A stretch of 64,000 nucleotides of DNA from contig NZ_CP039373.1 in the NCBI RefSeq assembly GCF_000179235.2, positions 496,032 through 560,031 on the forward strand, read 5' to 3'. Made by a program: the position numbers and the translations under genes. How positions within the stretch are numbered: the stretch's first letter is position 1; the number at the start of each line of letters is the position of its first letter. Shown here in pieces: positions 1 to 64,000 of the stretch. Under the pieces are notes generated by a model, which saw nothing but the letters and a program-made list of their open reading frames with translations, ran no database searches and was not told the origin of the DNA. Source of the stretch: Synechococcus sp. CB0101. GTDB taxonomy: Bacteria > Cyanobacteriota > Cyanobacteriia > PCC-6307 > Cyanobiaceae.

Positions 1-214
<214 letters not shown>

Positions 215-313
215 CTATGGAGCGGCATCCGCTCGGGCGGTCATCCGGCCAGCCCGCGTCCTGCAAGGGTTTCTAGAGTTCGACCAGGATCCAGTTCTCC
301 GAGCTCGTCGCCC

Positions 314-796
314 ATGGCCCTCAACGCCGACGCCAAGAAAACCCTGCTGCGCAAGATCCCCCATGGGGTGTTCATCTGCGGTGTGGCTGAAGGCGATGAG
401 GTGAACGGTTTCACCGCCAGCTGGGTGACGCAGGGCTCCTTTGAGCCTCCCTTGGTGGTGATGGCTGTGCGCGCCGACAGCACCAGCAACGGCATGATCC
501 AGCGCACCGGCCGCTTCTCACTGAACGTGCTGGCGGCCGACCAGAAGGATCTGGCGGCGGTGTTCTTCAAGCCCCAGAAGGGCGTGGGTGGTCGTTTTGA
601 TGCCGCCCCCTATCAATTGGGCGAGCTGGGCCTGCCGGTGCTGAATGACGCCCTCGGTGCCGTGGAGTGCGAGCTGGTGGGGCAAGTGGCCCACGGCGAT
701 CACACCGTGTTTGTAGGTGAGGTGAAAAGTGCTGTGCTGCATCGCGATGAGGCAGCCCTCGAGCTGAGCAGCACCGGCTGGCAGTACGGCGGCTGA
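314..796 (+). CDS. Flavin reductase family protein
   Basis: A 160-residue protein of the flavin reductase-like, FMN-binding split-barrel family. It begins [20 protein letters not shown] and contains [20 protein letters not shown], the typical flavin-binding stretch of these proteins, followed by [13 protein letters not shown]. In cyanobacteria stand-alone members of this size resemble the C-terminal domain of flavodiiron proteins, so an NAD(P)H:flavin reductase role is likely but the substrate is not shown. I chose the ATG at 314 because the family domain starts right after it; the open frame runs further upstream, but that part overlaps coaD in antisense and looks unlike protein. uvrC follows 10 bp downstream on the same strand. 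Confidence 0.85.
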
Positions 797-806
797 GTCG
801 CGCCGC

Positions 807-2807
807 TTGAGCACGATCCAGCCACTCCTTCAAGACCCGCCTCGGCTGAAGGCGCGCCTGAAGGAGGTGCCCGCCGAGCCGGGTTGCTATCTGATGCGCG
901 ACGCAGAGGACCGCATCCTCTACATCGGCAAAGCGAAGGTGCTGCGCAATCGCGTGCGCAGCTACTTCCAGAGCGGTAGTGGTCACGGCCACTCGCCGCG
1001 CATTGCCTTGATGGTGCGGCAGGTCTGCGAGATCGAGTTCATCGTCACCGACAGCGAGGCGGAAGCGCTCGCCCTCGAGGCGAATCTGATCAAGAACCAT
1101 CAACCGCACTTCAACGTGCTGCTGAAGGACGACAAGAAATATCCCTATCTCTGCATCACCTGGAGCGAGGCCTATCCCCGCATCTTCATCACGCGGCGGC
1201 GGCGCTTTCGTTCCCCATTGGATCGGTTCTACGGCCCCTATGTGGATGTGGGCCTGTTGCGCCGCACCCTCGGCCTGGTGAAACGGGTGTTCCCGCTGCG
1301 GCAGCGACCGCAGCCATTGCATAAAGACCGCACCTGCCTCAATTACGACATCGGGCGCTGCCCAGGGGTCTGCCAGGAAAAAATCAGCTCGGAGGACTAC
1401 CACCGCACCCTGCGCCAGGTGGCGATGGTGTTCCAAGGGCGCAATGAGGAGTTGCTGCAGCTGCTGCAGGAGCAGATGGAGCGCTATGCCGAGCGGCTTG
1501 ATTTCGAAAGTGCCGCGCGGGTGCGCGATCAGCTGCAGGGGATCGACACCCTCACGGCCGATCAAAAGATGAGCCTGGGCGACAGCTCGGTGAGCCGGGA
1601 TGTGCTTGCCCTGGCGGCGGATGAACGGGTGGCCGCCGTGCAGCTGTTCCAGATGCGTGCGGGCAAGCTCGTGGGTCGTCTGGGCTTCACCGCTGATGCC
1701 ATCGGTCTGCCCACCGAGGAGGAGCGACCTGAGGCGTTGGGGCGGATCCTGCAGACCGTGATTGAGGAGCATTACAGCCAGGTGGAGCCGGTGGAGATTC
1801 CGCCGGAGCTGTTGCTTCAGGTGCCCTTACCGCAACAGGAGCTGATCGAGGAGTGGCTGACCGAATTGCGCGGTCGCAAGGTGCGCCTCGCCGTGCCGCA
1901 GCGCTCCCAGAAGGCTGACCTGATCGAACTGGTCACCCGCAACGCCGCCTATGAACTGGAGCGGGCCCGCCGCGCCAGCGAGCAGAACCTGCTGGCAACA
2001 GAGGATTTGGCCCAATTGCTGGAGCTGCCGACTCCACCGCGGCGGATCGAGGGCTACGACATCAGCCACATCCAGGGGAGCGATGCGGTGGCCTCTCAGG
2101 TGGTGTTCATCGATGGCCTGCCGGCCAAACAGCACTACCGCAAATACAAGATCCAGAGCAGCTCGATCCGCGCGGGCCACTCCGACGACTTCATGGCCAT
2201 GGCTGAAATCATGCGGCGCCGTTTTCGCCGCTGGGCCCAGGCCAAAGCAGAGGGTGCAGATCTCCGTGAGCTGCGCCGTGCTGCAGGGACGGCGCTGCAC
2301 ACCGGCGGGCTCAACGATTGGCCCGATGTGGTGATGATCGACGGCGGCAAGGGCCAGCTCTCGGCCGTGATGGAAGCGTTGCGGGAGCTGAACCTCGATG
2401 AAGAGCTGGTGGTGTGTTCCCTCGCCAAGCAGCGCGAGGAGGTGTTTGTTCCGGGCGCCAAACAACCGCTGGAGAGCGAGCCGGACCAACTCGGCGTGCA
2501 GCTCTTGTGCCGCCTACGGGATGAAGCCCACCGCTTTGCGGTGAGCTTCCACCGCCAGCAACGGGGTGAACGAATGAAGCGCTCCCGTCTCTCGGATATT
2601 CCCGGCCTGGGCCCGAAGCGAATCAAGGAGCTCCTGGCCCACTTCCGCTCCATCGATGCCATCCAGCTGGCCAGTGTGGAGAGCCTGGCTGCCGCCCCTG
2701 GGATGGGCCCCGGTTTGGCCCGCGTGGTTTGGGATTACTTCCATCCCCAGGACCTACCGGCTCCAGCTGAGCAGGAGAATGAACAACCGTTGGAGCTGGC
2801 TGGTTGA
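807..2807 (+). CDS. uvrC: Excinuclease ABC subunit C
   Basis: UvrC makes both incisions around UvrAB-marked DNA lesions in nucleotide excision repair. The 666-residue protein has the expected order: an N-terminal GIY-YIG nuclease (PGCYLMRD...[18 protein letters not shown]), a UvrB-binding UVR motif near residue 210 ([15 protein letters not shown]), the RNase H-like endonuclease domain ([22 protein letters not shown]) and a C-terminal tandem helix-hairpin-helix ([30 protein letters not shown]). Start is a TTG at 807, the only good start ahead of the GIY-YIG domain. The next gene overlaps its stop codon, so the two are probably translated together; a photolyase gene follows, giving a short DNA repair cluster. 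Confidence 0.97.
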
Positions 2808-3115
2808 AGGGAATCCGCTCCCGCGTGTGTGCAGTGGTCTTGCTGCTGCTGATGGCTCTGGGGAGCTGGCCCGCGCTCGCCGTTGCCGCGCCGGGGTTGT
2901 GCGTGGGCCCGATCTGCGGTGATGAGATCACCCGCAGCGCCAAGCATCATTTCCAGCTGCGCATGCGCGTGAGCGATCAGCAGGGGCATCGCGAACGGCT
3001 CACCGTGGATTGCCGCACCGGCGGTCTCAGCCCTGCCGCTGGTCTGGTGGAGCGTGGCTACGCCGCCGCCGTGGCCCGCAAGGCATGCCGCCTGGCGGGA
3101 GAAGCACCGGCATGA
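2804..3115 (+). CDS. Small secreted hypothetical protein
   Basis: A 103-residue protein with a clear signal peptide: basic MKGIRSR, then a hydrophobic run [15 protein letters not shown] and a probable cleavage after an Ala-rich ALAVAA. The mature part is short and carries four cysteines ([17 protein letters not shown] and RKACRL), which suggests disulfides in the periplasm or lumen. I do not recognise a family. The TTG start at 2804 overlaps the uvrC stop and has GGAG 8 bases upstream; its own stop overlaps the ATG of the photolyase gene (ATGA at 3112-3115), so translational coupling within one operon is likely. Confidence 0.65.
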
Positions 3116-4662
3116 GTGTTGGGATCTGGGTGCTGGGTGATCAACTCAACAGCGCCCAGGCAGCGCTGGCTGGTTGTGACCCCAGCACCGCCCGCGTGCT
3201 CCTGGTGGAGAGCACCTCGGTGTTGGAACGGCGCGCTTATCACCGCCAGAAATTGGTATTGGTGTGGAGTGCCATGCGCCACTTCGCCGCGGAGCTCCGC
3301 GAGCTCGGCTGGCAAGTGGATCTCCTCGAAACGGATCGTTTCAGCACAGCCGTCGCTGCTTGGGTTGCTGAGCACGGGATCACGCTGCTCCAGGTGATGG
3401 AGCCCGCTGACCGGGGCTTCCGCCAGGCGATTGATGCACTGGATCTTCCGATTCCCGTGCAGTGGATCGAGAGCAATGCCTTTCTCTGGAGCCGTGAAGC
3501 CTTTGCCGCCTGGGCTGAGGGCTACAAACAGCTACGCCTGGAGTTTTTCTATCGGGAGGGCCGCCGCCGCTTCGGCGTGCTGATGGAGGGGGAGGGCAAA
3601 GCGGCTCAACCCCTGGGCGGGCAATGGAATTTTGATGCCGATAACCGCAAGGCCCCGCCGAAGGGTCTGCAGGGCCCGGCGCCCCTGTGGTTTGAACCCG
3701 ATGGGATCACCCAGGCGGTGATCGACAAGGTGGAGCAGCTCGATCAGCAGCGTCGAGAGGCCGGCCTTGCCCCACTCCCTGGGGATCTAGAGCCGTTCGG
3801 TTGGGCGGTGACGCGCCAGCAGGCTCTGGCCGTGCTCGAGCACTTCATTGCCACACGTCTGGCGGGTTTTGGGCCGTACCAAGACGCCATGGTGAGCGGT
3901 GAGCCCACCCTCTGGCATGCGCTGCTCTCCCCGTACCTCAACCTCGGCCTGCTGCATCCGCTTGAGGTGATTCGCCGTTTGGAGCAGGCGGGGCTGGAGC
4001 AGCAGGTGCCCCTGGCTGGACTGGAAGGTGTGATCCGGCAAATCCTCGGGTGGCGCGAATACACCCATGGCCTCTACCACTGGTTCGGCAGCGACTACCC
4101 CAGGCTGAATCACTTCCACGCGGCTGTGCCGTTGCCGGTCTGGTTTGACCAGCTGGGCGGAAGTGGCTTGCGCTGCCTCGACACCGTTTTCACTGAGCTG
4201 CGGCGATCGGGTTATGCCCACCACATTCAGCGGTTAATGGTGCTGGCCAATTACGGCCTGATCGCAGGTCTGGATCCCCAGGCCCTCACCGCCTGGTTCC
4301 ATCGCATGTTCATCGATGGCCATGACTGGGTGATGCAGACCAACGTGATTGGCATGGGGCTGTTTGCCGATGGCGGCCGTCTGGCCAGCAAGCCCTATGC
4401 CGCCAGTGGCAACTACATCAAGCGGATGAGCACGTACTGCCAGGGCTGCCGTTACGACGTGAAGCAGCGGCATGGTGCGAAGGCCTGTCCGTTCAACAGT
4501 CTCTACTGGGACTTCCTGGATCGCAATCGGGAGGAGTTGCGCCGGAATCCACGCATGGCGCTGGTGATGAAGCAACTGGAGAAGTTGCCGGATGCAGAGC
4601 TGGAGCTGATTCGAGCCGCGGCTGAACAGCACCGCAGCGCAATGGTTACAACAGCTGCTTGA
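3112..4662 (+). CDS. Fe-S cluster photolyase/cryptochrome-like protein
   Basis: A 516-residue member of the deoxyribodipyrimidine photolyase-related (DPRP) family, the bacterial FeS-BCP/(6-4) photolyase clade. The N-terminal Rossmann part starts WVLGDQLNSAQAAL. The C-terminal FAD-binding domain contains GWREYTHGLYHWFG, HHIQRLMVLANYGLIAGLDP and DWVMQTNVIGMG. Cysteines at about residues 353, 443, 446 and 459 (RCLDT, YCQGC, KACPF) match the four [4Fe-4S] ligands known in PhrB by order and spacing. The expected activity is light-driven repair of UV photoproducts, most likely (6-4) lesions; the lesion type is inference. The start is the ATG at 3112, overlapping the previous stop, rather than the longer upstream reading. 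It sits downstream of uvrC. Confidence 0.92.
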   Translation: MSVGIWVLGDQLNSAQAALAGCDPSTARVLLVESTSVLERRAYHRQKLVLVWSAMRHFAAELRELGWQVDLLETDRFSTAVAAWVAEHGITLLQVMEPADRGFRQAIDALDLPIPVQWIESNAFLWSREAFAAWAEGYKQLRLEFFYREGRRRFGVLMEGEGKAAQPLGGQWNFDADNRKAPPKGLQGPAPLWFEPDGITQAVIDKVEQLDQQRREAGLAPLPGDLEPFGWAVTRQQALAVLEHFIATRLAGFGPYQDAMVSGEPTLWHALLSPYLNLGLLHPLEVIRRLEQAGLEQQVPLAGLEGVIRQILGWREYTHGLYHWFGSDYPRLNHFHAAVPLPVWFDQLGGSGLRCLDTVFTELRRSGYAHHIQRLMVLANYGLIAGLDPQALTAWFHRMFIDGHDWVMQTNVIGMGLFADGGRLASKPYAASGNYIKRMSTYCQGCRYDVKQRHGAKACPFNSLYWDFLDRNREELRRNPRMALVMKQLEKLPDAELELIRAAAEQHRSAMVTTAA

Positions 4663-4710
4663 CAGGGGCGGCCCTGCAGCGGATCCTGGGCTCCCACCAG
4701 ATATGGGTCC

Positions 4711-4944
4711 ATGACCGAGCGCTCCACCACCACTAGTGCAAGTCAGGTGGAGCTGCATGCCCTGGATGTGGAGCTGCCGGTGGACCTAGCGCAGGCCGTT
4801 GAGGGCTATGTCGCCCAGCGGCCGGGCCTTGATCCAGCCCGTCTACTGCAGACCGCGCTGGCCCAGTTTTTGGTGCAACAGGGTGGTGCCCGGCCAGAAG
4901 TGCGCGAGCTCTACCTTGATGGCCTGTTTGGCACCGGTTTGTGA
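4711..4944 (+). CDS. DUF2811 family small protein
   Basis: A 77-residue soluble protein. The C-terminal block LLQTALAQFLVQQGG...VRELYLDGLFG matches the DUF2811 pattern, and a second protein in this window (56511-56744, minus strand) shares the same layout, ending VRHYLDGLF. The family is found in cyanobacteria and has no established function. The first 15 residues are Ser/Thr-rich and probably flexible. The stop codon overlaps the GTG start of hemJ, so it is probably co-translated with hemJ. Confidence 0.75.
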   Translation: MTERSTTTSASQVELHALDVELPVDLAQAVEGYVAQRPGLDPARLLQTALAQFLVQQGGARPEVRELYLDGLFGTGL

Positions 4945-5534
4945 TCGCACCCCTGGCCGCCCTTCCGCCTGAGGCCTACCTCTGGTTCAAAACCCTCCAC
5001 ATCGTCGGGGTGGTGGTTTGGTTCGCCGGTCTCTTTTATTTGGTGCGCCTGTTCATCTATCACCGCGAAGCCGAGGAGCTGGAACCGGCGCTGCGGGAGC
5101 CCTTCCAGGCCCAGTACGGCCTGATGGAGAAGCGGCTGGCCAACATCATCACGACCCCCGGCATGGTGGTGGCCGTGACCATGGCGGTGGGTCTGCTGGT
5201 GAGCAATCCCGCCTGGCTGCAGCAGGGTTGGATGCACGCCAAGCTGGCCTTTGTGGCAGCGCTCTTGGCGTATCACGTTTTTTGCTACCGCCTGATGGGG
5301 CAGCTGCAGAAGGGTGCCTGCACCTGGAGCCCGAAACAGCTGCGCGCCTTGAACGAGCTGCCCACGCTGCTGCTGGTGATTGTGGTGATGTTGGTGGTCT
5401 TCAAAAACCAGTTCCCCACCGGAGCGGCCACCTGGTTCATCGTGGCCTTGGTGGTGTTCATGGCCGCCTCGATTCAGTTCTATGCCCGCTGGCGCCGCTT
5501 GCGCGCTGAGCGGGAAGCCGCCAGCGCTGTCTGA
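4941..5534 (+). CDS. hemJ: Protoporphyrinogen IX oxidase HemJ
   Basis: HemJ (UPF0093/CopD-like membrane family) oxidises protoporphyrinogen IX to protoporphyrin IX, the branch-point precursor of heme and chlorophyll, and is the usual form in cyanobacteria. The 197-residue protein has about four to five membrane helices. Family marks are AYLWFKTLHIVGVVVWFAG with the conserved His in helix 1, LVRLFIYHREA, and MEKRLANIITTPGMVVAV. Start is the GTG at 4941, overlapping the previous stop (GTGA). The PHP gene begins five bases after its stop. A short basic, Arg-rich tail closes the protein. Confidence 0.93.
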   Translation: MIAPLAALPPEAYLWFKTLHIVGVVVWFAGLFYLVRLFIYHREAEELEPALREPFQAQYGLMEKRLANIITTPGMVVAVTMAVGLLVSNPAWLQQGWMHAKLAFVAALLAYHVFCYRLMGQLQKGACTWSPKQLRALNELPTLLLVIVVMLVVFKNQFPTGAATWFIVALVVFMAASIQFYARWRRLRAEREAASAV

Positions 5535-5538
5535 GCCC

Positions 5539-6189
5539 ATGGCCCTCCACCCGCTGCAACCGGTGCTCGAGCAGGTGGATGCCAACAGCTGCCCAGGCCG
5601 CCTCAATTTCCACTGCCACACGATCCACAGTGACGGCAGCCTGCGCCCGGAACAGCTGGGCCAACAGGCTCTGGCGATCGGCCTCGAGCATTTGGCCGTG
5701 ACGGACCACCACAGCACGGCAGCCTTTGCACCTCTGCAGAGCTGGTTGCAGCAGCAGGCAGATCAAGGCGAGGCCGTGCCGACGTTGTGGTCGGGGGTCG
5801 AGATCAGCTGCCTGCTGGAGAGCTGTCTCGTGCATGTGTTGGCTCTTGGCTTTACGCCTGGCGATCCGGCCCTGGAGCCCTACCGCCAAGGCCAGGCTCC
5901 CGTTGGGGAGGCGCTGCAGGCGTCCACGGTGGTGCGGCGCATCCATGACGCGGGTGGGCTGGCCCTGTTGGCCCACCCCGGGCGTTATCGCCTCAGCTTT
6001 CAGCGCTTGATTCCAGCTGCGGCAGCCCTTGGCTTTGATGGCGCTGAGGCCTACTACGACTACGCCATGCAGCCGCAATGGCAGCCCACGCCGCATGTGT
6101 GCGAGGCGATTGCACGGCTGCTCGACAAACACGCACTTCTGCGAAGTTGCGGGACCGATACCCATGGCCTGGAGCTCAGTGGCCGCTAG
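5539..6189 (+). CDS. PHP domain metal-dependent phosphoesterase
   Basis: A 216-residue PHP-domain protein. Metal-ligand motifs are visible in order: FHCHTIHSDGS near residue 25, VTDHHST near residue 55, GVEISC near residue 88, LLAHPGRY near residue 146 and CGTDTHG near the C-terminus. The family includes RNase AM/YciV-type 5'-nucleotidases, which act on short RNAs or nucleotides such as pAp; the substrate here is inferred only by family. Start is the ATG at 5539, four bases after the hemJ stop. The following gene starts 26 bp downstream on the same strand. Confidence 0.88.
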   Translation: MALHPLQPVLEQVDANSCPGRLNFHCHTIHSDGSLRPEQLGQQALAIGLEHLAVTDHHSTAAFAPLQSWLQQQADQGEAVPTLWSGVEISCLLESCLVHVLALGFTPGDPALEPYRQGQAPVGEALQASTVVRRIHDAGGLALLAHPGRYRLSFQRLIPAAAALGFDGAEAYYDYAMQPQWQPTPHVCEAIARLLDKHALLRSCGTDTHGLELSGR

Positions 6190-6215
6190 GGTTCCCGCAG
6201 CATTCATCCCTGCCG

Positions 6216-6731
6216 ATGGGCCTGTTTGATCGTCTGCTCGGTGGCAACAAGTCGGTGAGCGTCAGCGGCGAGGCCAAGCCCGCCAAGAAAGAGGAAGCCT
6301 TCTTCCTCGATGCCGACGCCTCCAGCAGCATGGGCGACGTGAACTTCATGCGCCGCTCCAACACCATTCGCCACACCTTCCCGGGCACAGCCAGCAGCCC
6401 CGGAGACAAGGAGCTCGTGGAGGAAGTGGCCTCGATGGAGATGCGCCGCGAAATGGCCACCCCAGGCCTTGGCGGTGTGGAAGAGAAGCAGGAGGAGATC
6501 AATCTCACCGGTGGCATTCCCAAGCCGGTGAAGAAGACCTTCGCCGAGCAAATGAGCCGCGCCGAGCTCGACCAGCGCATGAAGGGCTCGGCCGTTGGTG
6601 TGAACACCCCTGGCCAGGCCAACCCCAAGCTGCAGGCCCCCGCAGAAGCGCAGCCTCAAATCGCCACGCAGCAGCAAGACAGCAAGCCGGGCGACATCGG
6701 CGCCTTCAAGGGCTGGGTGAAGGATCTCTGA
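6216..6731 (+). CDS. Conserved picocyanobacterial protein of unknown function
   Basis: A 171-residue hydrophilic protein beginning MGLFDRLLGGNKSVSV. It is Lys/Glu/Ser rich with little predicted secondary structure, has no membrane segment, and keeps a patterned core (FFLDADASSSMGDVNFMRRS, then IRHTFPG) plus the C-terminal GAFKGWVKDL. This looks like a protein known to me from Synechococcus and Prochlorococcus genomes without an assigned role. It ends 17 bp before the convergent cobN stop. I took the ATG at 6216 because the upstream extension overlaps the PHP gene in another frame. Confidence 0.75.
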   Translation: MGLFDRLLGGNKSVSVSGEAKPAKKEEAFFLDADASSSMGDVNFMRRSNTIRHTFPGTASSPGDKELVEEVASMEMRREMATPGLGGVEEKQEEINLTGGIPKPVKKTFAEQMSRAELDQRMKGSAVGVNTPGQANPKLQAPAEAQPQIATQQQDSKPGDIGAFKGWVKDL

Positions 6732-6748
6732 TCCACAACGGTGGAGGC

Positions 6749-9700
6749 TCAGCCCTCCACCAACGTTTCGGCCTCAAGCACCAGCTGGCGCAGCCGCTCC
6801 AGCTGGTTTTTTTGTGCGCCCTCCCACAGGCCACGGTGGTGGGCCTCCAGCAGCCGCTCCGCCATATCCCGAAGCGCCCAGGGGTTATCGCGTTTGAGGA
6901 AGGCGAGCACGCCATCGTCGTTGAGCCACTGGTCACTGATCGCGCCGTAGCTCCAGTCGGGCACACGGTCGGTGCTGGCGTCGTAGGCAAACAGGTAATC
7001 GAGGCTGGCAGCCATCTCGAAGCCGCCCTTGTAGCCGTGCTGCTGCATCCCTTCAATCCAGCGCGGGTTGAGCACCCGTGAGCGCAGCACCTTGTCGAAT
7101 TCCCGTTCAAGCCGATGCACCCGTGGCCGCTGCTGGCGGGAGTGGTCGCCAAACCACAATTGCGGTGCGCGTCCCGACACCGCCTCCACGGCAGCAGCCA
7201 GACCCCCCTGGAACTGGTAGTAGTCATCGGAATCGAACAGGTCGTGCTCGCGGTTGTCCTGGTTGTGCAGCACCACCTGCACACCCTTGAGGCGCTGTTC
7301 GAAGCCCTGCCGATCCGCCTGGATCGCAAGCCGGCCACCGTTACCTTCGCTGCCCCCCAGGCCTTCGTAGCGCCAACTGCTCCAGTTGAGATAAGCGGCC
7401 GCCAGGTCACTCCGCTCCTCCCACTCGCCGCTGTCGATCAACCCTTGCAATCCAGCGCCATAGGCCCCAGGCGCCGAGCCGTAGACGCGCCAGGCATGGC
7501 CATCACGGCGTGCTGCCGCCGCCAGCGGATTGTCTGCCTCGGGCTCCTCAGCAGCAGCGACCAATGCCGTGGCCCGGTTCACCCAGGCCACTAGTTGCGG
7601 AAAGGCATCCCGGAACAGGCCGGAAATGCGCAGGGTCACATCCACCCGCGGACGGCCCAGCTCCCGCAGTGGAATCAGCTCGAGATCCACCAGCCGGCGG
7701 CTCGGACCATCCCAGACCGGGCGCACCCCAAGCAGCGCCAACGCCTGGGCAATATCTTCACCGCCATTGCGCATGGTGCTGGTGCCCCACACCGACAGAG
7801 CGAGCTGCAGGAGCGGCTCACCCTCCTGCATCAGGTGTTGATCGAGCAGCAGCTCTGCGCTGCGGCGGCCGAGATCCCAGGCAGCCTCCGTCGGCAGGGC
7901 CCGCAAATCCACGCTGTAGAAGTTCCGGCCGGTGGGCAAGAGGTCGGGCCGGCCGCGGGTGGGAGCCCCCGAAGGCCCCGCTGCGATTCGGCCTCCGGCA
8001 ATGGCAGTCAAGAAGGCCTGCCGCTCGGCTGTTCCGCACTGCAAGAGATCAGGCACCAGACCTGATGCCAGGCGTTGCAACACGGCACTGGTGTGTTGCG
8101 CCGATTTGGGAGTCCCCTCGCCTCCACTGAGCAACGCCGTGCAGTGGTCGGCAGCGATGGCTTCCAGCCAGGCCACGGCATCGCCCACCAACCGCGGCTG
8201 GGGGAGTCCGAATTCAACCAGGCGCTGCTGGTCGGCAGCGCTGAGTGCCTGCTCTTCCGGATCCGACCAAGGGTCGAGCTCCAGCTGCAGATCGCGGGCC
8301 AGCGCTTGGGTGAGGCCGAGCCCCTGCTGTTGCGGAGGGCGAGCGAGACAGGCGAGCAGCTCCGCCAGGGCGGGCTCCGCAGGCAGGCTGCCAAAGCGGT
8401 GCAGGCCGGTGCGCACTTGCGCTTCTTTGAGCTCGCACAGGTAACCATCGGCCGCATCCAGGGGATCGCCGTTGGCAGCCGCACCGAGGAGATCGGGCAA
8501 CTGCAGCTCCGCCAAGCGCTCCAGCACGGTGGCCCGCAACTGATCACTGCGGGCGCTACCGAGTTGCACCGCCTCCCAGTACTCATCGATCAATGCCTCC
8601 AGCTCCCGCAAATCGCCGTGGAGGCCGGCGCGGCCCAGTGGCGGTGTGAGGTGGTCCAGGATCACAGCCTGGGCCCGGCGTTTGGCCTGTGATCCCTCAC
8701 CGGGATCATTCACGATGAAGGGATAGATGTGGGGCATGGGCCCCAGCGCCCACTCGGGATAACAGCTGCTCGAGAGCCCCAGACCCTTGCCGGGCAGCCA
8801 TTCGAGATTGCCGTGTTTGCCCACATGGCAGATCAGCTGCACGCCGGCCTCCTGGCGCAGCCAGAGGTATTGGGCCAGGTAGTGGTGCGGTGGTGGCAGA
8901 TCCGGGCAGTGGTAGCTGAGGCTCGGATCGCGGTCGTAGCCACGTTCGGGTTGGATCAGCAGCGTGACGTGGCCAAAACGCAACGCCTGGATGGGAAAGC
9001 CAGCTGGTTCCAGCTGCGGATCATCGGCAGGGGGACCCCAGCGTTGCTCAAGCCGCTCACGGCCTTCGGCGGGCAGCTGGCCATACCAGGCCTCGTAGCT
9101 GGCCAAGGAAAGGTGAGCGCTGGCTGGCCGGTGCAGGCTCTCCGGATCGTTGCTGCGGCCGGCCAGAAGAAGCTGGATCAGCGCGTCGCCATCGCCAGGC
9201 AACGGTTGATCCCCAAGGCTGTAACCCGCCTCAGCCAACCAATGGAGCATGGCTGCGGTACTGGCTGGCGTATCGAGCCCCACGCCATTCGCGAGCCGGC
9301 TGTTGCGGGTGGGGTAGTTCGCCAGCACCAGGGCCAACCGCCGCTCCGCTGCAGAGGTATGGCGCAACTGACACCAACGCCCCACCAGCTCTGCCACCCA
9401 GGCCAGGCGTTCTGGCTGTGGTTGATAGCGAGGCAGCGCTGTGGCCAAGCGCGCATCAGCCGTTGCAACCTCCTTGAACGCTCCCACCCGGGTGGTGATG
9501 CGGCCGTCGAGTTCCGGAAGGGCGATCTGAAGGGTGAGATCCAGAGGGGCCAGCCCCACGCTGCTCTCACGCCAGCTGGATTCGTTCTGGGTGCTGCAGA
9601 GAAGCTGCAGCACCGGCACCGCCAGCTGATCCCAGAGCGGAGCCCCCAGCCCCGCTTCACTCATCTGCACCGAAGCGAATGACGTGGTGCACAGCACTGC

Positions 9701-10456
9701 ATCCACGCGCTCGCGGCCCAGAAGATCGGCCACCCCCTGCTGCACTGCCCCATCGCGAAGGCTGCTGAGCCACAGGGCCCGAGGAGCCAGCCCGGCCGTG
9801 CGCAGGGCTGAGAGCAGTGCATCGGCGAGGGCCAGGTCACCGGCCTGAAGCAGGGCCCGGTAGAGCACCACGCCAACCCGTGGGCCTGGGTCGTCGCGCC
9901 AGTCGTAGACCTCAGGATCTGCCAGTGCTTCGGGCACTGGTGGCGTGATCTGAGCCCCATCGAGCAGAGCCTTCCAGCTGGTGAGCACCGCCAGCCAGTT
10001 GGCTGGGCCGCCTTCCCGGAGGCAACGGCTGCAGGCCAGGGCCAACGGCGTGGAAACGCTGCTCAGCTCCACGAGGGTGGCCTCCTCCTCGGCCGTGCCC
10101 GAGAGCACCATCAATTGGCGAGCCGGTTGCTCCTCAGCCCATTGCCGCAATTGCTCAAGGCCGTAGCTCCAGTGCCCGCGGCCTCCCAGCAGGCGCACCA
10201 CCACCAAGTCGGTGCTCTGGAGGCTGGTGCGGATGTAGTGATCCAGCACGGCCGGATGTTGCAGGGCCGCCAGGTTCAGGGCGCGCAGGCTGCGGCCAGC
10301 TCCGATCACGTCAGGGCAGCGATCGAGTTGCGCTGCTAAGGCGGTGAGATCGGTGTCGGCGCTGGTGAGCAGCACCGCCGTTGCGGCTGGTTGTTCGATG
10401 AACAGCACCCCGTCGGAGGGGCTGCTGCTGCCCGGAACGGCGGCGAGGCGATGCAT
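6749..10456 (-). CDS. cobN: Cobaltochelatase subunit CobN (ChlH/CobN family)
   Basis: Large subunit of the ATP-dependent chelatase that inserts cobalt into hydrogenobyrinate a,c-diamide in cobalamin synthesis. In cyanobacteria the ATPase subunits are thought to be shared with magnesium chelatase. The length of 1235 residues is usual for CobN. Family blocks include VGVVLYRALLQAGDLALADA near residue 210, LVLANYPTRNSRLANGVGLD near 390, QLICHVGKHGNLEWLPGKG near 560 and FLKRDNPWALRDMAERLLEA near the C-terminus. ChlH is similar, but the N-terminal third and these blocks favour CobN. It is divergent from ilvE and metH; MetH uses the cobalamin product. CobU at 46893 belongs to the same pathway. Confidence 0.92.
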   Translation of the reverse strand: MHRLAAVPGSSSPSDGVLFIEQPAATAVLLTSADTDLTALAAQLDRCPDVIGAGRSLRALNLAALQHPAVLDHYIRTSLQSTDLVVVRLLGGRGHWSYGLEQLRQWAEEQPARQLMVLSGTAEEEATLVELSSVSTPLALACSRCLREGGPANWLAVLTSWKALLDGAQITPPVPEALADPEVYDWRDDPGPRVGVVLYRALLQAGDLALADALLSALRTAGLAPRALWLSSLRDGAVQQGVADLLGRERVDAVLCTTSFASVQMSEAGLGAPLWDQLAVPVLQLLCSTQNESSWRESSVGLAPLDLTLQIALPELDGRITTRVGAFKEVATADARLATALPRYQPQPERLAWVAELVGRWCQLRHTSAAERRLALVLANYPTRNSRLANGVGLDTPASTAAMLHWLAEAGYSLGDQPLPGDGDALIQLLLAGRSNDPESLHRPASAHLSLASYEAWYGQLPAEGRERLEQRWGPPADDPQLEPAGFPIQALRFGHVTLLIQPERGYDRDPSLSYHCPDLPPPHHYLAQYLWLRQEAGVQLICHVGKHGNLEWLPGKGLGLSSSCYPEWALGPMPHIYPFIVNDPGEGSQAKRRAQAVILDHLTPPLGRAGLHGDLRELEALIDEYWEAVQLGSARSDQLRATVLERLAELQLPDLLGAAANGDPLDAADGYLCELKEAQVRTGLHRFGSLPAEPALAELLACLARPPQQQGLGLTQALARDLQLELDPWSDPEEQALSAADQQRLVEFGLPQPRLVGDAVAWLEAIAADHCTALLSGGEGTPKSAQHTSAVLQRLASGLVPDLLQCGTAERQAFLTAIAGGRIAAGPSGAPTRGRPDLLPTGRNFYSVDLRALPTEAAWDLGRRSAELLLDQHLMQEGEPLLQLALSVWGTSTMRNGGEDIAQALALLGVRPVWDGPSRRLVDLELIPLRELGRPRVDVTLRISGLFRDAFPQLVAWVNRATALVAAAEEPEADNPLAAAARRDGHAWRVYGSAPGAYGAGLQGLIDSGEWEERSDLAAAYLNWSSWRYEGLGGSEGNGGRLAIQADRQGFEQRLKGVQVVLHNQDNREHDLFDSDDYYQFQGGLAAAVEAVSGRAPQLWFGDHSRQQRPRVHRLEREFDKVLRSRVLNPRWIEGMQQHGYKGGFEMAASLDYLFAYDASTDRVPDWSYGAISDQWLNDDGVLAFLKRDNPWALRDMAERLLEAHHRGLWEGAQKNQLERLRQLVLEAETLVEG

Positions 10457-10548
10457 GGACCCATCTTGTCGGGCGCGGGTCGTCCACAGTCAGGACCCTG
10501 CCGATGAGAAGATCACCGTCAGCAGTGGCCGCGCCGCCCCACCGACCC

Positions 10549-11466
10549 ATGCATCAGTTTTTGCCCTACGCCTGGTTCGGTGGCAAGTGCGTTCCCTTCG
10601 CTGAAGCAACGCTGTCGGTGGCTACCCACGCCCTGCATTACGGCACGGGTGCGTTTGGTGGAATGCGGGCCCTGCCCAACCCTTCCGATCCGAACGAGAT
10701 CCTGCTCTTTCGGGCTGATCGCCACGCGCGGAGGCTCAGCCAGAGCGCACGGTTGCTGCTCACCGAGCTGAGTGAAGACACGATTCACAGCGCGATCCAC
10801 CAATTCCTGCAGGCCAACAAACCCACCTGTCCGGTGTATCTGCGGCCGTTCGTGTACACGAGCGACCTGGGCATTGCGCCACGCCTGCACAACATCGAGA
10901 CCGACTTTCTGATCTATGGCCTCGAGCTCGGTGACTACCTCTCCCCGGAGGGCGTGAGCTGCCGCATCAGCTCCTGGACCCGCCAGGAAGATCGCTCCCT
11001 GCCCCTGCGCGGCAAGATCAGCGGCGCGTATATCACCAGCTCCCTGGCCAAGACGGAAGCGGTGAAGAGCGGCTTCGATGAAGCGTTGCTGCTCAACAGC
11101 CGCGGCAAGGTGAGTGAAGCCAGCGGCATGAACCTGTTCATCGTGCGCGATGGCGTGCTGATCACCCCCGGCGTCGATCAAGACATCCTCGAGGGCATCA
11201 CCCGCGCCAGTGTGCTCGAACTGGCTAAGACCATGGGCATTCCCACCCTGGAGCGCCCGGTGGACAAGAGCGAGCTGTTCATCGCCGATGAGGTGTTCCT
11301 CAGCGGCACCGCCGCCAAGGTCACCCCGGTGCGCCGGGTGGAAAACACCGACCTCAGCAGTGAGCGGCCCGTGATGAACGCCATCCGCGATCGCATCACC
11401 GCTATTACCGAAGGCCGCGATCCCGCCTTCGATCACTGGGTCACCCGCGTGCGTCTGAACGGTTGA
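10549..11466 (+). CDS. ilvE: Branched-chain amino acid aminotransferase
   Basis: PLP-dependent class IV aminotransferase that interconverts branched-chain 2-oxo acids and valine, leucine or isoleucine. The protein has 305 residues. Diagnostic points are [20 protein letters not shown] near the N-terminus, [12 protein letters not shown], the PLP lysine in [20 protein letters not shown] near residue 160, [16 protein letters not shown] and [15 protein letters not shown]. Start is the ATG at 10549; the open frame upstream has no family resemblance. The TGA stop overlaps the ATG of metH by one base, so both amino acid genes are likely translated together. Confidence 0.94.
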
Positions 11467-14400
11467 TGCTGGCCACCCAACGGATCGGTTTCCTCGAACG
11501 CCTCCACAGCCCCGACCACCCGGTGCTTGTGTTCGACGGTGCCACGGGCACCTCGCTGCAACAGATGAATCTCACCGCCGAGGATTTCGGCGGCGCGGCC
11601 CTGGAGGGCTGCAACGAGAACCTGGTGTTTACCCGCCCGGATGCGGTGCAGGACGTGCACCGTCAGTTCCTCGAGGTGGGCTGCGATGTGATCGAAACCG
11701 ACACGTTTGGAGCCGCTTCAACGGTGTTGGCGGAATACGACCTGCAGGACCAGGCCTTCGCCATCAACAAGCGCGCCGCGGAACTGGCCCGGGAAATGGC
11801 CGACGCTTACAGCACCCCCGACAAACCCCGCTTTGTGGCCGGCTCGATGGGGCCCACCACCAAGCTGCCCACCTTGGGGCACATCGGCTTCGATGAGCTT
11901 CGCGATGCCTTCGCTGAGCAGGCCGAGGGCCTGATCGCCGGCGATGTGGATCTGTTTATCGTCGAAACCTGCCAAGACGTGCTGCAGATCAAGGCAGCCC
12001 TGCAGGGGATCGAGCAGGCCTTCAGCAAAACCGGCCAACGGCGGCCGCTGATGGTGAGCGTGACGATGGAAACCACCGGCACGATGCTGGTGGGCTCGGA
12101 TATTGCCGCTGTGGTGGCAATTCTCGAGCCGTTCCCGATTGACGTGCTTGGTCTGAACTGCGCCACGGGCCCGGAGCAGATGAAGGAGCACGTGCGCTAC
12201 CTCAGCGAACACAGCCCCTTCGTGGTCAGCTGCATCCCCAACGCAGGCCTACCGGAGAACATCGGCGGTGTGGCCCACTACCGGTTGACGCCGGTTGAGA
12301 TGAAGATGCAGCTGATGCACTTCGTCGAGGACCTCGGCGTGCAGGTGATCGGCGGCTGCTGCGGCACCACACCCGCCCACATCGGTGCGTTGGCGGAACT
12401 GGCGGCAGAACTCAAGCCCGCAGCGCGCCAGGTGCGCACACCTGAGCTGCGTGCGAGCAAGCAGGATCCCCGCCCGGCCCTGGCCTATGAGCCCAGCGCC
12501 AGCTCGATCTATGGCACCACGCCCTATCTGCAGGACAACTCGTTTCTGATCATTGGTGAGCGGCTGAATGCCAGCGGCTCCAAGAAGGTGCGCGAGCTGC
12601 TGGCCGAAGAAGACTGGGATGGCCTGGTAGCCGTGGCCCGGGGCCAGGTGAAGGAGAACGCCCACGTGCTCGATGTGAACGTCGACTATGTGGGTCGCGA
12701 TGGCGAGCGCGACATGCGCGAGTTGGTGAGTCGTTTGGTCACCAACGTGAACCTGCCGCTGATGCTCGATTCCACCGAGTGGCAAAAGATGGAATCCGGC
12801 CTGAAAGTGGCCGGCGGCAAGTGCATCCTCAACTCCACCAACTACGAAGACGGCGATGAGCGCTTCTTCAAGGTGCTGGAGCTGGCCCGTGATTACGGCG
12901 CCGCTGTGGTGGTGGGCACGATCGACGAAGAGGGCATGGCCCGCACGGCGGAGCGCAAATTCGCCATTGCCCAGCGCGCCTACCGCGATGCCCTGGAATT
13001 CGGCATCCCGGCCCATGAGATCTTCTACGACCCCCTAGCGCTGCCGATCTCAACCGGCATCGAGGAAGACCGGGAGAACGGCCTGGCCACGGTGGAGGCG
13101 ATCCGGATGATCCGCCAGAACCTGCCCGGCGTCCACGTGGTGCTTGGCGTGAGCAACGTGAGCTTCGGCCTGTCGCCGGCGGCACGGATCGTGCTCAATT
13201 CCGTGTTCCTGCACGACTGCTGCGAAGCCGGCATGGATGCGGCGATCGTGAGCCCGGCCAAGATCCTGCCGCTGGTGAAGATCAGCGAGGAACACCAGCA
13301 GGTGTGCCGTGACCTGATCAACGACAACCGCCGTTTCGATAACGGCGTGTGCATCTACGACCCGCTCACAGAGCTCACCAAGCTGTTTGAGGGGGTGAGT
13401 GCAAAGGAGGCCCGCGCCTCAGGGCCTCAGCTGAGCGATCTGCCGATCGAGGAGCGGCTCAAGCAGCACATCATTGATGGCGAGCGGATCGGCCTGGAAG
13501 ACGCCCTCAAGATCGCGCTCGACACCTACAAGCCACTGGAGATCATCAACACCTTCCTGCTGGATGGCATGAAGGTGGTGGGCGAGCTGTTTGGCTCCGG
13601 TCAGATGCAGCTGCCCTTCGTGCTCCAGAGCGCCGAAACGATGAAGTCGGCCGTGGCTTTCCTCGAGCCGTTGATGGACAAGGTGGAAGGCGAAAGCTCC
13701 GCCAAGGCCAAGTTCCTGATCGCCACGGTGAAGGGCGATGTGCACGACATCGGCAAAAACCTGGTCGACATCATCCTCACCAACAACGGCTACGAGGTGA
13801 TCAACCTCGGCATCAAGCAGCCGGTGGAGGCGATCATCGAGGCCCAGCGCACCCATCACGCCGACTGCATCGCCATGAGCGGGCTGCTGGTGAAGTCGAC
13901 CGCTTTCATGAAGGACAACCTTGCCGCCTTCAACGAGGCCGGGATCGATGTACCGGTGATCCTCGGCGGCGCCGCGCTCACCCCGCGCTTCGTGAACAAG
14001 GACTGCCGCGAGGTGTACCGCGGTCAGGTGATCTACGGCCGCGATGCCTTTGCCGACCTGCGCTTCATGGATGCCTACGTGGCCGCGAAGCAGGCGGATC
14101 AGTGGGAAAACCAGCAGGGCTTCCTCGCCGGTGCTCCCGAGGGCCTCGGACTCGAGGCCGCTTCGGACGCCAAGGCTGGTGATAAACCGGCCGGAACGGG
14201 AGCCGAAGCGGCTCCCGACAGCGAAGCGAGCTCCGCAACAGCCAGCGCTCCGGCCACACCCAACGATCACCGCTCGGATGCGGTGCCGGAAGAACCGGCG
14301 CTCACCCCACCCTTCTGGGGCAGCCGAGTGCTCACGGAGGCCGACATCCCCTTGGAGGCGGTGTTCGCCTATCTCGATCGCAATGCCCTCTTTGCCGGCC

Positions 14401-15104
14401 AATGGCAATTGCGCAAGGCGCAGGGGCAATCCCGCGACGACTACGAAGCGATGCTGGCCGAGAAGGCCGAGCCGGTGCTGCAGCAGTGGATGGCGCGCTG
14501 CCTTGAGGACCAGCTACTCACCCCGCGCGTGGCCTATGGCTACTTCCCCTGTGGCCGCGAGGGCAACAGCGTGGTGGTGTTTGATCCCGAGCAGCGCTCG
14601 CGGGAGCTTGGCCGCTTCGCCCTGCCCCGCCAACGCGCTGGCAACCGCTACTGCATCGCTGACTTCTACACCGATCTCGCTGGCGGTGAACCCACTGACG
14701 TGCTGCCGATGCAGGCCGTCACCATGGGTGAGAAGGCCACGGCCTTTGCCCAGGAGCTGTTCAAGGGCGATCAGTACAGCGATTACCTCTACTTCCATGG
14801 CCTGGGTGTGCAGATGGCCGAGGCCCTTGCGGAATGGACCCACGCACGCATTCGCTCCGAACTCGGCTTCACCGACCCCGAAGGCATGCCCCTGCGCGAC
14901 GTGTTGGCGCAGCGTTACCGCGGCAGCCGTTATTCCTTCGGCTACCCGGCCTGCCCCAACGTGGCTGATTCACGCCAGCAGCTCGCCTGGCTGGGGAGTG
15001 AGCGCATCGGCTTGTCGATGGATGAAAGCGATCAGCTGGAGCCGGAACAGAGCACCACGGCCCTGGTGGCCCTGCACAGCCAGGCCCGCTACTTCTCGGC
15101 CTGA
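11466..15104 (+). CDS. metH: Cobalamin-dependent methionine synthase
   Basis: Transfers a methyl group from 5-methyltetrahydrofolate to homocysteine through methylcobalamin. The 1212 residues hold all four modules: homocysteine/zinc domain (residues 1-325, [35 protein letters not shown]), pterin-binding domain (about 355-640, [18 protein letters not shown]), cap and cobalamin domain with the axial-histidine motif DVHDIGKN near residue 757, and the C-terminal SAM reactivation domain ([15 protein letters not shown]). A linker rich in Ala, Pro, Gly and Ser lies at about residues 895-945. The start is the ATG at 11466 overlapping the ilvE stop; a TTG three bases earlier is possible. Cobalamin for it would come from the CobN/CobU pathway. 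Confidence 0.97.
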
Positions 15105-15149
15105 ATCAGGGTCCGCCTAGCCTCGGCGGGCCTAGACCTTTCTCTCTGC

Positions 15150-15425
15150 ATGGCCATTGCCGGACCCGGCGGCGTTGATGACGCGATCGCTGCAGGCCTC
15201 GATCTCGATGGCACCCCCATCCCCACCGAGATGCTCAGCCTCTACAACGAGGTGATGGACCTGGAAAGCCAGCGCGCCCGCAGCGGCGTGAAGAAGTCGA
15301 TGCGCAATCGCATCGTGAAGACCGGCTCCAAGCATTTCGACCAGCAAACCCTCGATGCGCGCCTCAAGGCCGCCGGCTGGGAAGGTTTGAAGGACAAGGA
15401 AATCGCCTTTTTCTACGGCGCCTGA
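15150..15425 (+). CDS. Conserved small cyanobacterial protein (DUF4090-like)
   Basis: A 91-residue soluble protein starting MAIAGPGGVDDAIAAGLDLD, with a basic middle (RARSGVKKSMRNRIVKTGSK) and the C-terminal AAGWEGLKDKEIAFFYGA. I associate it with DUF4090 from memory of cyanobacterial proteins; no function is known. It lies 45 bp after metH in the same direction. No rho-independent terminator is evident between them, so co-transcription is possible. Confidence 0.7.
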   Translation: MAIAGPGGVDDAIAAGLDLDGTPIPTEMLSLYNEVMDLESQRARSGVKKSMRNRIVKTGSKHFDQQTLDARLKAAGWEGLKDKEIAFFYGA

Positions 15426-15480
15426 TCCGGCGTAGCGCTGCGGCGGCTGGGGATCAGACCAGTCCCCGCGCCGCAGGCGC

Positions 15481-15708
15481 TCAGCTGCAGAGATCTTCCA
15501 TGGTTTCGATCACTTCCTGCTGGAACTCCTCCAGATCAGTGGAGTCGGAGAGATCGATGCCTTCTCCGGCGGCATTCTGAGCCAGCTCCTGGAAGTGGAA
15601 CGCACCTTCCCCATTGGCCAGGAACTCGATCGCCGAGCTCTCGCCGCTTTCCTTGAAGGCATCGCACAGGGCCAGGAAGGCGCCGTCTTCGGTGAAGTCC
15701 CAGCTCAT
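15481..15708 (-). CDS. Small acidic conserved hypothetical protein
   Basis: A 75-residue acidic protein, MSWDFTEDGAFLALCDAFKE at the N-terminus and EFQQEVIETMEDLCS at the end. It has no membrane segment or signal peptide. It reads as a real gene because the other frames are poor, the composition is protein-like, and it ends convergently 55 bp from the preceding gene. I do not recognise a characterised family; similar short acidic proteins occur in marine Synechococcus. Confidence 0.65.
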   Translation of the reverse strand: MSWDFTEDGAFLALCDAFKESGESSAIEFLANGEGAFHFQELAQNAAGEGIDLSDSTDLEEFQQEVIETMEDLCS

Positions 15709-15826
15709 ATAGGGGGGTCTGCTGAATGACCTTTAACGCCTGCCCCCCAGGGTCCGTCAACTGTCTGATCGCGATTTGTGCCACTCCGTCGTCAGACTGC
15801 GGCTCCCCAGAGTGTTGTTCACCCCT

Positions 15827-16210
15827 GTGACCACCGCCGATTCAGTGGCCTTGAACGTGTTGGGGCAACCGTTGGAGGTTTGCGGTTGCCAGCCCATGAC
15901 CGGTTGGTATCGCGATGGCTTCTGCCGCACCGATGGCGCCGATCTGGGCCGCCACACGGTGTGTTGCGTGGTGGATGAACGCTTCCTCTCCTACACACGA
16001 GCTCAGGGCAACGACCTCAGCACCCCGATGCCCCAGTACGGCTTCCCCGGGCTCAAGCCGGGAGATCACTGGTGCGTTTGCGCCGGCCGTTGGTTGGAGG
16101 CCTATGAAGACGGCATGGCCCCTCCGGTGCGGCTGGAAGCCTGTGAGCAGAGCGCTCTCGAGGTGATCCCCCTGGAGGTCTTGCAACAGCACGCCAGCCC
16201 TGCCGCATGA
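15827..16210 (+). CDS. DUF2237 family protein
   Basis: A 127-residue protein that matches the DUF2237 family closely: NVLGQPLEVCGCQPMTGWYR, GFCRTDGADLGRHTVCCVVD, GNDLSTPMPQYGFPGLKPGD, WCVCAGRWLEAY and a closing ALEVIPLEVL. The family has many conserved cysteines and no experimentally assigned role that I can state. The GTG at 15827 fits the usual N-terminus; a GTG at 15776 would add 17 residues of less typical sequence. gpsA begins 7 bp downstream. Confidence 0.85.
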   Translation: MTTADSVALNVLGQPLEVCGCQPMTGWYRDGFCRTDGADLGRHTVCCVVDERFLSYTRAQGNDLSTPMPQYGFPGLKPGDHWCVCAGRWLEAYEDGMAPPVRLEACEQSALEVIPLEVLQQHASPAA

Positions 16211-16217
16211 TGGCGCG

Positions 16218-17144
16218 ATGAGCCTGCGCATCGCGGTGATCGGTCTGGGGGCCTGGGGCTCCACCCTGGCTGGCCTGTTCGAGGAGCAGGGCCATCGGGT
16301 GAAGGGCTGGAGCCGGCGTGAGGGTGGTGATCCTCGCGGCCTCCTGGACGATGCCGAGTTGGTGGTGATGGCCACCGCCCTCCAGGGTGTGCGGCAGCTG
16401 GCGGCTCAACTGGCCCCCGATTGGCCCGCTGGTGTCCCCCTGCTCAGCTGCAGCAAAGGAATCGATCTCGATCAGCAATGCACCCCCAGCCAGCTGTGGC
16501 AGCAGCAGATCCCTGATGTGCCTCTGGTGGTGCTCAGCGGCCCCAACCTGGCCACGGAGCTGGCCGCTGGCCTGCCTGCCGCCAGCGTGCTCGCCAGCCG
16601 TGACCAGGCCTTGGTGGCGCAATTGCAGCAATCCCTCAGCTCGGATCGGCTCCGGCTCTATACCAATGGCGATCCGGTGGGAACCGAGGTGGCCGGCGCC
16701 CTTAAGAACGTGATGGCGATCGCGGCAGGCATTTGTGATGGCCTGGCTCTGGGTGCCAATGCCAAGGCCTCCCTGCTGTGCCGCGGTCTGGTGGAGATGG
16801 GCGTCGTGATTCAGGGGTTGGGCGGCGAGGCCCCCAGCCTCTACGGCCTAGCGGGCTTGGGGGATCTGCTGGCCACTGCCAACAGTGCGCTGAGCCGCAA
16901 CTACCGCTTTGGCCTGGCCCTGGCGGAGGGGCTCGATCGCGATGCGGCCCTGGCCCGCGTCGGCGCCACGGTGGAGGGGGCGCAAACCACCCGCGCAGTG
17001 CTGGCCCTGGCGGAGCGCCATGGCTGGCATTTGCCGATCTGTGAGCAGGTGGGTGCCTTGATGGCGGGTGCACTTCCGCCTGAGGCGGCCGTGCGACAAC
17101 TGATGGGGCGTGGTCTTCGCCAAGAACACTTGGCCTTCTCCTGA
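16218..17144 (+). CDS. gpsA: Glycerol-3-phosphate dehydrogenase [NAD(P)+]
   Basis: Reduces dihydroxyacetone phosphate to sn-glycerol 3-phosphate, the backbone for membrane lipids. The 308-residue protein starts with a Rossmann nucleotide site, IAVIGLGAWGSTLAGLFEEQ, followed by LLSCSKGIDLD, VLSGPNLATELAAGLP, the catalytic-lysine region VAGALKNVMAIAAGICDGL, and GLAGLGDLLATANSALSRNY. All these are standard GpsA motifs. Its TGA shares one base with the ATG of the next gene (ATGA overlap), so the two are likely co-translated. Confidence 0.95.
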   Translation: MSLRIAVIGLGAWGSTLAGLFEEQGHRVKGWSRREGGDPRGLLDDAELVVMATALQGVRQLAAQLAPDWPAGVPLLSCSKGIDLDQQCTPSQLWQQQIPDVPLVVLSGPNLATELAAGLPAASVLASRDQALVAQLQQSLSSDRLRLYTNGDPVGTEVAGALKNVMAIAAGICDGLALGANAKASLLCRGLVEMGVVIQGLGGEAPSLYGLAGLGDLLATANSALSRNYRFGLALAEGLDRDAALARVGATVEGAQTTRAVLALAERHGWHLPICEQVGALMAGALPPEAAVRQLMGRGLRQEHLAFS

Positions 17145-18025
17145 TGAGCACCCGCCCCGCACTCCTTGTTGAGGCGTTCACCGATGAGCCGCTGCAGGGC
17201 AATGGCGCTGCAGTGGTCTGGCTGGATCAACCGGCCACGGCGACGTGGATGCAACGGCTTGCGGGCAGCTTCAAACAATCGGAAACGGCGTTTCTGCACC
17301 GCGAGGCAACCGGCGGCTGGCAGTTGCGCTGGTTCACTCCCAGCTGTGAAGTGCCCCTCTGCGGCCACGCCACCTTGGCCGCCACCCTGGCGTTGGCCCA
17401 CTGGGGCTGCCTCCAACCTGGTGACACCATCCCCCTGGCCAGCCGCAGTGGAGCGCTGCAGGTTGGCTTGGATGGCCAACGGCCTGGTGCCGCCCACCTG
17501 ACATTGCCCAGTGCTGGGCTCGAGCCCTTGCCGGTACCCCAGGCGCTGGAGACGCTGCTCGGGCAACGCATCGAGCACTACTGGGGCTCATCGCTCGGCT
17601 ATCGCGTGGCGTTGCTGCAACCCACGGCTCCCTTGGCGACGCTGGCTTGCCCTTCAGCGGGGCTGGAGGGTCAGGATCGAATGGGGCTGGTGCTGATGCA
17701 GCCGCTCCCCAACGAAGGGCCTGCGCTGATGGGTGCCCCATGCGACTACCAGTTGCGGTTTTTTGCTCCAGGGCTGGGGATTGAGGAAGACTCGGTCACG
17801 GGTTCAGCCCATGCCCTGGTGGCGCCTTGGTGGATGGAGCAGCTGCAACGAAACCAGGTGCGCGGCTGGCAACCCTCTGAGCGCCATGGTGGAATGCTCT
17901 GCGAGGCCGCCGGCCCCGGTTGGGTTCGGTTGACAGGCGCCGCTCAGCTTCTATGGGACGGACAGATCAACAGCTCCGGTGCTGGCTGCGATCCGGACGA
18001 CTGGCAGCGGGCCGTGCGGCTGTGA
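17144..18025 (+). CDS. PhzF family isomerase/epimerase-like protein
   Basis: A 293-residue member of the PhzF superfamily, which share the diaminopimelate epimerase fold. Key segments are FTDEPLQGNGAAVVWL, QSETAFLHRE with the conserved catalytic Glu, WFTPSCEVPLCGHATLAATL and RFFAPGLGIEEDSVTGSAHA. Those motifs are hallmarks of PhzF proteins; most bacterial homologues have no known substrate, and phenazine synthesis is not implied. It overlaps gpsA by one base at its start and the SpoIID-like gene by four bases at its end. Confidence 0.88.
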   Translation: MSTRPALLVEAFTDEPLQGNGAAVVWLDQPATATWMQRLAGSFKQSETAFLHREATGGWQLRWFTPSCEVPLCGHATLAATLALAHWGCLQPGDTIPLASRSGALQVGLDGQRPGAAHLTLPSAGLEPLPVPQALETLLGQRIEHYWGSSLGYRVALLQPTAPLATLACPSAGLEGQDRMGLVLMQPLPNEGPALMGAPCDYQLRFFAPGLGIEEDSVTGSAHALVAPWWMEQLQRNQVRGWQPSERHGGMLCEAAGPGWVRLTGAAQLLWDGQINSSGAGCDPDDWQRAVRL

Positions 18026-18981
18026 ATTGGCGCCGCTGGATCGTGGGAGCCCCCGTGGGTCTCGGGGCGATGGGCCTGGGGTTTTGGGCCCAGGCGGTGC
18101 TGCCAGGCAGTTCAGGGGTGAATGGGCCCTTGCTGGAGGCGATGTTGGCCAGCCCTCCGCCGCACGCTGTACCGAAGGCCTCCGCCGGAGAAGACCTGCA
18201 AGGCGTGGCGGCTGAGCGGATGGGGGCAGCACAGGGGAGCTTGGCCTTGGCAGAACCCGCCCAGGGCACACCCCTCGAACTCGAGATCCGCGTGGCCGTT
18301 GTGCGTGAGGCCGATCAGCTGCAGCTATCGGCCACAGGCCCCTGGTGGTTGAGACGTGCCGACGGCAGTGTGCTGCGACAGGGCACTGCAGGCGAGAGCA
18401 CAGGCCTGCGTTCCGGTGATCTCCTGCCAGCCGAGCTTTGGCTCGAAACCAGTGCCGGCCATGCCGTTCAGGTGAACGGGCAGGCCTACGACGGGCGCTT
18501 ACGGCTGTTGCGAGACACCGGAGGCTTGCTAGCGGTGAACCACCTGCCTCTGGAGGCCTATGTGGCTTCAGTGGTGGGGGGGGAGATGCCAAGTTCCTGG
18601 AATCTGGAAGCGCTCAAGGCCCAGGCCGTGGCGGCTCGCTCTTATGCCTTGGCCCACATGGCCCGTCCGGCGAGCCGCCATTGGCATCTGGGCAACACCA
18701 CCCGCTGGCAGGCCTATCGCGGCCTCGCCAGCAGCCATGCACGCACGCGTCAGGCAGCGGCGGACACGCGCGGCTTGATCCTCAGTTATCAAGGCGGGAT
18801 TGTGGAAAGCCTGTACGCCGCCACCAGCGCCATCAGCCTCGAGGCCCATGGCCACCTGGGAGCTTCGATGAGCCAGCACGGTGCCCAGGAGCTGGCGAGC
18901 AGCGGCCAGCGCTACAACCAAATCCTTGGCCACTACTACCGAGGGGCTTCCCTGGCCCGCTTGCGTCAGGGCACGGGCTGA
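18022..18981 (+). CDS. SpoIID/LytB domain protein
   Basis: A 319-residue protein with an N-terminal membrane or signal segment (VGAPVGLGAMGLGFWAQAVL) and a SpoIID/LytB domain in the second half: LLAVNHLPLEAYVASVVGGE near residue 175, ALKAQAVAARSYALAHM and the closing GASMSQHGAQELASSGQRYN. In sporulating bacteria SpoIID trims glycans; in cyanobacteria this domain is commonly seen in envelope proteins of unclear role. I placed the start at the GTG 18022 overlapping the phzF stop, giving a hydrophobic N-terminus; a longer reading inside phzF is unlikely. The next gene's ATG directly abuts, sharing the last base. Confidence 0.82.
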   Translation: MNWRRWIVGAPVGLGAMGLGFWAQAVLPGSSGVNGPLLEAMLASPPPHAVPKASAGEDLQGVAAERMGAAQGSLALAEPAQGTPLELEIRVAVVREADQLQLSATGPWWLRRADGSVLRQGTAGESTGLRSGDLLPAELWLETSAGHAVQVNGQAYDGRLRLLRDTGGLLAVNHLPLEAYVASVVGGEMPSSWNLEALKAQAVAARSYALAHMARPASRHWHLGNTTRWQAYRGLASSHARTRQAAADTRGLILSYQGGIVESLYAATSAISLEAHGHLGASMSQHGAQELASSGQRYNQILGHYYRGASLARLRQGTG

Positions 18982-19814
18982 TGGGCCAGTTCCTGGACGC
19001 AGCCCTGGAGCGGTCGCTGCAGGCGGAGCGTTGCGGTGCCCTGGTGCCCCTCGAGACCGAAGTGGTGCCGCTGGCTGGCTGTGAGCCGTTTGTGTTGCGG
19101 CGGCTGCTCTCCGAGACACCCAAACATCTGCGCAGTGCAGGGCCGAAGCCGAATCCCTTTTTGCCCTGGGATCCGGCGTTGGAGGTGGCGTGTCTGAGCC
19201 GTGAGCATGTGCTGATCCTCAACAAATTCCCCGTGCAACGCGGCCATGTGCTGCTGATCCCCCAGCGCTGGCAACCCCAATCGGGTTGGCTCTCGCCGTT
19301 GGACTGGCAGGCCCTAGCAGCGGTGGAGGCGGATACGCCCGGGCTGTGGTTTTTCAACAGCTGCGCCGCCGCCGGCGCCAGCCAACCGCACCGCCACCTG
19401 CAGCTGTTACCGCGCCAGGCTTCGGAGCCGAGTTGCCCCTTAGCTGCCGCCTGCGTCGAGCAACTGCAGGGCCAACAGCAAGCGTGGCCCTGGAACTACC
19501 GCCTCAGCCCACGCCTCCATGCCGGTACGGGGGACGCCGCTGCGGAGTTACTGGAGCTTTACCACCGCCACCAATCGGAGTTAGGGCTCGGTGCTCCTCA
19601 CCAGCAGCCGCAGCCGCAACACCCTTACAACTTGATCCTCGAGCCCAACTGGTTCATGACCGTGGTTCGCACCCGGGAGCACTGGGCTGGGATGAGCATC
19701 AATGCCCTGGGCTTTGCCGGCTGTTTGTTAATCACGCCGGAATCCGATACGGCCTGGCTGCAGCAGCACGGCCCAATGGCGTTGCTCGCGGCCGTGGCTG
19801 GAAGTAGCCGCTGA
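18981..19814 (+). CDS. ATP adenylyltransferase / Ap4A phosphorylase-like
   Basis: A 277-residue HIT-superfamily protein of the Apa1/2 type. It contains NPFLPWDPALEV, LILNKFPVQRGHVLLIPQRW near residue 85, FFNSCAAAGASQPHRHLQLL with the catalytic QPHRHLQ histidines near residue 140, and YNLILEPNWFMTVVRTREH in the C-terminal half. Homologues cleave diadenosine tetraphosphate by phosphorolysis to ADP and ATP. It starts in overlap with the upstream SpoIID-like stop, so it belongs to the gpsA-phzF-spoIID-like run of genes. Confidence 0.9.
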   Translation: MGQFLDAALERSLQAERCGALVPLETEVVPLAGCEPFVLRRLLSETPKHLRSAGPKPNPFLPWDPALEVACLSREHVLILNKFPVQRGHVLLIPQRWQPQSGWLSPLDWQALAAVEADTPGLWFFNSCAAAGASQPHRHLQLLPRQASEPSCPLAAACVEQLQGQQQAWPWNYRLSPRLHAGTGDAAAELLELYHRHQSELGLGAPHQQPQPQHPYNLILEPNWFMTVVRTREHWAGMSINALGFAGCLLITPESDTAWLQQHGPMALLAAVAGSSR

Positions 19815-19883
19815 TTGCGTGGTTTCCCGGATGCGCGCGCCGGGCGACCGCTCTTTGGCTGAGAGAGCCACAGCCACCACACC

Positions 19884-20585
19884 ATGGCCCGCCGTCGAGC
19901 TGACCCGATCGCCACCCGCAACCGGCAGGTTGCTGAGCATCTGTTTCTGGTGCGCCGGGTCGCCAACCATTACGCCGCCTGCACGGCGGAGCGCCGCGAT
20001 GACCTGCAACAGGTGGGAGCACTGGGTTTGATCCGCGCTGCCGAGCGCTACGACGATCGGAGCGCCGTGCCCTTCGCCGCCTTTGCCAGGCCCCACATCC
20101 GCGGGGCGGTGCTGCATTACCTGCGCGACGTGGCGCCATTGCTTCGCCTCTCGAGGCGGTTGCAGGAGCGGGCGTTTCAGCTGAGCCGCCAGTGCGGATC
20201 GGCGGCCGTGAGCCAGCAGGCGAGCCATGACTCTCGGCAGGGTGAGCTCGAGAGCTTGCGCTGTTTGCAATCGGTTCAGTTATTGCCCCCTTGGCGGTTG
20301 CAGGAGGTGCAGGCCAACTCAACGAACTGCTGGGCCAATCCGCCGGTCGATCGGATCGAGGATGCAAACCAAGAGATTGAGTCTGAAACGGTGCTGGCCG
20401 CTCTGAGCCAGCTGGAACGGCGCCAGCGACAGGTGGTGGAAGCGGTGGTGCTGCAGGGCCAGACCCTGCGCACGGTGGCCGAGCGCCTCGGGATCAGCGC
20501 AGCCACCGTGCACCGGGTGTTGCATCAGGGGTTGGCTGAACTCAGGCGTCAGCTGAGTCCTGCATCTGGCGCTCCAGGGTGCTGA
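19884..20585 (+). CDS. Alternative RNA polymerase sigma factor (sigma-70 family)
   Basis: A 233-residue sigma-70-type protein lacking region 1. Region 2 is near the N-terminus (RNRQVAEHLFLVRRVANHYA, DDLQQVGALGLIRAAERYD, FAAFARPHIRGAVLHYLRDV), and region 4 is at the C-terminus (ALSQLERRQRQVVEAVVLQG, RTVAERLGISAATVHRVLHQ). The size and region 2 style fit cyanobacterial group 3 factors. Its regulon cannot be read from here. The 3' end overlaps the convergent small gene at 20542-20724 by 44 bp. Confidence 0.92.
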   Translation: MARRRADPIATRNRQVAEHLFLVRRVANHYAACTAERRDDLQQVGALGLIRAAERYDDRSAVPFAAFARPHIRGAVLHYLRDVAPLLRLSRRLQERAFQLSRQCGSAAVSQQASHDSRQGELESLRCLQSVQLLPPWRLQEVQANSTNCWANPPVDRIEDANQEIESETVLAALSQLERRQRQVVEAVVLQGQTLRTVAERLGISAATVHRVLHQGLAELRRQLSPASGAPGC

Positions 20586-20724
20586 TGGCGGCATTGATCG
20601 CCGCCAGCTGGCGCTCCAGTCCGTCCCGCCAGAAGGTGAGGGTGTGAAGCTTGCGCTCCTGGTGACGGCGGCGGCACTGCTTGGGGTCGGTGCTGTCTCC
20701 GCAGCCAAAGAATGGCGGGAACAT
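20542..20724 (-). CDS. Small conserved hypothetical protein
   Basis: A 60-residue protein, MFPPFFGCGDSTDPKQCRRR at the N-terminus and a helical, possibly coiled-coil C-terminus (LERQLAAINAAISTLERQM). Two cysteines lie near the N-terminus. I chose the internal ATG at 20724, since the longer reading to 20805 adds a tail rich in Pro, Ser and Thr that looks non-coding. It overlaps the sigma factor gene end-to-end by 44 bp. Support is moderate: a protein-like composition and a pattern I recall from picocyanobacteria, with no known function. Confidence 0.55.
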   Translation of the reverse strand: MFPPFFGCGDSTDPKQCRRRHQERKLHTLTFWRDGLERQLAAINAAISTLERQMQDSADA

Positions 20725-20929
20725 GGGAAAATAGGGACCAGTTGTTGTTCTAGCGGTCGACAGGTCCGACCGCGGGAATGGATCGACAGGGCTGCATTGC
20801 CTCATCTCAGAGGCCAGAACCCCTTGCTTTGACTGATTTTCATGCCGACAGAGCTAAAGCAATTCGGAACCCTTGGCCACCTCTGGCCGTTCTGATCGCA
20901 GGGTGAGAGCAGTGGGTCCCAGAGCTCCG

Positions 20930-22540
20930 ATGAAGGTTCTGTTTCTGGCGCTGCTGGGCAGCGTGATCGTGGCGCCCGTGCCCTCTCAGGCCTACGTGGC
21001 TCTGATGGCCGGTCAAACAGCGCGCCCCTTGGGCGGCACGTTCAACAACGTGCCTGTGCTGCACTCCAACCAGCCCGAAGAGGTTCTCGGCCCCGGAATC
21101 CTGGTGGACACCCGCCCCGGTTCAGCGATTGCGGCCGAAACAAACCAGCCTTTGGCCAACGCCGCCTACACCTTCAATGGTGAGTTCGGCCTGCACGTCC
21201 ACCACAAGTATTACCCCGAGGATCGCAGCCGCATTCGGGGCAGCAACGGCCGCCGCGGTGAGCTCACTCTGGCCACGATCCTGATCAATCCAGGCTCTCG
21301 GCCCGTCCACATCCGATTCAAGAAGGGTGCGGTGCGTAACAGCTTCGAGGCGCCCTATCTGGCCAACAACCTGATGGGGGTGAAGCCACTCGGCCCGCGT
21401 CCCTGGAACACGGGCCCCGGTGATGCCACCGCCGTGCAGATGTTGCGCGGTCAACTCGACCGAAAGCTCGAGGACGAGATCACGATTCCGCCCCATAGCC
21501 GGATCGTGCTGTTCAGCACAGCCTTACCGGCCCTGGGCATCGCCAATGGATTGCTGCGCGGTCGCAGTGATGGTCCGTTCCAGATGGCCGTGGTCGCCGC
21601 CCGTGATCCGCAGAGCGACGCCGACATCCTCGCGGTGCTCGACAGCAGACGGCTCGCACCAGGCCGGATTTACCTCAGCCGCATTCGCCAGATCCAAGAC
21701 GGCACCGTGTTCTCGCGGGTGGGAGGCGTTGCCCTTGGCGACGCCTACACGGCCAGCCTCAGCCACGACCTCAGCCAAGGCGCGCTGCACGTGCCGCTGA
21801 CCAGTACCAATCGCCACCACTTCGGCACCCGCGAAGTGCAGGTGAATCAGCTGGCGTCGCGGATGGTCGATTCATCTCTCGACAACGTGGGGACCTATGG
21901 CGTTCGCTTCGACGTGCAGCTGAATCTGCAAGGAGCGGGCCCCCATCAGTTGGTGTTCAGCCATCCCACACCTAACGGCAAACCGTTCACCGCGTTCCGT
22001 GGCTCGATCGGTATCAAAACCGATGAGGGCTACCGCGAGGTTCACGTGGGGATGCGCTCCGGCCAGAGTCTGCCCATTGCATCGCTGAATCTCAAACCGG
22101 GGCAGAACAACCCGGTGAAAGTGAGCCTGGTCTATCCGGCTGACGCCACACCTGGCCACCTCCTCAGCGTGGTGCCGGATCAACAGCTCGCGCAGCTGCG
22201 ACAGCGGGAGCAAATGATCTCGGCCGCCCAGGCGAACAAGCCCAAGCCTGCGCCAGCGGCCCCACCTGTAGCCAACGCCCCAGCGCCAGCGAAACCAGTC
22301 GCCGCAGCCAAACCGCCAGCCAAACCGGCACCAGCACGTGTCGCTGCGAAGGCGAAACCTCAGGCTCCCGCTGTGGTAGCAACCCCTGGTTGGATGCAAC
22401 CGCTCCCGCCCGTACCGAGCATGCAGGGGCTGCCACCAGCGGTGATCACACCAACCCGAATGAGCCAGAGCTTGATGGAGCGCTACCAGCAGGCGGTTCA
22501 GGCTCAGCAGCAACTGATGAATTCCCTGATGGGCCGATAA
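20930..22540 (+). CDS. Secreted DUF3370 family protein
   Basis: A 536-residue protein with a signal peptide (MKVLFLALLGSVIVAPVPSQ, cleavage probably after AYA/SQA-type residues near 21). The body matches the cyanobacterial DUF3370 family: RPLGGTFNNVPVLHSNQPEE, FNGEFGLHVHHKYYPEDRSR and HSRIVLFSTALPALGIANG. The last 130 residues are rich in Pro, Ala and Lys (residues about 435-500), followed by a helical tail ending QQQLMNSLMGR. The role is unknown; exported location is inferred from the leader. The ATG at 20930 is preferred over an upstream start because it places the leader at the N-terminus. Confidence 0.8.
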   Translation: MKVLFLALLGSVIVAPVPSQAYVALMAGQTARPLGGTFNNVPVLHSNQPEEVLGPGILVDTRPGSAIAAETNQPLANAAYTFNGEFGLHVHHKYYPEDRSRIRGSNGRRGELTLATILINPGSRPVHIRFKKGAVRNSFEAPYLANNLMGVKPLGPRPWNTGPGDATAVQMLRGQLDRKLEDEITIPPHSRIVLFSTALPALGIANGLLRGRSDGPFQMAVVAARDPQSDADILAVLDSRRLAPGRIYLSRIRQIQDGTVFSRVGGVALGDAYTASLSHDLSQGALHVPLTSTNRHHFGTREVQVNQLASRMVDSSLDNVGTYGVRFDVQLNLQGAGPHQLVFSHPTPNGKPFTAFRGSIGIKTDEGYREVHVGMRSGQSLPIASLNLKPGQNNPVKVSLVYPADATPGHLLSVVPDQQLAQLRQREQMISAAQANKPKPAPAAPPVANAPAPAKPVAAAKPPAKPAPARVAAKAKPQAPAVVATPGWMQPLPPVPSMQGLPPAVITPTRMSQSLMERYQQAVQAQQQLMNSLMGR

Positions 22541-22565
22541 CCTCTAGGGGCATCAGCACCTGGGC

Positions 22566-23720
22566 GTGGGGGAGAGCGGATCCGATAAGCGGCGCATCAC
22601 CCTGGAACTCAGCGCCGATCTGCTGGGCTGGATCGATGGACTGAAGTCGCAGATGGGTTTCCGCAATCGCGGGCTCATCGTGGAACAGTTGCTCAGGGAG
22701 CTGGTTCCAGACCTCGACGACGACAGCGGTGCCGTTGAGGAATTGGCATCCGAGTCGACAGCGTCTGCAGAGGATCGGGCAGCCGAGCTGGAACAACGTT
22801 CCACGTCTCCCCTTGAGACCGCCAATCCCGAGCTGGATCCCTCGACCGCCAGCGCCAAGGACTCGGCCGTGCTCGAGGCAGAGCCAGGAGCGATCCATCC
22901 CAACGGCTATGGCGAGCTCGACGAGAACACGGCCATTGTTCTCATCGGATCCAGCTCTGTCGCAGTGCGAGACGCGGGCCGGGTCTCATCAGGAACAGCT
23001 GCGACTAGTAGGTCGAGCTCGCCAACGCCTGCCATTGGCATTCAGTTACCCGGCTTTGTCCGGCGTCAGGCCCAGGCGGTGAAGCGAAGCCTCGCCGAGC
23101 AAGCGAAGCCCCCAGCAGAAGAACGCCCGAGCACCCTCGCCCTGATCCCAGCCGATGCCTTGCATGAGGCGCTTGACCGCGCTCAGCAGCATTGGCTTGA
23201 GATCTACGGAACGCCGCCCAGCGAAGCCGCTCAGGACGCCGCCCTGACCTGGTTGGCGCGAGACATTTGGCCCCAGTCCGACCACAGTGATGGGCGCCCC
23301 TTTAGCTGGGGATTGGCACAACAGGTACTGCTGTCGTTCGCGCCGGGGTGGGTTGTTGGCGATCCAAGCCTTGAGCGTGTGATCACCGCTGCCGGGATCC
23401 TGGAAGACCCCTTCGGGGCCAACAGCTTGGCCATGCGGGTCCCCACCTTGATTACGCGCTTTGTGCAACGGCAGCGCAGCCGCCAAAAGCGACACCCCTC
23501 GTTCGATGCCATCGACCAATCGATGACCGTGCACGGCGCCCTGCGCTTGCTGCAGTTGCCCACCATTGCTGATCGGCCCTACACCCTCAAAGAAATTCGT
23601 GAGGCCTACCGGGAACAAGCCCAGAGCCACCATCCGGATGCAGGTGGTTCCGCTGATGCAATGCGCCGCCTCAACGAGGCCTATCAATTCCTCAAAGAAC
23701 GCTATCGGCAAGCTGCGTAG
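22566..23720 (+). CDS. Ribbon-helix-helix-like / J-domain fusion protein
   Basis: A 384-residue protein with three parts. Residues 1-50 (RRITLELSADLLGWIDGLKS, RNRGLIVEQLLREL) resemble a ribbon-helix-helix DNA-binding unit. Residues about 55-175 are low-complexity, rich in Ser, Ala, Glu and Pro. The C-terminal 50 residues form a J-domain (TLKEIREAYREQAQSHHPDA with the HPD motif, then AMRRLNEAYQFLKERY). A folded middle region (about 190-320) has no family that I recognise. J-domains recruit DnaK/Hsp70; the N-terminal part suggests DNA or protein contact. Start is the GTG at 22566, with AGGGG about 13 bases upstream, so the start is moderately sure. Confidence 0.75.
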   Translation: MGESGSDKRRITLELSADLLGWIDGLKSQMGFRNRGLIVEQLLRELVPDLDDDSGAVEELASESTASAEDRAAELEQRSTSPLETANPELDPSTASAKDSAVLEAEPGAIHPNGYGELDENTAIVLIGSSSVAVRDAGRVSSGTAATSRSSSPTPAIGIQLPGFVRRQAQAVKRSLAEQAKPPAEERPSTLALIPADALHEALDRAQQHWLEIYGTPPSEAAQDAALTWLARDIWPQSDHSDGRPFSWGLAQQVLLSFAPGWVVGDPSLERVITAAGILEDPFGANSLAMRVPTLITRFVQRQRSRQKRHPSFDAIDQSMTVHGALRLLQLPTIADRPYTLKEIREAYREQAQSHHPDAGGSADAMRRLNEAYQFLKERYRQAA

Positions 23721-24843
23721 CACCTGTCCCGCTTGAGTCCAGGCCTCGGTCGCGTGCTGCCTCCAGGTTGGGATAACCGACGCCGGCCAAGAAGACGTTT
23801 GACTGGACCATGCGAGTTCGCACCGGATCGATAGCCGATGCTTTGTGCGGCTTTAGCTGTCTTGCTCCACTGGTCTCATCCCAGTCCGATACCAGGTCCA
23901 GTGACAAGATCGGATTGGGACCCGCAGGACACGCTTGGGCTCGCCGCAGGGGTGCATCGCTGACCCGAGCCATTCGAGATCAGCACCATCAACATGGCGA
24001 GACACACCTGTCGCACATCGTCGGCGAATCGCCTGATTTTCACATCCCATTCGAGCGTGCCAGCCATTCTCTTCACTCCGCACTTTTTCGTGATTTCTAT
24101 CTGCAGAATCGCGGGCATTGGTCATTGCCCCATCGGGTCAGCAAAAGGAGAACGGCATTCATGCAGGCCTTGGTGCTCATCGGCCTGATGGAGGACGTTC
24201 GTCATCCGTCCGTACTGGCGACCCACCCGCAGGACGCAGGCTCACGACCGACGGTGTCCATCGTTCGATTGACCTTGTCCACGATCGGTGGACCAGCCGA
24301 GAGCCATTGCGATATCAAGATCAGAAAAGCTGCGCACCTGCTGTAGACACAGGTACGCGGATTGGACGAGGGCCTCGGGCCTCTTTATTGGATCGCCTGA
24401 GCAGATGACCTTGGCAGGTAGGTGGCGATCGAAGCTGACGGAAGTTTCACGCCACGTCGCGAGACTTGCCCGGCTTGCGCAGATCGACCGGGATACACAC
24501 ATGGGTCCCGTCCCTGTCTAGCTGCAAGACCGGCATTGGGTCACATATTGGAAATATAGGACGCGCTTGTGAGTCGCTCCACCATTCCATGTGCAATCGG
24601 ACATCGGCAGACTCGCGCATCGAATCGCACCGACACATCACATGACGCCTGCGCAGCGCAGCCTGGATGTGGACTGTGTGTCAAGGGTTTTTGCGCCGAC
24701 GTTGCGCTGGGATGGCGGATCGAGGAGGGGGTTGCATTCCCGAGACGAGGCGTCCACAAACGAATATCCACACATATCCCATTCAGGACTTTGAATGGGA
24801 CGCATGGCGAGACAGATCTAGGACCCTAGAGAGTCATTGGTCG
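23721..24843. other. Gene-free 1.1-kb stretch
   Basis: Between the J-domain gene and the apcD terminator I find no convincing gene. The open frames here, the longest being 178 codons at 23810-24346, have random-looking composition rich in Arg, His and Ser, overlap on both strands, and match no family I know. The base composition looks more mixed than in neighbouring genes. A small hairpin lies at 24778-24799 (CCCATTC, 8-base loop, GAATGGG). It may be a decayed gene, a long leader or a non-coding RNA region; the sequence alone does not decide. Confidence 0.5.
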
Positions 24844-24870
24844 CAAAAAAGCCGGCAACTCTGTGCCGGC
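24844..24870 (-). terminator. Rho-independent terminator of apcD
   Basis: On the minus strand GCCGGCA and TGCCGGC form a 7-bp GC-rich stem with a 6-base loop, followed at once by a run of six T. It lies 30 bp after the apcD stop codon and is correctly oriented for that gene. Confidence 0.85.
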
Positions 24871-24899
24871 GATGGGCCAATTGAAATGAAGCCGATGGA

Positions 24900-25394
24900 T
24901 CAGCAGGGGGTCTGCATGCCCTGGATCAGGAAATCGAAGTAGGGCGCGGCCAGGGCTGCGTCGTCGTTGTTGAGGAGAACTAGGGAGGCCTCCTTCAGGC
25001 AGCGCATCGACTCCACCATGCCGGGCATGGGGACGCCGAGGCTGTTGTACATCTCGCGGGCACCTTCCAGGCCGATCTTCTGGATCATTTCGGTGCTGCC
25101 GGCGAGGACGCCGTAGGTCACCAGGCGCAGATACCAGCCGAAATCACGCAGGCACTGGGCGCGCTGCTTCTGGCCATAGGCATTGCCGCCGGGGGCCACA
25201 TATTCGGGCTTGCGGCTGAACAGCTGCTTGGCGGCCTCGTCAACGATCTTTTTCTCGTTCTCGGTGAGGGCCCGTACCACCGCCATGCGGCTGGCGCCGG
25301 TGGAGAGGAAATCCACCATCGAGCGAAGCTCACCGCCGGTGGGATAGCGGAGCTGATCGTCTGCCTGCAGGATCAGATCGCGTACGACGCTCAT
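24900..25394 (-). CDS. apcD: Allophycocyanin alpha-B chain
   Basis: Minor core subunit of the phycobilisome that carries a red-shifted bilin and helps pass energy to the reaction centres. The 164-residue protein matches ApcD rather than ApcA or Apc[41 protein letters not shown] with the bilin-binding Cys at residue 81, [37 protein letters not shown] and the ending [11 protein letters not shown]. The ATG at 25394 matches the usual N-terminus; a GTG nine bases upstream is open but unlikely. It is transcribed alone, divergent from rlmD, and has its own terminator. Confidence 0.95.
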
Positions 25395-25504
25395 CGAAAC
25401 CACCTGGTGCCCGCCGATCTTATCGAGACTGAAGACCCCATCTGCCGTTGAGAGCCCAGGTGTTTACGCACCGATAGGGTCGAAGACAGGAACCGGCGCG
25501 TGCC

Positions 25505-26866
25505 ATGGCAACCACAACAGCACTGCGGCTGGGACAAACCTTTGAGGTCACGATCCACGGGCTCGGCCATGAAGGCCAGGGTGTGGGTCGATTGGACGAG
25601 CTGGCCGTCTTTGTGCCTGGCGCGCTCCCCGGTGAACGGGTCGTGGCCCGGCTGCGGCGTCAGGCCAAGCGGCACCTGGAGGCCGAGTTGGTAGGGGTCG
25701 AAGACCCATCGCCTGATCGGCGCAAGCCCCCTTGCATCCTGGTGGAGCGCTGCGGGGGCTGTTCGCTCCAGCACTGCAGTGACCCGGCCCAGGCCGACCT
25801 GAAAACAGACCTCGTGCGCCAGGCCCTGAAACGACTGGCGCAATTGAAGGTGGAGGTCTTGCCGATCCTGCAGGCCGCTAGCCCGCTTGGGTACCGCAAC
25901 CGAGCCTTGATCCCATTGGAGCGCACGCCGGAGGGGCAACTGCGCGCTGGCTACTACCGGCGCGGCAGCCACAAGATCGTGAACATGAATCGCTGCCCGG
26001 TGCTCGATCCCCGCATCGATGGCCTGATTCAACCGATCAAGGCCGACCTGGAAGCCACCCGTTGGCCGGTCGATGTGAATTTGAGTCAGGGCGGCGGTCT
26101 TCGTCACCTGTCGCTGCGGGTGGGGCACCACAGCGGTGAAGTGTTGATCACGGTCGTCAGCAGCCACAACAATCTCCCTGGCCTGGAGGCGTTGGCGCAG
26201 CAATGGCAGGAGCGTTGGCCGGAGGTGGTGGGGGTGAACCTCAACATCCAACCGAAGGCCACCAATGTGGTGTTGGGGCCTGACACGTATCAGGTGTCGG
26301 GCCGCTCCTGGCTTCTCGAGCGGTTCGCCGGCCATGAGCTGCACATCGGTGCCGATACGTTTTTCCAGGTGAACACCGCCCAGGCGGAGCGCGTGGTGCC
26401 GCTGCTGGTGGACTTTTTCTCCGAGCAACCCAACACCCAGGTGCTCGAGGCTTACTGCGGCATCGGCACCTTCTCCTTGCCCCTCGCTGCAGCGGGCTTG
26501 GATGTGCTCGGCCTGGAGTTGCACCACGCATCTGTGGCGCAGGCCCGCGCCAATGCCGAGCGCAACGCGTTGCCCACAGCGCGTTTTGAGATAGCCGATG
26601 TGGCGGCTTCGTTGGCTGAACACCTGGTCTGGGCGGAGGCGTTGCTGGTGGATCCACCGCGAAAGGGTCTGGCCCCCGAAGTGATGGACGCGATCCTGCA
26701 GGCACCGCCCAGACGGATCGCTTACATCAGCTGCAATCCAGCCACCCTGGCCCGAGATCTTGGCTTGCTGAGTGAAGCGGGATACCGGATCAGACCAATC
26801 CAGCCCGTGGATTTCTTCCCCCAGACGAGCCACGTGGAGTGCCTGGCTCTGCTGGAGCGCGACTGA
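25505..26866 (+). CDS. rlmD: 23S rRNA (uracil-5-)-methyltransferase RlmD/RumA-type
   Basis: SAM-dependent tRNA/rRNA m5U methyltransferase of the TrmA/RumA family, 453 residues. An N-terminal TRAM domain (EVTIHGLGHEGQGVGRLDEL, VFVPGALPGERVVARL) is followed by Fe-S cluster cysteines (CILVERCGGCSLQHC), the SAM site LEAYCGIGTFSLPLA near residue 318, and the catalytic-cysteine motif ISCNPATLARDLG near residue 415. TRAM plus the Fe-S motif favour 23S rRNA rather than tRNA as substrate; the exact base cannot be told from sequence. It ends 2 bp before the convergent pheT stop. Confidence 0.9.
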   Translation: MATTTALRLGQTFEVTIHGLGHEGQGVGRLDELAVFVPGALPGERVVARLRRQAKRHLEAELVGVEDPSPDRRKPPCILVERCGGCSLQHCSDPAQADLKTDLVRQALKRLAQLKVEVLPILQAASPLGYRNRALIPLERTPEGQLRAGYYRRGSHKIVNMNRCPVLDPRIDGLIQPIKADLEATRWPVDVNLSQGGGLRHLSLRVGHHSGEVLITVVSSHNNLPGLEALAQQWQERWPEVVGVNLNIQPKATNVVLGPDTYQVSGRSWLLERFAGHELHIGADTFFQVNTAQAERVVPLLVDFFSEQPNTQVLEAYCGIGTFSLPLAAAGLDVLGLELHHASVAQARANAERNALPTARFEIADVAASLAEHLVWAEALLVDPPRKGLAPEVMDAILQAPPRRIAYISCNPATLARDLGLLSEAGYRIRPIQPVDFFPQTSHVECLALLERD

Positions 26867-26868
26867 GC

Positions 26869-29331
26869 TCAGGCCCGCAGCTGGGCACCGAACTGCTTCT
26901 CCAGCGCAGCCCGGATCTTCTCGTGGGCTCCATCCACCTCGGTGTCGGTGAGGGTGCGCTTGGCATCGCGATAGCGAAGACGGAAGGCCTGGCTGCACCT
27001 CCCCGCTGCCACCTGCTCGCCCTCGTAGCGGTCGACCAGTTCAGCCTGCTCGAGCAGGGGCTTACCGGCCTTGCGAATCGCCTGCAGTAACTGACCGCTA
27101 GCGGTGGTTGCCGGCACCACCAGGGCAAGGTCACGCTCGGAGGCCGGCACGGTGGCGTAGGCCGCGAAGGCCGGCTGCCAGCGATTGCGTCGTGTGGCGG
27201 CGCTGAGCAGCTGAGCCACATCCAGTTGGAACAGGTAGGTGGCGGCGGGGAGGTCGTAGCGCTCGGCGAGTTCGGGATGCACCTGGCCGAACCAACCGCC
27301 TGGGCGCCCTTCCACCGCGAGCTGGGCGGCGCGGCCAGGGTGCAGCAGCGGTTCATCGCTGAGCCGGCGATCCTCCACAGGCAACTTGAGGCTGTCCAGG
27401 GCCTGCTGCAACACACCGCGAGCCTGGAAGTAATCGAGGGCCTGGGGTTTGCCGCTGCTGCTCCAGAGCTCTGCCTGGCGTGCCCCGCAGATCACACCCG
27501 CCAACTGGAGGGTTTGGCCGCCATCGGCGGCTGTGGCATCAAAAACATTGCCCAGCTCGAAGGCCCAGAAGCCGCTGCGGCCAGCCTGGAGATTGCGTTG
27601 CGCCGCCTGCAGTAGCTCATCAACAAGGCTATCGCGCAGATGGCTGTAATCAGCCAGCAGGGGATTGGCCAGGGCGACGCGGCGCTTCGGATCAGCCCCC
27701 GGACGCTCTGATTCGGCCGGACCGAGGGAGAGGCTGCAGGTTTCCTGCAAGCCGGCATCCACCAGCATCCGTCGCAAACGACGCTCGGCTTGCTGCACAT
27801 CGCTCAGGCCGCCGGGTTCGATCGGGTCGGGCAAATGACTCGCGAAGCGGTCGTAACCCACCAGGCGTGCCACCTCTTCAATCAGATCCACTTCGCGCTG
27901 CAGGTCCATGGCGCGGGAGGGCGGCACCTGCACCTGCCAGCCTTCGTCATCGGCGCTGAGCTGGCAGCCCAGGGCGGTGAGGATCTGCTCGATCTCGGCG
28001 TCAGGGAGGTCGGCTTCCTCGCCGCTGGCATCCACCACCGGACCCAGCAGGTTGTGCAGGGCATCGCTGCGCAGCTGCAGGGCTGGGCGTGGTGCTTCGC
28101 TGCGCTCATGGCCCCAGCGGCCCTCCACCTGGGCACAGCAGAGCTCCTGAAGGAGTTGCACCGCCCGATCAGCGGCGCTGAGGGTCACCTCACGGGGGAG
28201 GCCCTTTTCAAAGCGGCTGCTGGCATCGGTGCGTAGACCCACGCTGCGGGAGCTGCGGCGCACCGTTTGCGGGGCGAACATCGCCGCCTCCAGCCAAATG
28301 CTGGTGGTGGAGGCGTCGACACAGCTGTTGTCGCCACCGATCACGCCCGCCAGGGCCACAGCCTGATCGGCGTAACTCACCACCCAGGCTTCCTCGCTAA
28401 GGCTGTGCTCGCTGACATCGAGTGCCTTGAACGCTTCACCGGTGCGGCCGCTGCGCAGATCCAGGCGGGCGGGATCAGCGCTGCCGCCGCTCAAGCCAGC
28501 CAGCTTGGCGGCATCGAAAGCATGCAGGGGTTGACCGAACTCGAGCATCACCAGATTGGTGATGTCCACCACGTTGTTGATGGGCCGCAGACCCGCGCGC
28601 TCCAAGCGGCTTTGCAGCCACTGGGGAGAGGGACCCACCTGCAGGTTGTTGAGTGCCGTAAGGCTGAACAACCCGCCGGCTTCGATGCGTTCCTGCACCG
28701 ATGCGCTCACCGGCAGCGGTTGCATGGGAATGGCCGGAGCCGCAGCGGGAAGGCTCAGGGCCGCTCCGCTGAGGGCGGCCACCTCACGGGCGATGCCCTG
28801 CATCGACAGGCCATCGGGGCGGTTGGCGGTGATCGCCAGCTCGAGCACTTGATCGTCGAGGCCAAACAAGGGGCCAACGGGAGTGCCCAAGGCAGGCACG
28901 CTGTCCAGGGCCTCATCGAGGATCACGATCCCATCGGAACTGTCGGCCAGGCCCAGCTCGGAGAGGGAGCAGATCATGCCGCTGCTGGCCACGCCGCGCA
29001 GCTCAGCCGGTTTGATCGTGAGATCCACCGCCGGCAGGTACGACCCCACCGTGGCGACGGCCACATGAATGCCAGCGCGCACATTCTTGGCACCACAGAC
29101 AATCTGCAGCGGTTCAGCGGCGCCAATGGCCACGGTGCAGACACTCAACTTGTCTGCGTTGGGATGTTGCTCGCGGCTGTTCACGTGGCCCACCACCACG
29201 CCGGCAGCACGGGCAGCTAGATCTTCGATCTCTTCCACTTCAAAGCCAGCCACCGACAAGCGTTCGGCGAGCTCATCCACGGGCAACGTGCAGGCCACCA
29301 GCTCCTGCAGCCATTGGAGCGAGACCCGCAT
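26869..29331 (-). CDS. pheT: Phenylalanyl-tRNA synthetase beta subunit
   Basis: Beta chain of the alpha2-beta2 enzyme that charges tRNA-Phe. The 820 residues hold the N-terminal tRNA-binding EMAP/OB-like domain (ARAAGVVVGHVNSREQHPNA, VCGAKNVRAGIHVAVA), the B3/B4 editing region (RPINNVVDITNLVMLEFGQP, RSVGLRTDASSRFEKGLPRE), B5, and the C-terminal ferredoxin-fold anticodon-binding domain (ASERDLALVVPATTASGQLL; FRLRYRDAKRTLTDTEVD). Start is the ATG at 29331. It is divergent from rpmG. The partner pheS is not in this window. Confidence 0.97.
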   Translation of the reverse strand: MRVSLQWLQELVACTLPVDELAERLSVAGFEVEEIEDLAARAAGVVVGHVNSREQHPNADKLSVCTVAIGAAEPLQIVCGAKNVRAGIHVAVATVGSYLPAVDLTIKPAELRGVASSGMICSLSELGLADSSDGIVILDEALDSVPALGTPVGPLFGLDDQVLELAITANRPDGLSMQGIAREVAALSGAALSLPAAAPAIPMQPLPVSASVQERIEAGGLFSLTALNNLQVGPSPQWLQSRLERAGLRPINNVVDITNLVMLEFGQPLHAFDAAKLAGLSGGSADPARLDLRSGRTGEAFKALDVSEHSLSEEAWVVSYADQAVALAGVIGGDNSCVDASTTSIWLEAAMFAPQTVRRSSRSVGLRTDASSRFEKGLPREVTLSAADRAVQLLQELCCAQVEGRWGHERSEAPRPALQLRSDALHNLLGPVVDASGEEADLPDAEIEQILTALGCQLSADDEGWQVQVPPSRAMDLQREVDLIEEVARLVGYDRFASHLPDPIEPGGLSDVQQAERRLRRMLVDAGLQETCSLSLGPAESERPGADPKRRVALANPLLADYSHLRDSLVDELLQAAQRNLQAGRSGFWAFELGNVFDATAADGGQTLQLAGVICGARQAELWSSSGKPQALDYFQARGVLQQALDSLKLPVEDRRLSDEPLLHPGRAAQLAVEGRPGGWFGQVHPELAERYDLPAATYLFQLDVAQLLSAATRRNRWQPAFAAYATVPASERDLALVVPATTASGQLLQAIRKAGKPLLEQAELVDRYEGEQVAAGRCSQAFRLRYRDAKRTLTDTEVDGAHEKIRAALEKQFGAQLRA

Positions 29332-29448
29332 GTCAGAACCGTGCGCAATCGGCCGACTCTAAAGACCGGGCCTGGAAGGAGAGGTCAGGCGACAAGGTAA
29401 GGTTGATCACTGTCCAACACGCATCGCCAAAGCGAGGCAACGTCCTTT

Positions 29449-29643
29449 ATGGCTAAGAACAAGGGCGTCCGGATCGTGATCACTCTCGAGTGCACCGAAT
29501 GCCGGTCCAACCCCGCCAAGCGGTCTCCTGGTGTGTCCCGTTACACCACCCAGAAGAACCGCCGCAACACCACTGAACGGATCGAACTGAAGAAGTTCTG
29601 CCCGCACTGCAACTCGTCGACGGTCCACAAAGAGATCAAGTGA
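29449..29643 (+). CDS. rpmG: 50S ribosomal protein L33
   Basis: A 64-residue L33 of the zinc-ribbon form, beginning [19 protein letters not shown], with CTEC and CPHC cysteine pairs and the typical [20 protein letters not shown]. It precedes rpsR by 68 bp, an arrangement common in cyanobacteria. ATG start is clear. Confidence 0.97.
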
Positions 29644-29711
29644 TCTCGGCTGTGAAGCCCACGCCTGCTGTGTAGTCAGCGCCTTCTGCTTTTCTCCTCC
29701 TCCGTTCCCCC

Positions 29712-29933
29712 ATGGCTAGCTCCTTCTTCAAGAAGCGTCTGTCGCCGATTAAGCCCGGTGACCCGATCGACTACAAGGATGTCGATCTGCTCAAGAAGTT
29801 CATCACCGAGCGCGGCAAGATCCTGCCCCGCCGTCTCACCGGCCTCACCGCCAAGCAGCAGCGTGATCTCACCAATGCGGTGAAGCGCGCTCGCATCGTG
29901 GCTCTGCTGCCCTTCGTGAATCCCGAGGGCTGA
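29712..29933 (+). CDS. rpsR: 30S ribosomal protein S18
   Basis: A 73-residue S18: [20 protein letters not shown], then [20 protein letters not shown] and [20 protein letters not shown], the strongly conserved S18 core, ending LPFVNPEG. It sits between rpmG and the RNase gene on the same strand. The probable Shine-Dalgarno of the RNase gene lies within its last codons. Confidence 0.98.
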
Positions 29934-29937
29934 TTCT

Positions 29938-31977
29938 CTGGCATCCGCGGCCTTCCATCCCGGCGATCTAGTCGGAGTACAGGAGTCCCGCGGAGCACAG
30001 CTTGCGGTGGTTGAAGCCGTGCAAGGCAGCAAAGTGCGCCTGCGCATCGGCTTTGACGCCAAGCCATCCGTTTTGCCCCAGCGCCAGCTGGAGTTGATCT
30101 GCCCCCTGCCCTCCGGTGTTGATGCACCGCAGCGGTTGGGGGCTTTGCCTTGGGCACTCACGCCCGACCAACTCGAGCAAGCCGGTCTCACGAGGCGCAG
30201 CTGGGGCGCAGCCTGGCTCTTACTACTCGAGTCGGGCGAGACGCTTGGGATCGGTGATTTCGCGGATCTGGTCTGCGGTGGAACCTCAGCAGCTCAGTTA
30301 GCCGCCTGTTGGCTGGAGCTGGTGGGTCCGCAGGCGTGGTTCCGCTTCAAGCAAGGGCAGATCGAGGCCCGAAGCGCCGCCGAGCTCAAGCCGATGCGGC
30401 GCGAGCGGCGGCTGAAGCAATTGCAGGAGCAGCGCCAACAGGAATGGCAGCAGTTGCTTCGTGCCAGGCAGCCCGTGGATCTGGCTGTGTTGCCGCTGGA
30501 GCAACAACAACGGCTCGAATCGCTGAAACAACTGGCGGCCGGTGCGCTGGAGCTGGATCAGCTCGAGCCTGAGCTGCGCCAAAGCCTCACGGCCCTGCAT
30601 CTCGGCCACGACCGTGGTGATCTGCGGCATCTGTTGGTGGATCTCGGTCTTTGGGACCGTCACCACCTGGTGTCGATGGGTGGCACCACCTGGAGCCTGG
30701 GCTTCAGCGCCGAGTTGGAGGACGAAGCCCAGCGCCTGCTGACGCTGCACACCGAAGACCTCCCCGGTGATGGCGAACGCCTCGATCTCACAGCCCAGCG
30801 CTGCGTGACGATCGACGACGACGACACCCGCGACATCGACGACGGCCTGGCTTTGGAACGCCGGGCCGACGGCAGCCTGCGCCTCTGGATTCATGTGGCT
30901 GATCCAGGCCGCCTGGTGGCCGTGGATTCACCGCTCGATCTGGAGGCACGCCGGCGCGGCAGCAGCCTCTACTTGGCCAGCGGCAATCTGCCGATGTTCC
31001 CGCTCTGTCTCACCACGGGGCCCTTCAGCCTGCGGGCGGGGATGCGCAGCGCCGCCTGGAGCACCTGGGTTGACCTTGATCACGAGGGAGACATTGCCGC
31101 CTACGGCATTCAGCGCAGCTGGGTGAAGCCCACCTATCGGCTCAGCTACAGCGATGCCGATGATTTGATCGACCTGGCGCCGCCAGAAGAGCGGGATCTC
31201 GCTGAGCTGGATCAGTTGCTGGACCGCCGCCGTCAGTGGCGCGTGCGCCAGGGCGCCCTGCTGATGGACCTGCCGGAAGGGCGCATCCGCAGCCATGATG
31301 GCGAGCCGACCCTCGAGATCAGCGAGCCCAGCCCCTCTCGCGCGATGGTGGCTGAGGCGATGATCCTGGCTGGTGCGGTCGCGGCACGTTTTGGCGTTGA
31401 GCACGGCTTGGCGCTGCCCTTCCGCAGCCAACTCCCAGCCGACTTACCACCCAAAGCAGAGCTCGACGCACTTCCCGATGGCGCCGTGCGCTTTGCCGCG
31501 ATCAAGCGCTGCCTCAGCCGCGGGTTGATGGGAACCCAGGCTTCGCCCCACTTCAGCCTCGGGCTGCCGGCCTATGCCCAGGCCACCTCGCCGATCCGGC
31601 GTTACGGCGATCTGGTGGTGCAGCGCCAGATTCAGGCGCAGCTCAGCGGGGCATCACCCCTGAGTGAAGACGACCTGCAGGAGTTACTCAACAGCTTCGA
31701 TGGCGCCGTGCGCGAAGGCATCGGCATCTCCCGCGAAGACCAGCGCCACTGGCAGCAGGTGTGGTTTGAAGCCCATAAGACCAGCCAATGGCGCGCCGAT
31801 TTCCTGCGCTGGCTCCGGCCCCAGGACCGGCTCGGCCTGGTGCGCATCGACGACCTGGCCATAGACCTGGCCGCCGAATGCCCCCAGAACGCCCAGCCAG
31901 GCGAAGCGCTGCTGCTGCGGGTGCAGCAGGTGGATTCGCTGCGCGATCAGTTGAAGCTGGTGGCGTTAGCCAGTTGA
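29938..31977 (+). CDS. RNase II/RNase R family exoribonuclease (RNB), probable CTG start
   Basis: A 3'-5' exoribonuclease of the RNB family, 679 residues if begun at CTG 29938. The catalytic RNB block is at about residues 280-300 (TIDDDDTRDIDDGLALER, with the metal-binding Asp cluster), followed by WIHVADPGRLVAVDSPLD, LYLASGNLPMFP and PAYAQATSPIRRYGDLVVQR. The only ATG/GTG/TTG near the N-terminus is GTG 30007, but the frame is open upstream and encodes FHPGDLVGV and LAVVEAVQGSK-like sequence expected at the start of cyanobacterial RNB proteins. GAGGG lies about 8 bases before the CTG. So start choice is inference; identity of the enzyme is firm. Confidence 0.9.
   Translation: MASAAFHPGDLVGVQESRGAQLAVVEAVQGSKVRLRIGFDAKPSVLPQRQLELICPLPSGVDAPQRLGALPWALTPDQLEQAGLTRRSWGAAWLLLLESGETLGIGDFADLVCGGTSAAQLAACWLELVGPQAWFRFKQGQIEARSAAELKPMRRERRLKQLQEQRQQEWQQLLRARQPVDLAVLPLEQQQRLESLKQLAAGALELDQLEPELRQSLTALHLGHDRGDLRHLLVDLGLWDRHHLVSMGGTTWSLGFSAELEDEAQRLLTLHTEDLPGDGERLDLTAQRCVTIDDDDTRDIDDGLALERRADGSLRLWIHVADPGRLVAVDSPLDLEARRRGSSLYLASGNLPMFPLCLTTGPFSLRAGMRSAAWSTWVDLDHEGDIAAYGIQRSWVKPTYRLSYSDADDLIDLAPPEERDLAELDQLLDRRRQWRVRQGALLMDLPEGRIRSHDGEPTLEISEPSPSRAMVAEAMILAGAVAARFGVEHGLALPFRSQLPADLPPKAELDALPDGAVRFAAIKRCLSRGLMGTQASPHFSLGLPAYAQATSPIRRYGDLVVQRQIQAQLSGASPLSEDDLQELLNSFDGAVREGIGISREDQRHWQQVWFEAHKTSQWRADFLRWLRPQDRLGLVRIDDLAIDLAAECPQNAQPGEALLLRVQQVDSLRDQLKLVALAS
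31918..31966 (+). repeat. RNB gene tail, copy A of an imperfect 49-bp repeat
   Basis: This stretch, coding for the end of the RNase protein (RVQQVDSLRDQLKLVA), recurs at 32837-32885 with 41 of 49 bases identical by hand alignment. Both copies keep the same reading frame. The decayed DUF3368/UPF0175 module lies between them. Confidence 0.75.
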
Positions 31978-32443
31978 TTCGCCGCACTGCTCAAGAACAC
32001 AGGCGATCAGGCTGTCGCTGAGGAAGTATCCCTGCTCGCGCATGGCCACCAGTAGGGGTTTACAGGTGGAGAGCAGGCGACGCTCCTTGGCCAATACCAG
32101 AACAGCGGCTGTTCCGATCATGGCCAGTGCCTGTCGGCGGGGGCTTCCCCTCGGCAGCAGCGGTCGTCGATCAACAGCAGATCTTCGAGGCCTGCGTCGC
32201 GCTGCTGGAGGGCTAGAGCAATGGCACTGGCTTGACCACCTGGAGCCACCTCTGTTGGCAGGCCTCCTGCAACACAGACAGACCCAGGAATGACGATCGG
32301 GCACTGGACGCAACGTTGAGACCGAGCTCAGCGGCGATCACCTCAGTGATCCAGACCGTCGTGAACAGATCGTGCAGAAGGTGCAGACTTTCGATCCTGG
32401 ACAGAGCGATCAATGGACCAGCATCTGCAAGGAGAATCCGCAT
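31966..32443 (-). pseudogene. DUF3368/PIN-type toxin gene, frameshifted
   Basis: Three frames on the minus strand join into one PIN-like DUF3368 protein. The first (from ATG 32443) begins MRILLADAGPLIALSRIESL with the acidic PIN residue and stops at 32213. The second (around 32219-32118) reads AIALALQQRDAGLEDLLLID, the core acidic motif of the family. The third ends ALAMIGTAAVLVLAKERRLL and stops at 31966. At least two frameshifts, near 32216 and near 32135, therefore break it. In this family the partner antitoxin is a UPF0175 protein, and one lies 12 bp upstream. The toxin is most likely dead; the antitoxin is still open. Confidence 0.8.
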
Positions 32444-32455
32444 GCTCTGGATGGA

Positions 32456-32806
32456 TCAAGCCTCTTGAGCGAGCCAGCGTCTGGCCTGATCGAGGTCATC
32501 ATCCAATTCAGCAGCCGTGGCATCCGTCACAGGGATCCGGAGCGAAGCAAGGATCTCAAGAAAACGCGTGAGGGGTAAGCCAGCGATGCGCGCCGCTGAT
32601 CCAACAGACAACGATCCGGCCTGAAACAGCGACAGGGCAAGACCTGAGCGGACGGCTGCTGTATCTGGCAAGCCAAGACGATCCAGTGCCACCACCAGTG
32701 CCGTGGGCTCCTGATGGCTCGTCACCAGGGCCATGGCATCCGCCTCTGCAGCGCGAAGCACCGTTGATGGGTTGCTTTTGAGTTGCCGCACCGAAAAGGC
32801 CTGCAT
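32456..32806 (-). CDS. Antitoxin, Phd-like N-terminus fused to UPF0175
   Basis: A 116-residue protein from ATG 32806. The N-terminal AFSVRQLKSNPSTVLRAAEA resembles a Phd/YefM-type antitoxin DNA-binding start; the remainder (SGLALSLFQAGSLSVGSAAR, LPLTRFLEILASLRIPVTDA) is UPF0175. UPF0175 proteins are known partners of DUF3368 toxins, and the decayed toxin starts 12 bp downstream. The longer reading from 32857 adds 17 residues unlike the family. It is presumably an orphan antitoxin now. Confidence 0.75.
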   Translation of the reverse strand: MQAFSVRQLKSNPSTVLRAAEADAMALVTSHQEPTALVVALDRLGLPDTAAVRSGLALSLFQAGSLSVGSAARIAGLPLTRFLEILASLRIPVTDATAAELDDDLDQARRWLAQEA

Positions 32807-32836
32807 GGCATTCCCACAGACTGTTCCAGCATGGCA

Positions 32837-32885
32837 CGGGTCTGGCAGTTGGATCACCTGCGCGATCAGCTGAAGCTGGTGGCGT
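32837..32885 (+). repeat. Copy B of the RNB tail repeat
   Basis: Near-copy of 31918-31966; a short frame from ATG 32831 reads MARVWQLDHLRDQLKLVAWC and stops after 22 codons. The similarity to the end of the RNase gene is in the coding frame, so this looks like a fragment of another or duplicated RNB gene end left beside the toxin-antitoxin module. Confidence 0.7.
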
Positions 32886-33187
32886 GGTGCAACGACTGAG
32901 CCAGAAGCGCAAACGACGCCAGGATGGTGCGATCCTCCGTGACCAGAGGAACAGCCAATTGCTCGGCTACGGCGACGAACTCACAGTCGTAGGCACTGCA
33001 GCGGCTGGTGCTCACGAGCTGCAACACGTGCTCCGAGCTGACCGATGCTCATGGGCGGAGAAGATGTCTTCGGCTTCCTGCATCAGCGCAACAGCGACGG
33101 ATTTCTGCAGGAGATCACGGCGCAGATAATCGCTGAGCACATTGCGAAGCTCGCAAGGTTCAACACATTGGTGTCAACAATACTCAC
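32866..33187 (-). pseudogene. VapC-like PIN toxin gene, frameshifted
   Basis: Minus-strand frames combine into a VapC-type PIN protein. The start is a GTG at 33187 giving VSIVDTNVLNLASFA, with the first PIN aspartate. After a frameshift near 33145 the reading is RNVLSDYLRRDLLQKSVAVA and MQEAEDIFSAHEHRS. A second shift near 33015 leads to CSAYDCEFVAVAEQLAVPLV and TEDRTILASFALLAQS, which carries the C-terminal acidic residues of PIN ribonucleases. No intact frame spans it, so it is most likely non-functional. No antitoxin of its own is evident upstream. Its 5' end overlaps the 3' end of the methyltransferase by 4 bp. Confidence 0.7.
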
Positions 33188-33948
33188 GGCCTGGATGCAG
33201 GCTTGGTTGTTGGTTTATGGCAGTAGCAATAATAAAAATATGCAGATTGGCTGTTTCTTCGGCTGCTTGTTTCCCTCTTCTTGTCAATGCGTATGCCGCG
33301 AAAACCAGCAGATTGCATGAGACATTTCAGCTCCTCCTCTGAGAAATGGTGCGTGGCATAGAGAGCCTTGCCTTGATCGTCGCGTGATAGGTAGGTATAC
33401 GGCTCTTTGGTGATTTGCAGGTCTGATTTGTAGAGCTCTGCATACATAGGGTTGATGTCATCGGATACACCCGAGGCGGAAAGATAGAGACAACCGCCGG
33501 GGCGAAGTGCCTTGAATAAGTTTGCGAGCAGGGCGACTCGATCTTGCTCTGTTCCGATGATTGAGATGACGAGTTGACAGATGGCTCCGCTGAATGCGTC
33601 AGCTTGTATCGCCGGGGGAGCCGCATTGAGAATATCTGCGCAGAGAAAGTCGAGAGATCTGGCGGAGCGATCATCGGAGAGCTCGATCAATCCTACTATG
33701 GATTTCCGAGCGTTGTTGATTGCTGACTCATTGATATCGACCCCGACAACGGAAAACCCCTTCGAATAAAGGTATCTGCTGATAACTCCAACTCCACAGC
33801 CAGCGTCGAGAATCAGGGCTGGCCGCTTCTCCCCGAACGTCGTCTTGATATCAGTCAAGACGATCTCAAGAGGCCCAAAATCTGTTTTTGTGGGAATCGC
33901 TTCCGCTGCAAAAGCGTTCCAATCAGACCGTGCATCGCGTGGGGACAT
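33184..33948 (-). CDS. Class I SAM-dependent methyltransferase
   Basis: A 254-residue Rossmann-type methyltransferase. SAM-binding motif I is ILDAGCGVGVISRYLYSKGF near residue 45, motif II VVGVDINESAINNARK, then DFLCADILNAAP and ALRPGGCLYLSASGV (motif III/IV region). The substrate cannot be told; it resembles the UbiE/ubiquinone-type group in general form only. The gene is visibly richer in A+T than its neighbours, uses many Ile, Lys and Ser codons, and lies among decayed toxin genes, which suggests acquisition by transfer. It is divergent from the SDR gene. Confidence 0.8.
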   Translation of the reverse strand: MSPRDARSDWNAFAAEAIPTKTDFGPLEIVLTDIKTTFGEKRPALILDAGCGVGVISRYLYSKGFSVVGVDINESAINNARKSIVGLIELSDDRSARSLDFLCADILNAAPPAIQADAFSGAICQLVISIIGTEQDRVALLANLFKALRPGGCLYLSASGVSDDINPMYAELYKSDLQITKEPYTYLSRDDQGKALYATHHFSEEELKCLMQSAGFRGIRIDKKRETSSRRNSQSAYFYYCYCHKPTTKPASRP

Positions 33949-33979
33949 CCATCATTGACAAGGATGTTCTCATTGAAGA

Positions 33980-34009
33980 TTGACAATGACAAGACATCAT
34001 CTTCATGAT
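33980..34009 (+). promoter_or_regulatory. Possible sigma-70 promoter for the SDR gene
   Basis: TTGACA at 33980-33985 is a perfect -35 hexamer; CATGAT at 34004-34009 lies 18 bases further and matches 4 of 6 bases of TATAAT. It sits in the 83-bp gap between the divergent methyltransferase and SDR genes, pointing at the SDR gene. This is a consensus match only. Confidence 0.35.
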
Positions 34010-34031
34010 AGAATGAAAGACATGGCCCGCG

Positions 34032-34826
34032 TTGTTGTCTTTGAATCAGCTTAATCAGGTACCGGAAGGGCTGGTGGTAGTGAGCGGCGCCAGCCGTGGC
34101 ATCGGTCGCGAGCTCGTGACTCTGTTGTTGAGCTCTGGATACGAGGTGGTCACTCTGTCGCGACAAGCTTGCAACCCTGCCGAGAATCTCACCCCACTGG
34201 GCGTCGACCTTAGTGACGAAACAGGGCTGGGCAAAGCTATCGAGAGGCTGAAGGATGTCCTCGATGGCCGGCCGGTGGCAGCGCTGGTGAATGGGGCTGG
34301 AGCTGTTGAGCCGTTAGGAGCTCTGATCCACCAGTCCGCATCCGATCTGCTGCGAGCCCTGTGCCTGATGGCCGTGGCGCCGGCACAGCTGGCCGCTGCG
34401 ATCGCACCCCACATGCCATCAGGCGGCAGGATACTCAACCTGTCGAGTCGATCAGCCCAGGCCACGTTTCCAGGTCTTGGCGCTTACTGCATGAGCAAGC
34501 ACGCTTTGCATGCAGTCACAGAAAGTCTACGGCATGATCTAAGACCAGAACTCGAGGTGGCTGAATTGATTCCCGGTGAGGTGGATACCGGCATGCAAGC
34601 CAGCCTGCGTGAACCGTATCCTGCGGACTTCCCCCTCGCTTCGTTCTTCCGTGGCAATCGCGCCAATCTGATTCCAGCGACTGTGGCGGCTCGGTTCTGC
34701 CACTGGGTGCTCACCCAGACCACAACAGAGACGTTCAACCGTTCTGAGCCTTGGTTCATCTACGACCGAGCGCATCAGCCCTTCTGGCTGGCTGAGGGAG
34801 CCGACTTTCCCTACACAGCGCCGTGA
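34032..34826 (+). CDS. Short-chain dehydrogenase/reductase (SDR)
   Basis: A 264-residue classical SDR. The NAD(P) site is VVSGASRGIGRELVTLLLSS near residue 16; the NAG motif is VNGAGAVEPLG; the catalytic Ser is in ILNLSSRSAQ and the YxxxK in AYCMSKHALHAVTESL near residue 155. The product class is an oxidoreductase; the substrate is unknown. The start is uncertain: TTG at 34032 is used here, but TTG 34041 or the GTG just ahead of VVSGAS would also fit. It is followed 19 bp later by a possible regulator fragment. Confidence 0.8.
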   Translation: MLSLNQLNQVPEGLVVVSGASRGIGRELVTLLLSSGYEVVTLSRQACNPAENLTPLGVDLSDETGLGKAIERLKDVLDGRPVAALVNGAGAVEPLGALIHQSASDLLRALCLMAVAPAQLAAAIAPHMPSGGRILNLSSRSAQATFPGLGAYCMSKHALHAVTESLRHDLRPELEVAELIPGEVDTGMQASLREPYPADFPLASFFRGNRANLIPATVAARFCHWVLTQTTTETFNRSEPWFIYDRAHQPFWLAEGADFPYTAP

Positions 34827-34845
34827 ACCAAGGAGCAACCGACAC

Positions 34846-35196
34846 GTGACGGACAGGAGTGCACGGTTCCTTCCAACCGATTCGGGTTTTCGACACCGGA
34901 TGCAAACGGTGAATCGGCTTCTCCAGCAGTGGCCGCTGGTGGGTGCTTCCGGCTCCTGGTTAGAAGCTCACCTGATGGCACGGGGCACACTGAGCATGGG
35001 CGAACAACACGTGCTGGGAACCTGCATCAGCGCCGAGGAGGTCTTAAGTCTGGTGAGTTCCCAGAGTCAGCGCTGCCTGTTGCTGATGGTGGATTCCATT
35101 GCTGCCGATCACTGTGATAATCCTGTGGGTCGGCTGCGCAGGCTTCCCAATTCTGCTGTAAATGTACTGCTGGTACGGCCACGTTCACTGATCTAA
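34846..35196 (+). CDS. Small protein, possibly truncated response regulator receiver
   Basis: A 116-residue frame starting at GTG 34846. The part GEQHVLGTCISAEEVLSLVS followed by RCLLLMVDSIAADHC resembles the atypical receiver region of picocyanobacterial LuxR-type response regulators, but no DNA-binding HTH domain follows. The frame ends where the expected homology would continue. It could be a small functional protein or the N-terminal remnant of a larger gene; the assignment rests on weak resemblance. Confidence 0.4.
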   Translation: MTDRSARFLPTDSGFRHRMQTVNRLLQQWPLVGASGSWLEAHLMARGTLSMGEQHVLGTCISAEEVLSLVSSQSQRCLLLMVDSIAADHCDNPVGRLRRLPNSAVNVLLVRPRSLI

Positions 35197-35447
35197 GCCT
35201 CAATTTGAATGATCAATACGGACTCATTATCGCTGTGGACGGCAATCCCAACATACTCTATTCCTCATTCTCGGCATCCAATCCCAACGGAGCCGTGCAG
35301 ATGATCAATCTGAACTAATAGATCAGCTCCGATGTCACCACCATCGGCATTGAGGATCTTGCCTAAGACTCCAATAATCTGACCAGCTCTGAGTATAATG
35401 AATTCATCCCAGAAATGGCTCACTTCGCTGCTGACAACATTTCCTGA
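35181..35447 (+). pseudogene. Decayed coding fragment with in-frame stops
   Basis: One frame reads FTDLSLNLNDQYGLIIAVDG, then NPNILYSSFSASNPNGAVQM, hits TAA and TAG at 35316-35321, continues protein-like as ISSDVTTIGIEDLA to another stop, and again as SSEYNEFIPEMAHFAADNIS. Composition and phase hold over about 265 bases, suggesting the remnant of a lost gene rather than random sequence. I do not recognise the family. Confidence 0.35.
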
Positions 35448-35487
35448 ACTTGGGGTCGGCCATCAAAGAGGCCCGGTTTATCGATAT

Positions 35488-36849
35488 TCAGGTTTTGACG
35501 TTTTTTGAGTTGAAGAGTTTTGTATGTCGAATCAGCAGCGGCTGGAGCAATAAATCCGTTAGTATAATAATAAAGAGCAAAGCCAAAAGTTGCTCTCCCA
35601 AAGGTTCGGCCAACGGTGCTGCAACGCCACTGAGATGCGGTAGCTCTTCGGTCATCGACACCGCCAACGCCAAGGGCACTGCCCCCCGCAATCCAAATCC
35701 GGCAACCACGAGGCGATCGTGCCATGGAAACCGTTTTGCAGGCAACAGCACAATGACCATCAGCAGGCGAGCCACGGGAACCACGACCGCCAGCGCCAGA
35801 CCTATCGCCAGTACCGACAGCAATGCCACGGGCTTTACCAGCAAACCAAGCAGCAGCAAGACCGTGATTTCTGCGGCCGTGTTGAGCGGATGCATAACCC
35901 GGCACAGGGCCTGCTGCTCAAAGCGACCGATCCGGTAACGGCCATTCGACAGCAACACGCCCGCCACAAAAACGGCCAGCAGACCTCCACCACCAAGGAT
36001 CTGGCCGAACCCGTAGGCCACGAACGCAAGCGCCACTGTGACCAACAACAACATCGCTTCAGATCGCACCAGGGCATCAATCAAGCGCGGTGCCACGCCA
36101 CCCACGATCAGGCCGGCAATGACGCCTGCCAGCAGGTGAAGACCAACAGCCGCGAGCTGGTCGACCAGCCGCATCGCCAATAGTCCATGCAGTGCTTGAT
36201 GATCACTATGAATGTTGGCCTGTAGAAGACCAGCCAACATCCCAAACCCCAGCAATGTGACCAGCGAACTCACCGCCGCCTCAAACTGCAAGAGATGCGT
36301 CAAGCGCCCACGGATCGGATGGTCAACGGCTACCTGCAGATCTTCGATGGCCCCACTGTCCGTTGCTCCCAGGCAGCAGACAGCTAGCAATGCGGCGGCC
36401 GGAGGCAAGGGATTGAAAAGCCAAGGCGCCAATAGAAACAGTGCGAATGCCGTGATCGCAACCGTGATCACCACGCCTGCACAACCAAGCCGCAGGCCAG
36501 CCATGGCCATGCCGCGAATCCGCCTGAAATCGGTCCTGAGGCCGGCGTAGAACATCAGGAGCGCCAGGCTGACCCGGTGCAGGGATTCCTCGTGAACGGA
36601 ATCGAGGAGCTGGGACTGGTTCAACCATGCCGTGGGAATGAGAAGGCCCAGGAGCAACACGGCGGCAGCCCCTGGCAAACGCCAGCTCGCCGCCAGTCGG
36701 TCTACGGCAAGGGCAGCCAGGTAGATCAAGCCAACGCCAAGGAAGAAACCGCGTGGTAACAGCGTGCCTTCCAGATGAGGGCTGGGGATGTTGAAGGTGA
36801 TCAGTAGAGAGCCAAGCACTGAAATCTGAGCAAACCGTGACGTCATCAT
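35488..36849 (-). CDS. Cation:proton antiporter (CPA family)
   Basis: A 453-residue integral membrane protein with about 12 hydrophobic helices. It resembles CPA1/NhaP-type Na+(K+)/H+ exchangers: LMFYAGLRTDFRRIR, ACCLGATDSGAIEDLQVAVD with the conserved acidic residue in the LGATDSGA motif, QILGGGGLLAVFVAGVLLSN and VVAGFGLRGAVPLALAVSM. Expected role is sodium or potassium and pH homeostasis at the plasma or thylakoid membrane; the ion is not known. The start at ATG 36849 gives a long N-terminal segment before helix 1, so a later start is possible. The permease gene is 72 bp upstream on the same strand. Confidence 0.85.
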   Translation of the reverse strand: MMTSRFAQISVLGSLLITFNIPSPHLEGTLLPRGFFLGVGLIYLAALAVDRLAASWRLPGAAAVLLLGLLIPTAWLNQSQLLDSVHEESLHRVSLALLMFYAGLRTDFRRIRGMAMAGLRLGCAGVVITVAITAFALFLLAPWLFNPLPPAAALLAVCCLGATDSGAIEDLQVAVDHPIRGRLTHLLQFEAAVSSLVTLLGFGMLAGLLQANIHSDHQALHGLLAMRLVDQLAAVGLHLLAGVIAGLIVGGVAPRLIDALVRSEAMLLLVTVALAFVAYGFGQILGGGGLLAVFVAGVLLSNGRYRIGRFEQQALCRVMHPLNTAAEITVLLLLGLLVKPVALLSVLAIGLALAVVVPVARLLMVIVLLPAKRFPWHDRLVVAGFGLRGAVPLALAVSMTEELPHLSGVAAPLAEPLGEQLLALLFIIILTDLLLQPLLIRHTKLFNSKNVKT

Positions 36850-36921
36850 CTCAACCTTTGCCTTTGTCGCTGCACCGCCGGCTTAGATGAAGCAGACGAC
36901 CTCCCCCCAGTCCTGGGTTGA

Positions 36922-38514
36922 TCAAATGTTTTGAGAATCTTGCGGAAGTATCCGGGCAATCAGAATCAACACAGTGATGACGCCATAGGCAATCGCCCAT
37001 GGCTGGCCAGTCCCCCAGCCCAGATTTAAAACAGTATCTCCTGTGGAGAATCTCCAGGCATGCAGCACCCCGAACCAGGCCAGAACAGCTGCTGAGCCGC
37101 TACAGACCGCCGCAGCGAGAAACCGCTTTTCAATGGCAAAGACCAACAGGGCGGCTAACAGCATCGATGTGATGATCTGTCCTTGCTCAAGTGCAAAGGC
37201 ACCCGCCGCCCAGACATCACCAGATGCCAACTGGGTGATCATCGCATCGTTAAAAGGTCTGGCCTCGCTCCCCAACCCGCCTGTTCGCAGGCCAGCTTTC
37301 AGTAATTGTGCTCCCCATCCCGCCAGGCCAGGCAGGATCCCCAACACCACGGCCGGCGCATGCCTGGAGGGTGTGGCCTGAAACGCTTGTGACGTCATCG
37401 CTATTCCGATGTAGAGCACGATCGCCATACCGGCATCGATGGGAACCAGCAGTGAGATCAGGCCGAACAGTCCAAGGAAGCAGGCTGCTCCCATCACCAC
37501 ACCATTGAGCCACGAATAACCCGAACGGGCCCCGAGGTCTTTGAAGCCTGAATGACCGATGTAGATCGTTGTCGGAAAGCAGGATCCCAAGGCCGCGGCT
37601 GCCAACGTGCCGATGCCATCAATCAGAAGGCATGAGCGGGTGCCGTAGTGGTCTCCTGCGGCATCAGCGCTATCAAGATTCTGAAGAGACCCGATCACAT
37701 TAAAGAGACCCATTGGCACGATCACACCAAGCCAGGGAAATAAGTCGGCGCGTGCCTGCCACAGCGTCGTGAGTTGGAGCGTTGGTGTGTGCCAGGTGAC
37801 TGTGCTGAGGCTTTGCTGCCAAGCACTGGCAGAGGGATCAATCAGTCCACTACTCCAGGCGAGCACCATGCCGATCAGCAAGGCCATCAACCCCGTGGGC
37901 AATGGCCACTTCACCCTGGCGTAGTAGCCGAGCAAAATGACAGCCAGACTGGCCAGCCCGACCAGCGGATTGGCATACGTGCGCAAGAGGAAACCCAGAG
38001 CGATGTAGCCCAGGGCAATTCCGGCGAGCGTGGAGAGGAGTGCAGCACGGGGCAACCAGCGTCTCAGACGATCGGCACAAAAAGCACCGGCCGTTTCGAT
38101 CAGGCCAGAACCCATGCAAGCCACCATCCCGGCATGCCAGGAGCGTGTGACAGCGGCTGCCTCGCTCATGCCACCGTTCAAAGCCGCCAGCTTCACTGGC
38201 AGCATCACCAGAAAGATGTAGGCGAAGAGACTGACCGTGTTGATCCCATAGGGCAGGGCTGTGCAGTCACTGCGCTGTTCACGGGCAGCGAGTCGCCGAG
38301 CTAAGTAGCTGTAGGCCAGATTGCCAACCAACAGGCTGACGCCAGCAGCTGGAAGGATCTGCCCGAACAGCAGTGCATCGGGATAACCGAGAACTCCGCG
38401 GCAAAGGCTGATGATGAGCAGGATCTGAATCAGGTTGTTCAAACCCAAAGCCAGGAAGCCATCCAGATCGCCGGGCTTCCAGGGACCCAGTAGACGAGTC
38501 AATGCAAGAGGCAT
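36922..38514 (-). CDS. NCS2/AzgA-type purine permease-like protein
   Basis: A 530-residue membrane protein of the nucleobase:cation symporter-2 superfamily. Signature-like segments are FNVIGSLQNLDSADAAGDHY, GIGTLAAAALGSCFPTTIYI and GIAMTSQAFQATPSRHAPAV. Roughly 12-14 helices are visible. The family transports purines, xanthine or uracil with H+ or Na+; the cargo here is not shown. It is on the same strand as the antiporter and the FAD oxidoreductase, with 72- and 54-bp gaps. Confidence 0.8.
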   Translation of the reverse strand: MPLALTRLLGPWKPGDLDGFLALGLNNLIQILLIISLCRGVLGYPDALLFGQILPAAGVSLLVGNLAYSYLARRLAAREQRSDCTALPYGINTVSLFAYIFLVMLPVKLAALNGGMSEAAAVTRSWHAGMVACMGSGLIETAGAFCADRLRRWLPRAALLSTLAGIALGYIALGFLLRTYANPLVGLASLAVILLGYYARVKWPLPTGLMALLIGMVLAWSSGLIDPSASAWQQSLSTVTWHTPTLQLTTLWQARADLFPWLGVIVPMGLFNVIGSLQNLDSADAAGDHYGTRSCLLIDGIGTLAAAALGSCFPTTIYIGHSGFKDLGARSGYSWLNGVVMGAACFLGLFGLISLLVPIDAGMAIVLYIGIAMTSQAFQATPSRHAPAVVLGILPGLAGWGAQLLKAGLRTGGLGSEARPFNDAMITQLASGDVWAAGAFALEQGQIITSMLLAALLVFAIEKRFLAAAVCSGSAAVLAWFGVLHAWRFSTGDTVLNLGWGTGQPWAIAYGVITVLILIARILPQDSQNI

Positions 38515-38568
38515 TCAATCGGGCCGAAGCTCAGATGTTCTGAGCATCATCCCGGATTGAACTAGCCC

Positions 38569-40392
38569 TCAAGCCACACCAATCACGCGCAGCCAAGGCC
38601 CCCACCGATTCACAACCCCAACGAGATGGGTGTCGATCGGTTTCTCCTGTTGCATCAGCCAGCGATGGATCGACGGTTCCAACGTGATCAGCGGCCAAGA
38701 GACCCCTTGGGCCTGGTGGAGGGTGTATCCCCCTGAGCCATCAGGCACCAGGCGCCCTTGCCAGTGCGAAGCCAGCCGTTCGGGTGGAATGCCATCGCAT
38801 TCGGCGTCAGCGGCACCCTGAACCTGGTCGATCAAGCCGGTGGGATCGGCAAGTGCGGAGAGCTGACGCTCACGCCACTGATGGTGATGCCAGGGCGTGT
38901 CCCAGAGAGGCAGCACGGCTGATGGCGCCAACGGATCCCCAATCAGCAACTCCTGAACTTGGCATGCCTGCAGCGCGGGAGGGTTGGCGTTCAGCTGCAC
39001 CGCCAGCGCTGCAGCCGCCCCCGCTGCCTGCCCCACATTCAGGATCAGCGGTTGCAGCCGCGTCGCACCGTTGGCCATGTGGCTCGTGCTGAAGCCTTTA
39101 TCGGCGGCCAACAGGTTGTCAACCGCTTCGCTGAGCAGGGCGCCAAAGGGAATGCAGAACGGGGTACCGGTCCAGCGCCCACCCCAGCGACAACTTTTGG
39201 GAGTCAATGGCCAGTCGGCACCTGGGTAGTGATGGTCGTTGGCGTAGTTGCCCACGGCGATCGATTGCAGAGCACCGTTCCGATCCAAGGGCAGTGGAGC
39301 CAACGAGGGACCCTCAGCGAGCGGCAACAGCTCCTGTTCGATCACCGTGGCTCGGCCGATCATCCGCCGGCCTTCGCGCCAGTAGGGCATGGCCGCCAGA
39401 CAGGGTGATGGGCTGCCGGATTCAGCGGGACATGCATCCCCGCGTTGCAGCCATCCACCCGTTGCCTCCTCTAAGGCGTCGGCAAAACGAAGGCTGTGGG
39501 CCTGCATGTCGTGGAACAGTTCTGCTTCCTGCGTTGGATCGTTGCTGAAGGCTCGCTCCAACCCCCAATGCCAGTCATTGCCATGGAGTGGCCAATTCAG
39601 CATCACCAGGCCACCTGGCAAGCGGCCATACGTGATCGTGCGCTCGAGCCCAAAGGCCTCACAAGCCTGTTGAAACGGCTCCGGTAAGCAGGGCTTGCCG
39701 TTGGGGTTGATGCCCAGCTTCGGATCAGGCTCGAGCCGATCGCTTCGCAACTGCCCCATCACCACCCAGGTGGGTGATTGAACCGGATGCTCCTTGAAAA
39801 AGGGGTCTGAACCGATCCGCTCGGCGCTTGGGGCACTCGGTTCGCCCCATTGCTCCTGGGGTTCCCAACCGAGGCGAAATGGGGCCTCCGCCATTGGCAG
39901 TAGGTCGCCACGATCGCTGCCATCGATCGCCACCTTGCAGCGCACACGCCGGTGCTCACCGCCAACCTCCACCTGCACTGAGGTGATGAGTGATCCTTTG
40001 CGTTCCACCTCCAGCAGCCGGCAGCCGGGCCACCAGAGCAGCTTGGCTTCAGCTGCCACCCAGTCCTGCAGGATCTGCTCCGCGGTGGTGGGCCGGTAGC
40101 CGAAACAGCTCACCCAATTGTGATCGAGCCCCTCTGGCTCACGCCGCTCCAACTCCCGCAAAAAGGCGCCCCACAAACCCGTTTGCCAGGGGGTGAGCTC
40201 GTTGCCATCGGGGCAACACACGCCTGCGGCGCTCACCATCCCGCCGAGCCAGCTGCCAGGGGTGAGCAGCAGGGTGCTCACGCCACCACGGGCCGCCTGA
40301 ATCGCGGCGGCGACGCCGCCGGTGCCCCCTCCCCACACCAACACGTCCACCGCGTCGATCGATGGGGTCATGAGAGGGATGTGCGCAGCCAA
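38569..40392 (-). CDS. FAD-dependent oxidoreductase
   Basis: A 607-residue flavoprotein of the FAD-dependent oxidoreductase (PF12831-type) group. The dinucleotide site is VDVLVWGGGTGGVAAAIQAA near residue 15. AIDGSDRGDLLPMAEAPFR lies near residue 160 and FGALLSEAVDNLLAADKGFS plus GQAAGAAAALAVQ near the C-terminal third complete the fold. The domain is found in predicted enzymes of mostly unknown substrate. The annotated start at ATG 40392 includes a few residues ahead of the motif; an ATG at 40371 is an alternative. Confidence 0.8.
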   Translation of the reverse strand: MAAHIPLMTPSIDAVDVLVWGGGTGGVAAAIQAARGGVSTLLLTPGSWLGGMVSAAGVCCPDGNELTPWQTGLWGAFLRELERREPEGLDHNWVSCFGYRPTTAEQILQDWVAAEAKLLWWPGCRLLEVERKGSLITSVQVEVGGEHRRVRCKVAIDGSDRGDLLPMAEAPFRLGWEPQEQWGEPSAPSAERIGSDPFFKEHPVQSPTWVVMGQLRSDRLEPDPKLGINPNGKPCLPEPFQQACEAFGLERTITYGRLPGGLVMLNWPLHGNDWHWGLERAFSNDPTQEAELFHDMQAHSLRFADALEEATGGWLQRGDACPAESGSPSPCLAAMPYWREGRRMIGRATVIEQELLPLAEGPSLAPLPLDRNGALQSIAVGNYANDHHYPGADWPLTPKSCRWGGRWTGTPFCIPFGALLSEAVDNLLAADKGFSTSHMANGATRLQPLILNVGQAAGAAAALAVQLNANPPALQACQVQELLIGDPLAPSAVLPLWDTPWHHHQWRERQLSALADPTGLIDQVQGAADAECDGIPPERLASHWQGRLVPDGSGGYTLHQAQGVSWPLITLEPSIHRWLMQQEKPIDTHLVGVVNRWGPWLRVIGVA

Positions 40393-40465
40393 ATCAGCCT
40401 GACAGCAGGTCCTGTGCTGGACAAGCGACCAAGCTTCGATTCCTTGGTGGTCACAACTGCCATCG

Positions 40466-40696
40466 ATGAGCAGTTCGTTTTACGATGAGGGGATGGATCT
40501 AGCCACTGTTTCCCCGAAGTATCAGGTTGTGATCCCCAAGCGGGTTCGCGAGCAATTTGGCCTCTCCCCTGGCCAGCAGCTCCAGGTGATCGCCTTGCCA
40601 GGCCGCATTGAGTTGGTTCCGAGCCAGCCCGCGGCAGCACTGCGCGGTTTCCTCGGGGGTGACAACACCTTTGAGCGGGAGGGTGATCGCCTGTGA
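40466..40696 (+). CDS. AbrB/MazE-type antitoxin (VapB-like)
   Basis: A 76-residue (67 from ATG 40493) protein. TVSPKYQVVIPKRVREQFGL is the swapped-hairpin AbrB fold of MazE/VapB antitoxins, followed by LSPGQQLQVIALPGRIELVP. It overlaps the start of the PIN toxin by four bases, the usual arrangement of a VapBC operon in which the antitoxin is first. Likely autoregulates by binding its own promoter, as known for the family. Confidence 0.88.
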   Translation: MSSSFYDEGMDLATVSPKYQVVIPKRVREQFGLSPGQQLQVIALPGRIELVPSQPAAALRGFLGGDNTFEREGDRL

Positions 40697-41079
40697 CGCT
40701 GGAGCGCTCTGTGGTGGATTCCTCTGGCTGGATTGAACTGTTCACCGATGGCCCGCAGGCCGAGCGCTTCCTCGCCGTGCTTCAGGCAGAAGAGGCGCTG
40801 GTGATCCCGGCGATCACCATCCTCGAAGTGTTCAAGTGGATTCTGCGGGAGCACAGCGAGGCCCAGGCCATCCAGGCCGTGGCGGTGATGCAGCGAGGTT
40901 TGGTGGTGGATCTCGACACGCAGCTGGCCATCGCGGCCGCGCAACTCAGTCACGCGCTGCGCCTGCCCTTGGCAGGCAGCATCATTCTCGCGACAGCGCG
41001 CTGCCACCAGGCCCGCCTCTACACGATGGATGCGGATTTTCAGGGCCTCTCCGATGTGGAGCTGATCTCCAAGCGCTGA
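40693..41079 (+). CDS. VapC-like PIN domain toxin
   Basis: A 128-residue PIN ribonuclease: SVVDSSGWIELFTDG carries the first acidic residue, EVFKWI the second, and RLPLAGSIILATARCHQARL with YTMDADFQGL the C-terminal acidic sites. The GTG start overlaps the antitoxin stop. Both frames are intact, unlike the two decayed toxins near 32-33 kb. Target RNA unknown. Confidence 0.87.
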   Translation: MTLERSVVDSSGWIELFTDGPQAERFLAVLQAEEALVIPAITILEVFKWILREHSEAQAIQAVAVMQRGLVVDLDTQLAIAAAQLSHALRLPLAGSIILATARCHQARLYTMDADFQGLSDVELISKR

Positions 41080-41146
41080 GGCCAACAGCCGATCGCTCAG
41101 CGGATTCCCTGATGCAAGCCGGGCCCAGCTCCGTAGGATCCGCCCG

Positions 41147-42715
41147 ATGACTTACACCCTCACCACCCCCCTCTACTACGTCAACGACAAGCCGCATTTG
41201 GGCAGCGCCTACACGACGCTCGCCTGTGATGCCTTGGCGCGGTTTCAGCGGCTGAAGGGGGAGCGGGTGGTGTTCATCACCGGCTGCGACGAGCACGGCC
41301 AGAAGATCCAGCGCACCGCGGAGGCGGCCGGCCTCAGCCCCCAGGCCCACTGCGATGGGGTGAGCGCCCAGTACCGCGAGCTCTGGGATCGCTGGCAGAT
41401 CAGCCACAACCGCCTGATCCGCACCACCGATCCACGCCATCAGCGGATCGTGGAGCAGTTTTTTGCCCGTGTGGAGGCCAACGGCGACATCGTGGAGGGC
41501 CGCCAGCAGGGCTGGTATTGCGTGGCTTGTGAGGAGTTCAAAGACGACCCCCACGAGGCCCAAGACCCCGAATGCCCCACCCATCGCCGGCCGCTGGAGT
41601 GGCGCGATGAGCTGAATCTGTTCTTCCGGCTCTCCCGCTACCAAGAGCAGATTGAAGCCTTGATTGCCCAGCCGGGCTTCATCCAACCCGCCAGCCGCCG
41701 CAACGAAGTGGAGAACTTCGTGAAGCAAGGCTTGCGCGATTTCTCGATCTCGCGGGTGAACCTGCCCTGGGGGATTCCGGTTCCCGGGCACGAGGGCCAC
41801 ACCTTCTATGTGTGGTTCGATGCCCTGCTCGGCTACATCACGGCCCTACTCGAGGAGGGTGATGCTCCCGACCTCGACACCGCCATCAGCCGCGGCTGGC
41901 CGGCTTCGGTGCATGTGATCGGCAAAGACATCTTGCGGTTCCACGCCGTGTATTGGCCGGCGATGTTGCTGTCGGCGGGTCTGGAGCTGCCCGCCAAGGT
42001 GTTTGGCCATGGCTTCCTCACCCGCGAGGGGCAAAAGATGGGCAAGTCTTTGGGCAACGTGCTCGATCCGGCGGAGTTGCTCGAGCGTTGCGGCCGCGAT
42101 GCGGTGCGTTGGTATTTGCTGCGCGATATCCCCTTCGGCGACGACGGCGACTTCCAGCAGCAGCGCTTCAGCGATCTGGTGAACAACGACCTCGCCAACA
42201 CGATCGGCAACCTGCTCAACCGCACCAGCTCGATGGCGCGTCGTTGGTTTGAGGAGTGTGTGCCACCGGCAACCGGCGCTGCGAACAGCGACCATCCCCT
42301 GGCCCAGGCGGCGGCCACCGCTCGAACCACTGTGCTCACGGCCCTGGAGCAACTGGACTTCCGCAGTGCCGCTGAAGCTGCCCTGCAGCTGGCAATCGCG
42401 GCCAATGGCTTCCTCAACGAGCAGGCCCCCTGGAGCCGGATGAAGCAGGAAGGCACCCGCGAGCAGGTGGCCGACGATCTCTATGCCGTGCTCGAGGCTG
42501 CTCGCATCACCGCCCTGCTGATGGCGCCCCTGTTGCCGGATCTCAGTGAGCGCATGCTCGTGCAGCTCGGCCAGAGCGTGCCCGATTCCAGCGCCAGCGC
42601 AGCTGGCGAGAGCGGCTGGCTGCAGCAGCTGGAGTGGGGCGGCCTGCAGAGCGGCGCAGCCTTGCCGGAGCCCTCGCCTGTGATGGCCAGGCTCGAACTC
42701 GACACCCCGTTGTGA
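41147..42715 (+). CDS. metG: Methionyl-tRNA synthetase
   Basis: Class I synthetase charging tRNA-Met, 522 residues. The HIGH-type motif is PHLGSAYTTLACDALARFQ at residue 17, a zinc knuckle-like CVACEEFK with DPECPTHRRPLEW near residue 125, and the KMSKS-type KMGKSLGNVLDP near residue 297. The anticodon-binding helices follow (NLLNRTSSMARRWF; APWSRMKQEGTREQVADDLY). Start ATG 41147. The lipoprotein gene is 10 bp downstream. A tRNA-Met gene is 6.5 kb away. Confidence 0.96.
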   Translation: MTYTLTTPLYYVNDKPHLGSAYTTLACDALARFQRLKGERVVFITGCDEHGQKIQRTAEAAGLSPQAHCDGVSAQYRELWDRWQISHNRLIRTTDPRHQRIVEQFFARVEANGDIVEGRQQGWYCVACEEFKDDPHEAQDPECPTHRRPLEWRDELNLFFRLSRYQEQIEALIAQPGFIQPASRRNEVENFVKQGLRDFSISRVNLPWGIPVPGHEGHTFYVWFDALLGYITALLEEGDAPDLDTAISRGWPASVHVIGKDILRFHAVYWPAMLLSAGLELPAKVFGHGFLTREGQKMGKSLGNVLDPAELLERCGRDAVRWYLLRDIPFGDDGDFQQQRFSDLVNNDLANTIGNLLNRTSSMARRWFEECVPPATGAANSDHPLAQAAATARTTVLTALEQLDFRSAAEAALQLAIAANGFLNEQAPWSRMKQEGTREQVADDLYAVLEAARITALLMAPLLPDLSERMLVQLGQSVPDSSASAAGESGWLQQLEWGGLQSGAALPEPSPVMARLELDTPL

Positions 42716-42725
42716 GACCAACCCT

Positions 42726-43895
42726 GTGAAACGTCTCGCTGGGGTAGGCATCGCGTTGCTGATCGGCGGCTGCGTCAGCAGCAAGCCGAAAGCGCCACCG
42801 CCGGCCGAACCTTTTGTGTTCAAGGCGCTCGATCTTGAGCAGCAGGATTCCAAAGGCCGGCCCGCCTGGGAATTGCGCAGCCCCGAAGCCCGCTACGACA
42901 TCACACGCCAGGTGGCCCAGACGCGGCAACCGCGCGGTGTGATTTACAAGCGCGGCAAACCCAATATCACCGTGAGCGCCCGCAGCGGCACGGTGCTGGG
43001 CGACGGCCAGGCGATTCAGCTGGAGGGGGATGTGTTGATCGCCCTGTTGGGTGACAACCCGGTGCGCATCACCGGTCAACAGGCCCGCTGGATCCCCTCA
43101 CGCGAACTGATGCTCATCGACCGCCAGCCGGTGGCCCTGGATCGCCACTCGCGCATCTCGGCGCAACTGGCCACCTACTACCTCGATCGCGATCTGATCG
43201 AGCTGCGCGGTCAGCCGGTGCTCGAGCAATGGGACGGCAAAGCCTCCAAGGCCGCCAGCACCAACAAACCCGCACCGTTGCGCGTCCAAACGGCCCTGGT
43301 GGATTGGCGGCCGGAGCAGGGCGATCTCAAGGCGCCGCAACAGGTGCAGGGTTTACGCCGCGACAAGGATGGCCAGCTAAACCTCACCGCGACATCCCTC
43401 AAAGGCAATTTGCGCGAGGGCTATGTGGATCTGATGGCACCGGTGCACGTGCGCGATCCCAAGCGCAAGGGCTGGCTCAATGCCCAGCAAACCCGGTGGT
43501 TGATCAACGATCAGCTGCTCAGCAGCGATCAGCCCTTCCAGGGGGCCTTCAACAAACTCCAGGGCCAAGGCGAGCGCTTCAAGGTGAACCTCGCCAGCAG
43601 CACCGTGTTCATCCCTGAGGGCTGCAACCTGCAGCAGCCGGGTGAGCAGCTCACCGCCCGGCGTTGTCAGTGGAATTGGCCCAGCGGCCGGTTCCAGGCC
43701 GAGGGAGATGTGGAGCTGCGCCGTGCCGCCTACCAACAGGTCACCCGCTCGGCTCAGTTGCGGGGAACAATCGGCAAAGACGGCACCGCTGTGTTCAGCT
43801 CACCTGGGGCGAAGGTGAACTCCCAGTTCACCCTGCCGCCTCAGCAGAAGAGCGGGAAGCAGAAGAGTCGCTCCACTCCTGCAGTGCAGTTCTGA
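42726..43895 (+). CDS. lptC: LptC-like lipopolysaccharide transport lipoprotein
   Basis: A 389-residue exported protein whose N-terminus is a lipoprotein signal: MKRLAGVGIALLIGGC, Cys near residue 16 as the lipidation site. The body is a set of beta-strand repeats typical of LptC/YrbK: WELRSPEARYDITRQVAQTR, SGTVLGDGQAIQLEGDVLI, QARWIPSRELMLIDRQPVAL. LptC hands LPS from LptBFG to LptA across the periplasm. Being twice the E. coli length it may include a second LptC/OstA-like domain. Start is GTG 42726. Its 3' end overlaps the convergent gene by 68 bp. Confidence 0.8.
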   Translation: MKRLAGVGIALLIGGCVSSKPKAPPPAEPFVFKALDLEQQDSKGRPAWELRSPEARYDITRQVAQTRQPRGVIYKRGKPNITVSARSGTVLGDGQAIQLEGDVLIALLGDNPVRITGQQARWIPSRELMLIDRQPVALDRHSRISAQLATYYLDRDLIELRGQPVLEQWDGKASKAASTNKPAPLRVQTALVDWRPEQGDLKAPQQVQGLRRDKDGQLNLTATSLKGNLREGYVDLMAPVHVRDPKRKGWLNAQQTRWLINDQLLSSDQPFQGAFNKLQGQGERFKVNLASSTVFIPEGCNLQQPGEQLTARRCQWNWPSGRFQAEGDVELRRAAYQQVTRSAQLRGTIGKDGTAVFSSPGAKVNSQFTLPPQQKSGKQKSRSTPAVQF

Positions 43896-44490
43896 GCTTG
43901 AGGCTCCAGCCCTCCACCCAGGCCTCATCGCTGCGGCTGAAGCACCGCGGCGACCAACCCGCCAGCAGCAGAACCCCCGCGTCTCCGATCGGTTGCACGA
44001 TCAGGGCAGGGATGCCCTCCGGCAGCGCCTGGAATTCATCGCGGCCGGGGTAGAGCTTGAGGTTCACCAGACCAATCGCCTTGCCTGTGCTCCAAGCCCG
44101 CTCGGTGATCACACCTGGTTTGAAACCGCCGGGGCCGAGCACGCCCCGTTGCAGCAAGGTGCGCCCCTGCCAATAGAGCAGCACCGTGGAGCCTGGGGTG
44201 GCGGTGAGCAACATCTGGCTGCCCCAGCCCAGCTCCTGGCGCAACGGCTCTGGCAGGTCATCGGCCAGGCGCAGGCCCTGTTCCCCCTGCAGATCCACCC
44301 GCTCCGGTGCCACGGGAACGGCGCGGGTCCAGAGAATCGACACCAACATCAAGCCCACCGCCAGAAAACTGGCGAGCACCCCGGCCCGCTCCAGAGCTGG
44401 TGTGAGGGCAGGAGCCGTGAGCTGATTGGCCACACATAAGCCGAGGCCGGCCACACCGGCACTGAGGCAGAGGCGAGCGGCGAGGCCCAT
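43828..44490 (-). CDS. Complex C (cytochrome b6f) cofactor assembly protein, CCB-like
   Basis: A 220-residue protein with two N-terminal membrane segments (RLCLSAGVAGLGLCVANQLT, then GVLASFLAVGLMLVSILWTR) and a soluble domain (LRLADDLPEPLRQELGWGSQ, PGSTVLLYWQGRTLLQRGVL). It matches the cyanobacterial proteins annotated as cofactor assembly of complex C subunit B, homologues of plant CCB2/CCB4, which attach heme c' to cytochrome b6. I placed the start at ATG 44490; a TTG at 44511 is also possible, while the longer frame to 44622 overlaps the divergent gene. Its end overlaps lptC tail-to-tail. Confidence 0.75.
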   Translation of the reverse strand: MGLAARLCLSAGVAGLGLCVANQLTAPALTPALERAGVLASFLAVGLMLVSILWTRAVPVAPERVDLQGEQGLRLADDLPEPLRQELGWGSQMLLTATPGSTVLLYWQGRTLLQRGVLGPGGFKPGVITERAWSTGKAIGLVNLKLYPGRDEFQALPEGIPALIVQPIGDAGVLLLAGWSPRCFSRSDEAWVEGWSLKLRTALQEWSDSSASRSSAEAAG

Positions 44491-44604
44491 CGCAGCAACG
44501 CTGGCAACCAACGCCCCGACCTTCTCACAGCTGATGACAGCGCCGCTGGCAGTGCGCAGAGATCGCGCTGCAATGCAGAAGGCGCCTGTTCTGCACCTTT
44601 GGCC

Positions 44605-45039
44605 ATGGCTCAGCCCACCCACTCCACGATCAGCACCGCCCCTGAGGCCTTTGCTGCCGTGGCCTTAGCCGCCGTGGCCTGTGATGGCGAGCTCGCCAGT
44701 CTCGAGGCCCGCAGCCTGCGGCAACAACTTGAATTTCGCCATCCCTACCGCGACTGGAGCGACGCGGCGATGGGCGATTTGCTCGATCGCCTCCTGCAGC
44801 TCTTGCGTGAGGACGGCTGGCCGGAACTGGTGCGCCAGGCAGCGCCTTTGTTAGAAGGCCCGGCCGCTGAAACAGCACTGGCCGTGGCGGCGGCGCTCAC
44901 CCAAGCTGATCACGTGGAATCCAGCGAGGAGCACAGCTTTCTGGCGAGCCTGAGCCAGGCCTTGGCCCTCGATCCAGCCCGAGCCGCCCAGATTGTGGAG
45001 GTGGTGGCGGTACTGAACCGCGACAGCCTGGCGAGCTGA
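44605..45039 (+). CDS. TerB-like protein
   Basis: A 144-residue all-helical protein. The pattern AAVALAAVACDGELASLEAR and ALTQADHVESSEEHSFLASL, with acidic positions after short hydrophobic helices, is that of TerB-like domains, which bind metal or act in membrane-associated complexes. A link with tellurite resistance is not implied. Start at ATG 44605; an ATG two codons earlier is equally open. It lies directly before psb32 on the same strand. Confidence 0.65.
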   Translation: MAQPTHSTISTAPEAFAAVALAAVACDGELASLEARSLRQQLEFRHPYRDWSDAAMGDLLDRLLQLLREDGWPELVRQAAPLLEGPAAETALAVAAALTQADHVESSEEHSFLASLSQALALDPARAAQIVEVVAVLNRDSLAS

Positions 45040-45048
45040 CGGCAGACT

Positions 45049-45756
45049 GTGTCGATCCATCCGACTGCATCCGTGGGGCCCCTGATTCGCGCGCGTCTGT
45101 CGGCAGCACTGTTGAGTGCTGCGTTGCTGTTTGCCGCTCTGGCTTGGCCTAGCTCCGCTTGGGCCACCGGCCTGGCCGACTTTCCGGCCCAGCCACCAGC
45201 CAGTCACGTGCTCGATCAGGCCGATCTGCTCAGCCGTTCCGCTGATTCCGAGCTGGATCGTCGCCTGCAGGAGTTCGGCGGAGATCGGATCGACGCACGC
45301 CTGGTGACGTTGCGCCGCCTCGACTACGGCCTCAGCCTCGATGCCTTGGGTGAGCAGTTGCTGCAGACCTGGGGAGCTGATGAACCGAACCGCTCGCTGC
45401 TGCTGTTGCTGATCGAGTCGCAGAACAACAGCGCGGCTGTGGTGGCCTCTGCGGATCTGGAAGGGCAGCTGCCCAGCGATCTGCTGTCCAGCACAGCCAT
45501 CAGCACCATGGGACTGCCGCTCCGGGAAGGGGCGCGCTACCGGCAGGCCAGCCTCGATGCCCTTGATCGTCTGGGCGTGGTGCTCAACGGTGGTGAGGAT
45601 CCGGGCCCTCCGCAGCTGGCGGAGCGGATGCCGATTGAAACCAACATCCCCACCCGCGAGGAAACGCAATCGAGCAATGCCTTCCTGTGGGTTGTCGTGT
45701 TGCTGGTGGTCGGCACACTGGTGCCGATGATCACCTGGTGGGTCTTCTCCCGCTGA
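45049..45756 (+). CDS. psb32: Photosystem II repair protein Psb32-like (TPM domain)
   Basis: A 235-residue lumenal/thylakoid protein. A signal segment (ALLSAALLFAALAWPSSAWA) ends near residue 40, and a TPM domain follows: ASHVLDQADLLSRSADSELD, RIDARLVTLRRLDYGLSLD, LLLLLIESQNNSAAVVA. A single C-terminal membrane helix (FLWVVVLLVVGTLVPMITWW) anchors it. In Synechocystis Psb32 protects PSII against photodamage and speeds its recovery. Start is the GTG at 45049. pcxA begins 8 bp after the stop. Confidence 0.85.
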   Translation: MSIHPTASVGPLIRARLSAALLSAALLFAALAWPSSAWATGLADFPAQPPASHVLDQADLLSRSADSELDRRLQEFGGDRIDARLVTLRRLDYGLSLDALGEQLLQTWGADEPNRSLLLLLIESQNNSAAVVASADLEGQLPSDLLSSTAISTMGLPLREGARYRQASLDALDRLGVVLNGGEDPGPPQLAERMPIETNIPTREETQSSNAFLWVVVLLVVGTLVPMITWWVFSR

Positions 45757-45763
45757 ACCAGCC

Positions 45764-46903
45764 ATGGGGTTGACCGACTGGATGGGCGCGTTTGATCGCG
45801 CCAGCAACAGCGACCTGAGCCTGAATCTGGAGCGCGCCTACGAGGCCGCTCTGCTGATTCAGAGCCTTGAGCTGGAGTACTACAACGACCGCCCCGTGCG
45901 GCCGGAGCTCCAGCTGAGCATTCCCAAGCAAGCCCAGGCGCAGATGCTGCGCCGCTTCCGGGCCGCGCTGGAGGTCTGCCAAGACACGCTCCCCGCTCTG
46001 GTGAACCATCGCGGCGAGCTCGACAGCCAGGAGCTGCGCCAACTGCAGCTCATCCAAGCTGTGACCTCGCGCTATCAGCGCCGCAGCGGCTCGCCCAGCC
46101 TGTCGCGCTCGCCGGAGCTGCTGCCCCGCAGCCTGCTGGGCGTGTTCGATGGCGTGCGCCGCCAGCTCGATCCTGAAGCCGAAACAGCCCTGCTCGAGGG
46201 CTTTCGGCGGCGGCGTAGTTCCACGCTCGTGTCGCTGCGGATCTTTTTGCTGATGATCCTGGTGCCGCTGATCGTGCAACAAACCAGCCGCACCCTGGTG
46301 ATCTCACCGCTGCTCGATCGCTTCGCCCCGGAGATCCCCTTCCTCAACTACACGAAACCGCACCTGCAAGAAAAGGCGGTGAACAAGCTGCGGATCTACC
46401 AGCAGGAATTGGAGTTTGAGGCACTGCTGGAGGGCAAAACACCACCAACGCCGCAAGAGATCCAATCGGCGCTGATGGCCCGCGCCAACCAGCTCAAGGA
46501 CGACGCCGACCAGGAAAGCCTGGAAGCCACCAAAAACGTGCTGGCCGACCTCGCCGCCCTCGTTGGCTTCACCCTGGTTTGTGTGCTTGGTCGCCGCGAT
46601 CTGCAGGTGCTGCGGGGTTTCCTCGATGAAGCCGTCTATGGCCTGAGCGATAGCGCCAAGGCCTTCGCGATCATCCTCTTCACCGACATCTTCGTGGGCT
46701 TCCACAGCCCCGAAGGCTGGACTGTGTTGCTCGACGGCATCGCCAACCACCTGGGGCTACCGGCTGAGGAAAATTTCATCCTCTTGTTCATCGCCACCTT
46801 CCCGGTGGTGCTGGCCACGATTTTCAAGTACTGGATCTTCCGTTACCTCAACCGCGTGTCTCCCTCTGCGGTGGCGACCCTGCGGGGTATGGATGGTGGT
46901 TGA
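45764..46903 (+). CDS. pcxA: Proton extrusion protein PcxA/CemA
   Basis: A 379-residue membrane protein homologous to chloroplast CemA and cyanobacterial PcxA/PxcA, needed for light-driven Na+-dependent proton extrusion and indirectly for CO2 uptake. The N-terminal 150 residues are soluble (LERAYEAALLIQSLELEYYN). Transmembrane segments follow (VSLRIFLLMILVPLIVQQTS, LADLAALVGFTLVCVLGR) and the C-terminus carries the conserved GLSDSAKAFAIILFTDIFVG, FHSPEGWTVLLDGI, FKYWIFRYLNRVSPSAVAT. It lies 8 bp after psb32 and overlaps cobU by 11 bp. Confidence 0.93.
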   Translation: MGLTDWMGAFDRASNSDLSLNLERAYEAALLIQSLELEYYNDRPVRPELQLSIPKQAQAQMLRRFRAALEVCQDTLPALVNHRGELDSQELRQLQLIQAVTSRYQRRSGSPSLSRSPELLPRSLLGVFDGVRRQLDPEAETALLEGFRRRRSSTLVSLRIFLLMILVPLIVQQTSRTLVISPLLDRFAPEIPFLNYTKPHLQEKAVNKLRIYQQELEFEALLEGKTPPTPQEIQSALMARANQLKDDADQESLEATKNVLADLAALVGFTLVCVLGRRDLQVLRGFLDEAVYGLSDSAKAFAIILFTDIFVGFHSPEGWTVLLDGIANHLGLPAEENFILLFIATFPVVLATIFKYWIFRYLNRVSPSAVATLRGMDGG

Positions 46904-47480
46904 GCCGCTGCCTGAGCGTGGCTTGATCCTGATCAGTGGGCCCAGCCGTGGGGGCAAAAGCGGCTGGGCTGAACATCTGGCAACAGGCTGGCCGGCCGCG
47001 GTGCATTACCTGGCGACAGGGCCCGCGGCAGGCAGTGATCCCAATTGGTCGCAGCGGGTGGAAGCCCATCAACTTCGCCGGCCCAGCCAGTGGCGCTGCA
47101 CAGAGGTGGGTGGGGCCTTGGCGGAGCATCTGCTGTCGCGCGACGCCTCGGCAGCAGATGCCGAGACGCCGCCGCTTCTGTTGATCGACTCCCTCGGCAC
47201 CTGGCTCGCTTGGCATCTCGACGACACAGCGGCCCAGTGGCAGAGCCGTTGTGAACAGTTGCTCGAGGCGCTGGAGCAGCAACCCGGGCCCGTGTTGTTG
47301 GTGGTGGAAGAAACCGGCTGGGGTGTGGTGCCATCCACCGCCATCGGCGGGCTGTTCCGTGATCGACTGGGCGCTCTGCAGCAAACCCTGATGCAGCACT
47401 GCCACACCGCTTGGTTGGTGGTGGGGGGGCGAGCCCTCAATCTGATGACCCTGGGCCACCCCGTGCCACCGAGCGTCTGA
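46893..47480 (+). CDS. cobU: Adenosylcobinamide kinase/guanylyltransferase CobU
   Basis: Bifunctional enzyme of the nucleotide-loop assembly of cobalamin. The 195-residue protein has the P-loop ISGPSRGGKSGWAEHLA at residue 14, the RSGKS-like core being GGKS, then LLLIDSLGTWLAWHL and VVEETGWGVVPSTAIGGLFR, a conserved CobU motif, and ending with LVVGGRALNLMTLG. Its ATG lies inside the last codons of pcxA. The trmL start overlaps its stop by a base. Belongs with cobN in B12 synthesis though unlinked. Confidence 0.92.
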   Translation: MVVEPLPERGLILISGPSRGGKSGWAEHLATGWPAAVHYLATGPAAGSDPNWSQRVEAHQLRRPSQWRCTEVGGALAEHLLSRDASAADAETPPLLLIDSLGTWLAWHLDDTAAQWQSRCEQLLEALEQQPGPVLLVVEETGWGVVPSTAIGGLFRDRLGALQQTLMQHCHTAWLVVGGRALNLMTLGHPVPPSV

Positions 47481-47962
47481 TGCCCCGTCTGGTGCTGTTT
47501 CAACCGGAGATTCCGCCCAACACTGGCAACGTGGCGCGCACCTGTGCGGCCACCTGCACGGAACTGCATTTGATCGAACCGCTTGGATTTGAGATCAGCG
47601 ATCGAACCTTGAAGCGCGCAGGCTTGGACTACTGGCCCTGGGTGAACCTGCACCGCCATGCGGATTGGGCTGCTTTTCGGCTGGAGCAGCAGCGCCGCGG
47701 CGGCCGTCTGCTCGCCTTGAGCCGCCACGGCAGCCAGCCTTACACCGAGTTGACCTATCAACCCGACGACTGGCTCTTGTTTGGCCGCGAGACCAGTGGC
47801 CTGCCCTTGGAGGTGGTGGCAGACGCGGATGCCTGCCTAGCGATTCCGATGCCGGGGTCGGTGGATCACGGCGGTGGCGTGCGCAGCCTCAACTTGGCGA
47901 CCGCCGCCGGCGTGGTGCTGTTCGAAGCGCTACGGCAGCTGCAGTGCGCGAGCGACTCTTGA
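47480..47962 (+). CDS. trmL: tRNA (cytidine(34)-2'-O)-methyltransferase
   Basis: SPOUT-class methyltransferase of the TrmL/YibK type, 160 residues. MPRLVLFQPEIPPNTGNVAR at the start, HLIEPLGFEISDRTLKRAGL, LLFGRETSGLP and CLAIPMPGSVDHGGGVRSLN near the knot-forming C-terminus are family blocks. It 2'-O-methylates the wobble base of some tRNA-Leu. ATG 47480 overlaps the TGA of cobU. Confidence 0.93.
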   Translation: MPRLVLFQPEIPPNTGNVARTCAATCTELHLIEPLGFEISDRTLKRAGLDYWPWVNLHRHADWAAFRLEQQRRGGRLLALSRHGSQPYTELTYQPDDWLLFGRETSGLPLEVVADADACLAIPMPGSVDHGGGVRSLNLATAAGVVLFEALRQLQCASDS

Positions 47963-48123
47963 GACCCAATCAGGCAGATCGCCTGCTAGCACAGGTTTTT
48001 TTTCGTTTGGTCAACCAAAAGAGTGACCACGACGACTTGTGCAGGTGTGTTCAAGCCGCTACTCTCGGCGCGGTTCACGGATGTTGGCTTCTCCGTTGAG
48101 CTTTGACCTCTGGCCAAAACTGC

Positions 48124-49167
48124 ATGAAGCCTTATCAATTCTTATTCACCACACTGGCGAGTACGAGCGCGATCGGCGCCGTCGGAACCATTGTCGGCCC
48201 CTCGATCGCAGATTCGCGTCCTCAATATTCCGCCCCCCTCTCAGCACCACCCTCCGCTGAGCATCTCCTCGCCGCACTGCCCACCACCGATCGCCTTTGG
48301 GTGAAGGTGCGCAGCCCCATCAGCATTGAAGAGCTGGCCGAGAAACTCACTCAAGACGAGAGCAAGCTCGCCAAGCTCAACGACGTCGACGAAGACCATT
48401 CCTTCGGCCGTGGCGATTGGCTCGTCCTTCCCAGCCAAAGCAGCAAGCAGGCCAAGCAGCTCGCAGCGATTGACACCAGTGAGCTGCGCCGCACCCCTCC
48501 TCTCGCCGCCCCCCCCGAACCCCAGGAACCAGCAAGGGTGAAACTCGGCGACAGCCTCGCCAAAATCGCCAACCGCTACAACCTCAGCATCAGTGAGGTG
48601 TTGCGTCTGAATCCTGGTCTTCAGGCCGCCCGACTCGTGGCTGGCACGCCGATCCGCGTGGCTCATTCCACGCCAGGCCGAAGCCGCATGATCCTTGGTC
48701 TCAAGCCCACGGCCTCTGGTGGCCTGAGCTGGCCCGATCAGCCTGATTTCGGCTTTGGCGGCAACCCGGCCGCTGAATTCGGTGACACGGCCTGGATCTG
48801 GCCGACCAAGGGCATCTTCACCTCCGGCTACGGATGGCGTTGGGGCCGGATGCATAAAGGCATCGATGTTGCCAACAACGTGGGAACGCCGATCGTGGCG
48901 GCCCGCTCAGGGGAGGTTGTGGTGGCTGGCTGGGATGACGGTGGCTACGGCTACCTGGTGGAACTGCGCCACGCCGATGGATCCCGCAGCCGCTACGCCC
49001 ACAACAGCCGCATCCTGGTGCGTGTCGGCCAAGTGGTGAGCCAAGGCACCGTGATCTCCCAGATGGGCAGCACCGGCCGCAGCACCGGCCCTCACCTGCA
49101 CTTCGAGATCCTGCCCGCCGGCCGTGGCGCAGTGAACCCCCTGCAATTCCTGCCGGCCCGGGCCTGA
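48124..49167 (+). CDS. LysM and M23 peptidase protein
   Basis: A 347-residue exported cell-wall protein. After a weak leader (MKPYQFLFTTLASTSAIGAV) come a LysM-like region (LWVKVRSPISIEELAEKLTQ; LAKLNDVDEDHSFGRGDWLV) and a second LysM (KLGDSLAKIANRYNLSISEV, LRLNPGLQAARLVAGTPI). The M23 metallopeptidase follows: FTSGYGWRWGRMHKGIDVAN, SRYAHNSRILVRVGQVV and STGRSTGPHLHFEILPA with the HxH zinc motif. Such proteins cut peptidoglycan cross-bridges or act as division activators. The start at ATG 48124 is chosen because it puts the hydrophobic leader first; ATG 48103 is an alternative. A tRNA-Met gene follows. Confidence 0.87.
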   Translation: MKPYQFLFTTLASTSAIGAVGTIVGPSIADSRPQYSAPLSAPPSAEHLLAALPTTDRLWVKVRSPISIEELAEKLTQDESKLAKLNDVDEDHSFGRGDWLVLPSQSSKQAKQLAAIDTSELRRTPPLAAPPEPQEPARVKLGDSLAKIANRYNLSISEVLRLNPGLQAARLVAGTPIRVAHSTPGRSRMILGLKPTASGGLSWPDQPDFGFGGNPAAEFGDTAWIWPTKGIFTSGYGWRWGRMHKGIDVANNVGTPIVAARSGEVVVAGWDDGGYGYLVELRHADGSRSRYAHNSRILVRVGQVVSQGTVISQMGSTGRSTGPHLHFEILPAGRGAVNPLQFLPARA

Positions 49168-49221
49168 AGCCCTGGCGCTACAGGGTTCCAGCCCCTTGAT
49201 CCTCTACAATTCAGTCACCGC

Positions 49222-49295
49222 GGCTCGGTAGCTCAGCTGGTTAGAGCGTGGGATTCATAACCCCAAGGTCGGGAGTTCAAGTCTCCCCCGAGCCA
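49222..49295 (+). tRNA. tRNA-Met (anticodon CAT)
   Basis: A 74-base cloverleaf. The 7-bp acceptor stem pairs GGCTCGG with CCGAGCC, the discriminator is A49295, the anticodon CAT is at 49256-49258 within ATTCATAAC, and the T arm reads GGGAG TTCAAGT CTCCC. CCA is not encoded. The acceptor stem is fully paired, including the 1-72 G-C pair, which argues for an elongator type; a lysidine-modified tRNA-Ile (CAT) is the other possibility. Confidence 0.95.
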
Positions 49296-49304
49296 TAGCC
49301 TTTT

Positions 49305-49327
49305 GCCCTGCTTCGGTGGGGCTTTTT
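49305..49327 (+). terminator. Rho-independent terminator after tRNA-Met
   Basis: GCCCTGC and GTGGGGC form a 7-bp stem (with G-T pairs) around a TTCG tetraloop and are followed by five T. It starts 10 bases after the tRNA 3' end. Confidence 0.8.
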
Positions 49328-49463
49328 GCTGTCTGGGGCGTGGGTGAGCGCTGCGACGGATCCCGCCTGAGAACGAAAGCCCAGAGACAGAGATCTCCGG
49401 CTGTTTCCACCGCCCGGATCAAGCCGAGTCCTGCTAGTGCTGGTGTACTCAGAGAGTGGTTTG

Positions 49464-49741
49464 ATGGTTGCGGCTCGAAACCGGTCCAGCGCAGTGGCTG
49501 AAAGCAGTGATTGCGAAGCCTGGCCTTATCTCGATCAAACCGTGCTGCGCCCCAGCCGCAGCCGCAAGGTCTGCATGACCTGCCATTGGTTCCGCCACCA
49601 CGCCGGAGCCGAGTGCATCCCGGTGCTCACCTGCAGCTGCACCATGGCCTGATCGCCCAGGGCGAGCACCTGATCCGCCGCTGCCAGGGCTGGACCGATG
49701 ACATGGTGCGTCAACGGGGATGGGCACCGGAAGTGGGCTGA
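49464..49741 (+). pseudogene. Cys-rich small protein gene with a one-base frameshift
   Basis: The first frame (ATG 49464) reads RPSRSRKVCMTCHWFRHHAG then AECIPVLTC and ends SCTMA at 49652. The +1-phase frame continues LHHGLIAQGEHLIRRCQGWT and DDMVRQRGWAPEVG to 49741. Adding one C at about 49634 (ACCTGC-C-AGCTGCAC) joins the two into a single protein with a CxxC, further Cys and a His, reading ...VLTCQLHHGLIAQGEHL. This is a metal-binding-like small protein conserved in picocyanobacteria as I recall. Whether the missing base is a true mutation or an assembly error cannot be told from here. Confidence 0.7.
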
Positions 49742-49969
49742 TGGGTGGATGCAACAACGCCTCACATGGGCGCCGTGTCACGCCATCCATGCCTGCTGTT
49801 CACAGGCTGAAGGTGGAAGCGATGCGTTCATGCCAGCGGGAGTCACAGTCGCAGCGGCACTTCTCTCGCTTGCGCTGCGCTTGGCACGCGCTTTGCTGGT
49901 CGCCCAACGCTACGAATCTCTGCCAAGCAGTGGCCTCAGGCACTGACACCCCAGCCAAGCGGCGCCAGG

Positions 49970-51385
49970 GTGAAGGCATTGTGTGTGCGGAGGGCCGTGC
50001 AGGTTCTGAACGAGCTGCTTTGGGGGCGGGTGCTGATCGTGGCGCTCTTAGCCATCGGGCTGGTGCTGAGTGCCCGAACCCGCTGGGTGCAGCTTCGGTA
50101 TTTCGGAGCCATGTTTGGCCTCCTCGGCAGCGCCTTTCACCAAGAGGGCAATCACCTGAGCTCGTTTCAAGCCCTCGTGCTCAGCGTGGCAGGCAGGGTC
50201 GGTGCCGGAAACATCGCAGGCGTTGCAGTGGCCATCAGCCTTGGGGGGCCTGGCGCTGTGTTTTGGATGTGGGTCACAGGCCTGATCGGCATGGCCACGA
50301 GTTTCTTTGAATGCACGATTGCCCAGGTGTTTAAAACCGCTGAGGTTGACGGCAGCTACCGCGGCGGGCCGGCGTATTACATCGAGCACGGCATTGGCTT
50401 GCGCTGGATGGGAGTGCTGTTTTCCATCCTGCTGCTGGCCACCTTCGGCCTTGGTTTCAATGCACTCCAATCCTTCACAGTGGCCACCGCCGTGGCCGAC
50501 ACCTTTGGGATCCCAGAAGCCATCAGCGGGGCTGTGCTGATGGTGATCCTGGGCGTGATCATTTTCGGGGGTGTGAAACGCATCGCCGAGGTGGCTGAGG
50601 TTGTGGTGCCCTTCATGGCCATCGGCTACTTCCTCTTGGCCGTGGTGGTGTTGGCCATGCATGCCGCGGAGCTCCCGCGGGTGTTGGCCGACATCATGAG
50701 CAGTGCCTTCGGCTTGAAGCCGGCGATCGGAGGTGGCCTTGGAGCGGCCGTGGTGTTTGGTGTGAAGCGGGGCCTGTTCTCCAACGAAGCAGGCCTGGGC
50801 AGTGCCCCCAACGTGGCAGCCGTGGCCTATGTGAAACACCCCGTGGAGCAGGGAATCATTCAGGCCTTCAGTGTGTTCATCGACACGATCGTGCTCTGCA
50901 GCTGCACGGCGTTCTTGATCCTGGTCACCCCGCTCTACCAACCCGGAAGCAACACGATGGGTGTCACACTCACCCAACAATCAATGGGTTACAGCCTGGG
51001 CTGGTGGGGGCAGGCCTTTATCACCGTGGCACTCGTGCTGTTTGCTTTTACATCCATCATCTACAACTATTATCTTGGAGAGAATGCGCTGAACTACTTC
51101 AGCGATTCCAACCAGAAACTCTTCAATGCACTACGGTTCACCACCCTTGTGCTGATCATCTGGGGAGCCAACCAAGATCTCGCCACCGTGTTTGGTTTCG
51201 CCGATCTCACCATGGGTTTGCTGGCACTGGTGAACCTCGTGGCCCTGGTGCTCCTGATGCCGCTAGGGCTGCGTGTGTTGAACGACTATGAACAGCAACG
51301 GCTTGCTGGAGAAGAACCCCGTTTCAGCGCTGGCGACCATTCCCATCTACGCCTCGATCCCGTGAGCTGGCCAACCGAGCCTTAA
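49970..51385 (+). CDS. Sodium:alanine/glycine symporter (AGCS family)
   Basis: A 471-residue membrane transporter with about 11 helices. The AGCS signature is clear at SVAGRVGAGNIAGVAVAISL and GGPGAVFWMWVTGLIGMATS, followed by GGPAYYIEHGIGLRWMGVL, FGVKRGLFSNEAGLGSAPNV and GQAFITVALVLFAFTSIIYN. The family imports Ala, Gly or other small amino acids with Na+ or H+. GTG 49970 is the start used; the first 10 residues are basic and non-hydrophobic. No regulatory site is evident. Confidence 0.92.
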   Translation: MKALCVRRAVQVLNELLWGRVLIVALLAIGLVLSARTRWVQLRYFGAMFGLLGSAFHQEGNHLSSFQALVLSVAGRVGAGNIAGVAVAISLGGPGAVFWMWVTGLIGMATSFFECTIAQVFKTAEVDGSYRGGPAYYIEHGIGLRWMGVLFSILLLATFGLGFNALQSFTVATAVADTFGIPEAISGAVLMVILGVIIFGGVKRIAEVAEVVVPFMAIGYFLLAVVVLAMHAAELPRVLADIMSSAFGLKPAIGGGLGAAVVFGVKRGLFSNEAGLGSAPNVAAVAYVKHPVEQGIIQAFSVFIDTIVLCSCTAFLILVTPLYQPGSNTMGVTLTQQSMGYSLGWWGQAFITVALVLFAFTSIIYNYYLGENALNYFSDSNQKLFNALRFTTLVLIIWGANQDLATVFGFADLTMGLLALVNLVALVLLMPLGLRVLNDYEQQRLAGEEPRFSAGDHSHLRLDPVSWPTEP

Positions 51386-51794
51386 TACCTACGCGTGGGG
51401 TTTGCTCACGGCCAATCAACCACCATGCTCCTGATCGAGCACAGAGGCAATGCGTGTAAATCCCGATTGCCTGCCGCCATGGGCGGGGCGAATCTGGATG
51501 CATCAACCAAGGAGGCGCCCGGATGGACGACACGCCACCGCGCTACCAGCCAGAAGCACGCTGACTGCAGGCCCCTGCTCCAACAGTCTTCACCCAACCG
51601 TGGGCAGGTCGTTCAGCCGGGCAAGAGGAAGGTCCTCAACCTGTGCGCCTGACTGATCGACACTCCGTTTGCACCGCCACAGGTGCCCCAGGAGATCAAA
51701 ACAGCCCACACCTGGAACGTTCGGCCCCAGGCGCCAACGCCAGCAGCTTCGATCCAGACCAACGAAAGCCATTGGAATGTTGATTGCTTCATGA
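51386..51794. other. Gene-free stretch after the AGCS gene
   Basis: No convincing gene in about 410 bp. The longest frames are shadows with random composition. A 13-codon frame at about 51523 (MDDTPPRYQPEAR) is too short to judge. The stretch ends in a likely terminator on the plus strand, which leaves room for a long 3' UTR of the symporter or a small RNA. Confidence 0.4.
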
Positions 51795-51821
51795 CCCCCG
51801 GGCGCTGCTCGGGGTGTTTTT
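51795..51821 (+). terminator. Possible rho-independent terminator
   Basis: CCCCG and CGGGG pair around a 9-base loop, followed by TGTTTTT. It is oriented for the plus strand although the next gene on that strand ended 410 bp upstream; it also faces the end of the interrupted fibrillin gene. Confidence 0.55.
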
Positions 51822-51834
51822 AACGTCTGGCGTC

Positions 51835-52123
51835 TCAGGCCAACAGCAACTCATCCAGCATGAGATCAGTGCGGCGCAGTAGCGCGAACAGCGTGCCAGC
51901 GTTCCCCCTGCAGATCCGCAGGTCCGCATCAAGCACTGTGATGTCGAGCCAGGCCGGGAACGATTGGCTCACACTGCGGAGCCATTGCAGCCGCCGTTGG
52001 GCCAAGGACGGCCCTAACCAACCACCACGCTGAAAGCGCACTTCAACGCGCTGATGAGGGGTGGCCTCTGCCGTGGGTGTGACGCTGATCGCGGCTTCCA
52101 CCGCAATGCCTGCCAAAGACGTG
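51835..52123 (-). pseudogene. PAP/fibrillin gene, C-terminal part cut off by IS21 element
   Basis: This minus-strand frame encodes the end of a plastid-lipid-associated (fibrillin) family protein: VEVRFQRGGWLGPSLAQRRL, FPAWLDITVLDADLRICRGN and GTLFALLRR. LDADLRICRGNAGTLFALL is a typical fibrillin closing motif. The 5' part lies on the far side of the mobile element at 54576-54868. With the element and one copy of GACGTG removed, the reading runs ...AGPFTS-LAGIAVEAAIS... in frame. The gene is therefore recently interrupted. Fibrillins stabilise thylakoid lipids and plastoglobule-like structures. Confidence 0.85.
52118..52123. repeat. Left copy of 6-bp target site duplication
   Basis: GACGTG directly precedes the element and recurs at 54576-54581. 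Confidence 0.85.
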
Positions 52124-52135
52124 TGTCAGGCGACA
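52124..52135. repeat. Left terminal inverted repeat of the IS
   Basis: TGTCAGGCGACA; the right end gives TGTCAAGCGACA on the other strand. Confidence 0.8.
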
Positions 52136-52234
52136 GCAAAAACTGGTCCGGCGGCGACACGAAAACTGGTCCACCCTGTGGAGCGAGCCAGGCCTGACGA
52201 CACGGTGAGCGCAGGGGCGTCATCTCTGGAGCCG

Positions 52235-53547
52235 ATGGCTGCGGAGATGCCGGTGCAGACCCCTCAGGATGTGGAGGCGATGCAGCGGCTTTCGGCAGCA
52301 GGCTGGGGCCGTAGACGGATTGCCCGGGAACTGGGCTGTTCGCCGGAGACGGTGCGCAAGTACCTACGGCAGGGTGGCTGGCAGCCCTATGGCAAGCCCT
52401 GCCGCACCTCGGTTCTCGATGGTCAACGGGAGTGGCTGCGGCAGCGATTTCTGGCCCACCGCGGCAATGCCGACGTGCTGCGGCAGGAGTTGGCCAGTGA
52501 GAAGGGAATCAAGGTGAGCCTGCGCACGGTGGAGCGTGCGGTTGAGCCATGGCGGCGTGAGCTGCGCAACGCAGCTGTGGCGACGGTGCGGTTTGAGACG
52601 CCACCGGGCCGGCAGCTGCAGGCGGACTTTGGCCAGTGCGTGGTGCGTATTGGCGGCGAGCGGGTGCGGGTGCACCTGGCGGTGCTCACCTTGGGATACT
52701 CCAGGCGACTGTTGGTGCGGGCGTTCCGCAGCGAGAAGCAGGACCACTGGCTCTCAACCCTGGAGGAGGGGTTCCGGCACTGGGGCGGTGTGCCTCAGGA
52801 GGTGCTCGTGGATAACGCTCGCGCCCTGGTGAGTCAGCACGATCCGGAACGACAGATCCTGGTGTTTGCCAGCGGCTTGAGCAGTTCGCCAGCTACTGGG
52901 GGTTCAAGCCCCGCGCCTGCCGGCCGTACCGGGCCAGGACGAAAGGCAAAGACGAACGTGGGGTGGCGTACGTCAAACGCAACGCCATGGCCGGGCGGGA
53001 GTTCAGCAGCTGGGCGGAGCTGGAGGCCCATCTGGTGCGCTGGACCCGTGAGGTCGCTGACCTGAGGGTGCATGGCACCACGGGTGAGGCGCCGCTGGAG
53101 CGGTTTATGCGCGCAGAAGCCCAGGCCTTGCAGCCGCTGGAGGCCAAGCCGTCCTTCTTGGCAGAGCGGGAGCTGGTGCGCGTTGTGCACAGCGACTGCT
53201 GCGTGGAAGTGGAAGCGAACTGGTATTCGGCGCCGCAGGCGCTGATCCGCCAGCGGGTGAGCGTGCTGGTGCGCGATCAACAGGTTCTGATCCGCCATGG
53301 CGGCAGGATCGTGGCTGAGCACAGGCGTCAGCGGCCTGGTAGCCGTAGCCGCCAGGTGATCGACGGCCATTGGGATGGCCTGGTGCCGCAACGGCAGCGG
53401 CGCGAGGCGGTGCGTTCGCTGCGGGACACCAGCGAGCGTTGTGATCAAGAACAGGAGCAAGAGCAGGAGCGGCGCATGGTTCGCAGCTCTGAACTGGCCC
53501 GGCCTCTGGCCGTCTATGCCGAGCTGATCGGTGAGGTAGCGGCATGA
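52235..53547 (+). pseudogene. istA: IstA transposase, frameshifted
   Basis: The N-terminal part (ATG 52235) has a helix-turn-helix (RRIARELGCSPETVRKYLRQ) and the integrase core start (GRQLQADFGQCVVRIGGERV, VPQEVLVDNARALVSQHDP). After 52870 the frame breaks: the first frame reads ASGLSSSPATGG, while the correct continuation LEQFASYWGFKPRACRPYRA is found one base back, and VAYVKRNAMAGREFSSWAEL to the end is in that frame. A single base is missing at about 52875 (GGCTTGAGCAG). IS21 transposases are not known to need frameshifting here, so this copy is probably inactive. The stop overlaps istB ATG. Confidence 0.85.
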
Positions 53548-54407
53548 GCACCAACCCGCGCAACCGATCCACACCCATCACGCCACCGGTGCCGACCGAG
53601 GAGCTGGAGGCGATGCTTACCCGCCTGCGGCTACCGGCCATCCGCGATCGCCTCGATGCGCTCCTGGAGGAGGCGGCAAGGCGGGAGATGAACCTGCGTG
53701 AGGCGCTGACCTGGCTCTGCACAGCTGAGGTGGCTCGCAAGGACCAGCTGCGGATGGAAATGGCGCTGCGGCTGGCGCGCTTTCCGTATGTGCGGACGCT
53801 GGAGGCATTTGATTTCGAGGCTCAGCCGTCGATCGATCCGGCCCAAATCCGCGAGCTGGCCACCTGCCGTTGGGTGGCCAACGGCGACACCTTGCTACTG
53901 CTCGGACCGCCGGGTGTGGGTAAGACCCACTTGGCCGTGGCACTGGGCCGGGAGGCGGTGCGGCTCGGTCACAGCGTCCAGTACGTCGGTGCGATGGAGC
54001 TGATCACAGCCCTGGCCAAAGCCCAGGCGCAGCACGCCCTGGAAGCAAGGCTGACGCAGTACGCCAAAACCCGGCTGCTGATCATCGATGAGCTCGGCTA
54101 CCTGCCGCTTGAGCCGAACGCGGCCTATCTGTTCTTCCAGCTGATCTCCCGCTGCTACCAGCGCGGCAGCGTGTTGATCACCTCCAACCGCCCCGTCATG
54201 GAGTGGGGCGAGGTGTTTGGTGATCAGGTGGTTGCCACGGCAATCCTCGATCGGCTGCTGCACCACAGCCACGTGCTGACGATCCGGGGCGACAGCTACC
54301 GGCTCAAAGGGAAACGTCGCAGCGGTCTCATCCGCCCGCAGGCGGGCGGTTCCTCCTCACAGGACAGCGCTGGCCTACAGCCACCGCCGCCCAGTGAGGA
54401 GGCCTGA
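53544..54407 (+). CDS. istB: IstB-like ATP-binding protein of the IS
   Basis: Helper ATPase that aids IstA in IS21 target choice, related to DnaC/IstB AAA+ proteins. The 287 residues include an N-terminal IstB helical segment (LRLPAIRDRLDALLEEAARR), Walker A LLGPPGVGKTHLAVALG near residue 115, Walker B RLLIIDELGYLPL near residue 175, SVLITSNRPVMEWGEVFG, and ILDRLLHHSHVLTIRGDSYR. Unlike istA it is intact. Its ATG overlaps the istA stop (ATGA). Confidence 0.95.
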   Translation: MSTNPRNRSTPITPPVPTEELEAMLTRLRLPAIRDRLDALLEEAARREMNLREALTWLCTAEVARKDQLRMEMALRLARFPYVRTLEAFDFEAQPSIDPAQIRELATCRWVANGDTLLLLGPPGVGKTHLAVALGREAVRLGHSVQYVGAMELITALAKAQAQHALEARLTQYAKTRLLIIDELGYLPLEPNAAYLFFQLISRCYQRGSVLITSNRPVMEWGEVFGDQVVATAILDRLLHHSHVLTIRGDSYRLKGKRRSGLIRPQAGGSSSQDSAGLQPPPPSEEA

Positions 54408-54563
54408 AGGAAAACTCGAATCAGGCAGCACAGGTTCCGCAGCCCACAACAACCACGTCACGACACACACCGATGAGGCAACGATCGAAAAGCCAACGGA
54501 AGGCCCCCATCAGCAGACCATCAGCTGGACCAGATTTCGTGTCGCCGGAGGACCAAAAGCGGA

Positions 54564-54575
54564 TGTCGCTTGACA
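54564..54575. repeat. Right terminal inverted repeat of the IS
   Basis: TGTCGCTTGACA on the plus strand, the inverse of TGTCAAGCGACA; it pairs with the left end with one mismatch. Confidence 0.8.
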
Positions 54576-54581
54576 GACGTG
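54576..54581. repeat. Right copy of 6-bp target site duplication
   Basis: GACGTG, identical to 52118-52123. Confidence 0.85.
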
Positions 54582-54868
54582 AAAGGGCCCGCCAATCGCA
54601 GCAGGTTCATTCCACGCCCCTGCGACGGTGCCAAGCACTGGAGGTTCTCGAGCCAGGGCGCGACAGCCAAATAAGGCTGTTGGCTGCTGCTCCACCGCAA
54701 TTCCCACACACCCTCAAGCAGCTCGAGTGAACCGGGAGCCGCGAGGTTGGCTGGCTGTTGTTGCTCCAGCGCTTCGATCAATTGCCCAACCTGCTGTCGG
54801 TGCCGATTGGCAGAACCCCTTGGTTCCTGGCTCAGTAGCTGCACCAGAGTGCGCCGTTGTGCACTCAT
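54576..54868 (-). pseudogene. PAP/fibrillin gene, N-terminal part cut off by IS21 element
   Basis: From ATG 54868 the frame reads MSAQRRTLVQLLSQEPRG, then VGQLIEALEQQQPANLAAPG, LELLEGVWELRWSSSQQPYL and GMNLLRLAGPFTS. LEGVWELRWSSS is the conserved fibrillin N-terminal block. The rest lies at 51835-52117. Removing the element and one GACGTG copy yields 191 codons in one frame, the usual length for small cyanobacterial fibrillins. Beyond 54576 the frame runs into the element and ends at 54521. Confidence 0.85.
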
Positions 54869-55021
54869 GGCTCTGAAGTCTGTGCAGACCAGCCCATCCT
54901 GACCAGATCAACGGCCTGGTGAGAGATCTATCAGAGAGTCCAACGATCCCTGTGACGATCCAGTGACCGAAGACTCCTCTTCCCCAGGTCAACTGGAGAG
55001 TTGGCTTAGGGTTCGCAGCGG

Positions 55022-55282
55022 GTGAGCCATGTGATGTTGCCAATCTCTCAAGCAAGAGGGCTGCACAAGCTCTTGTCTTTGATGGCCATCGGCTCATGCC
55101 TTGGCTCAACAGGCGCGGCCCGTGCCGAAACAGGCGTACCTGCCCTGTACGCCACCAAAGCAGACGCAGAAGCAGCCGCCAAAAAGCACTTCAATTGCAC
55201 CGGAGCGCACCAGATGGGCAAGCAATGGATGCCCTGCTCCACCCATGGTGATGCCAACAGCCATACCCAGCAGAAGCCCTGA
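55022..55282 (+). CDS. Secreted DUF3721 protein
   Basis: An 86-residue exported protein. A leader (LHKLLSLMAIGSCLGSTGAA) is followed by one DUF3721 unit: ALYATKADAEAAAKKHFNCT, GAHQMGKQWMPC with the conserved paired Cys. Start may be ATG 55031 or later; GTG/ATG alternatives change only the leader. It is followed 8 bp later by another DUF3721 gene. The family is found in marine cyanobacteria and has no assigned role. Confidence 0.75.
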   Translation: MSHVMLPISQARGLHKLLSLMAIGSCLGSTGAARAETGVPALYATKADAEAAAKKHFNCTGAHQMGKQWMPCSTHGDANSHTQQKP

Positions 55283-55290
55283 GAAAAACG

Positions 55291-55686
55291 ATGAGCAGCT
55301 GTGGTGATCCGCCCAAACTGATTGCCGTTGGCATCGCCCCGCTGGGAATCATTTCGATCGGCGTGGTGCCGATGGGTGTGGTGAGCATTGGTGTCGTGCC
55401 GATGGGGGTATTCAGCCTGGGCGTTATGGGGATGGGTGTGGTGAACGCCTGCGTGGTGGGCATGGGTGTGGTCGTGGCAGGCCTCAATGCCATGGGGATC
55501 TGGTCGATCAGCCCAGGAAACGGGCATCAACACCACCGCAGTGCGGCTGTTCAAGAGCAGCTGATGGCCTATCCCAGTAAGGAGGTGGCGCTTGAGAAGG
55601 CACGCACCCTTGGCTGCGAGGGTGTGCATGCGATGGGTGATCTGTGGATGCCCTGCGCAGAGCATCCATCGGCCCATCAGCACTGA
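55291..55686 (+). CDS. Decapeptide-repeat membrane-like segment with DUF3721 domain
   Basis: A 131-residue protein. Residues 8-72 repeat every ten residues with the pattern hydrophobic-S-I-G-V-V-P-M-G-V (IISIGVVPMG, VVSIGVVPMG, VFSLGVMGMG, VVNACVVGMG, VVAGLNAMGI), a periodic Gly-rich hydrophobic region. A short His-rich linker (GNGHQHHRS) leads to a DUF3721 unit (AYPSKEVALEKARTLGCEGV, HAMGDLWMPC). It has no obvious signal peptide. The repeats could form a glycine-zipper membrane bundle or a beta-solenoid. It follows its DUF3721 neighbour by 8 bp, so both are probably one operon. Confidence 0.75.
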   Translation: MSSCGDPPKLIAVGIAPLGIISIGVVPMGVVSIGVVPMGVFSLGVMGMGVVNACVVGMGVVVAGLNAMGIWSISPGNGHQHHRSAAVQEQLMAYPSKEVALEKARTLGCEGVHAMGDLWMPCAEHPSAHQH

Positions 55687-55781
55687 AGCGTGCAACCGAT
55701 GCGCTGCTAGACCAACCAGCTGATTGAAGCCCGTGCCTGGAGAACCTGTTGCAGCAACTCTGGTTCCCGGCTCAAGACCCT

Positions 55782-56291
55782 CTAAACCGGGCGATGAAAC
55801 CGGGTCATCAAACGTGTCTGATGGCTAGGGGTCCCATGCAGGGGCGCCGAGTCATCGGAAAAGGGGCCCTGAGGGCGCTGCAGGCGCGCCAGTTCCGCGA
55901 GGCAACACTGCTGATGAAACTCCACCAGGTCAATGCCAAAGCAGCTGATGAAAGCCTCATTGGCATGGTGAAAGGCTGAGAAGAGGGAATGCCCTTCGTC
56001 TTGCAGTCCGCATCGGGCAAGCAGCTGACCAATGTGCGCTGATGGGTCGTGGCTCATCTGATCGCAAAGGCGACTCAGCCTGTAGTCGATTAACGCCTGA
56101 TGGGCCGTTTTTCCTTTCAACAGATCAAAGGCTGCTTCTAAATGGATCAGCGAGATTCTTAAGTCACGACTCAGCTTCGGAATCGTTAAAGCCTCTGCGT
56201 AATGTTCAGAGAAATAATGAATCGCCTTAAGGATGATGCGATGCCCTTCATAGCGATCGAGTGGCTGCGCGGTATAGGCCATCTGCAGCAC
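55782..56291 (-). CDS. AraC-type HTH regulator-like protein
   Basis: A 169-residue protein whose middle resembles the double helix-turn-helix of AraC proteins: AIHYFSEHYAEALTIPKLSR, DLRISLIHLEAAFDLLKGKT, HQALIDYRLSRLCDQMS, then DEGHSLFSAFHHANEAFISC. No separate ligand-binding domain is present. The protein probably regulates nearby genes but no operator is visible. Start ATG 56291 or the ATG at 56279. It is convergent with the DUF3721 pair. Confidence 0.7.
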   Translation of the reverse strand: MLQMAYTAQPLDRYEGHRIILKAIHYFSEHYAEALTIPKLSRDLRISLIHLEAAFDLLKGKTAHQALIDYRLSRLCDQMSHDPSAHIGQLLARCGLQDEGHSLFSAFHHANEAFISCFGIDLVEFHQQCCLAELARLQRPQGPFSDDSAPLHGTPSHQTRLMTRFHRPV

Positions 56292-56510
56292 CGCCCTTCT
56301 GTGTGCTTTCAGTCTCCTCGAAAACGGAGCAAAAACCCTGATCCCAGCATTGTTTTCCAGATCGCTTCATGATCTCTGCGTGATGCGAAAGGGATTCGGC
56401 TGAAACACAGGAACACCCCGCGCGCTCCATAGCTTGAACTTGGGGATCAGGCTCAAAGGAGCAGATGGCAGGGCTGGTGACCCTGCTTTTTCATGCCTGA
56501 GCCCCAGCGC

Positions 56511-56744
56511 TCACCGCTGAGCGGTTTCGGGCTTGCGGAACAGCCCGTCGAGGTAGTGGCGCACGACCGGTTTGTCCTGGCAGCCCTGCTGAAACAAGAA
56601 GCCCGCCAATGCCGATTGCATCAGCCGGTACTGATCCCACTGGGGGTGCTGCTCAATGAAACCGACCATCGAATCGAAGAGATCCGCCGGGAATTGGTTT
56701 TCCACACTCACGTGTTCCGGCATGTGGTCGGGAATCGCCTGCAT
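56511..56744 (-). CDS. DUF2811 family small protein (second copy)
   Basis: A 77-residue soluble protein, MQAIPDHMPEHVSVENQFPA, then MVGFIEQHPQWDQYRLMQSA, LAGFLFQQG and PVVRHYLDGLF. The last block is shared with the protein at 4711-4944, so the two are paralogues of the cyanobacterial DUF2811 family. No function known. It stands alone on the minus strand. Confidence 0.75.
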   Translation of the reverse strand: MQAIPDHMPEHVSVENQFPADLFDSMVGFIEQHPQWDQYRLMQSALAGFLFQQGCQDKPVVRHYLDGLFRKPETAQR

Positions 56745-57178
56745 CGCACCTCGCTCGCTTTGACCGCACCATCAGCGCACGGGATGCCACCTGCCGTCAA
56801 AACAGGCTGCGGAGGGTGCTCCCAACGCAATGCAAGTTGAGAAGCGTTGCACCGCAGTGGTTCTGCGTGAGCTAGTCCTCCTCTCTGGGCAGCCGGGCAC
56901 CCCCCGATGGACGCCTGTCAAGGGGAGAACTGTTTTCCCGATGACGGTGGAGATGGCCTGTCCCCGACAAGAGTCTCCCCAGAGACAGGTGTGGAAAACC
57001 TGGGGAAAAGAGGCTCAGGGGTGTTGGTGGATTCGCTCTTCAGCCCTGCTGATCGGTCGCACCAGAGGAGCAAGGATTCGCGATCAGAGCTGCACTCGGT
57101 GTCGGAACCACCTTGACCGCTGCCGCTCCATCACCACCCGACTGTGCCTAAAACGAGGCCAGTGCGCTGGACCTCCGC
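56745..57178. other. Gene-free stretch upstream of the alcohol dehydrogenase
   Basis: About 430 bp without a convincing gene. The frame at 56830-57366 overlaps the dehydrogenase and looks random. A single DnaA-box-like 9-mer (TGTGGAAAA at 56990-56998) was seen but is isolated. Probably promoter and leader sequence of the two flanking genes. Confidence 0.4.
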
Positions 57179-58177
57179 ATGACGATCACCGTTTGGCAGG
57201 CCACAGAAGCCGGTGGTCGTCTGGAGCCGTCGACCCGGCCGTTGCTGGAGCCCGCCCAAGACGAATTGGTGCTGGAGGTTCTCCACTGCGGTCTCTGCCA
57301 CAGCGATTTGTCGATGCTCGACAACGACTGGGGGATGAGCGCGTACCCACTGGTGCCTGGCCATGAGGTGGTGGGCCGGGTGGTGCAGGTGGGAGCAGGT
57401 GTGGATCCCGGCGTGATCGGTGAGTTACGGGGACTGGGCTGGATCAGCGGTAGCTGCAGCCATTGCGGCCAATGCCTGGGTGGCACAGGCAACCTCTGCA
57501 GCTCGCTGGAGGCCACGATCGTGGGCCGGCAGGGTGGTTTTGCCAGTCATGTCACCGCCCGTCAGGACTGGGCGATTCCCCTGCCCCAGGGCATGGATCC
57601 AGCCGTAGCGGGCCCACTGTTTTGCGGAGGCATCACGGTCTTCGCGCCCCTGATCGATGAAGCGGTGTCACCCACGGCTCGGGTGGCCGTGATCGGAATC
57701 GGTGGGCTCGGGCATCTGGCGCTTCAATTCGCCCGCGCCTGGGGTTGTGAGGTCACTGCACTCACCACCAACCTGACCAAAGCCGAGGAAGCCCGTGGGT
57801 TCGGTGCCCATCACGTGCACGCCCTGGGATCGCTGAGCGATCTAGCCGGCCGCTTCGATCTGGTGATCAACACGGTGAACCACGCCCTTCCATGGGCCGA
57901 GGTGATGGGGTCGTTGGCGCCGCGGGGCCGGCTGCATCAGATAGGGGCTGTGCTGGAGCCCATCCAGGTGGGCGCTTTCGATCTGATCGCAGCTCGACGC
58001 TCCATCACTGGCAGCCCCACCTCATCCCCCGCCAGCTTGCTCAAGATGGTCGATTTCTGCGTGCGCCATCAGATCCAACCTGCCGTTGAGCACTTGCCGA
58101 TGGATCAAGTGAATGAAGCGATTGCCCGTCTTCGCCGCGGCGATGTGCGTTACCGGTTCGTGCTCGATCAGGCCTGA
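57179..58177 (+). CDS. Zinc-dependent alcohol dehydrogenase (CAD/Ahr-like)
   Basis: A 332-residue MDR-superfamily enzyme. HCGLCHSDLSMLDNDWG holds the catalytic zinc Cys; VPGHEVVGRVVQVG follows, GSCSHCGQCLGGTGNLC is the structural-zinc loop, and VAVIGIGGLGHLALQFARAW the NAD(P) fold. The order of motifs fits cinnamyl alcohol dehydrogenase/YahK-type aldehyde reductases, which reduce aldehydes with NADPH. Catalytic residues look complete. ATG 57179 is the only good start. Confidence 0.9.
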   Translation: MTITVWQATEAGGRLEPSTRPLLEPAQDELVLEVLHCGLCHSDLSMLDNDWGMSAYPLVPGHEVVGRVVQVGAGVDPGVIGELRGLGWISGSCSHCGQCLGGTGNLCSSLEATIVGRQGGFASHVTARQDWAIPLPQGMDPAVAGPLFCGGITVFAPLIDEAVSPTARVAVIGIGGLGHLALQFARAWGCEVTALTTNLTKAEEARGFGAHHVHALGSLSDLAGRFDLVINTVNHALPWAEVMGSLAPRGRLHQIGAVLEPIQVGAFDLIAARRSITGSPTSSPASLLKMVDFCVRHQIQPAVEHLPMDQVNEAIARLRRGDVRYRFVLDQA

Positions 58178-58274
58178 GCACTCAGGCCTGCGGCCCACGC
58201 CAGAACCGCCGCTCTCATAGAGTCTTAAGGAAAGATAAAGACCGTGTGAACGTCACGTTGAAGCAGGTGCGCGG

Positions 58275-59417
58275 TTGACGCCTCCTGTTGTTCTTGAAGC
58301 CCGCCCCCAGAGCGTTGCCGATCCCCAAGGTGGGCCTTGGTATCCCAGCAAAACGGAATTGCTGGCTTGCCTTCCGGCCGAGCTCACCCGCTTCCATCCG
58401 CTGAAAGCCTGGGGCAGCTTGGCGCTATCCGTTGGCCTCTCAACGCTGGCCTATGCCGCCGGAACCCAGCTGCCACTCAGCTGGGCGGCAACGCCCATTT
58501 GGCTGCTCTATGCACTGGTCACCGGAACCGTGGCCATGGGCTGTTGGGTGTTAGCTCACGAATGCGGGCACAACGCGTTCCATCCCAATCGCCGCGTGGA
58601 AGGCGTGGTGGGCTTTGTGCTGCACAGCGCTCTGCTGGTGCCGTACTACAGCTGGGCCCGCAGCCACGCCGTGCACCACGCCCACTGCAACCACCTCGAG
58701 GGCGGCGAAACCCATGTACCGCCCCGTCATACGTCGGCTTCCGGTCGAGCCACCGAACAGCTTCGCCAGCAGCTGGGAACCACCCTGTTTGGTTGTTTCT
58801 CGATGGTCACCCATCTGATTCTGGGCTGGCCCCTCTACCTCTTTGTTGGTGCCACCGGTGGTGAAGATTACGGCCGTCCCACCTCCCATTTCTGGAACGG
58901 CGCCGCCTTTCAACAGGGGATCAAACCGCTGTTTCCGGTCAACTTTCGCGGCTGGATGGTGCGTTCCAACATCGGCTTGGTGCTGATGCTGATGGCGCTC
59001 GTGTATGCCGCCGTGCTCACGTCGCCGGCGCGTGTGTTGTGTGTGTACGGGCTCCCGTATGTGGTGGTGAATGCCTGGTTGGTGATTTACACCTGGCTGC
59101 AACACACCGATGTAGCGATCCCTCACTACAGCTCAGCTGAATGGACCTGGGCCAAAGGGGCCCTGCAAACCGTGGATCGGCCCTACGGAGCTTTGCTCAA
59201 TCTGCTCCACCACGGCATCGGCTCCACGCACGTGTGCCATCACGTGAACTCACGGATTCCCCACTACAACGCCTGGCGCGGCACAGCGCTGCTACGGCAG
59301 CACTACCCCTTGCTGGTGCGCTACGACCCCACCCCCATTCACCAAGCCCTGTGGCGGGTCGCCACCCGGTGCGGAGCCGTGCGGCAAAACCCCACCGACG
59401 GCGGCTTCTATTTCTGA
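58275..59417 (+). CDS. desA: Fatty acid desaturase, DesA-like (acyl-lipid delta-12 type)
   Basis: A 380-residue membrane di-iron desaturase. The three histidine boxes are HECGHNAFHPNR near residue 96, SHAVHHAHCNHLEG near 133 and GSTHVCHHVNSRIPHYN near 318. Hydrophobic helices lie between them. The whole reads like cyanobacterial delta-12 acyl-lipid desaturases, which desaturate membrane lipids, with regiospecificity inferred by resemblance. Start is TTG 58275; upstream sequence has no other start without a stop. Low temperature induction is known for the family in other species but not shown here. Confidence 0.9.
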   Translation: MTPPVVLEARPQSVADPQGGPWYPSKTELLACLPAELTRFHPLKAWGSLALSVGLSTLAYAAGTQLPLSWAATPIWLLYALVTGTVAMGCWVLAHECGHNAFHPNRRVEGVVGFVLHSALLVPYYSWARSHAVHHAHCNHLEGGETHVPPRHTSASGRATEQLRQQLGTTLFGCFSMVTHLILGWPLYLFVGATGGEDYGRPTSHFWNGAAFQQGIKPLFPVNFRGWMVRSNIGLVLMLMALVYAAVLTSPARVLCVYGLPYVVVNAWLVIYTWLQHTDVAIPHYSSAEWTWAKGALQTVDRPYGALLNLLHHGIGSTHVCHHVNSRIPHYNAWRGTALLRQHYPLLVRYDPTPIHQALWRVATRCGAVRQNPTDGGFYF

Positions 59418-59438
59418 TCCATGGCACCGTCATCCAAA

Positions 59439-59744
59439 TCAGTAGCCCTTGGCCGTGCAGCGGGCCACACTGCCTTGCAGCGAGGTCTGCAAATCGCTCC
59501 AATCGTTGGCCGGGAAGACCGCTTCAAACGCCTGGAGATTCGAGCTGAGGATGCTGAAGGCCTGAGTGCGGAGGGAGCAGGCCTGAGGCTCGTTGTTCGC
59601 GCGAATCGCATCGATGGCGTCATCGAGCAGGCTCTGCAATTGCTGCTGCTGGGCAACCACCTCGGGCGGGGGGTTGCCCTGGGCCAGAGCCGGGTTGAAG
59701 GTGGAGGCGCAGATCAGAGCCAGGGCCGCAAACAGGCGACGCAT
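59439..59744 (-). CDS. Small secreted hypothetical protein
   Basis: A 101-residue protein. Start ATG 59744 gives a signal peptide MRRLFAALALICASTFNPAL ending AQG, followed by a helical mature part (EVVAQQQQLQSLLDDAIDAI; SNLQAFEAVFPANDWSDLQT) with Cys near residue 62 and the C-terminal RCTAKGY. The longer reading to 59840 overlaps the next gene. I recognise no family. Confidence 0.65.
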   Translation of the reverse strand: MRRLFAALALICASTFNPALAQGNPPPEVVAQQQQLQSLLDDAIDAIRANNEPQACSLRTQAFSILSSNLQAFEAVFPANDWSDLQTSLQGSVARCTAKGY

Positions 59745-59799
59745 GGGGGTGAAGCCGATGAAGCTCCCATCTTCAGCGGTGAGGGAGCCCAGCCGCCGC

Positions 59800-60036
59800 T
59801 CACCACATCCATTCGTCAGGTGACGGGATGCCGTTTTCACGCCGCACCCGCTCGATCCGAGCCTCTTGCTTGGCTTGCTCCTCGGAACGCGTCAGCCAGG
59901 GCCGCTTGCGCTCACCGGATCGAGCTAAGTCGAGCGCGGATGGCAACCGCACGACTTTCCACTCCGCCTGATCCAGTGGAGCTGCAGGGGAGGTAGCGCG
60001 CAAGGGAGACATCCACACCACAGGGGCTGACCCCAT
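59800..60036 (-). CDS. Small conserved hypothetical protein
   Basis: A 78-residue protein with a variable N-terminus and an evidently ordered C-terminal half: LDLARSGERKRPWLTRSEEQ, then AKQEARIERVRRENGIPSPD, EWMW. No signal peptide or membrane segment. A later start at about ATG 60009 is possible. Function unknown. Confidence 0.55.
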   Translation of the reverse strand: MGSAPVVWMSPLRATSPAAPLDQAEWKVVRLPSALDLARSGERKRPWLTRSEEQAKQEARIERVRRENGIPSPDEWMW

Positions 60037-60156
60037 CAGCTCACAGCGCCAGCCGCACCGTCAAGCCGTCCAGTTCAGAGTGCGTCTCAGCCGTGTCGCA
60101 CTACGACTGCGTGCCTCTAGCAAACGCGGCATGCTGAGCTCAGCCGTACCCGATCG

Positions 60157-60582
60157 ATGTTCACCCGGCGTGCCCTTCTGCTTTGCGCTGTTGTCTCCCT
60201 GCCCCTAGCGGCCACGGCGGAACCCAGCCCAGCGCAACGCGTGCTGATCGATTGCGCCGGCCAGGGCGTGATCCGGCCGAGCGCGATTCAGATCTCCTGT
60301 GCCGACGGCGGGATCATGGTGAGCGAGATCCGCTGGACTCGCTGGGATGCCAATGGCGCCAAAGGGCAGGGGAACCTAGTGGTCAACAGCTGCATCTACA
60401 AAGGTGGCCCCAGCTGCGTGGAAGGACAGACCATGAGCTACCCCGCAGCGCTGAGCCTCAGCCGTCCGGCCAGTGCTGAGGGAATCACCGCGCTGACCGA
60501 ATTGAAATTGCGCTTTAGCGACCAGGGACCTGCAGGCCTGCGCAGCGGCAGCTATCGCCTGGACAATCCACTGCGGCCCTGA
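60157..60582 (+). CDS. Secreted hypothetical protein
   Basis: A 141-residue exported protein: MFTRRALLLCAVVSLPLAAT is the leader, cleaved near ATAEPS. The mature chain carries four cysteines (RVLIDCAGQG, IQISCADGG, NSCIYKGGPSC), with predicted beta strands. Such proteins with paired cysteines occur in cyanobacteria and actinobacteria without known role. Starts at ATG 60157. Confidence 0.7.
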   Translation: MFTRRALLLCAVVSLPLAATAEPSPAQRVLIDCAGQGVIRPSAIQISCADGGIMVSEIRWTRWDANGAKGQGNLVVNSCIYKGGPSCVEGQTMSYPAALSLSRPASAEGITALTELKLRFSDQGPAGLRSGSYRLDNPLRP

Positions 60583-60614
60583 GGCCTGCATGATGTGGCC
60601 TTTGCAGATCGGCC

Positions 60615-60893
60615 ATGCAAGCCAGCTGGAACGGAGTGGTGATCGCCAGCAGCGAGGACATCGTGAAGATGGAAGGCAACGCCTACTTCCCGGCTGAAAG
60701 CCTGGTGATGGAGCACTTCAAGCCCTCCGACCACCGCACCACCTGCGGCTGGAAAGGCGAAGCCCACTATTACGACGTGGTGGTGAACGGGGACGTGAAC
60801 AGCAACGCGGCCTGGTTTTACCCCGAACCCAAATCCGCGGCCGCGGAGATCAAAGGGCGAATCGCCTTCTGGCGTGGCGTGAGCGTGGGCTGA
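60615..60893 (+). CDS. DUF427 domain protein
   Basis: A 92-residue DUF427 protein. The fold is marked by [58 protein letters not shown] and [20 protein letters not shown]. Members bind or modify small ligands in some contexts; the role is unknown. The gene ends 5 bp from the convergent next gene. Confidence 0.88.
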
Positions 60894-60898
60894 GCGCC

Positions 60899-61222
60899 TT
60901 ACTCAAAGGGCTCGATCAACACCGGCACCGTCACGATGGGGTCAAAGCTATTGGCGGGGCTAGCAGCAACCGGTGCCGGTACCGGCGCAGAGCGGCGACG
61001 GGACAGGCCACGATCCCGGTCGCGATCCCGATCTCGATCACGCTCACGGGGCCGATCGCCGGCTGCTTCTTGGCTGCTGGCTGCGCTACTACCGCCTCGC
61101 CGCGAAGAGGATCCACCGGACCGCGTGATCGGCTGCTCTTTCAGGTCGCTGCGCACTTGATTGAGCAGCTTGTAGTGGTTGGTGCTGCTGTATTTGCGCA
61201 ACAACGTGGGATCCCAGCTCAT
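60899..61222 (-). CDS. Conserved protein with Arg-Asp dipeptide repeats
   Basis: A 107-residue protein. The N-terminus [32 protein letters not shown] is the conserved part in picocyanobacteria. The centre is a low-complexity run: [14 protein letters not shown] preceded by Ser/Gly/Arg. The C-terminus ([16 protein letters not shown]) is short and hydrophobic. DNA shows hexamer repeats of CGATCC/CGGTCG type at 61005-61060. Role unknown; Arg-Asp repeats suggest RNA or acid binding at most. Confidence 0.65.
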
Positions 61223-61375
61223 CAGGGGGATGGTGCGGTTCGTAAGACGAGCCTAGGCGGCCCCAGCCACGCCAGAAAGCGTGATAACTTGTCACAGCGA
61301 CAACTGGAAGTCGGTCCGCTTACGGGTTTTCTCGAGCTGACCATCCAGCGTCCCACCAAACACTCTTGCGTACCT

Positions 61376-61966
61376 ATGTCCAGGCTCGTCGGTCTGCAGG
61401 CTCCCGATTTCACCGCCACCGCTGTGGTGGATCAGAAATTCAAGGAGGTCACCCTCTCCTCCTACCGCGGCAAGTACGTGGTGCTGTTCTTCTATCCCCT
61501 CGATTTCACCTTCGTCTGCCCGACGGAGATCACCGCCTTCTCTGATCGTTACAGCGAGTTCTCCAGCCGCAACTGCGAAGTGTTGGGCGTGTCGGTGGAC
61601 AGCCAGTTCTCCCACCTGGCCTGGATCCAGACTGACCGCAAAAACGGCGGTATCGGTGACATCGCCTACCCGCTGGTGGCCGACCTCAAGAAGGACATCG
61701 CCCGTGCCTACGAGGTGCTCGACGAGGAAGCTGGCGTGGCCCTGCGCGGTCTGTTCATCATCGATCCAGATGGTGTGATCATGCAGAGCACCATCAACAA
61801 CCTGCCCGTGGGCCGCAGCGTCGACGAGACCCTGCGTCTGCTCCAGGCCTTCCAGCACATCCGCAACAACCCCGACGAGGTGTGCCCCGCCAACTGGACC
61901 CCCGGCGAGAAGACCATGAACCCCGACCCCGTGAAGAGCAAGGAGTTCTTCGCTGCCGTCAACTGA
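61376..61966 (+). CDS. 2-Cys peroxiredoxin
   Basis: Thioredoxin-dependent peroxidase (AhpC/Prx1 type), 196 residues. The peroxidatic Cys is in [20 protein letters not shown] near residue 50 and the resolving Cys in [13 protein letters not shown] near residue 170. [16 protein letters not shown] and [20 protein letters not shown] complete it. Removes H2O2 and organic peroxides formed by photosynthesis. ATG 61376 matches the expected N-terminus [13 protein letters not shown] strong terminator follows. Confidence 0.95.
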
Positions 61967-61999
61967 TCACGCGCCCTCGCCTGTGAGCAACGTGTCGCC

Positions 62000-62023
62000 A
62001 GGGCCCTTCGGGGCCCTTTTTTT
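62000..62023 (+). terminator. Rho-independent terminator after peroxiredoxin
   Basis: AGGGCCC and GGGCCCT form a perfect 7-bp stem with a TTCG tetraloop, then seven T. It ends about 10 bp before the convergent LD-carboxypeptidase stop. Confidence 0.92.
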
Positions 62024-62033
62024 GTGGGCAGCC

Positions 62034-63008
62034 TTAGGCGGTGAGGAGTCGGAGGCGGCCCGTGCGTCCATCCAGTTCCGCCTGGCGGCCTAGCGGCAGA
62101 GCCAGGTTGGGCACGCCATGGCCCACGGGCAGCTGATGCACCAGGGGAACCCCCAGCGGCTTCAACCGCTCCAGAAGGATCTCGTCCATCGAGAAATCAC
62201 CGGGCAGCACATCGTCTTCCGCCCAGCTGAACCGCCCGAGGCCGATCCCCGCAACACCCTCCAGCAATCCACTGCTGCGCCACTGGGTGAGCTGGCGATC
62301 GATCCGATACGGCGCCTCGCCCGTGTCTTCCAGCACAAGGATTGCGCCCTTGAGCGGTGGCAACCAAGGCGTGCCAATCAGGCTGGTGGCGATGGTGAGA
62401 TTGCTCACCACCAATGGCCCCTGGGCGACACCGTCCTGCACACCCACCCCCTGCAACGGCGCCACAGGGCGGTGCTCCAACAGATCCACCAGCCGCTGCC
62501 ATTGGGCCGCCTCACCGCCAAACCAGCCGTGGATGCCTCCTGCACTGCCCGCGGCCCACTGGGCCAGCAACAGGGCCGAGCAATCGGAGAAGCCCACACA
62601 CCAGCGGGACTGAGGCGGAATTGCCCAGCCCTGCTCCAGCACCCGGGCACTGCCCCAGCCGGCCCCCACATAAAAAAGGGCATCCACCTGTGGATCGAGC
62701 CAGGCCTTGCGCCAAGCGGTGTCGCGATGCCGATCAGAGCCGGCAAACCAGCGCCAACGCTGCTGGAGCGCCGGTGAACGCACCAGCTCCCAGCCTTGGG
62801 CCGTGCAGCGCCGACTCAGTTGATCCAGCCATGGATCGTTGGGATCGAGCCAGGTGCCCGGTGCCAAGGCAGCAATGCGGCTACCCGGCCGGAGGGCAGG
62901 GGGGTACGGGCCGGCCGATCCTGGGCTGCGGGCCCAAGACAGGGAGCGGCTCGCCAGGGATCCACCAGCCAGGGCAAGACCCGCCTGCAGCAGCCGGCGT
63001 CGCCGCAT
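62034..63008 (-). CDS. LD-carboxypeptidase (peptidase S66), probably Tat-exported
   Basis: A 324-residue serine peptidase of family S66 that trims the terminal D-Ala of tetrapeptide stems in peptidoglycan recycling. The N-terminus RRRRLLQAGLALAGGSLASR is Tat-like (RRRLLQ). The catalytic Ser is in RWCVGFSDCSALLLAQWA near residue 145, Glu in AILVLEDTGEAPYRIDRQLT near residue 235, and His in HQLPVGHGVPNLALPLG near residue 300. Export would differ from the cytoplasmic LdcA of E. coli. It lies 7 bp after purQ. Confidence 0.87.
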   Translation of the reverse strand: MRRRRLLQAGLALAGGSLASRSLSWARSPGSAGPYPPALRPGSRIAALAPGTWLDPNDPWLDQLSRRCTAQGWELVRSPALQQRWRWFAGSDRHRDTAWRKAWLDPQVDALFYVGAGWGSARVLEQGWAIPPQSRWCVGFSDCSALLLAQWAAGSAGGIHGWFGGEAAQWQRLVDLLEHRPVAPLQGVGVQDGVAQGPLVVSNLTIATSLIGTPWLPPLKGAILVLEDTGEAPYRIDRQLTQWRSSGLLEGVAGIGLGRFSWAEDDVLPGDFSMDEILLERLKPLGVPLVHQLPVGHGVPNLALPLGRQAELDGRTGRLRLLTA

Positions 63009-63015
63009 CCCAGGC

Positions 63016-63669
63016 TCAGCCGATCAGGCTGGCCAACAGACGACGCCCATCCACACCGCCCGTGGCGGGATCACAAGCTCGCTCCGGGTGGGGCATCAGC
63101 CCGAGCACATTGCCCTTGGCATTGGTGAGCCCCGCCACATCACCCACCGAGCCGTTGGGGTTGCTGCAGTAGCGCAGCACCACCTGTCCCCCATCCTCCA
63201 ACTGCTGCAGCAGTGCAGGATCGGCCTGGTAGCGGCCCTCACCGTGGGCGATCGGGAAGTTCACCACTTCGCCGCTGCTGTAGCCCTGCAGACATGCGCA
63301 CTGGCCGGGCTCCACCCGCAGATCCGTGGGCTCACAGAGGAAGTGGAGCTTTTGGTTGCGCGTCAGTGCACCAGGCAGCAGGCCCATTTCCGTGAGCACT
63401 TGAAAGCCATTGCAGATGCCCAGCACCCGGCCGCCGCGCTCGGCGAAGGCTGCCACTTCCTGCAGCACCGGCGCAAAGCGAGCGATGGCCCCGCAACGCA
63501 GGTAATCGCCATAGCTGAAGCCGCCTGGGATCACCACCGCATCCAGCCCGCTCAGGTCACGCTCCTCATGCCAAAGGAAGCGCGTGGGAATGCCCAGGCA
63601 CCCCTGGGCAGCCCACTGCACATCCCGGTCGCAATTGGAACCGGGGAAGACCACAACACCGAGGCTCAT
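63016..63669 (-). CDS. purQ: FGAM synthetase subunit PurQ
   Basis: Glutaminase subunit of phosphoribosylformylglycinamidine synthase in purine synthesis. 217 residues: [58 protein letters not shown] with the nucleophile Cys near residue 87, and [15 protein letters not shown] with catalytic His and Glu. It is 2 bp downstream of purS, on the same strand. Confidence 0.96.
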
Positions 63670-63671
63670 CG

Positions 63672-63941
63672 TCAGGCTCCTGCGCTGTGGTCGTCCTTGA
63701 GCTCGAGGGTCCAGTTCTCGATCACCGGGTTCGCCAGCAGGCGATCGCTCAGCAACTCCAGCTGGGCGCGGGCGGTCTGAGCATCCGGCGCCTCCAGCTC
63801 CACCTCCACGGCCTTACCGATGCGCAGCTTGCTCACGCCATCCACGCCCAAGCGAGCTGCAGCAGCCCGAGTGGCCTCTCCGGCGGGATCCAACACCGAC
63901 GGCCTGAGGGACACCAACACGCGAGCGGAGAAGAGCGGCAC
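63672..63941 (-). CDS. purS: FGAM synthetase subunit PurS
   Basis: Small subunit that joins PurQ and PurL. From GTG 63941 the protein has 89 residues and reads [58 protein letters not shown] lies 6 bases upstream of this GTG. The longer frame from 63986 adds 15 residues unlike PurS. It precedes purQ with a 2-bp gap; both are probably one operon. Confidence 0.9.
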
Positions 63942-64000
63942 CTGAGCTCCACGAGGATTGTTAAATCTTGGCAGGCCGACTGCCACACCCCCTTGTGCAT

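Follow-up and report, generated by a model that had tools for sequence, protein, structure and literature searches.

A conserved Met/His ladder in a hydrophobic repeat fused to DUF3721 suggests a probable metal-handling membrane protein in picocyanobacteria

The question raised by this locus is what a small protein that joins a very hydrophobic ten-residue repeat to DUF3721, a domain family without described function, does in the cell. The window analyzed here is a stretch of 64,000 nucleotides from Synechococcus sp. CB0101 (contig NZ_CP039373.1), whose genome (G000), a single contig of 2.79 Mb, has Vulcanococcus, Cyanobium and Synechococcus records as its closest named relatives; Prochlorococcus is among the named relatives of the gene itself. 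A literature search under DUF3721, PF12518, PF01744 and IPR022196 found no paper, and GLTT, the Pfam name of the repeat, led to GltT transporters and other uses of these letters, the phrase 'GLTT repeat' being absent among the matches listed. An earlier note on this DNA had described a repeat, a His-rich linker and a DUF3721 domain within the gene at 55291-55686, next to a DUF3721 gene with a signal peptide, and the open reading frames and Pfam calls agree with this description (Table 1). That note does not mention the Met/His ladder, the metal genes nearby or the DUF3721-free standalone relatives reported below.

Table 1. Coordinates of the gene pair, its domains, the upstream element and the ladder positions within the window
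Feature	Coordinates	Strand	Description
Promoter/operator-like element	54992..55009	+	ACTGGAGAGTTGnnnTAG; 18 bp, exact at second pair too
Partner gene	55022..55282	+	86 aa; DUF3721 protein that looks exported, its start resembling a signal peptide
DUF3721 of partner	55148..55246	+	residues 43-75, CTGAHQMGKQWMPC core, Pfam PF12518 E 2e-15
Fusion gene	55291..55686	+	131 aa, ATG start; repeat domain, His-rich linker and DUF3721
Repeat domain	55318..55500	+	residues 10-70, twelve five-residue units
Ladder position 18	55342..55344	+	Leu here; L/R in f1 rows, outside mostly His (11) or Thr (8)
Ladder Met 28	55372..55374	+	A2: 30 M, 11 H of 41
Ladder Met 38	55402..55404	+	A2: 31 M, 10 H of 41
Ladder Met 48	55432..55434	+	A2: 41 M of 41
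Ladder Met 58	55462..55464	+	A2: 40 M, 1 C of 41
Ladder Met 68	55492..55494	+	A2: 40 M of 40 filled rows; one gap
His-rich linker HQHH	55525..55536	+	residues 79-82; by sequence
DUF3721 of fusion	55570..55668	+	residues 94-126, Pfam E 6e-15

Both genes of the pair carry DUF3721 (PF12518) as the family defines it, well above the curated cut-off (55.1 and 56.7 bits versus 27). The fusion protein starts with a short lead containing CGDPPK, which is followed by a repeat of ~60 residues. We aligned 41 fusion proteins out of 103 extracted (alignment A1); because the CGxxPK stretch ahead of the repeat is conserved in them, a later start codon that would drop the repeat, a possibility raised in the earlier note, is unlikely. 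Homologues lacking the repeat, the other possibility raised there, were not seen among the aligned fusions: all 41 carry it, and its length is constant except for a single five-residue contraction (L094), with some extension after the repeat in marine Synechococcus. The partner gene begins with GTG at 55022, an in-frame ATG at 55034 being possible as well, and is separated from the downstream fusion gene by 8 bp; its product carries the domain and looks exported, as had been claimed. Just left of the pair, an IS21-type IstA/IstB-like transposase ORF pair (52061-54407) was recognized by eye, and such an insertion may be what parted the window copy from its original neighbour.

Conservation is highest in the repeat, with a mean identity among the 41 fusions of 75%, compared to 58% for DUF3721 and 31% for the linker. 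Residues 10-71 contain no charged residue and have a GRAVY value of 1.92; they form six ten-residue units, the upper of the two numbers given before, each composed of two five-residue units. Identities at lag 10 amount to 28 (shuffle mean 7.0) and at lag 5 to 21 (shuffle mean 7.7), values reached in none of 20,000 shuffles. Where the earlier note had described 30-bp repeats in the DNA, only a 15-bp period is seen, over part of the repeat (55355-55406, 70% matches). Elsewhere in the window, at 44646-44680, there is another short tandem repeat with a 15-bp unit in 2.3 copies. At a lag of 30 nucleotides, 83% of second codon positions and 38% of third positions are identical, and because the periodicity sits at the second position and hardly at the third, the repeat appears to be maintained as protein. 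Between the window gene and the second copy in the same genome, codons 1-76 show 34 synonymous and 6 non-synonymous codon changes. The codon-position pattern and the synonymous excess rule out a recent tandem expansion of the DNA, and these comparisons indicate that the repeat is old, of near-fixed length and under purifying selection.

Within the repeat, positions 28, 38, 48, 58 and 68, spaced ten residues apart, are occupied by Met or His in all filled cells but one of a second alignment (A2), which has 41 rows, 20 from the window family f1 and 21 from outside f1 (Table 1). At positions 28 and 38, Met is replaced by His alone; an exchange of Met for His and nothing else is unusual and is the behaviour of soft-metal ligands. 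The interleaved positions 13, 23, 33, 43, 53 and 63 hold aliphatic, aromatic or small residues, with no Met or His among the residues listed for A2 (up to six kinds per group). A regular-expression count over all loci, which mixes registers ten residues apart, gives three interleaved Met cells, and the alignment count is therefore used here. The conserved residues able to serve as ligands thus comprise the Met and His of the ladder together with Cys, His and Met of DUF3721, for which the invariant columns in A1 are C109, G111, H113, M115, G116, W119, M120 and C122.

What fold carries this ladder was approached by comparison and prediction. Gly-zipper membrane helices (GxxxG), one of the two structures suggested by the earlier note, are rejected for the repeat, because its glycines are five residues apart, with nine pairs at spacing 5 and none at spacing 4. 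The other suggestion, a beta-turn repeat, agrees with an AlphaFold model based on A1, in which strands recur every ten residues of the repeat and PLG/PMG occupies the turns, but the confidence is low (pLDDT about 50, against about 80 for DUF3721, predicted as a helix plus hairpin). A model of the repeat alone based on A2 reached a pLDDT of 61 with a less regular pattern. Pentapeptide repeat proteins, which form a right-handed beta-helix, resemble the window protein in their five-residue units and, as far as the models go, in the suggested beta structure; the window repeat differs in being uncharged throughout and has no Pfam pentapeptide match (E up to 1). The test for such a quadrilateral right-handed beta-helix used the same two low-confidence models (overall pLDDT 53 and 61), and fold searches with them gave nothing at E≤0.001; among PDB chains there is no sequence relative (two chance-level rows above E 0.6). 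The Pfam GLTT repeat (PF01744) matches residues 14-40 in three stretches with an E-value of 8e-15 and 54.5 bits versus a cut-off of 21, so that the window protein shares the five-residue glycine repeat of that family, but not its LTT consensus, which is described for nematode proteins. Because the units read VPMGV / VSIGV rather than xGLTT, in the order V-P-M-G-V / V-S-I-G-V with a ten-residue super-period, we did not file the protein as a true GLTT member. The knotted solenoids of PMC13123833 were also considered and set aside; cyanobacteria, membrane and metal are absent from the available part of that paper.

The homologue search for the fusion proposed in the earlier note yielded, in addition to the aligned fusions, DUF3721 in 36 of 292 cyanobacterial genomes, all of which belong to f1 and represent every f1 genome sampled. 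The GLTT model matched 69 of the 292, namely all 36 f1 genomes and 33 outside, of which 28 were kept after G213, G016, G036, G044 and G074, judged by eye to have other repeats, were removed. With an A2 profile searched against 386 genomes, 101 matched at E≤0.001, and the gene is close to ubiquitous among picocyanobacteria of oceans and lakes (56 of the 58 sampled f1 genomes); 34 genomes outside f1 match with E below 1e-20. The relatives outside f1 are standalone proteins, and in nearly all of those read a His- or His/Met-rich tail replaces DUF3721. In some f1 genomes there are also repeat-only proteins of 65-85 aa with neither DUF3721 nor a His tail (L123:1450-1644, L134:1420-1674, L193:4921-5175), and in G114 an in-frame TGA splits the fusion gene (L123:914-1357), which a repeat-only gene follows directly. 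A phage or plasmid origin is rejected, as the window protein had no match in phages and no PHROG, a standalone relative had none in plasmids, and viral contigs contained no relatives of repeat or partner.

The two genes of the window belong together, as had been proposed. Among the 16 freshwater/Synechococcus loci L006-L021, neighbour clustering placed a DUF3721 gene upstream in 14, and the window genome itself has five DUF3721 genes, comprising the window pair, a second pair at ~2.261 Mb (L145:8668-9882) and a single gene at ~2.117 Mb. The second pair has a divergent MerR gene and the same upstream element as the window pair. This element was noticed by eye in an alignment of the regions upstream of pair starts. 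With up to two mismatches allowed, it occurs once in the window (0.04 expected by chance on average) and five times in its own genome, of which the two occurrences at the pairs are exact; exact copies also precede the pairs in L006, L007 and L013. Ahead of 13 pair starts, neither consensus -35/-10 hexamers nor perfect seven-base inverted repeats were found. Thirteen loci (L006-L018) share a MerR-like cluster, and the MerR beside the second pair scores best with the NCBIfam models CadR-PbrR, CueR and ZntR, in each case below the cut-off. We infer that MerR may bind the element at 54992-55009, and because the element is exact at both pairs and at L006, L007 and L013, the distant MerR may control the window pair in trans. 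Of the envelope complex suggested earlier, a place in the envelope or a membrane is the part that stands as plausible, given the 62 uncharged residues and the exported-looking partner. Beside DUF3721 pairs at two other loci we noted porin-like proteins with a His/Met-rich start (L150:16442-17596 and L199:5065-6264, the latter without a Pfam match).

To quantify the association with metal genes, 14 query proteins were fixed from discovery loci, and matches no more than 5.5 kb from the repeat gene were counted. At held-out loci, 12 of 20 had a metal gene within this distance versus 4 of 40 random stretches drawn at fixed positions from genomes of both groups (one-sided Fisher p 8e-5, with loci within genera not independent). 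The four control matches are weak (23-40% identity), as is the match at held-out L217 (ZnuB, 31%), and omitting the latter gives 11/20 and p 3e-4. The window's own copy shows no such neighbour, with none of the 14 metal queries matching anywhere in the 64 kb. Outside f1, the held-out loci gave 3/7 versus 2/20 controls (p 0.09) and all loci 10/35 versus 2/20 (p 0.10), with 25 of the 35 lacking a nearby metal gene; the general metal link therefore leans mainly on f1. The set-aside loci L188-L192 are part of a 4/12 count and were left out of the 35. At L145-L159, 11 of 15 loci had a metal gene, including L146 and L154, which lack the repeat gene. L220-L239, which are mostly Prochlorococcus-type loci without metal genes, gave 7/20 and are not called held-out, because they were chosen after the Fur search.

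The copper link rests on the identity of the recurring genes. Outside f1, where neighbours were checked by Pfam/NCBIfam, the repeat gene lies near DUF1775 (YcnI), CopC-CopD and a PetJ-like cytochrome c6 (118 bits, below the cut-off of 135) at L160, beside DUF411 and a multicopper oxidase at L182/L183, near a heavy-metal P-type ATPase at L187 and near a CusA/CzcA RND gene, above its curated cut-off, at L162; CopC-CopD with DUF1775 was found again at held-out L202, of the same genus as L160. In the 28 outside genomes, the sole CopC gene is located ~1 kb from the repeat gene, and 2 of 10 DUF411 matches fall within 1.5 kb of it, 3 of 97 HMA matches within 3.5 kb and 2 of 25 Penicillinase_R matches within 1 kb. 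Taken together, 8 of 133 matches to these four families, which were chosen after the neighbours had been seen, are within 5 kb, where 0.33 are expected, in five genomes and four genera. CopC, CusF and Ctr1 are Met/His-rich copper proteins, and the window protein is like them in its Met/His ligand sets and copper-gene neighbourhoods; it differs in the regular ladder of its hydrophobic repeat, and PDB chains reveal no sequence relation to these and other such proteins.

Because Met or His recurs every ten residues and metal genes are frequent neighbours, we consider the product a probable metal-handling membrane protein, and a role in metal homeostasis of some kind is likely. The more specific reading that we favour, although tentatively, is that of a membrane-inserted, probably beta-structured metal-binding envelope protein whose metal is most likely Cu(I); copper is not proved, since the neighbours indicate several metals (Cu, Zn, Fe/Fur). 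The uncharged repeat domain would be a compact, probably beta-structured element embedded in the membrane, with one Met/His per ten residues aligning as a ladder of soft-metal ligands, likeliest for Cu(I). The C-terminal DUF3721, with its Cys, His, Met, Met and Cys, and the separately exported DUF3721 partner would provide metal-binding arms outside the membrane. At the membrane, repeat protein and arms would jointly bind metal, buffer it or pass it on, and their genes would respond to metal through MerR, Fur/Zur-type or PetR/PetP-type regulators according to lineage. Picocyanobacteria are abundant, photosynthetic and copper-sensitive organisms with very small genomes, in which the placement of copper at plastocyanin and oxidases is not settled. 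If true, the reading would give a working role to DUF3721 and to the GLTT-like cyanobacterial repeat, and it is directly testable, because the ladder is a defined set of replaceable Met/His residues.

An alternative that we regard as unlikely assigns the protein to regulation rather than buffering, as a copper-sensing accessory that presents or withholds copper to a PetP-type protease or another membrane sensor. It draws on four genomes from two families, in which the repeat gene is directly upstream, on the same strand, of a PetR-like (Penicillinase_R, BlaI-type) repressor gene and then an M56-like metalloprotease gene (L170, L185 and held-out L201 and L204); at L185 an HMA protein lies on the opposite side of the repeat gene. 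In Synechocystis, PetP is reported to be a membrane protease that depends on copper and acts on PetR, the BlaI-type repressor in control of petE and petJ (PMC7896320 and PMC12292863). The pairs found here are PetR/PetP-like by type, candidate orthologues at most, and the repeat protein is neither component. The Penicillinase_R gene is present in 24 of the 28 outside genomes but beside the repeat gene in only 2, and nothing comparable was seen in f1.

It is similarly doubtful that the protein is a structural component of the envelope or thylakoid membrane without a metal role, with metal neighbours that are partly due to chance. The Met of the ladder could reflect a mere turn preference, being favoured at the tight PMG turn, and the strong hydrophobicity and conserved length of the repeat fit such a function, as do the 25 outside loci lacking a nearby metal gene. 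Most Prochlorococcus loci likewise have no metal gene near, and in high-light Prochlorococcus the gene occupies a stable non-metal locus between hisS-like and unrelated genes. However, a turn preference does not account for the restriction of positions 28 and 38 to Met and His, nor do the His/Met-rich tails of the standalone relatives, the excess of metal neighbours at held-out loci and the fused DUF3721 with its invariant Cys, His and Met sit well with a purely structural protein.

Still less likely is that the picocyanobacterial protein serves zinc, or a mixture of Zn and Fe, and that copper applies to the standalone relatives only. The f1 neighbours overall are MerR, ZnuABC/Zur or Fur (for Zur in Synechococcus WH8102, see PMC9337993). 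A Fur-family gene is directly adjacent to the repeat gene in 14 of the 36 f1 genomes, convergent in those drawn out and, in marine Synechococcus, outside any common operon with the repeat gene. An ABC-3 (ZnuB) gene and a second Fur-family gene are found within ~4.5 kb in 4 of the 36 (G137, G114, G181, G239), and a ZnuA domain is among the neighbours at L199. Against zinc, Met is a poor zinc ligand, and DUF3721 genes away from the repeat adjoin other families: DUF411 at the single genes of L285, L290, L293 and L294 (L294 by tblastn only), DUF305 at those of L289 and L293, MerR at L289, L293 and L146 (L289 and L146 by tblastn only) and multicopper oxidase at L289 and L154 (tblastn only). Least probable of all is that the repeat forms a hydrophobic beta-solenoid in the inner or thylakoid membrane and that its Met/His ladder, with a rung every ten residues, relays Cu(I) into or across that membrane to DUF3721 acceptors, and we know of no description of a metal conduit of this linear Met/His relay type.

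Cys, His, Met and Cys are retained in the core of the DUF3721 genes away from the repeat, but MG and the last His are missing. Of 22 single-DUF3721 loci, L282, L284, L286, L287, L291, L292, L295, L297 and L299 have no metal-query match. A small membrane protein is often encoded directly downstream of the single genes in f1; that of L290 has no Pfam match. At L290, L294, L285 and L293, DUF3721, the small membrane protein and DUF411 are close together, and this group is likely a copper cluster with members lacking an assigned function. In G189, a DUF3721 gene (L280:6397-6684) adjoins an ABC-3 metal permease gene, an arrangement shared, by coordinates, with G139, G221 and G225.
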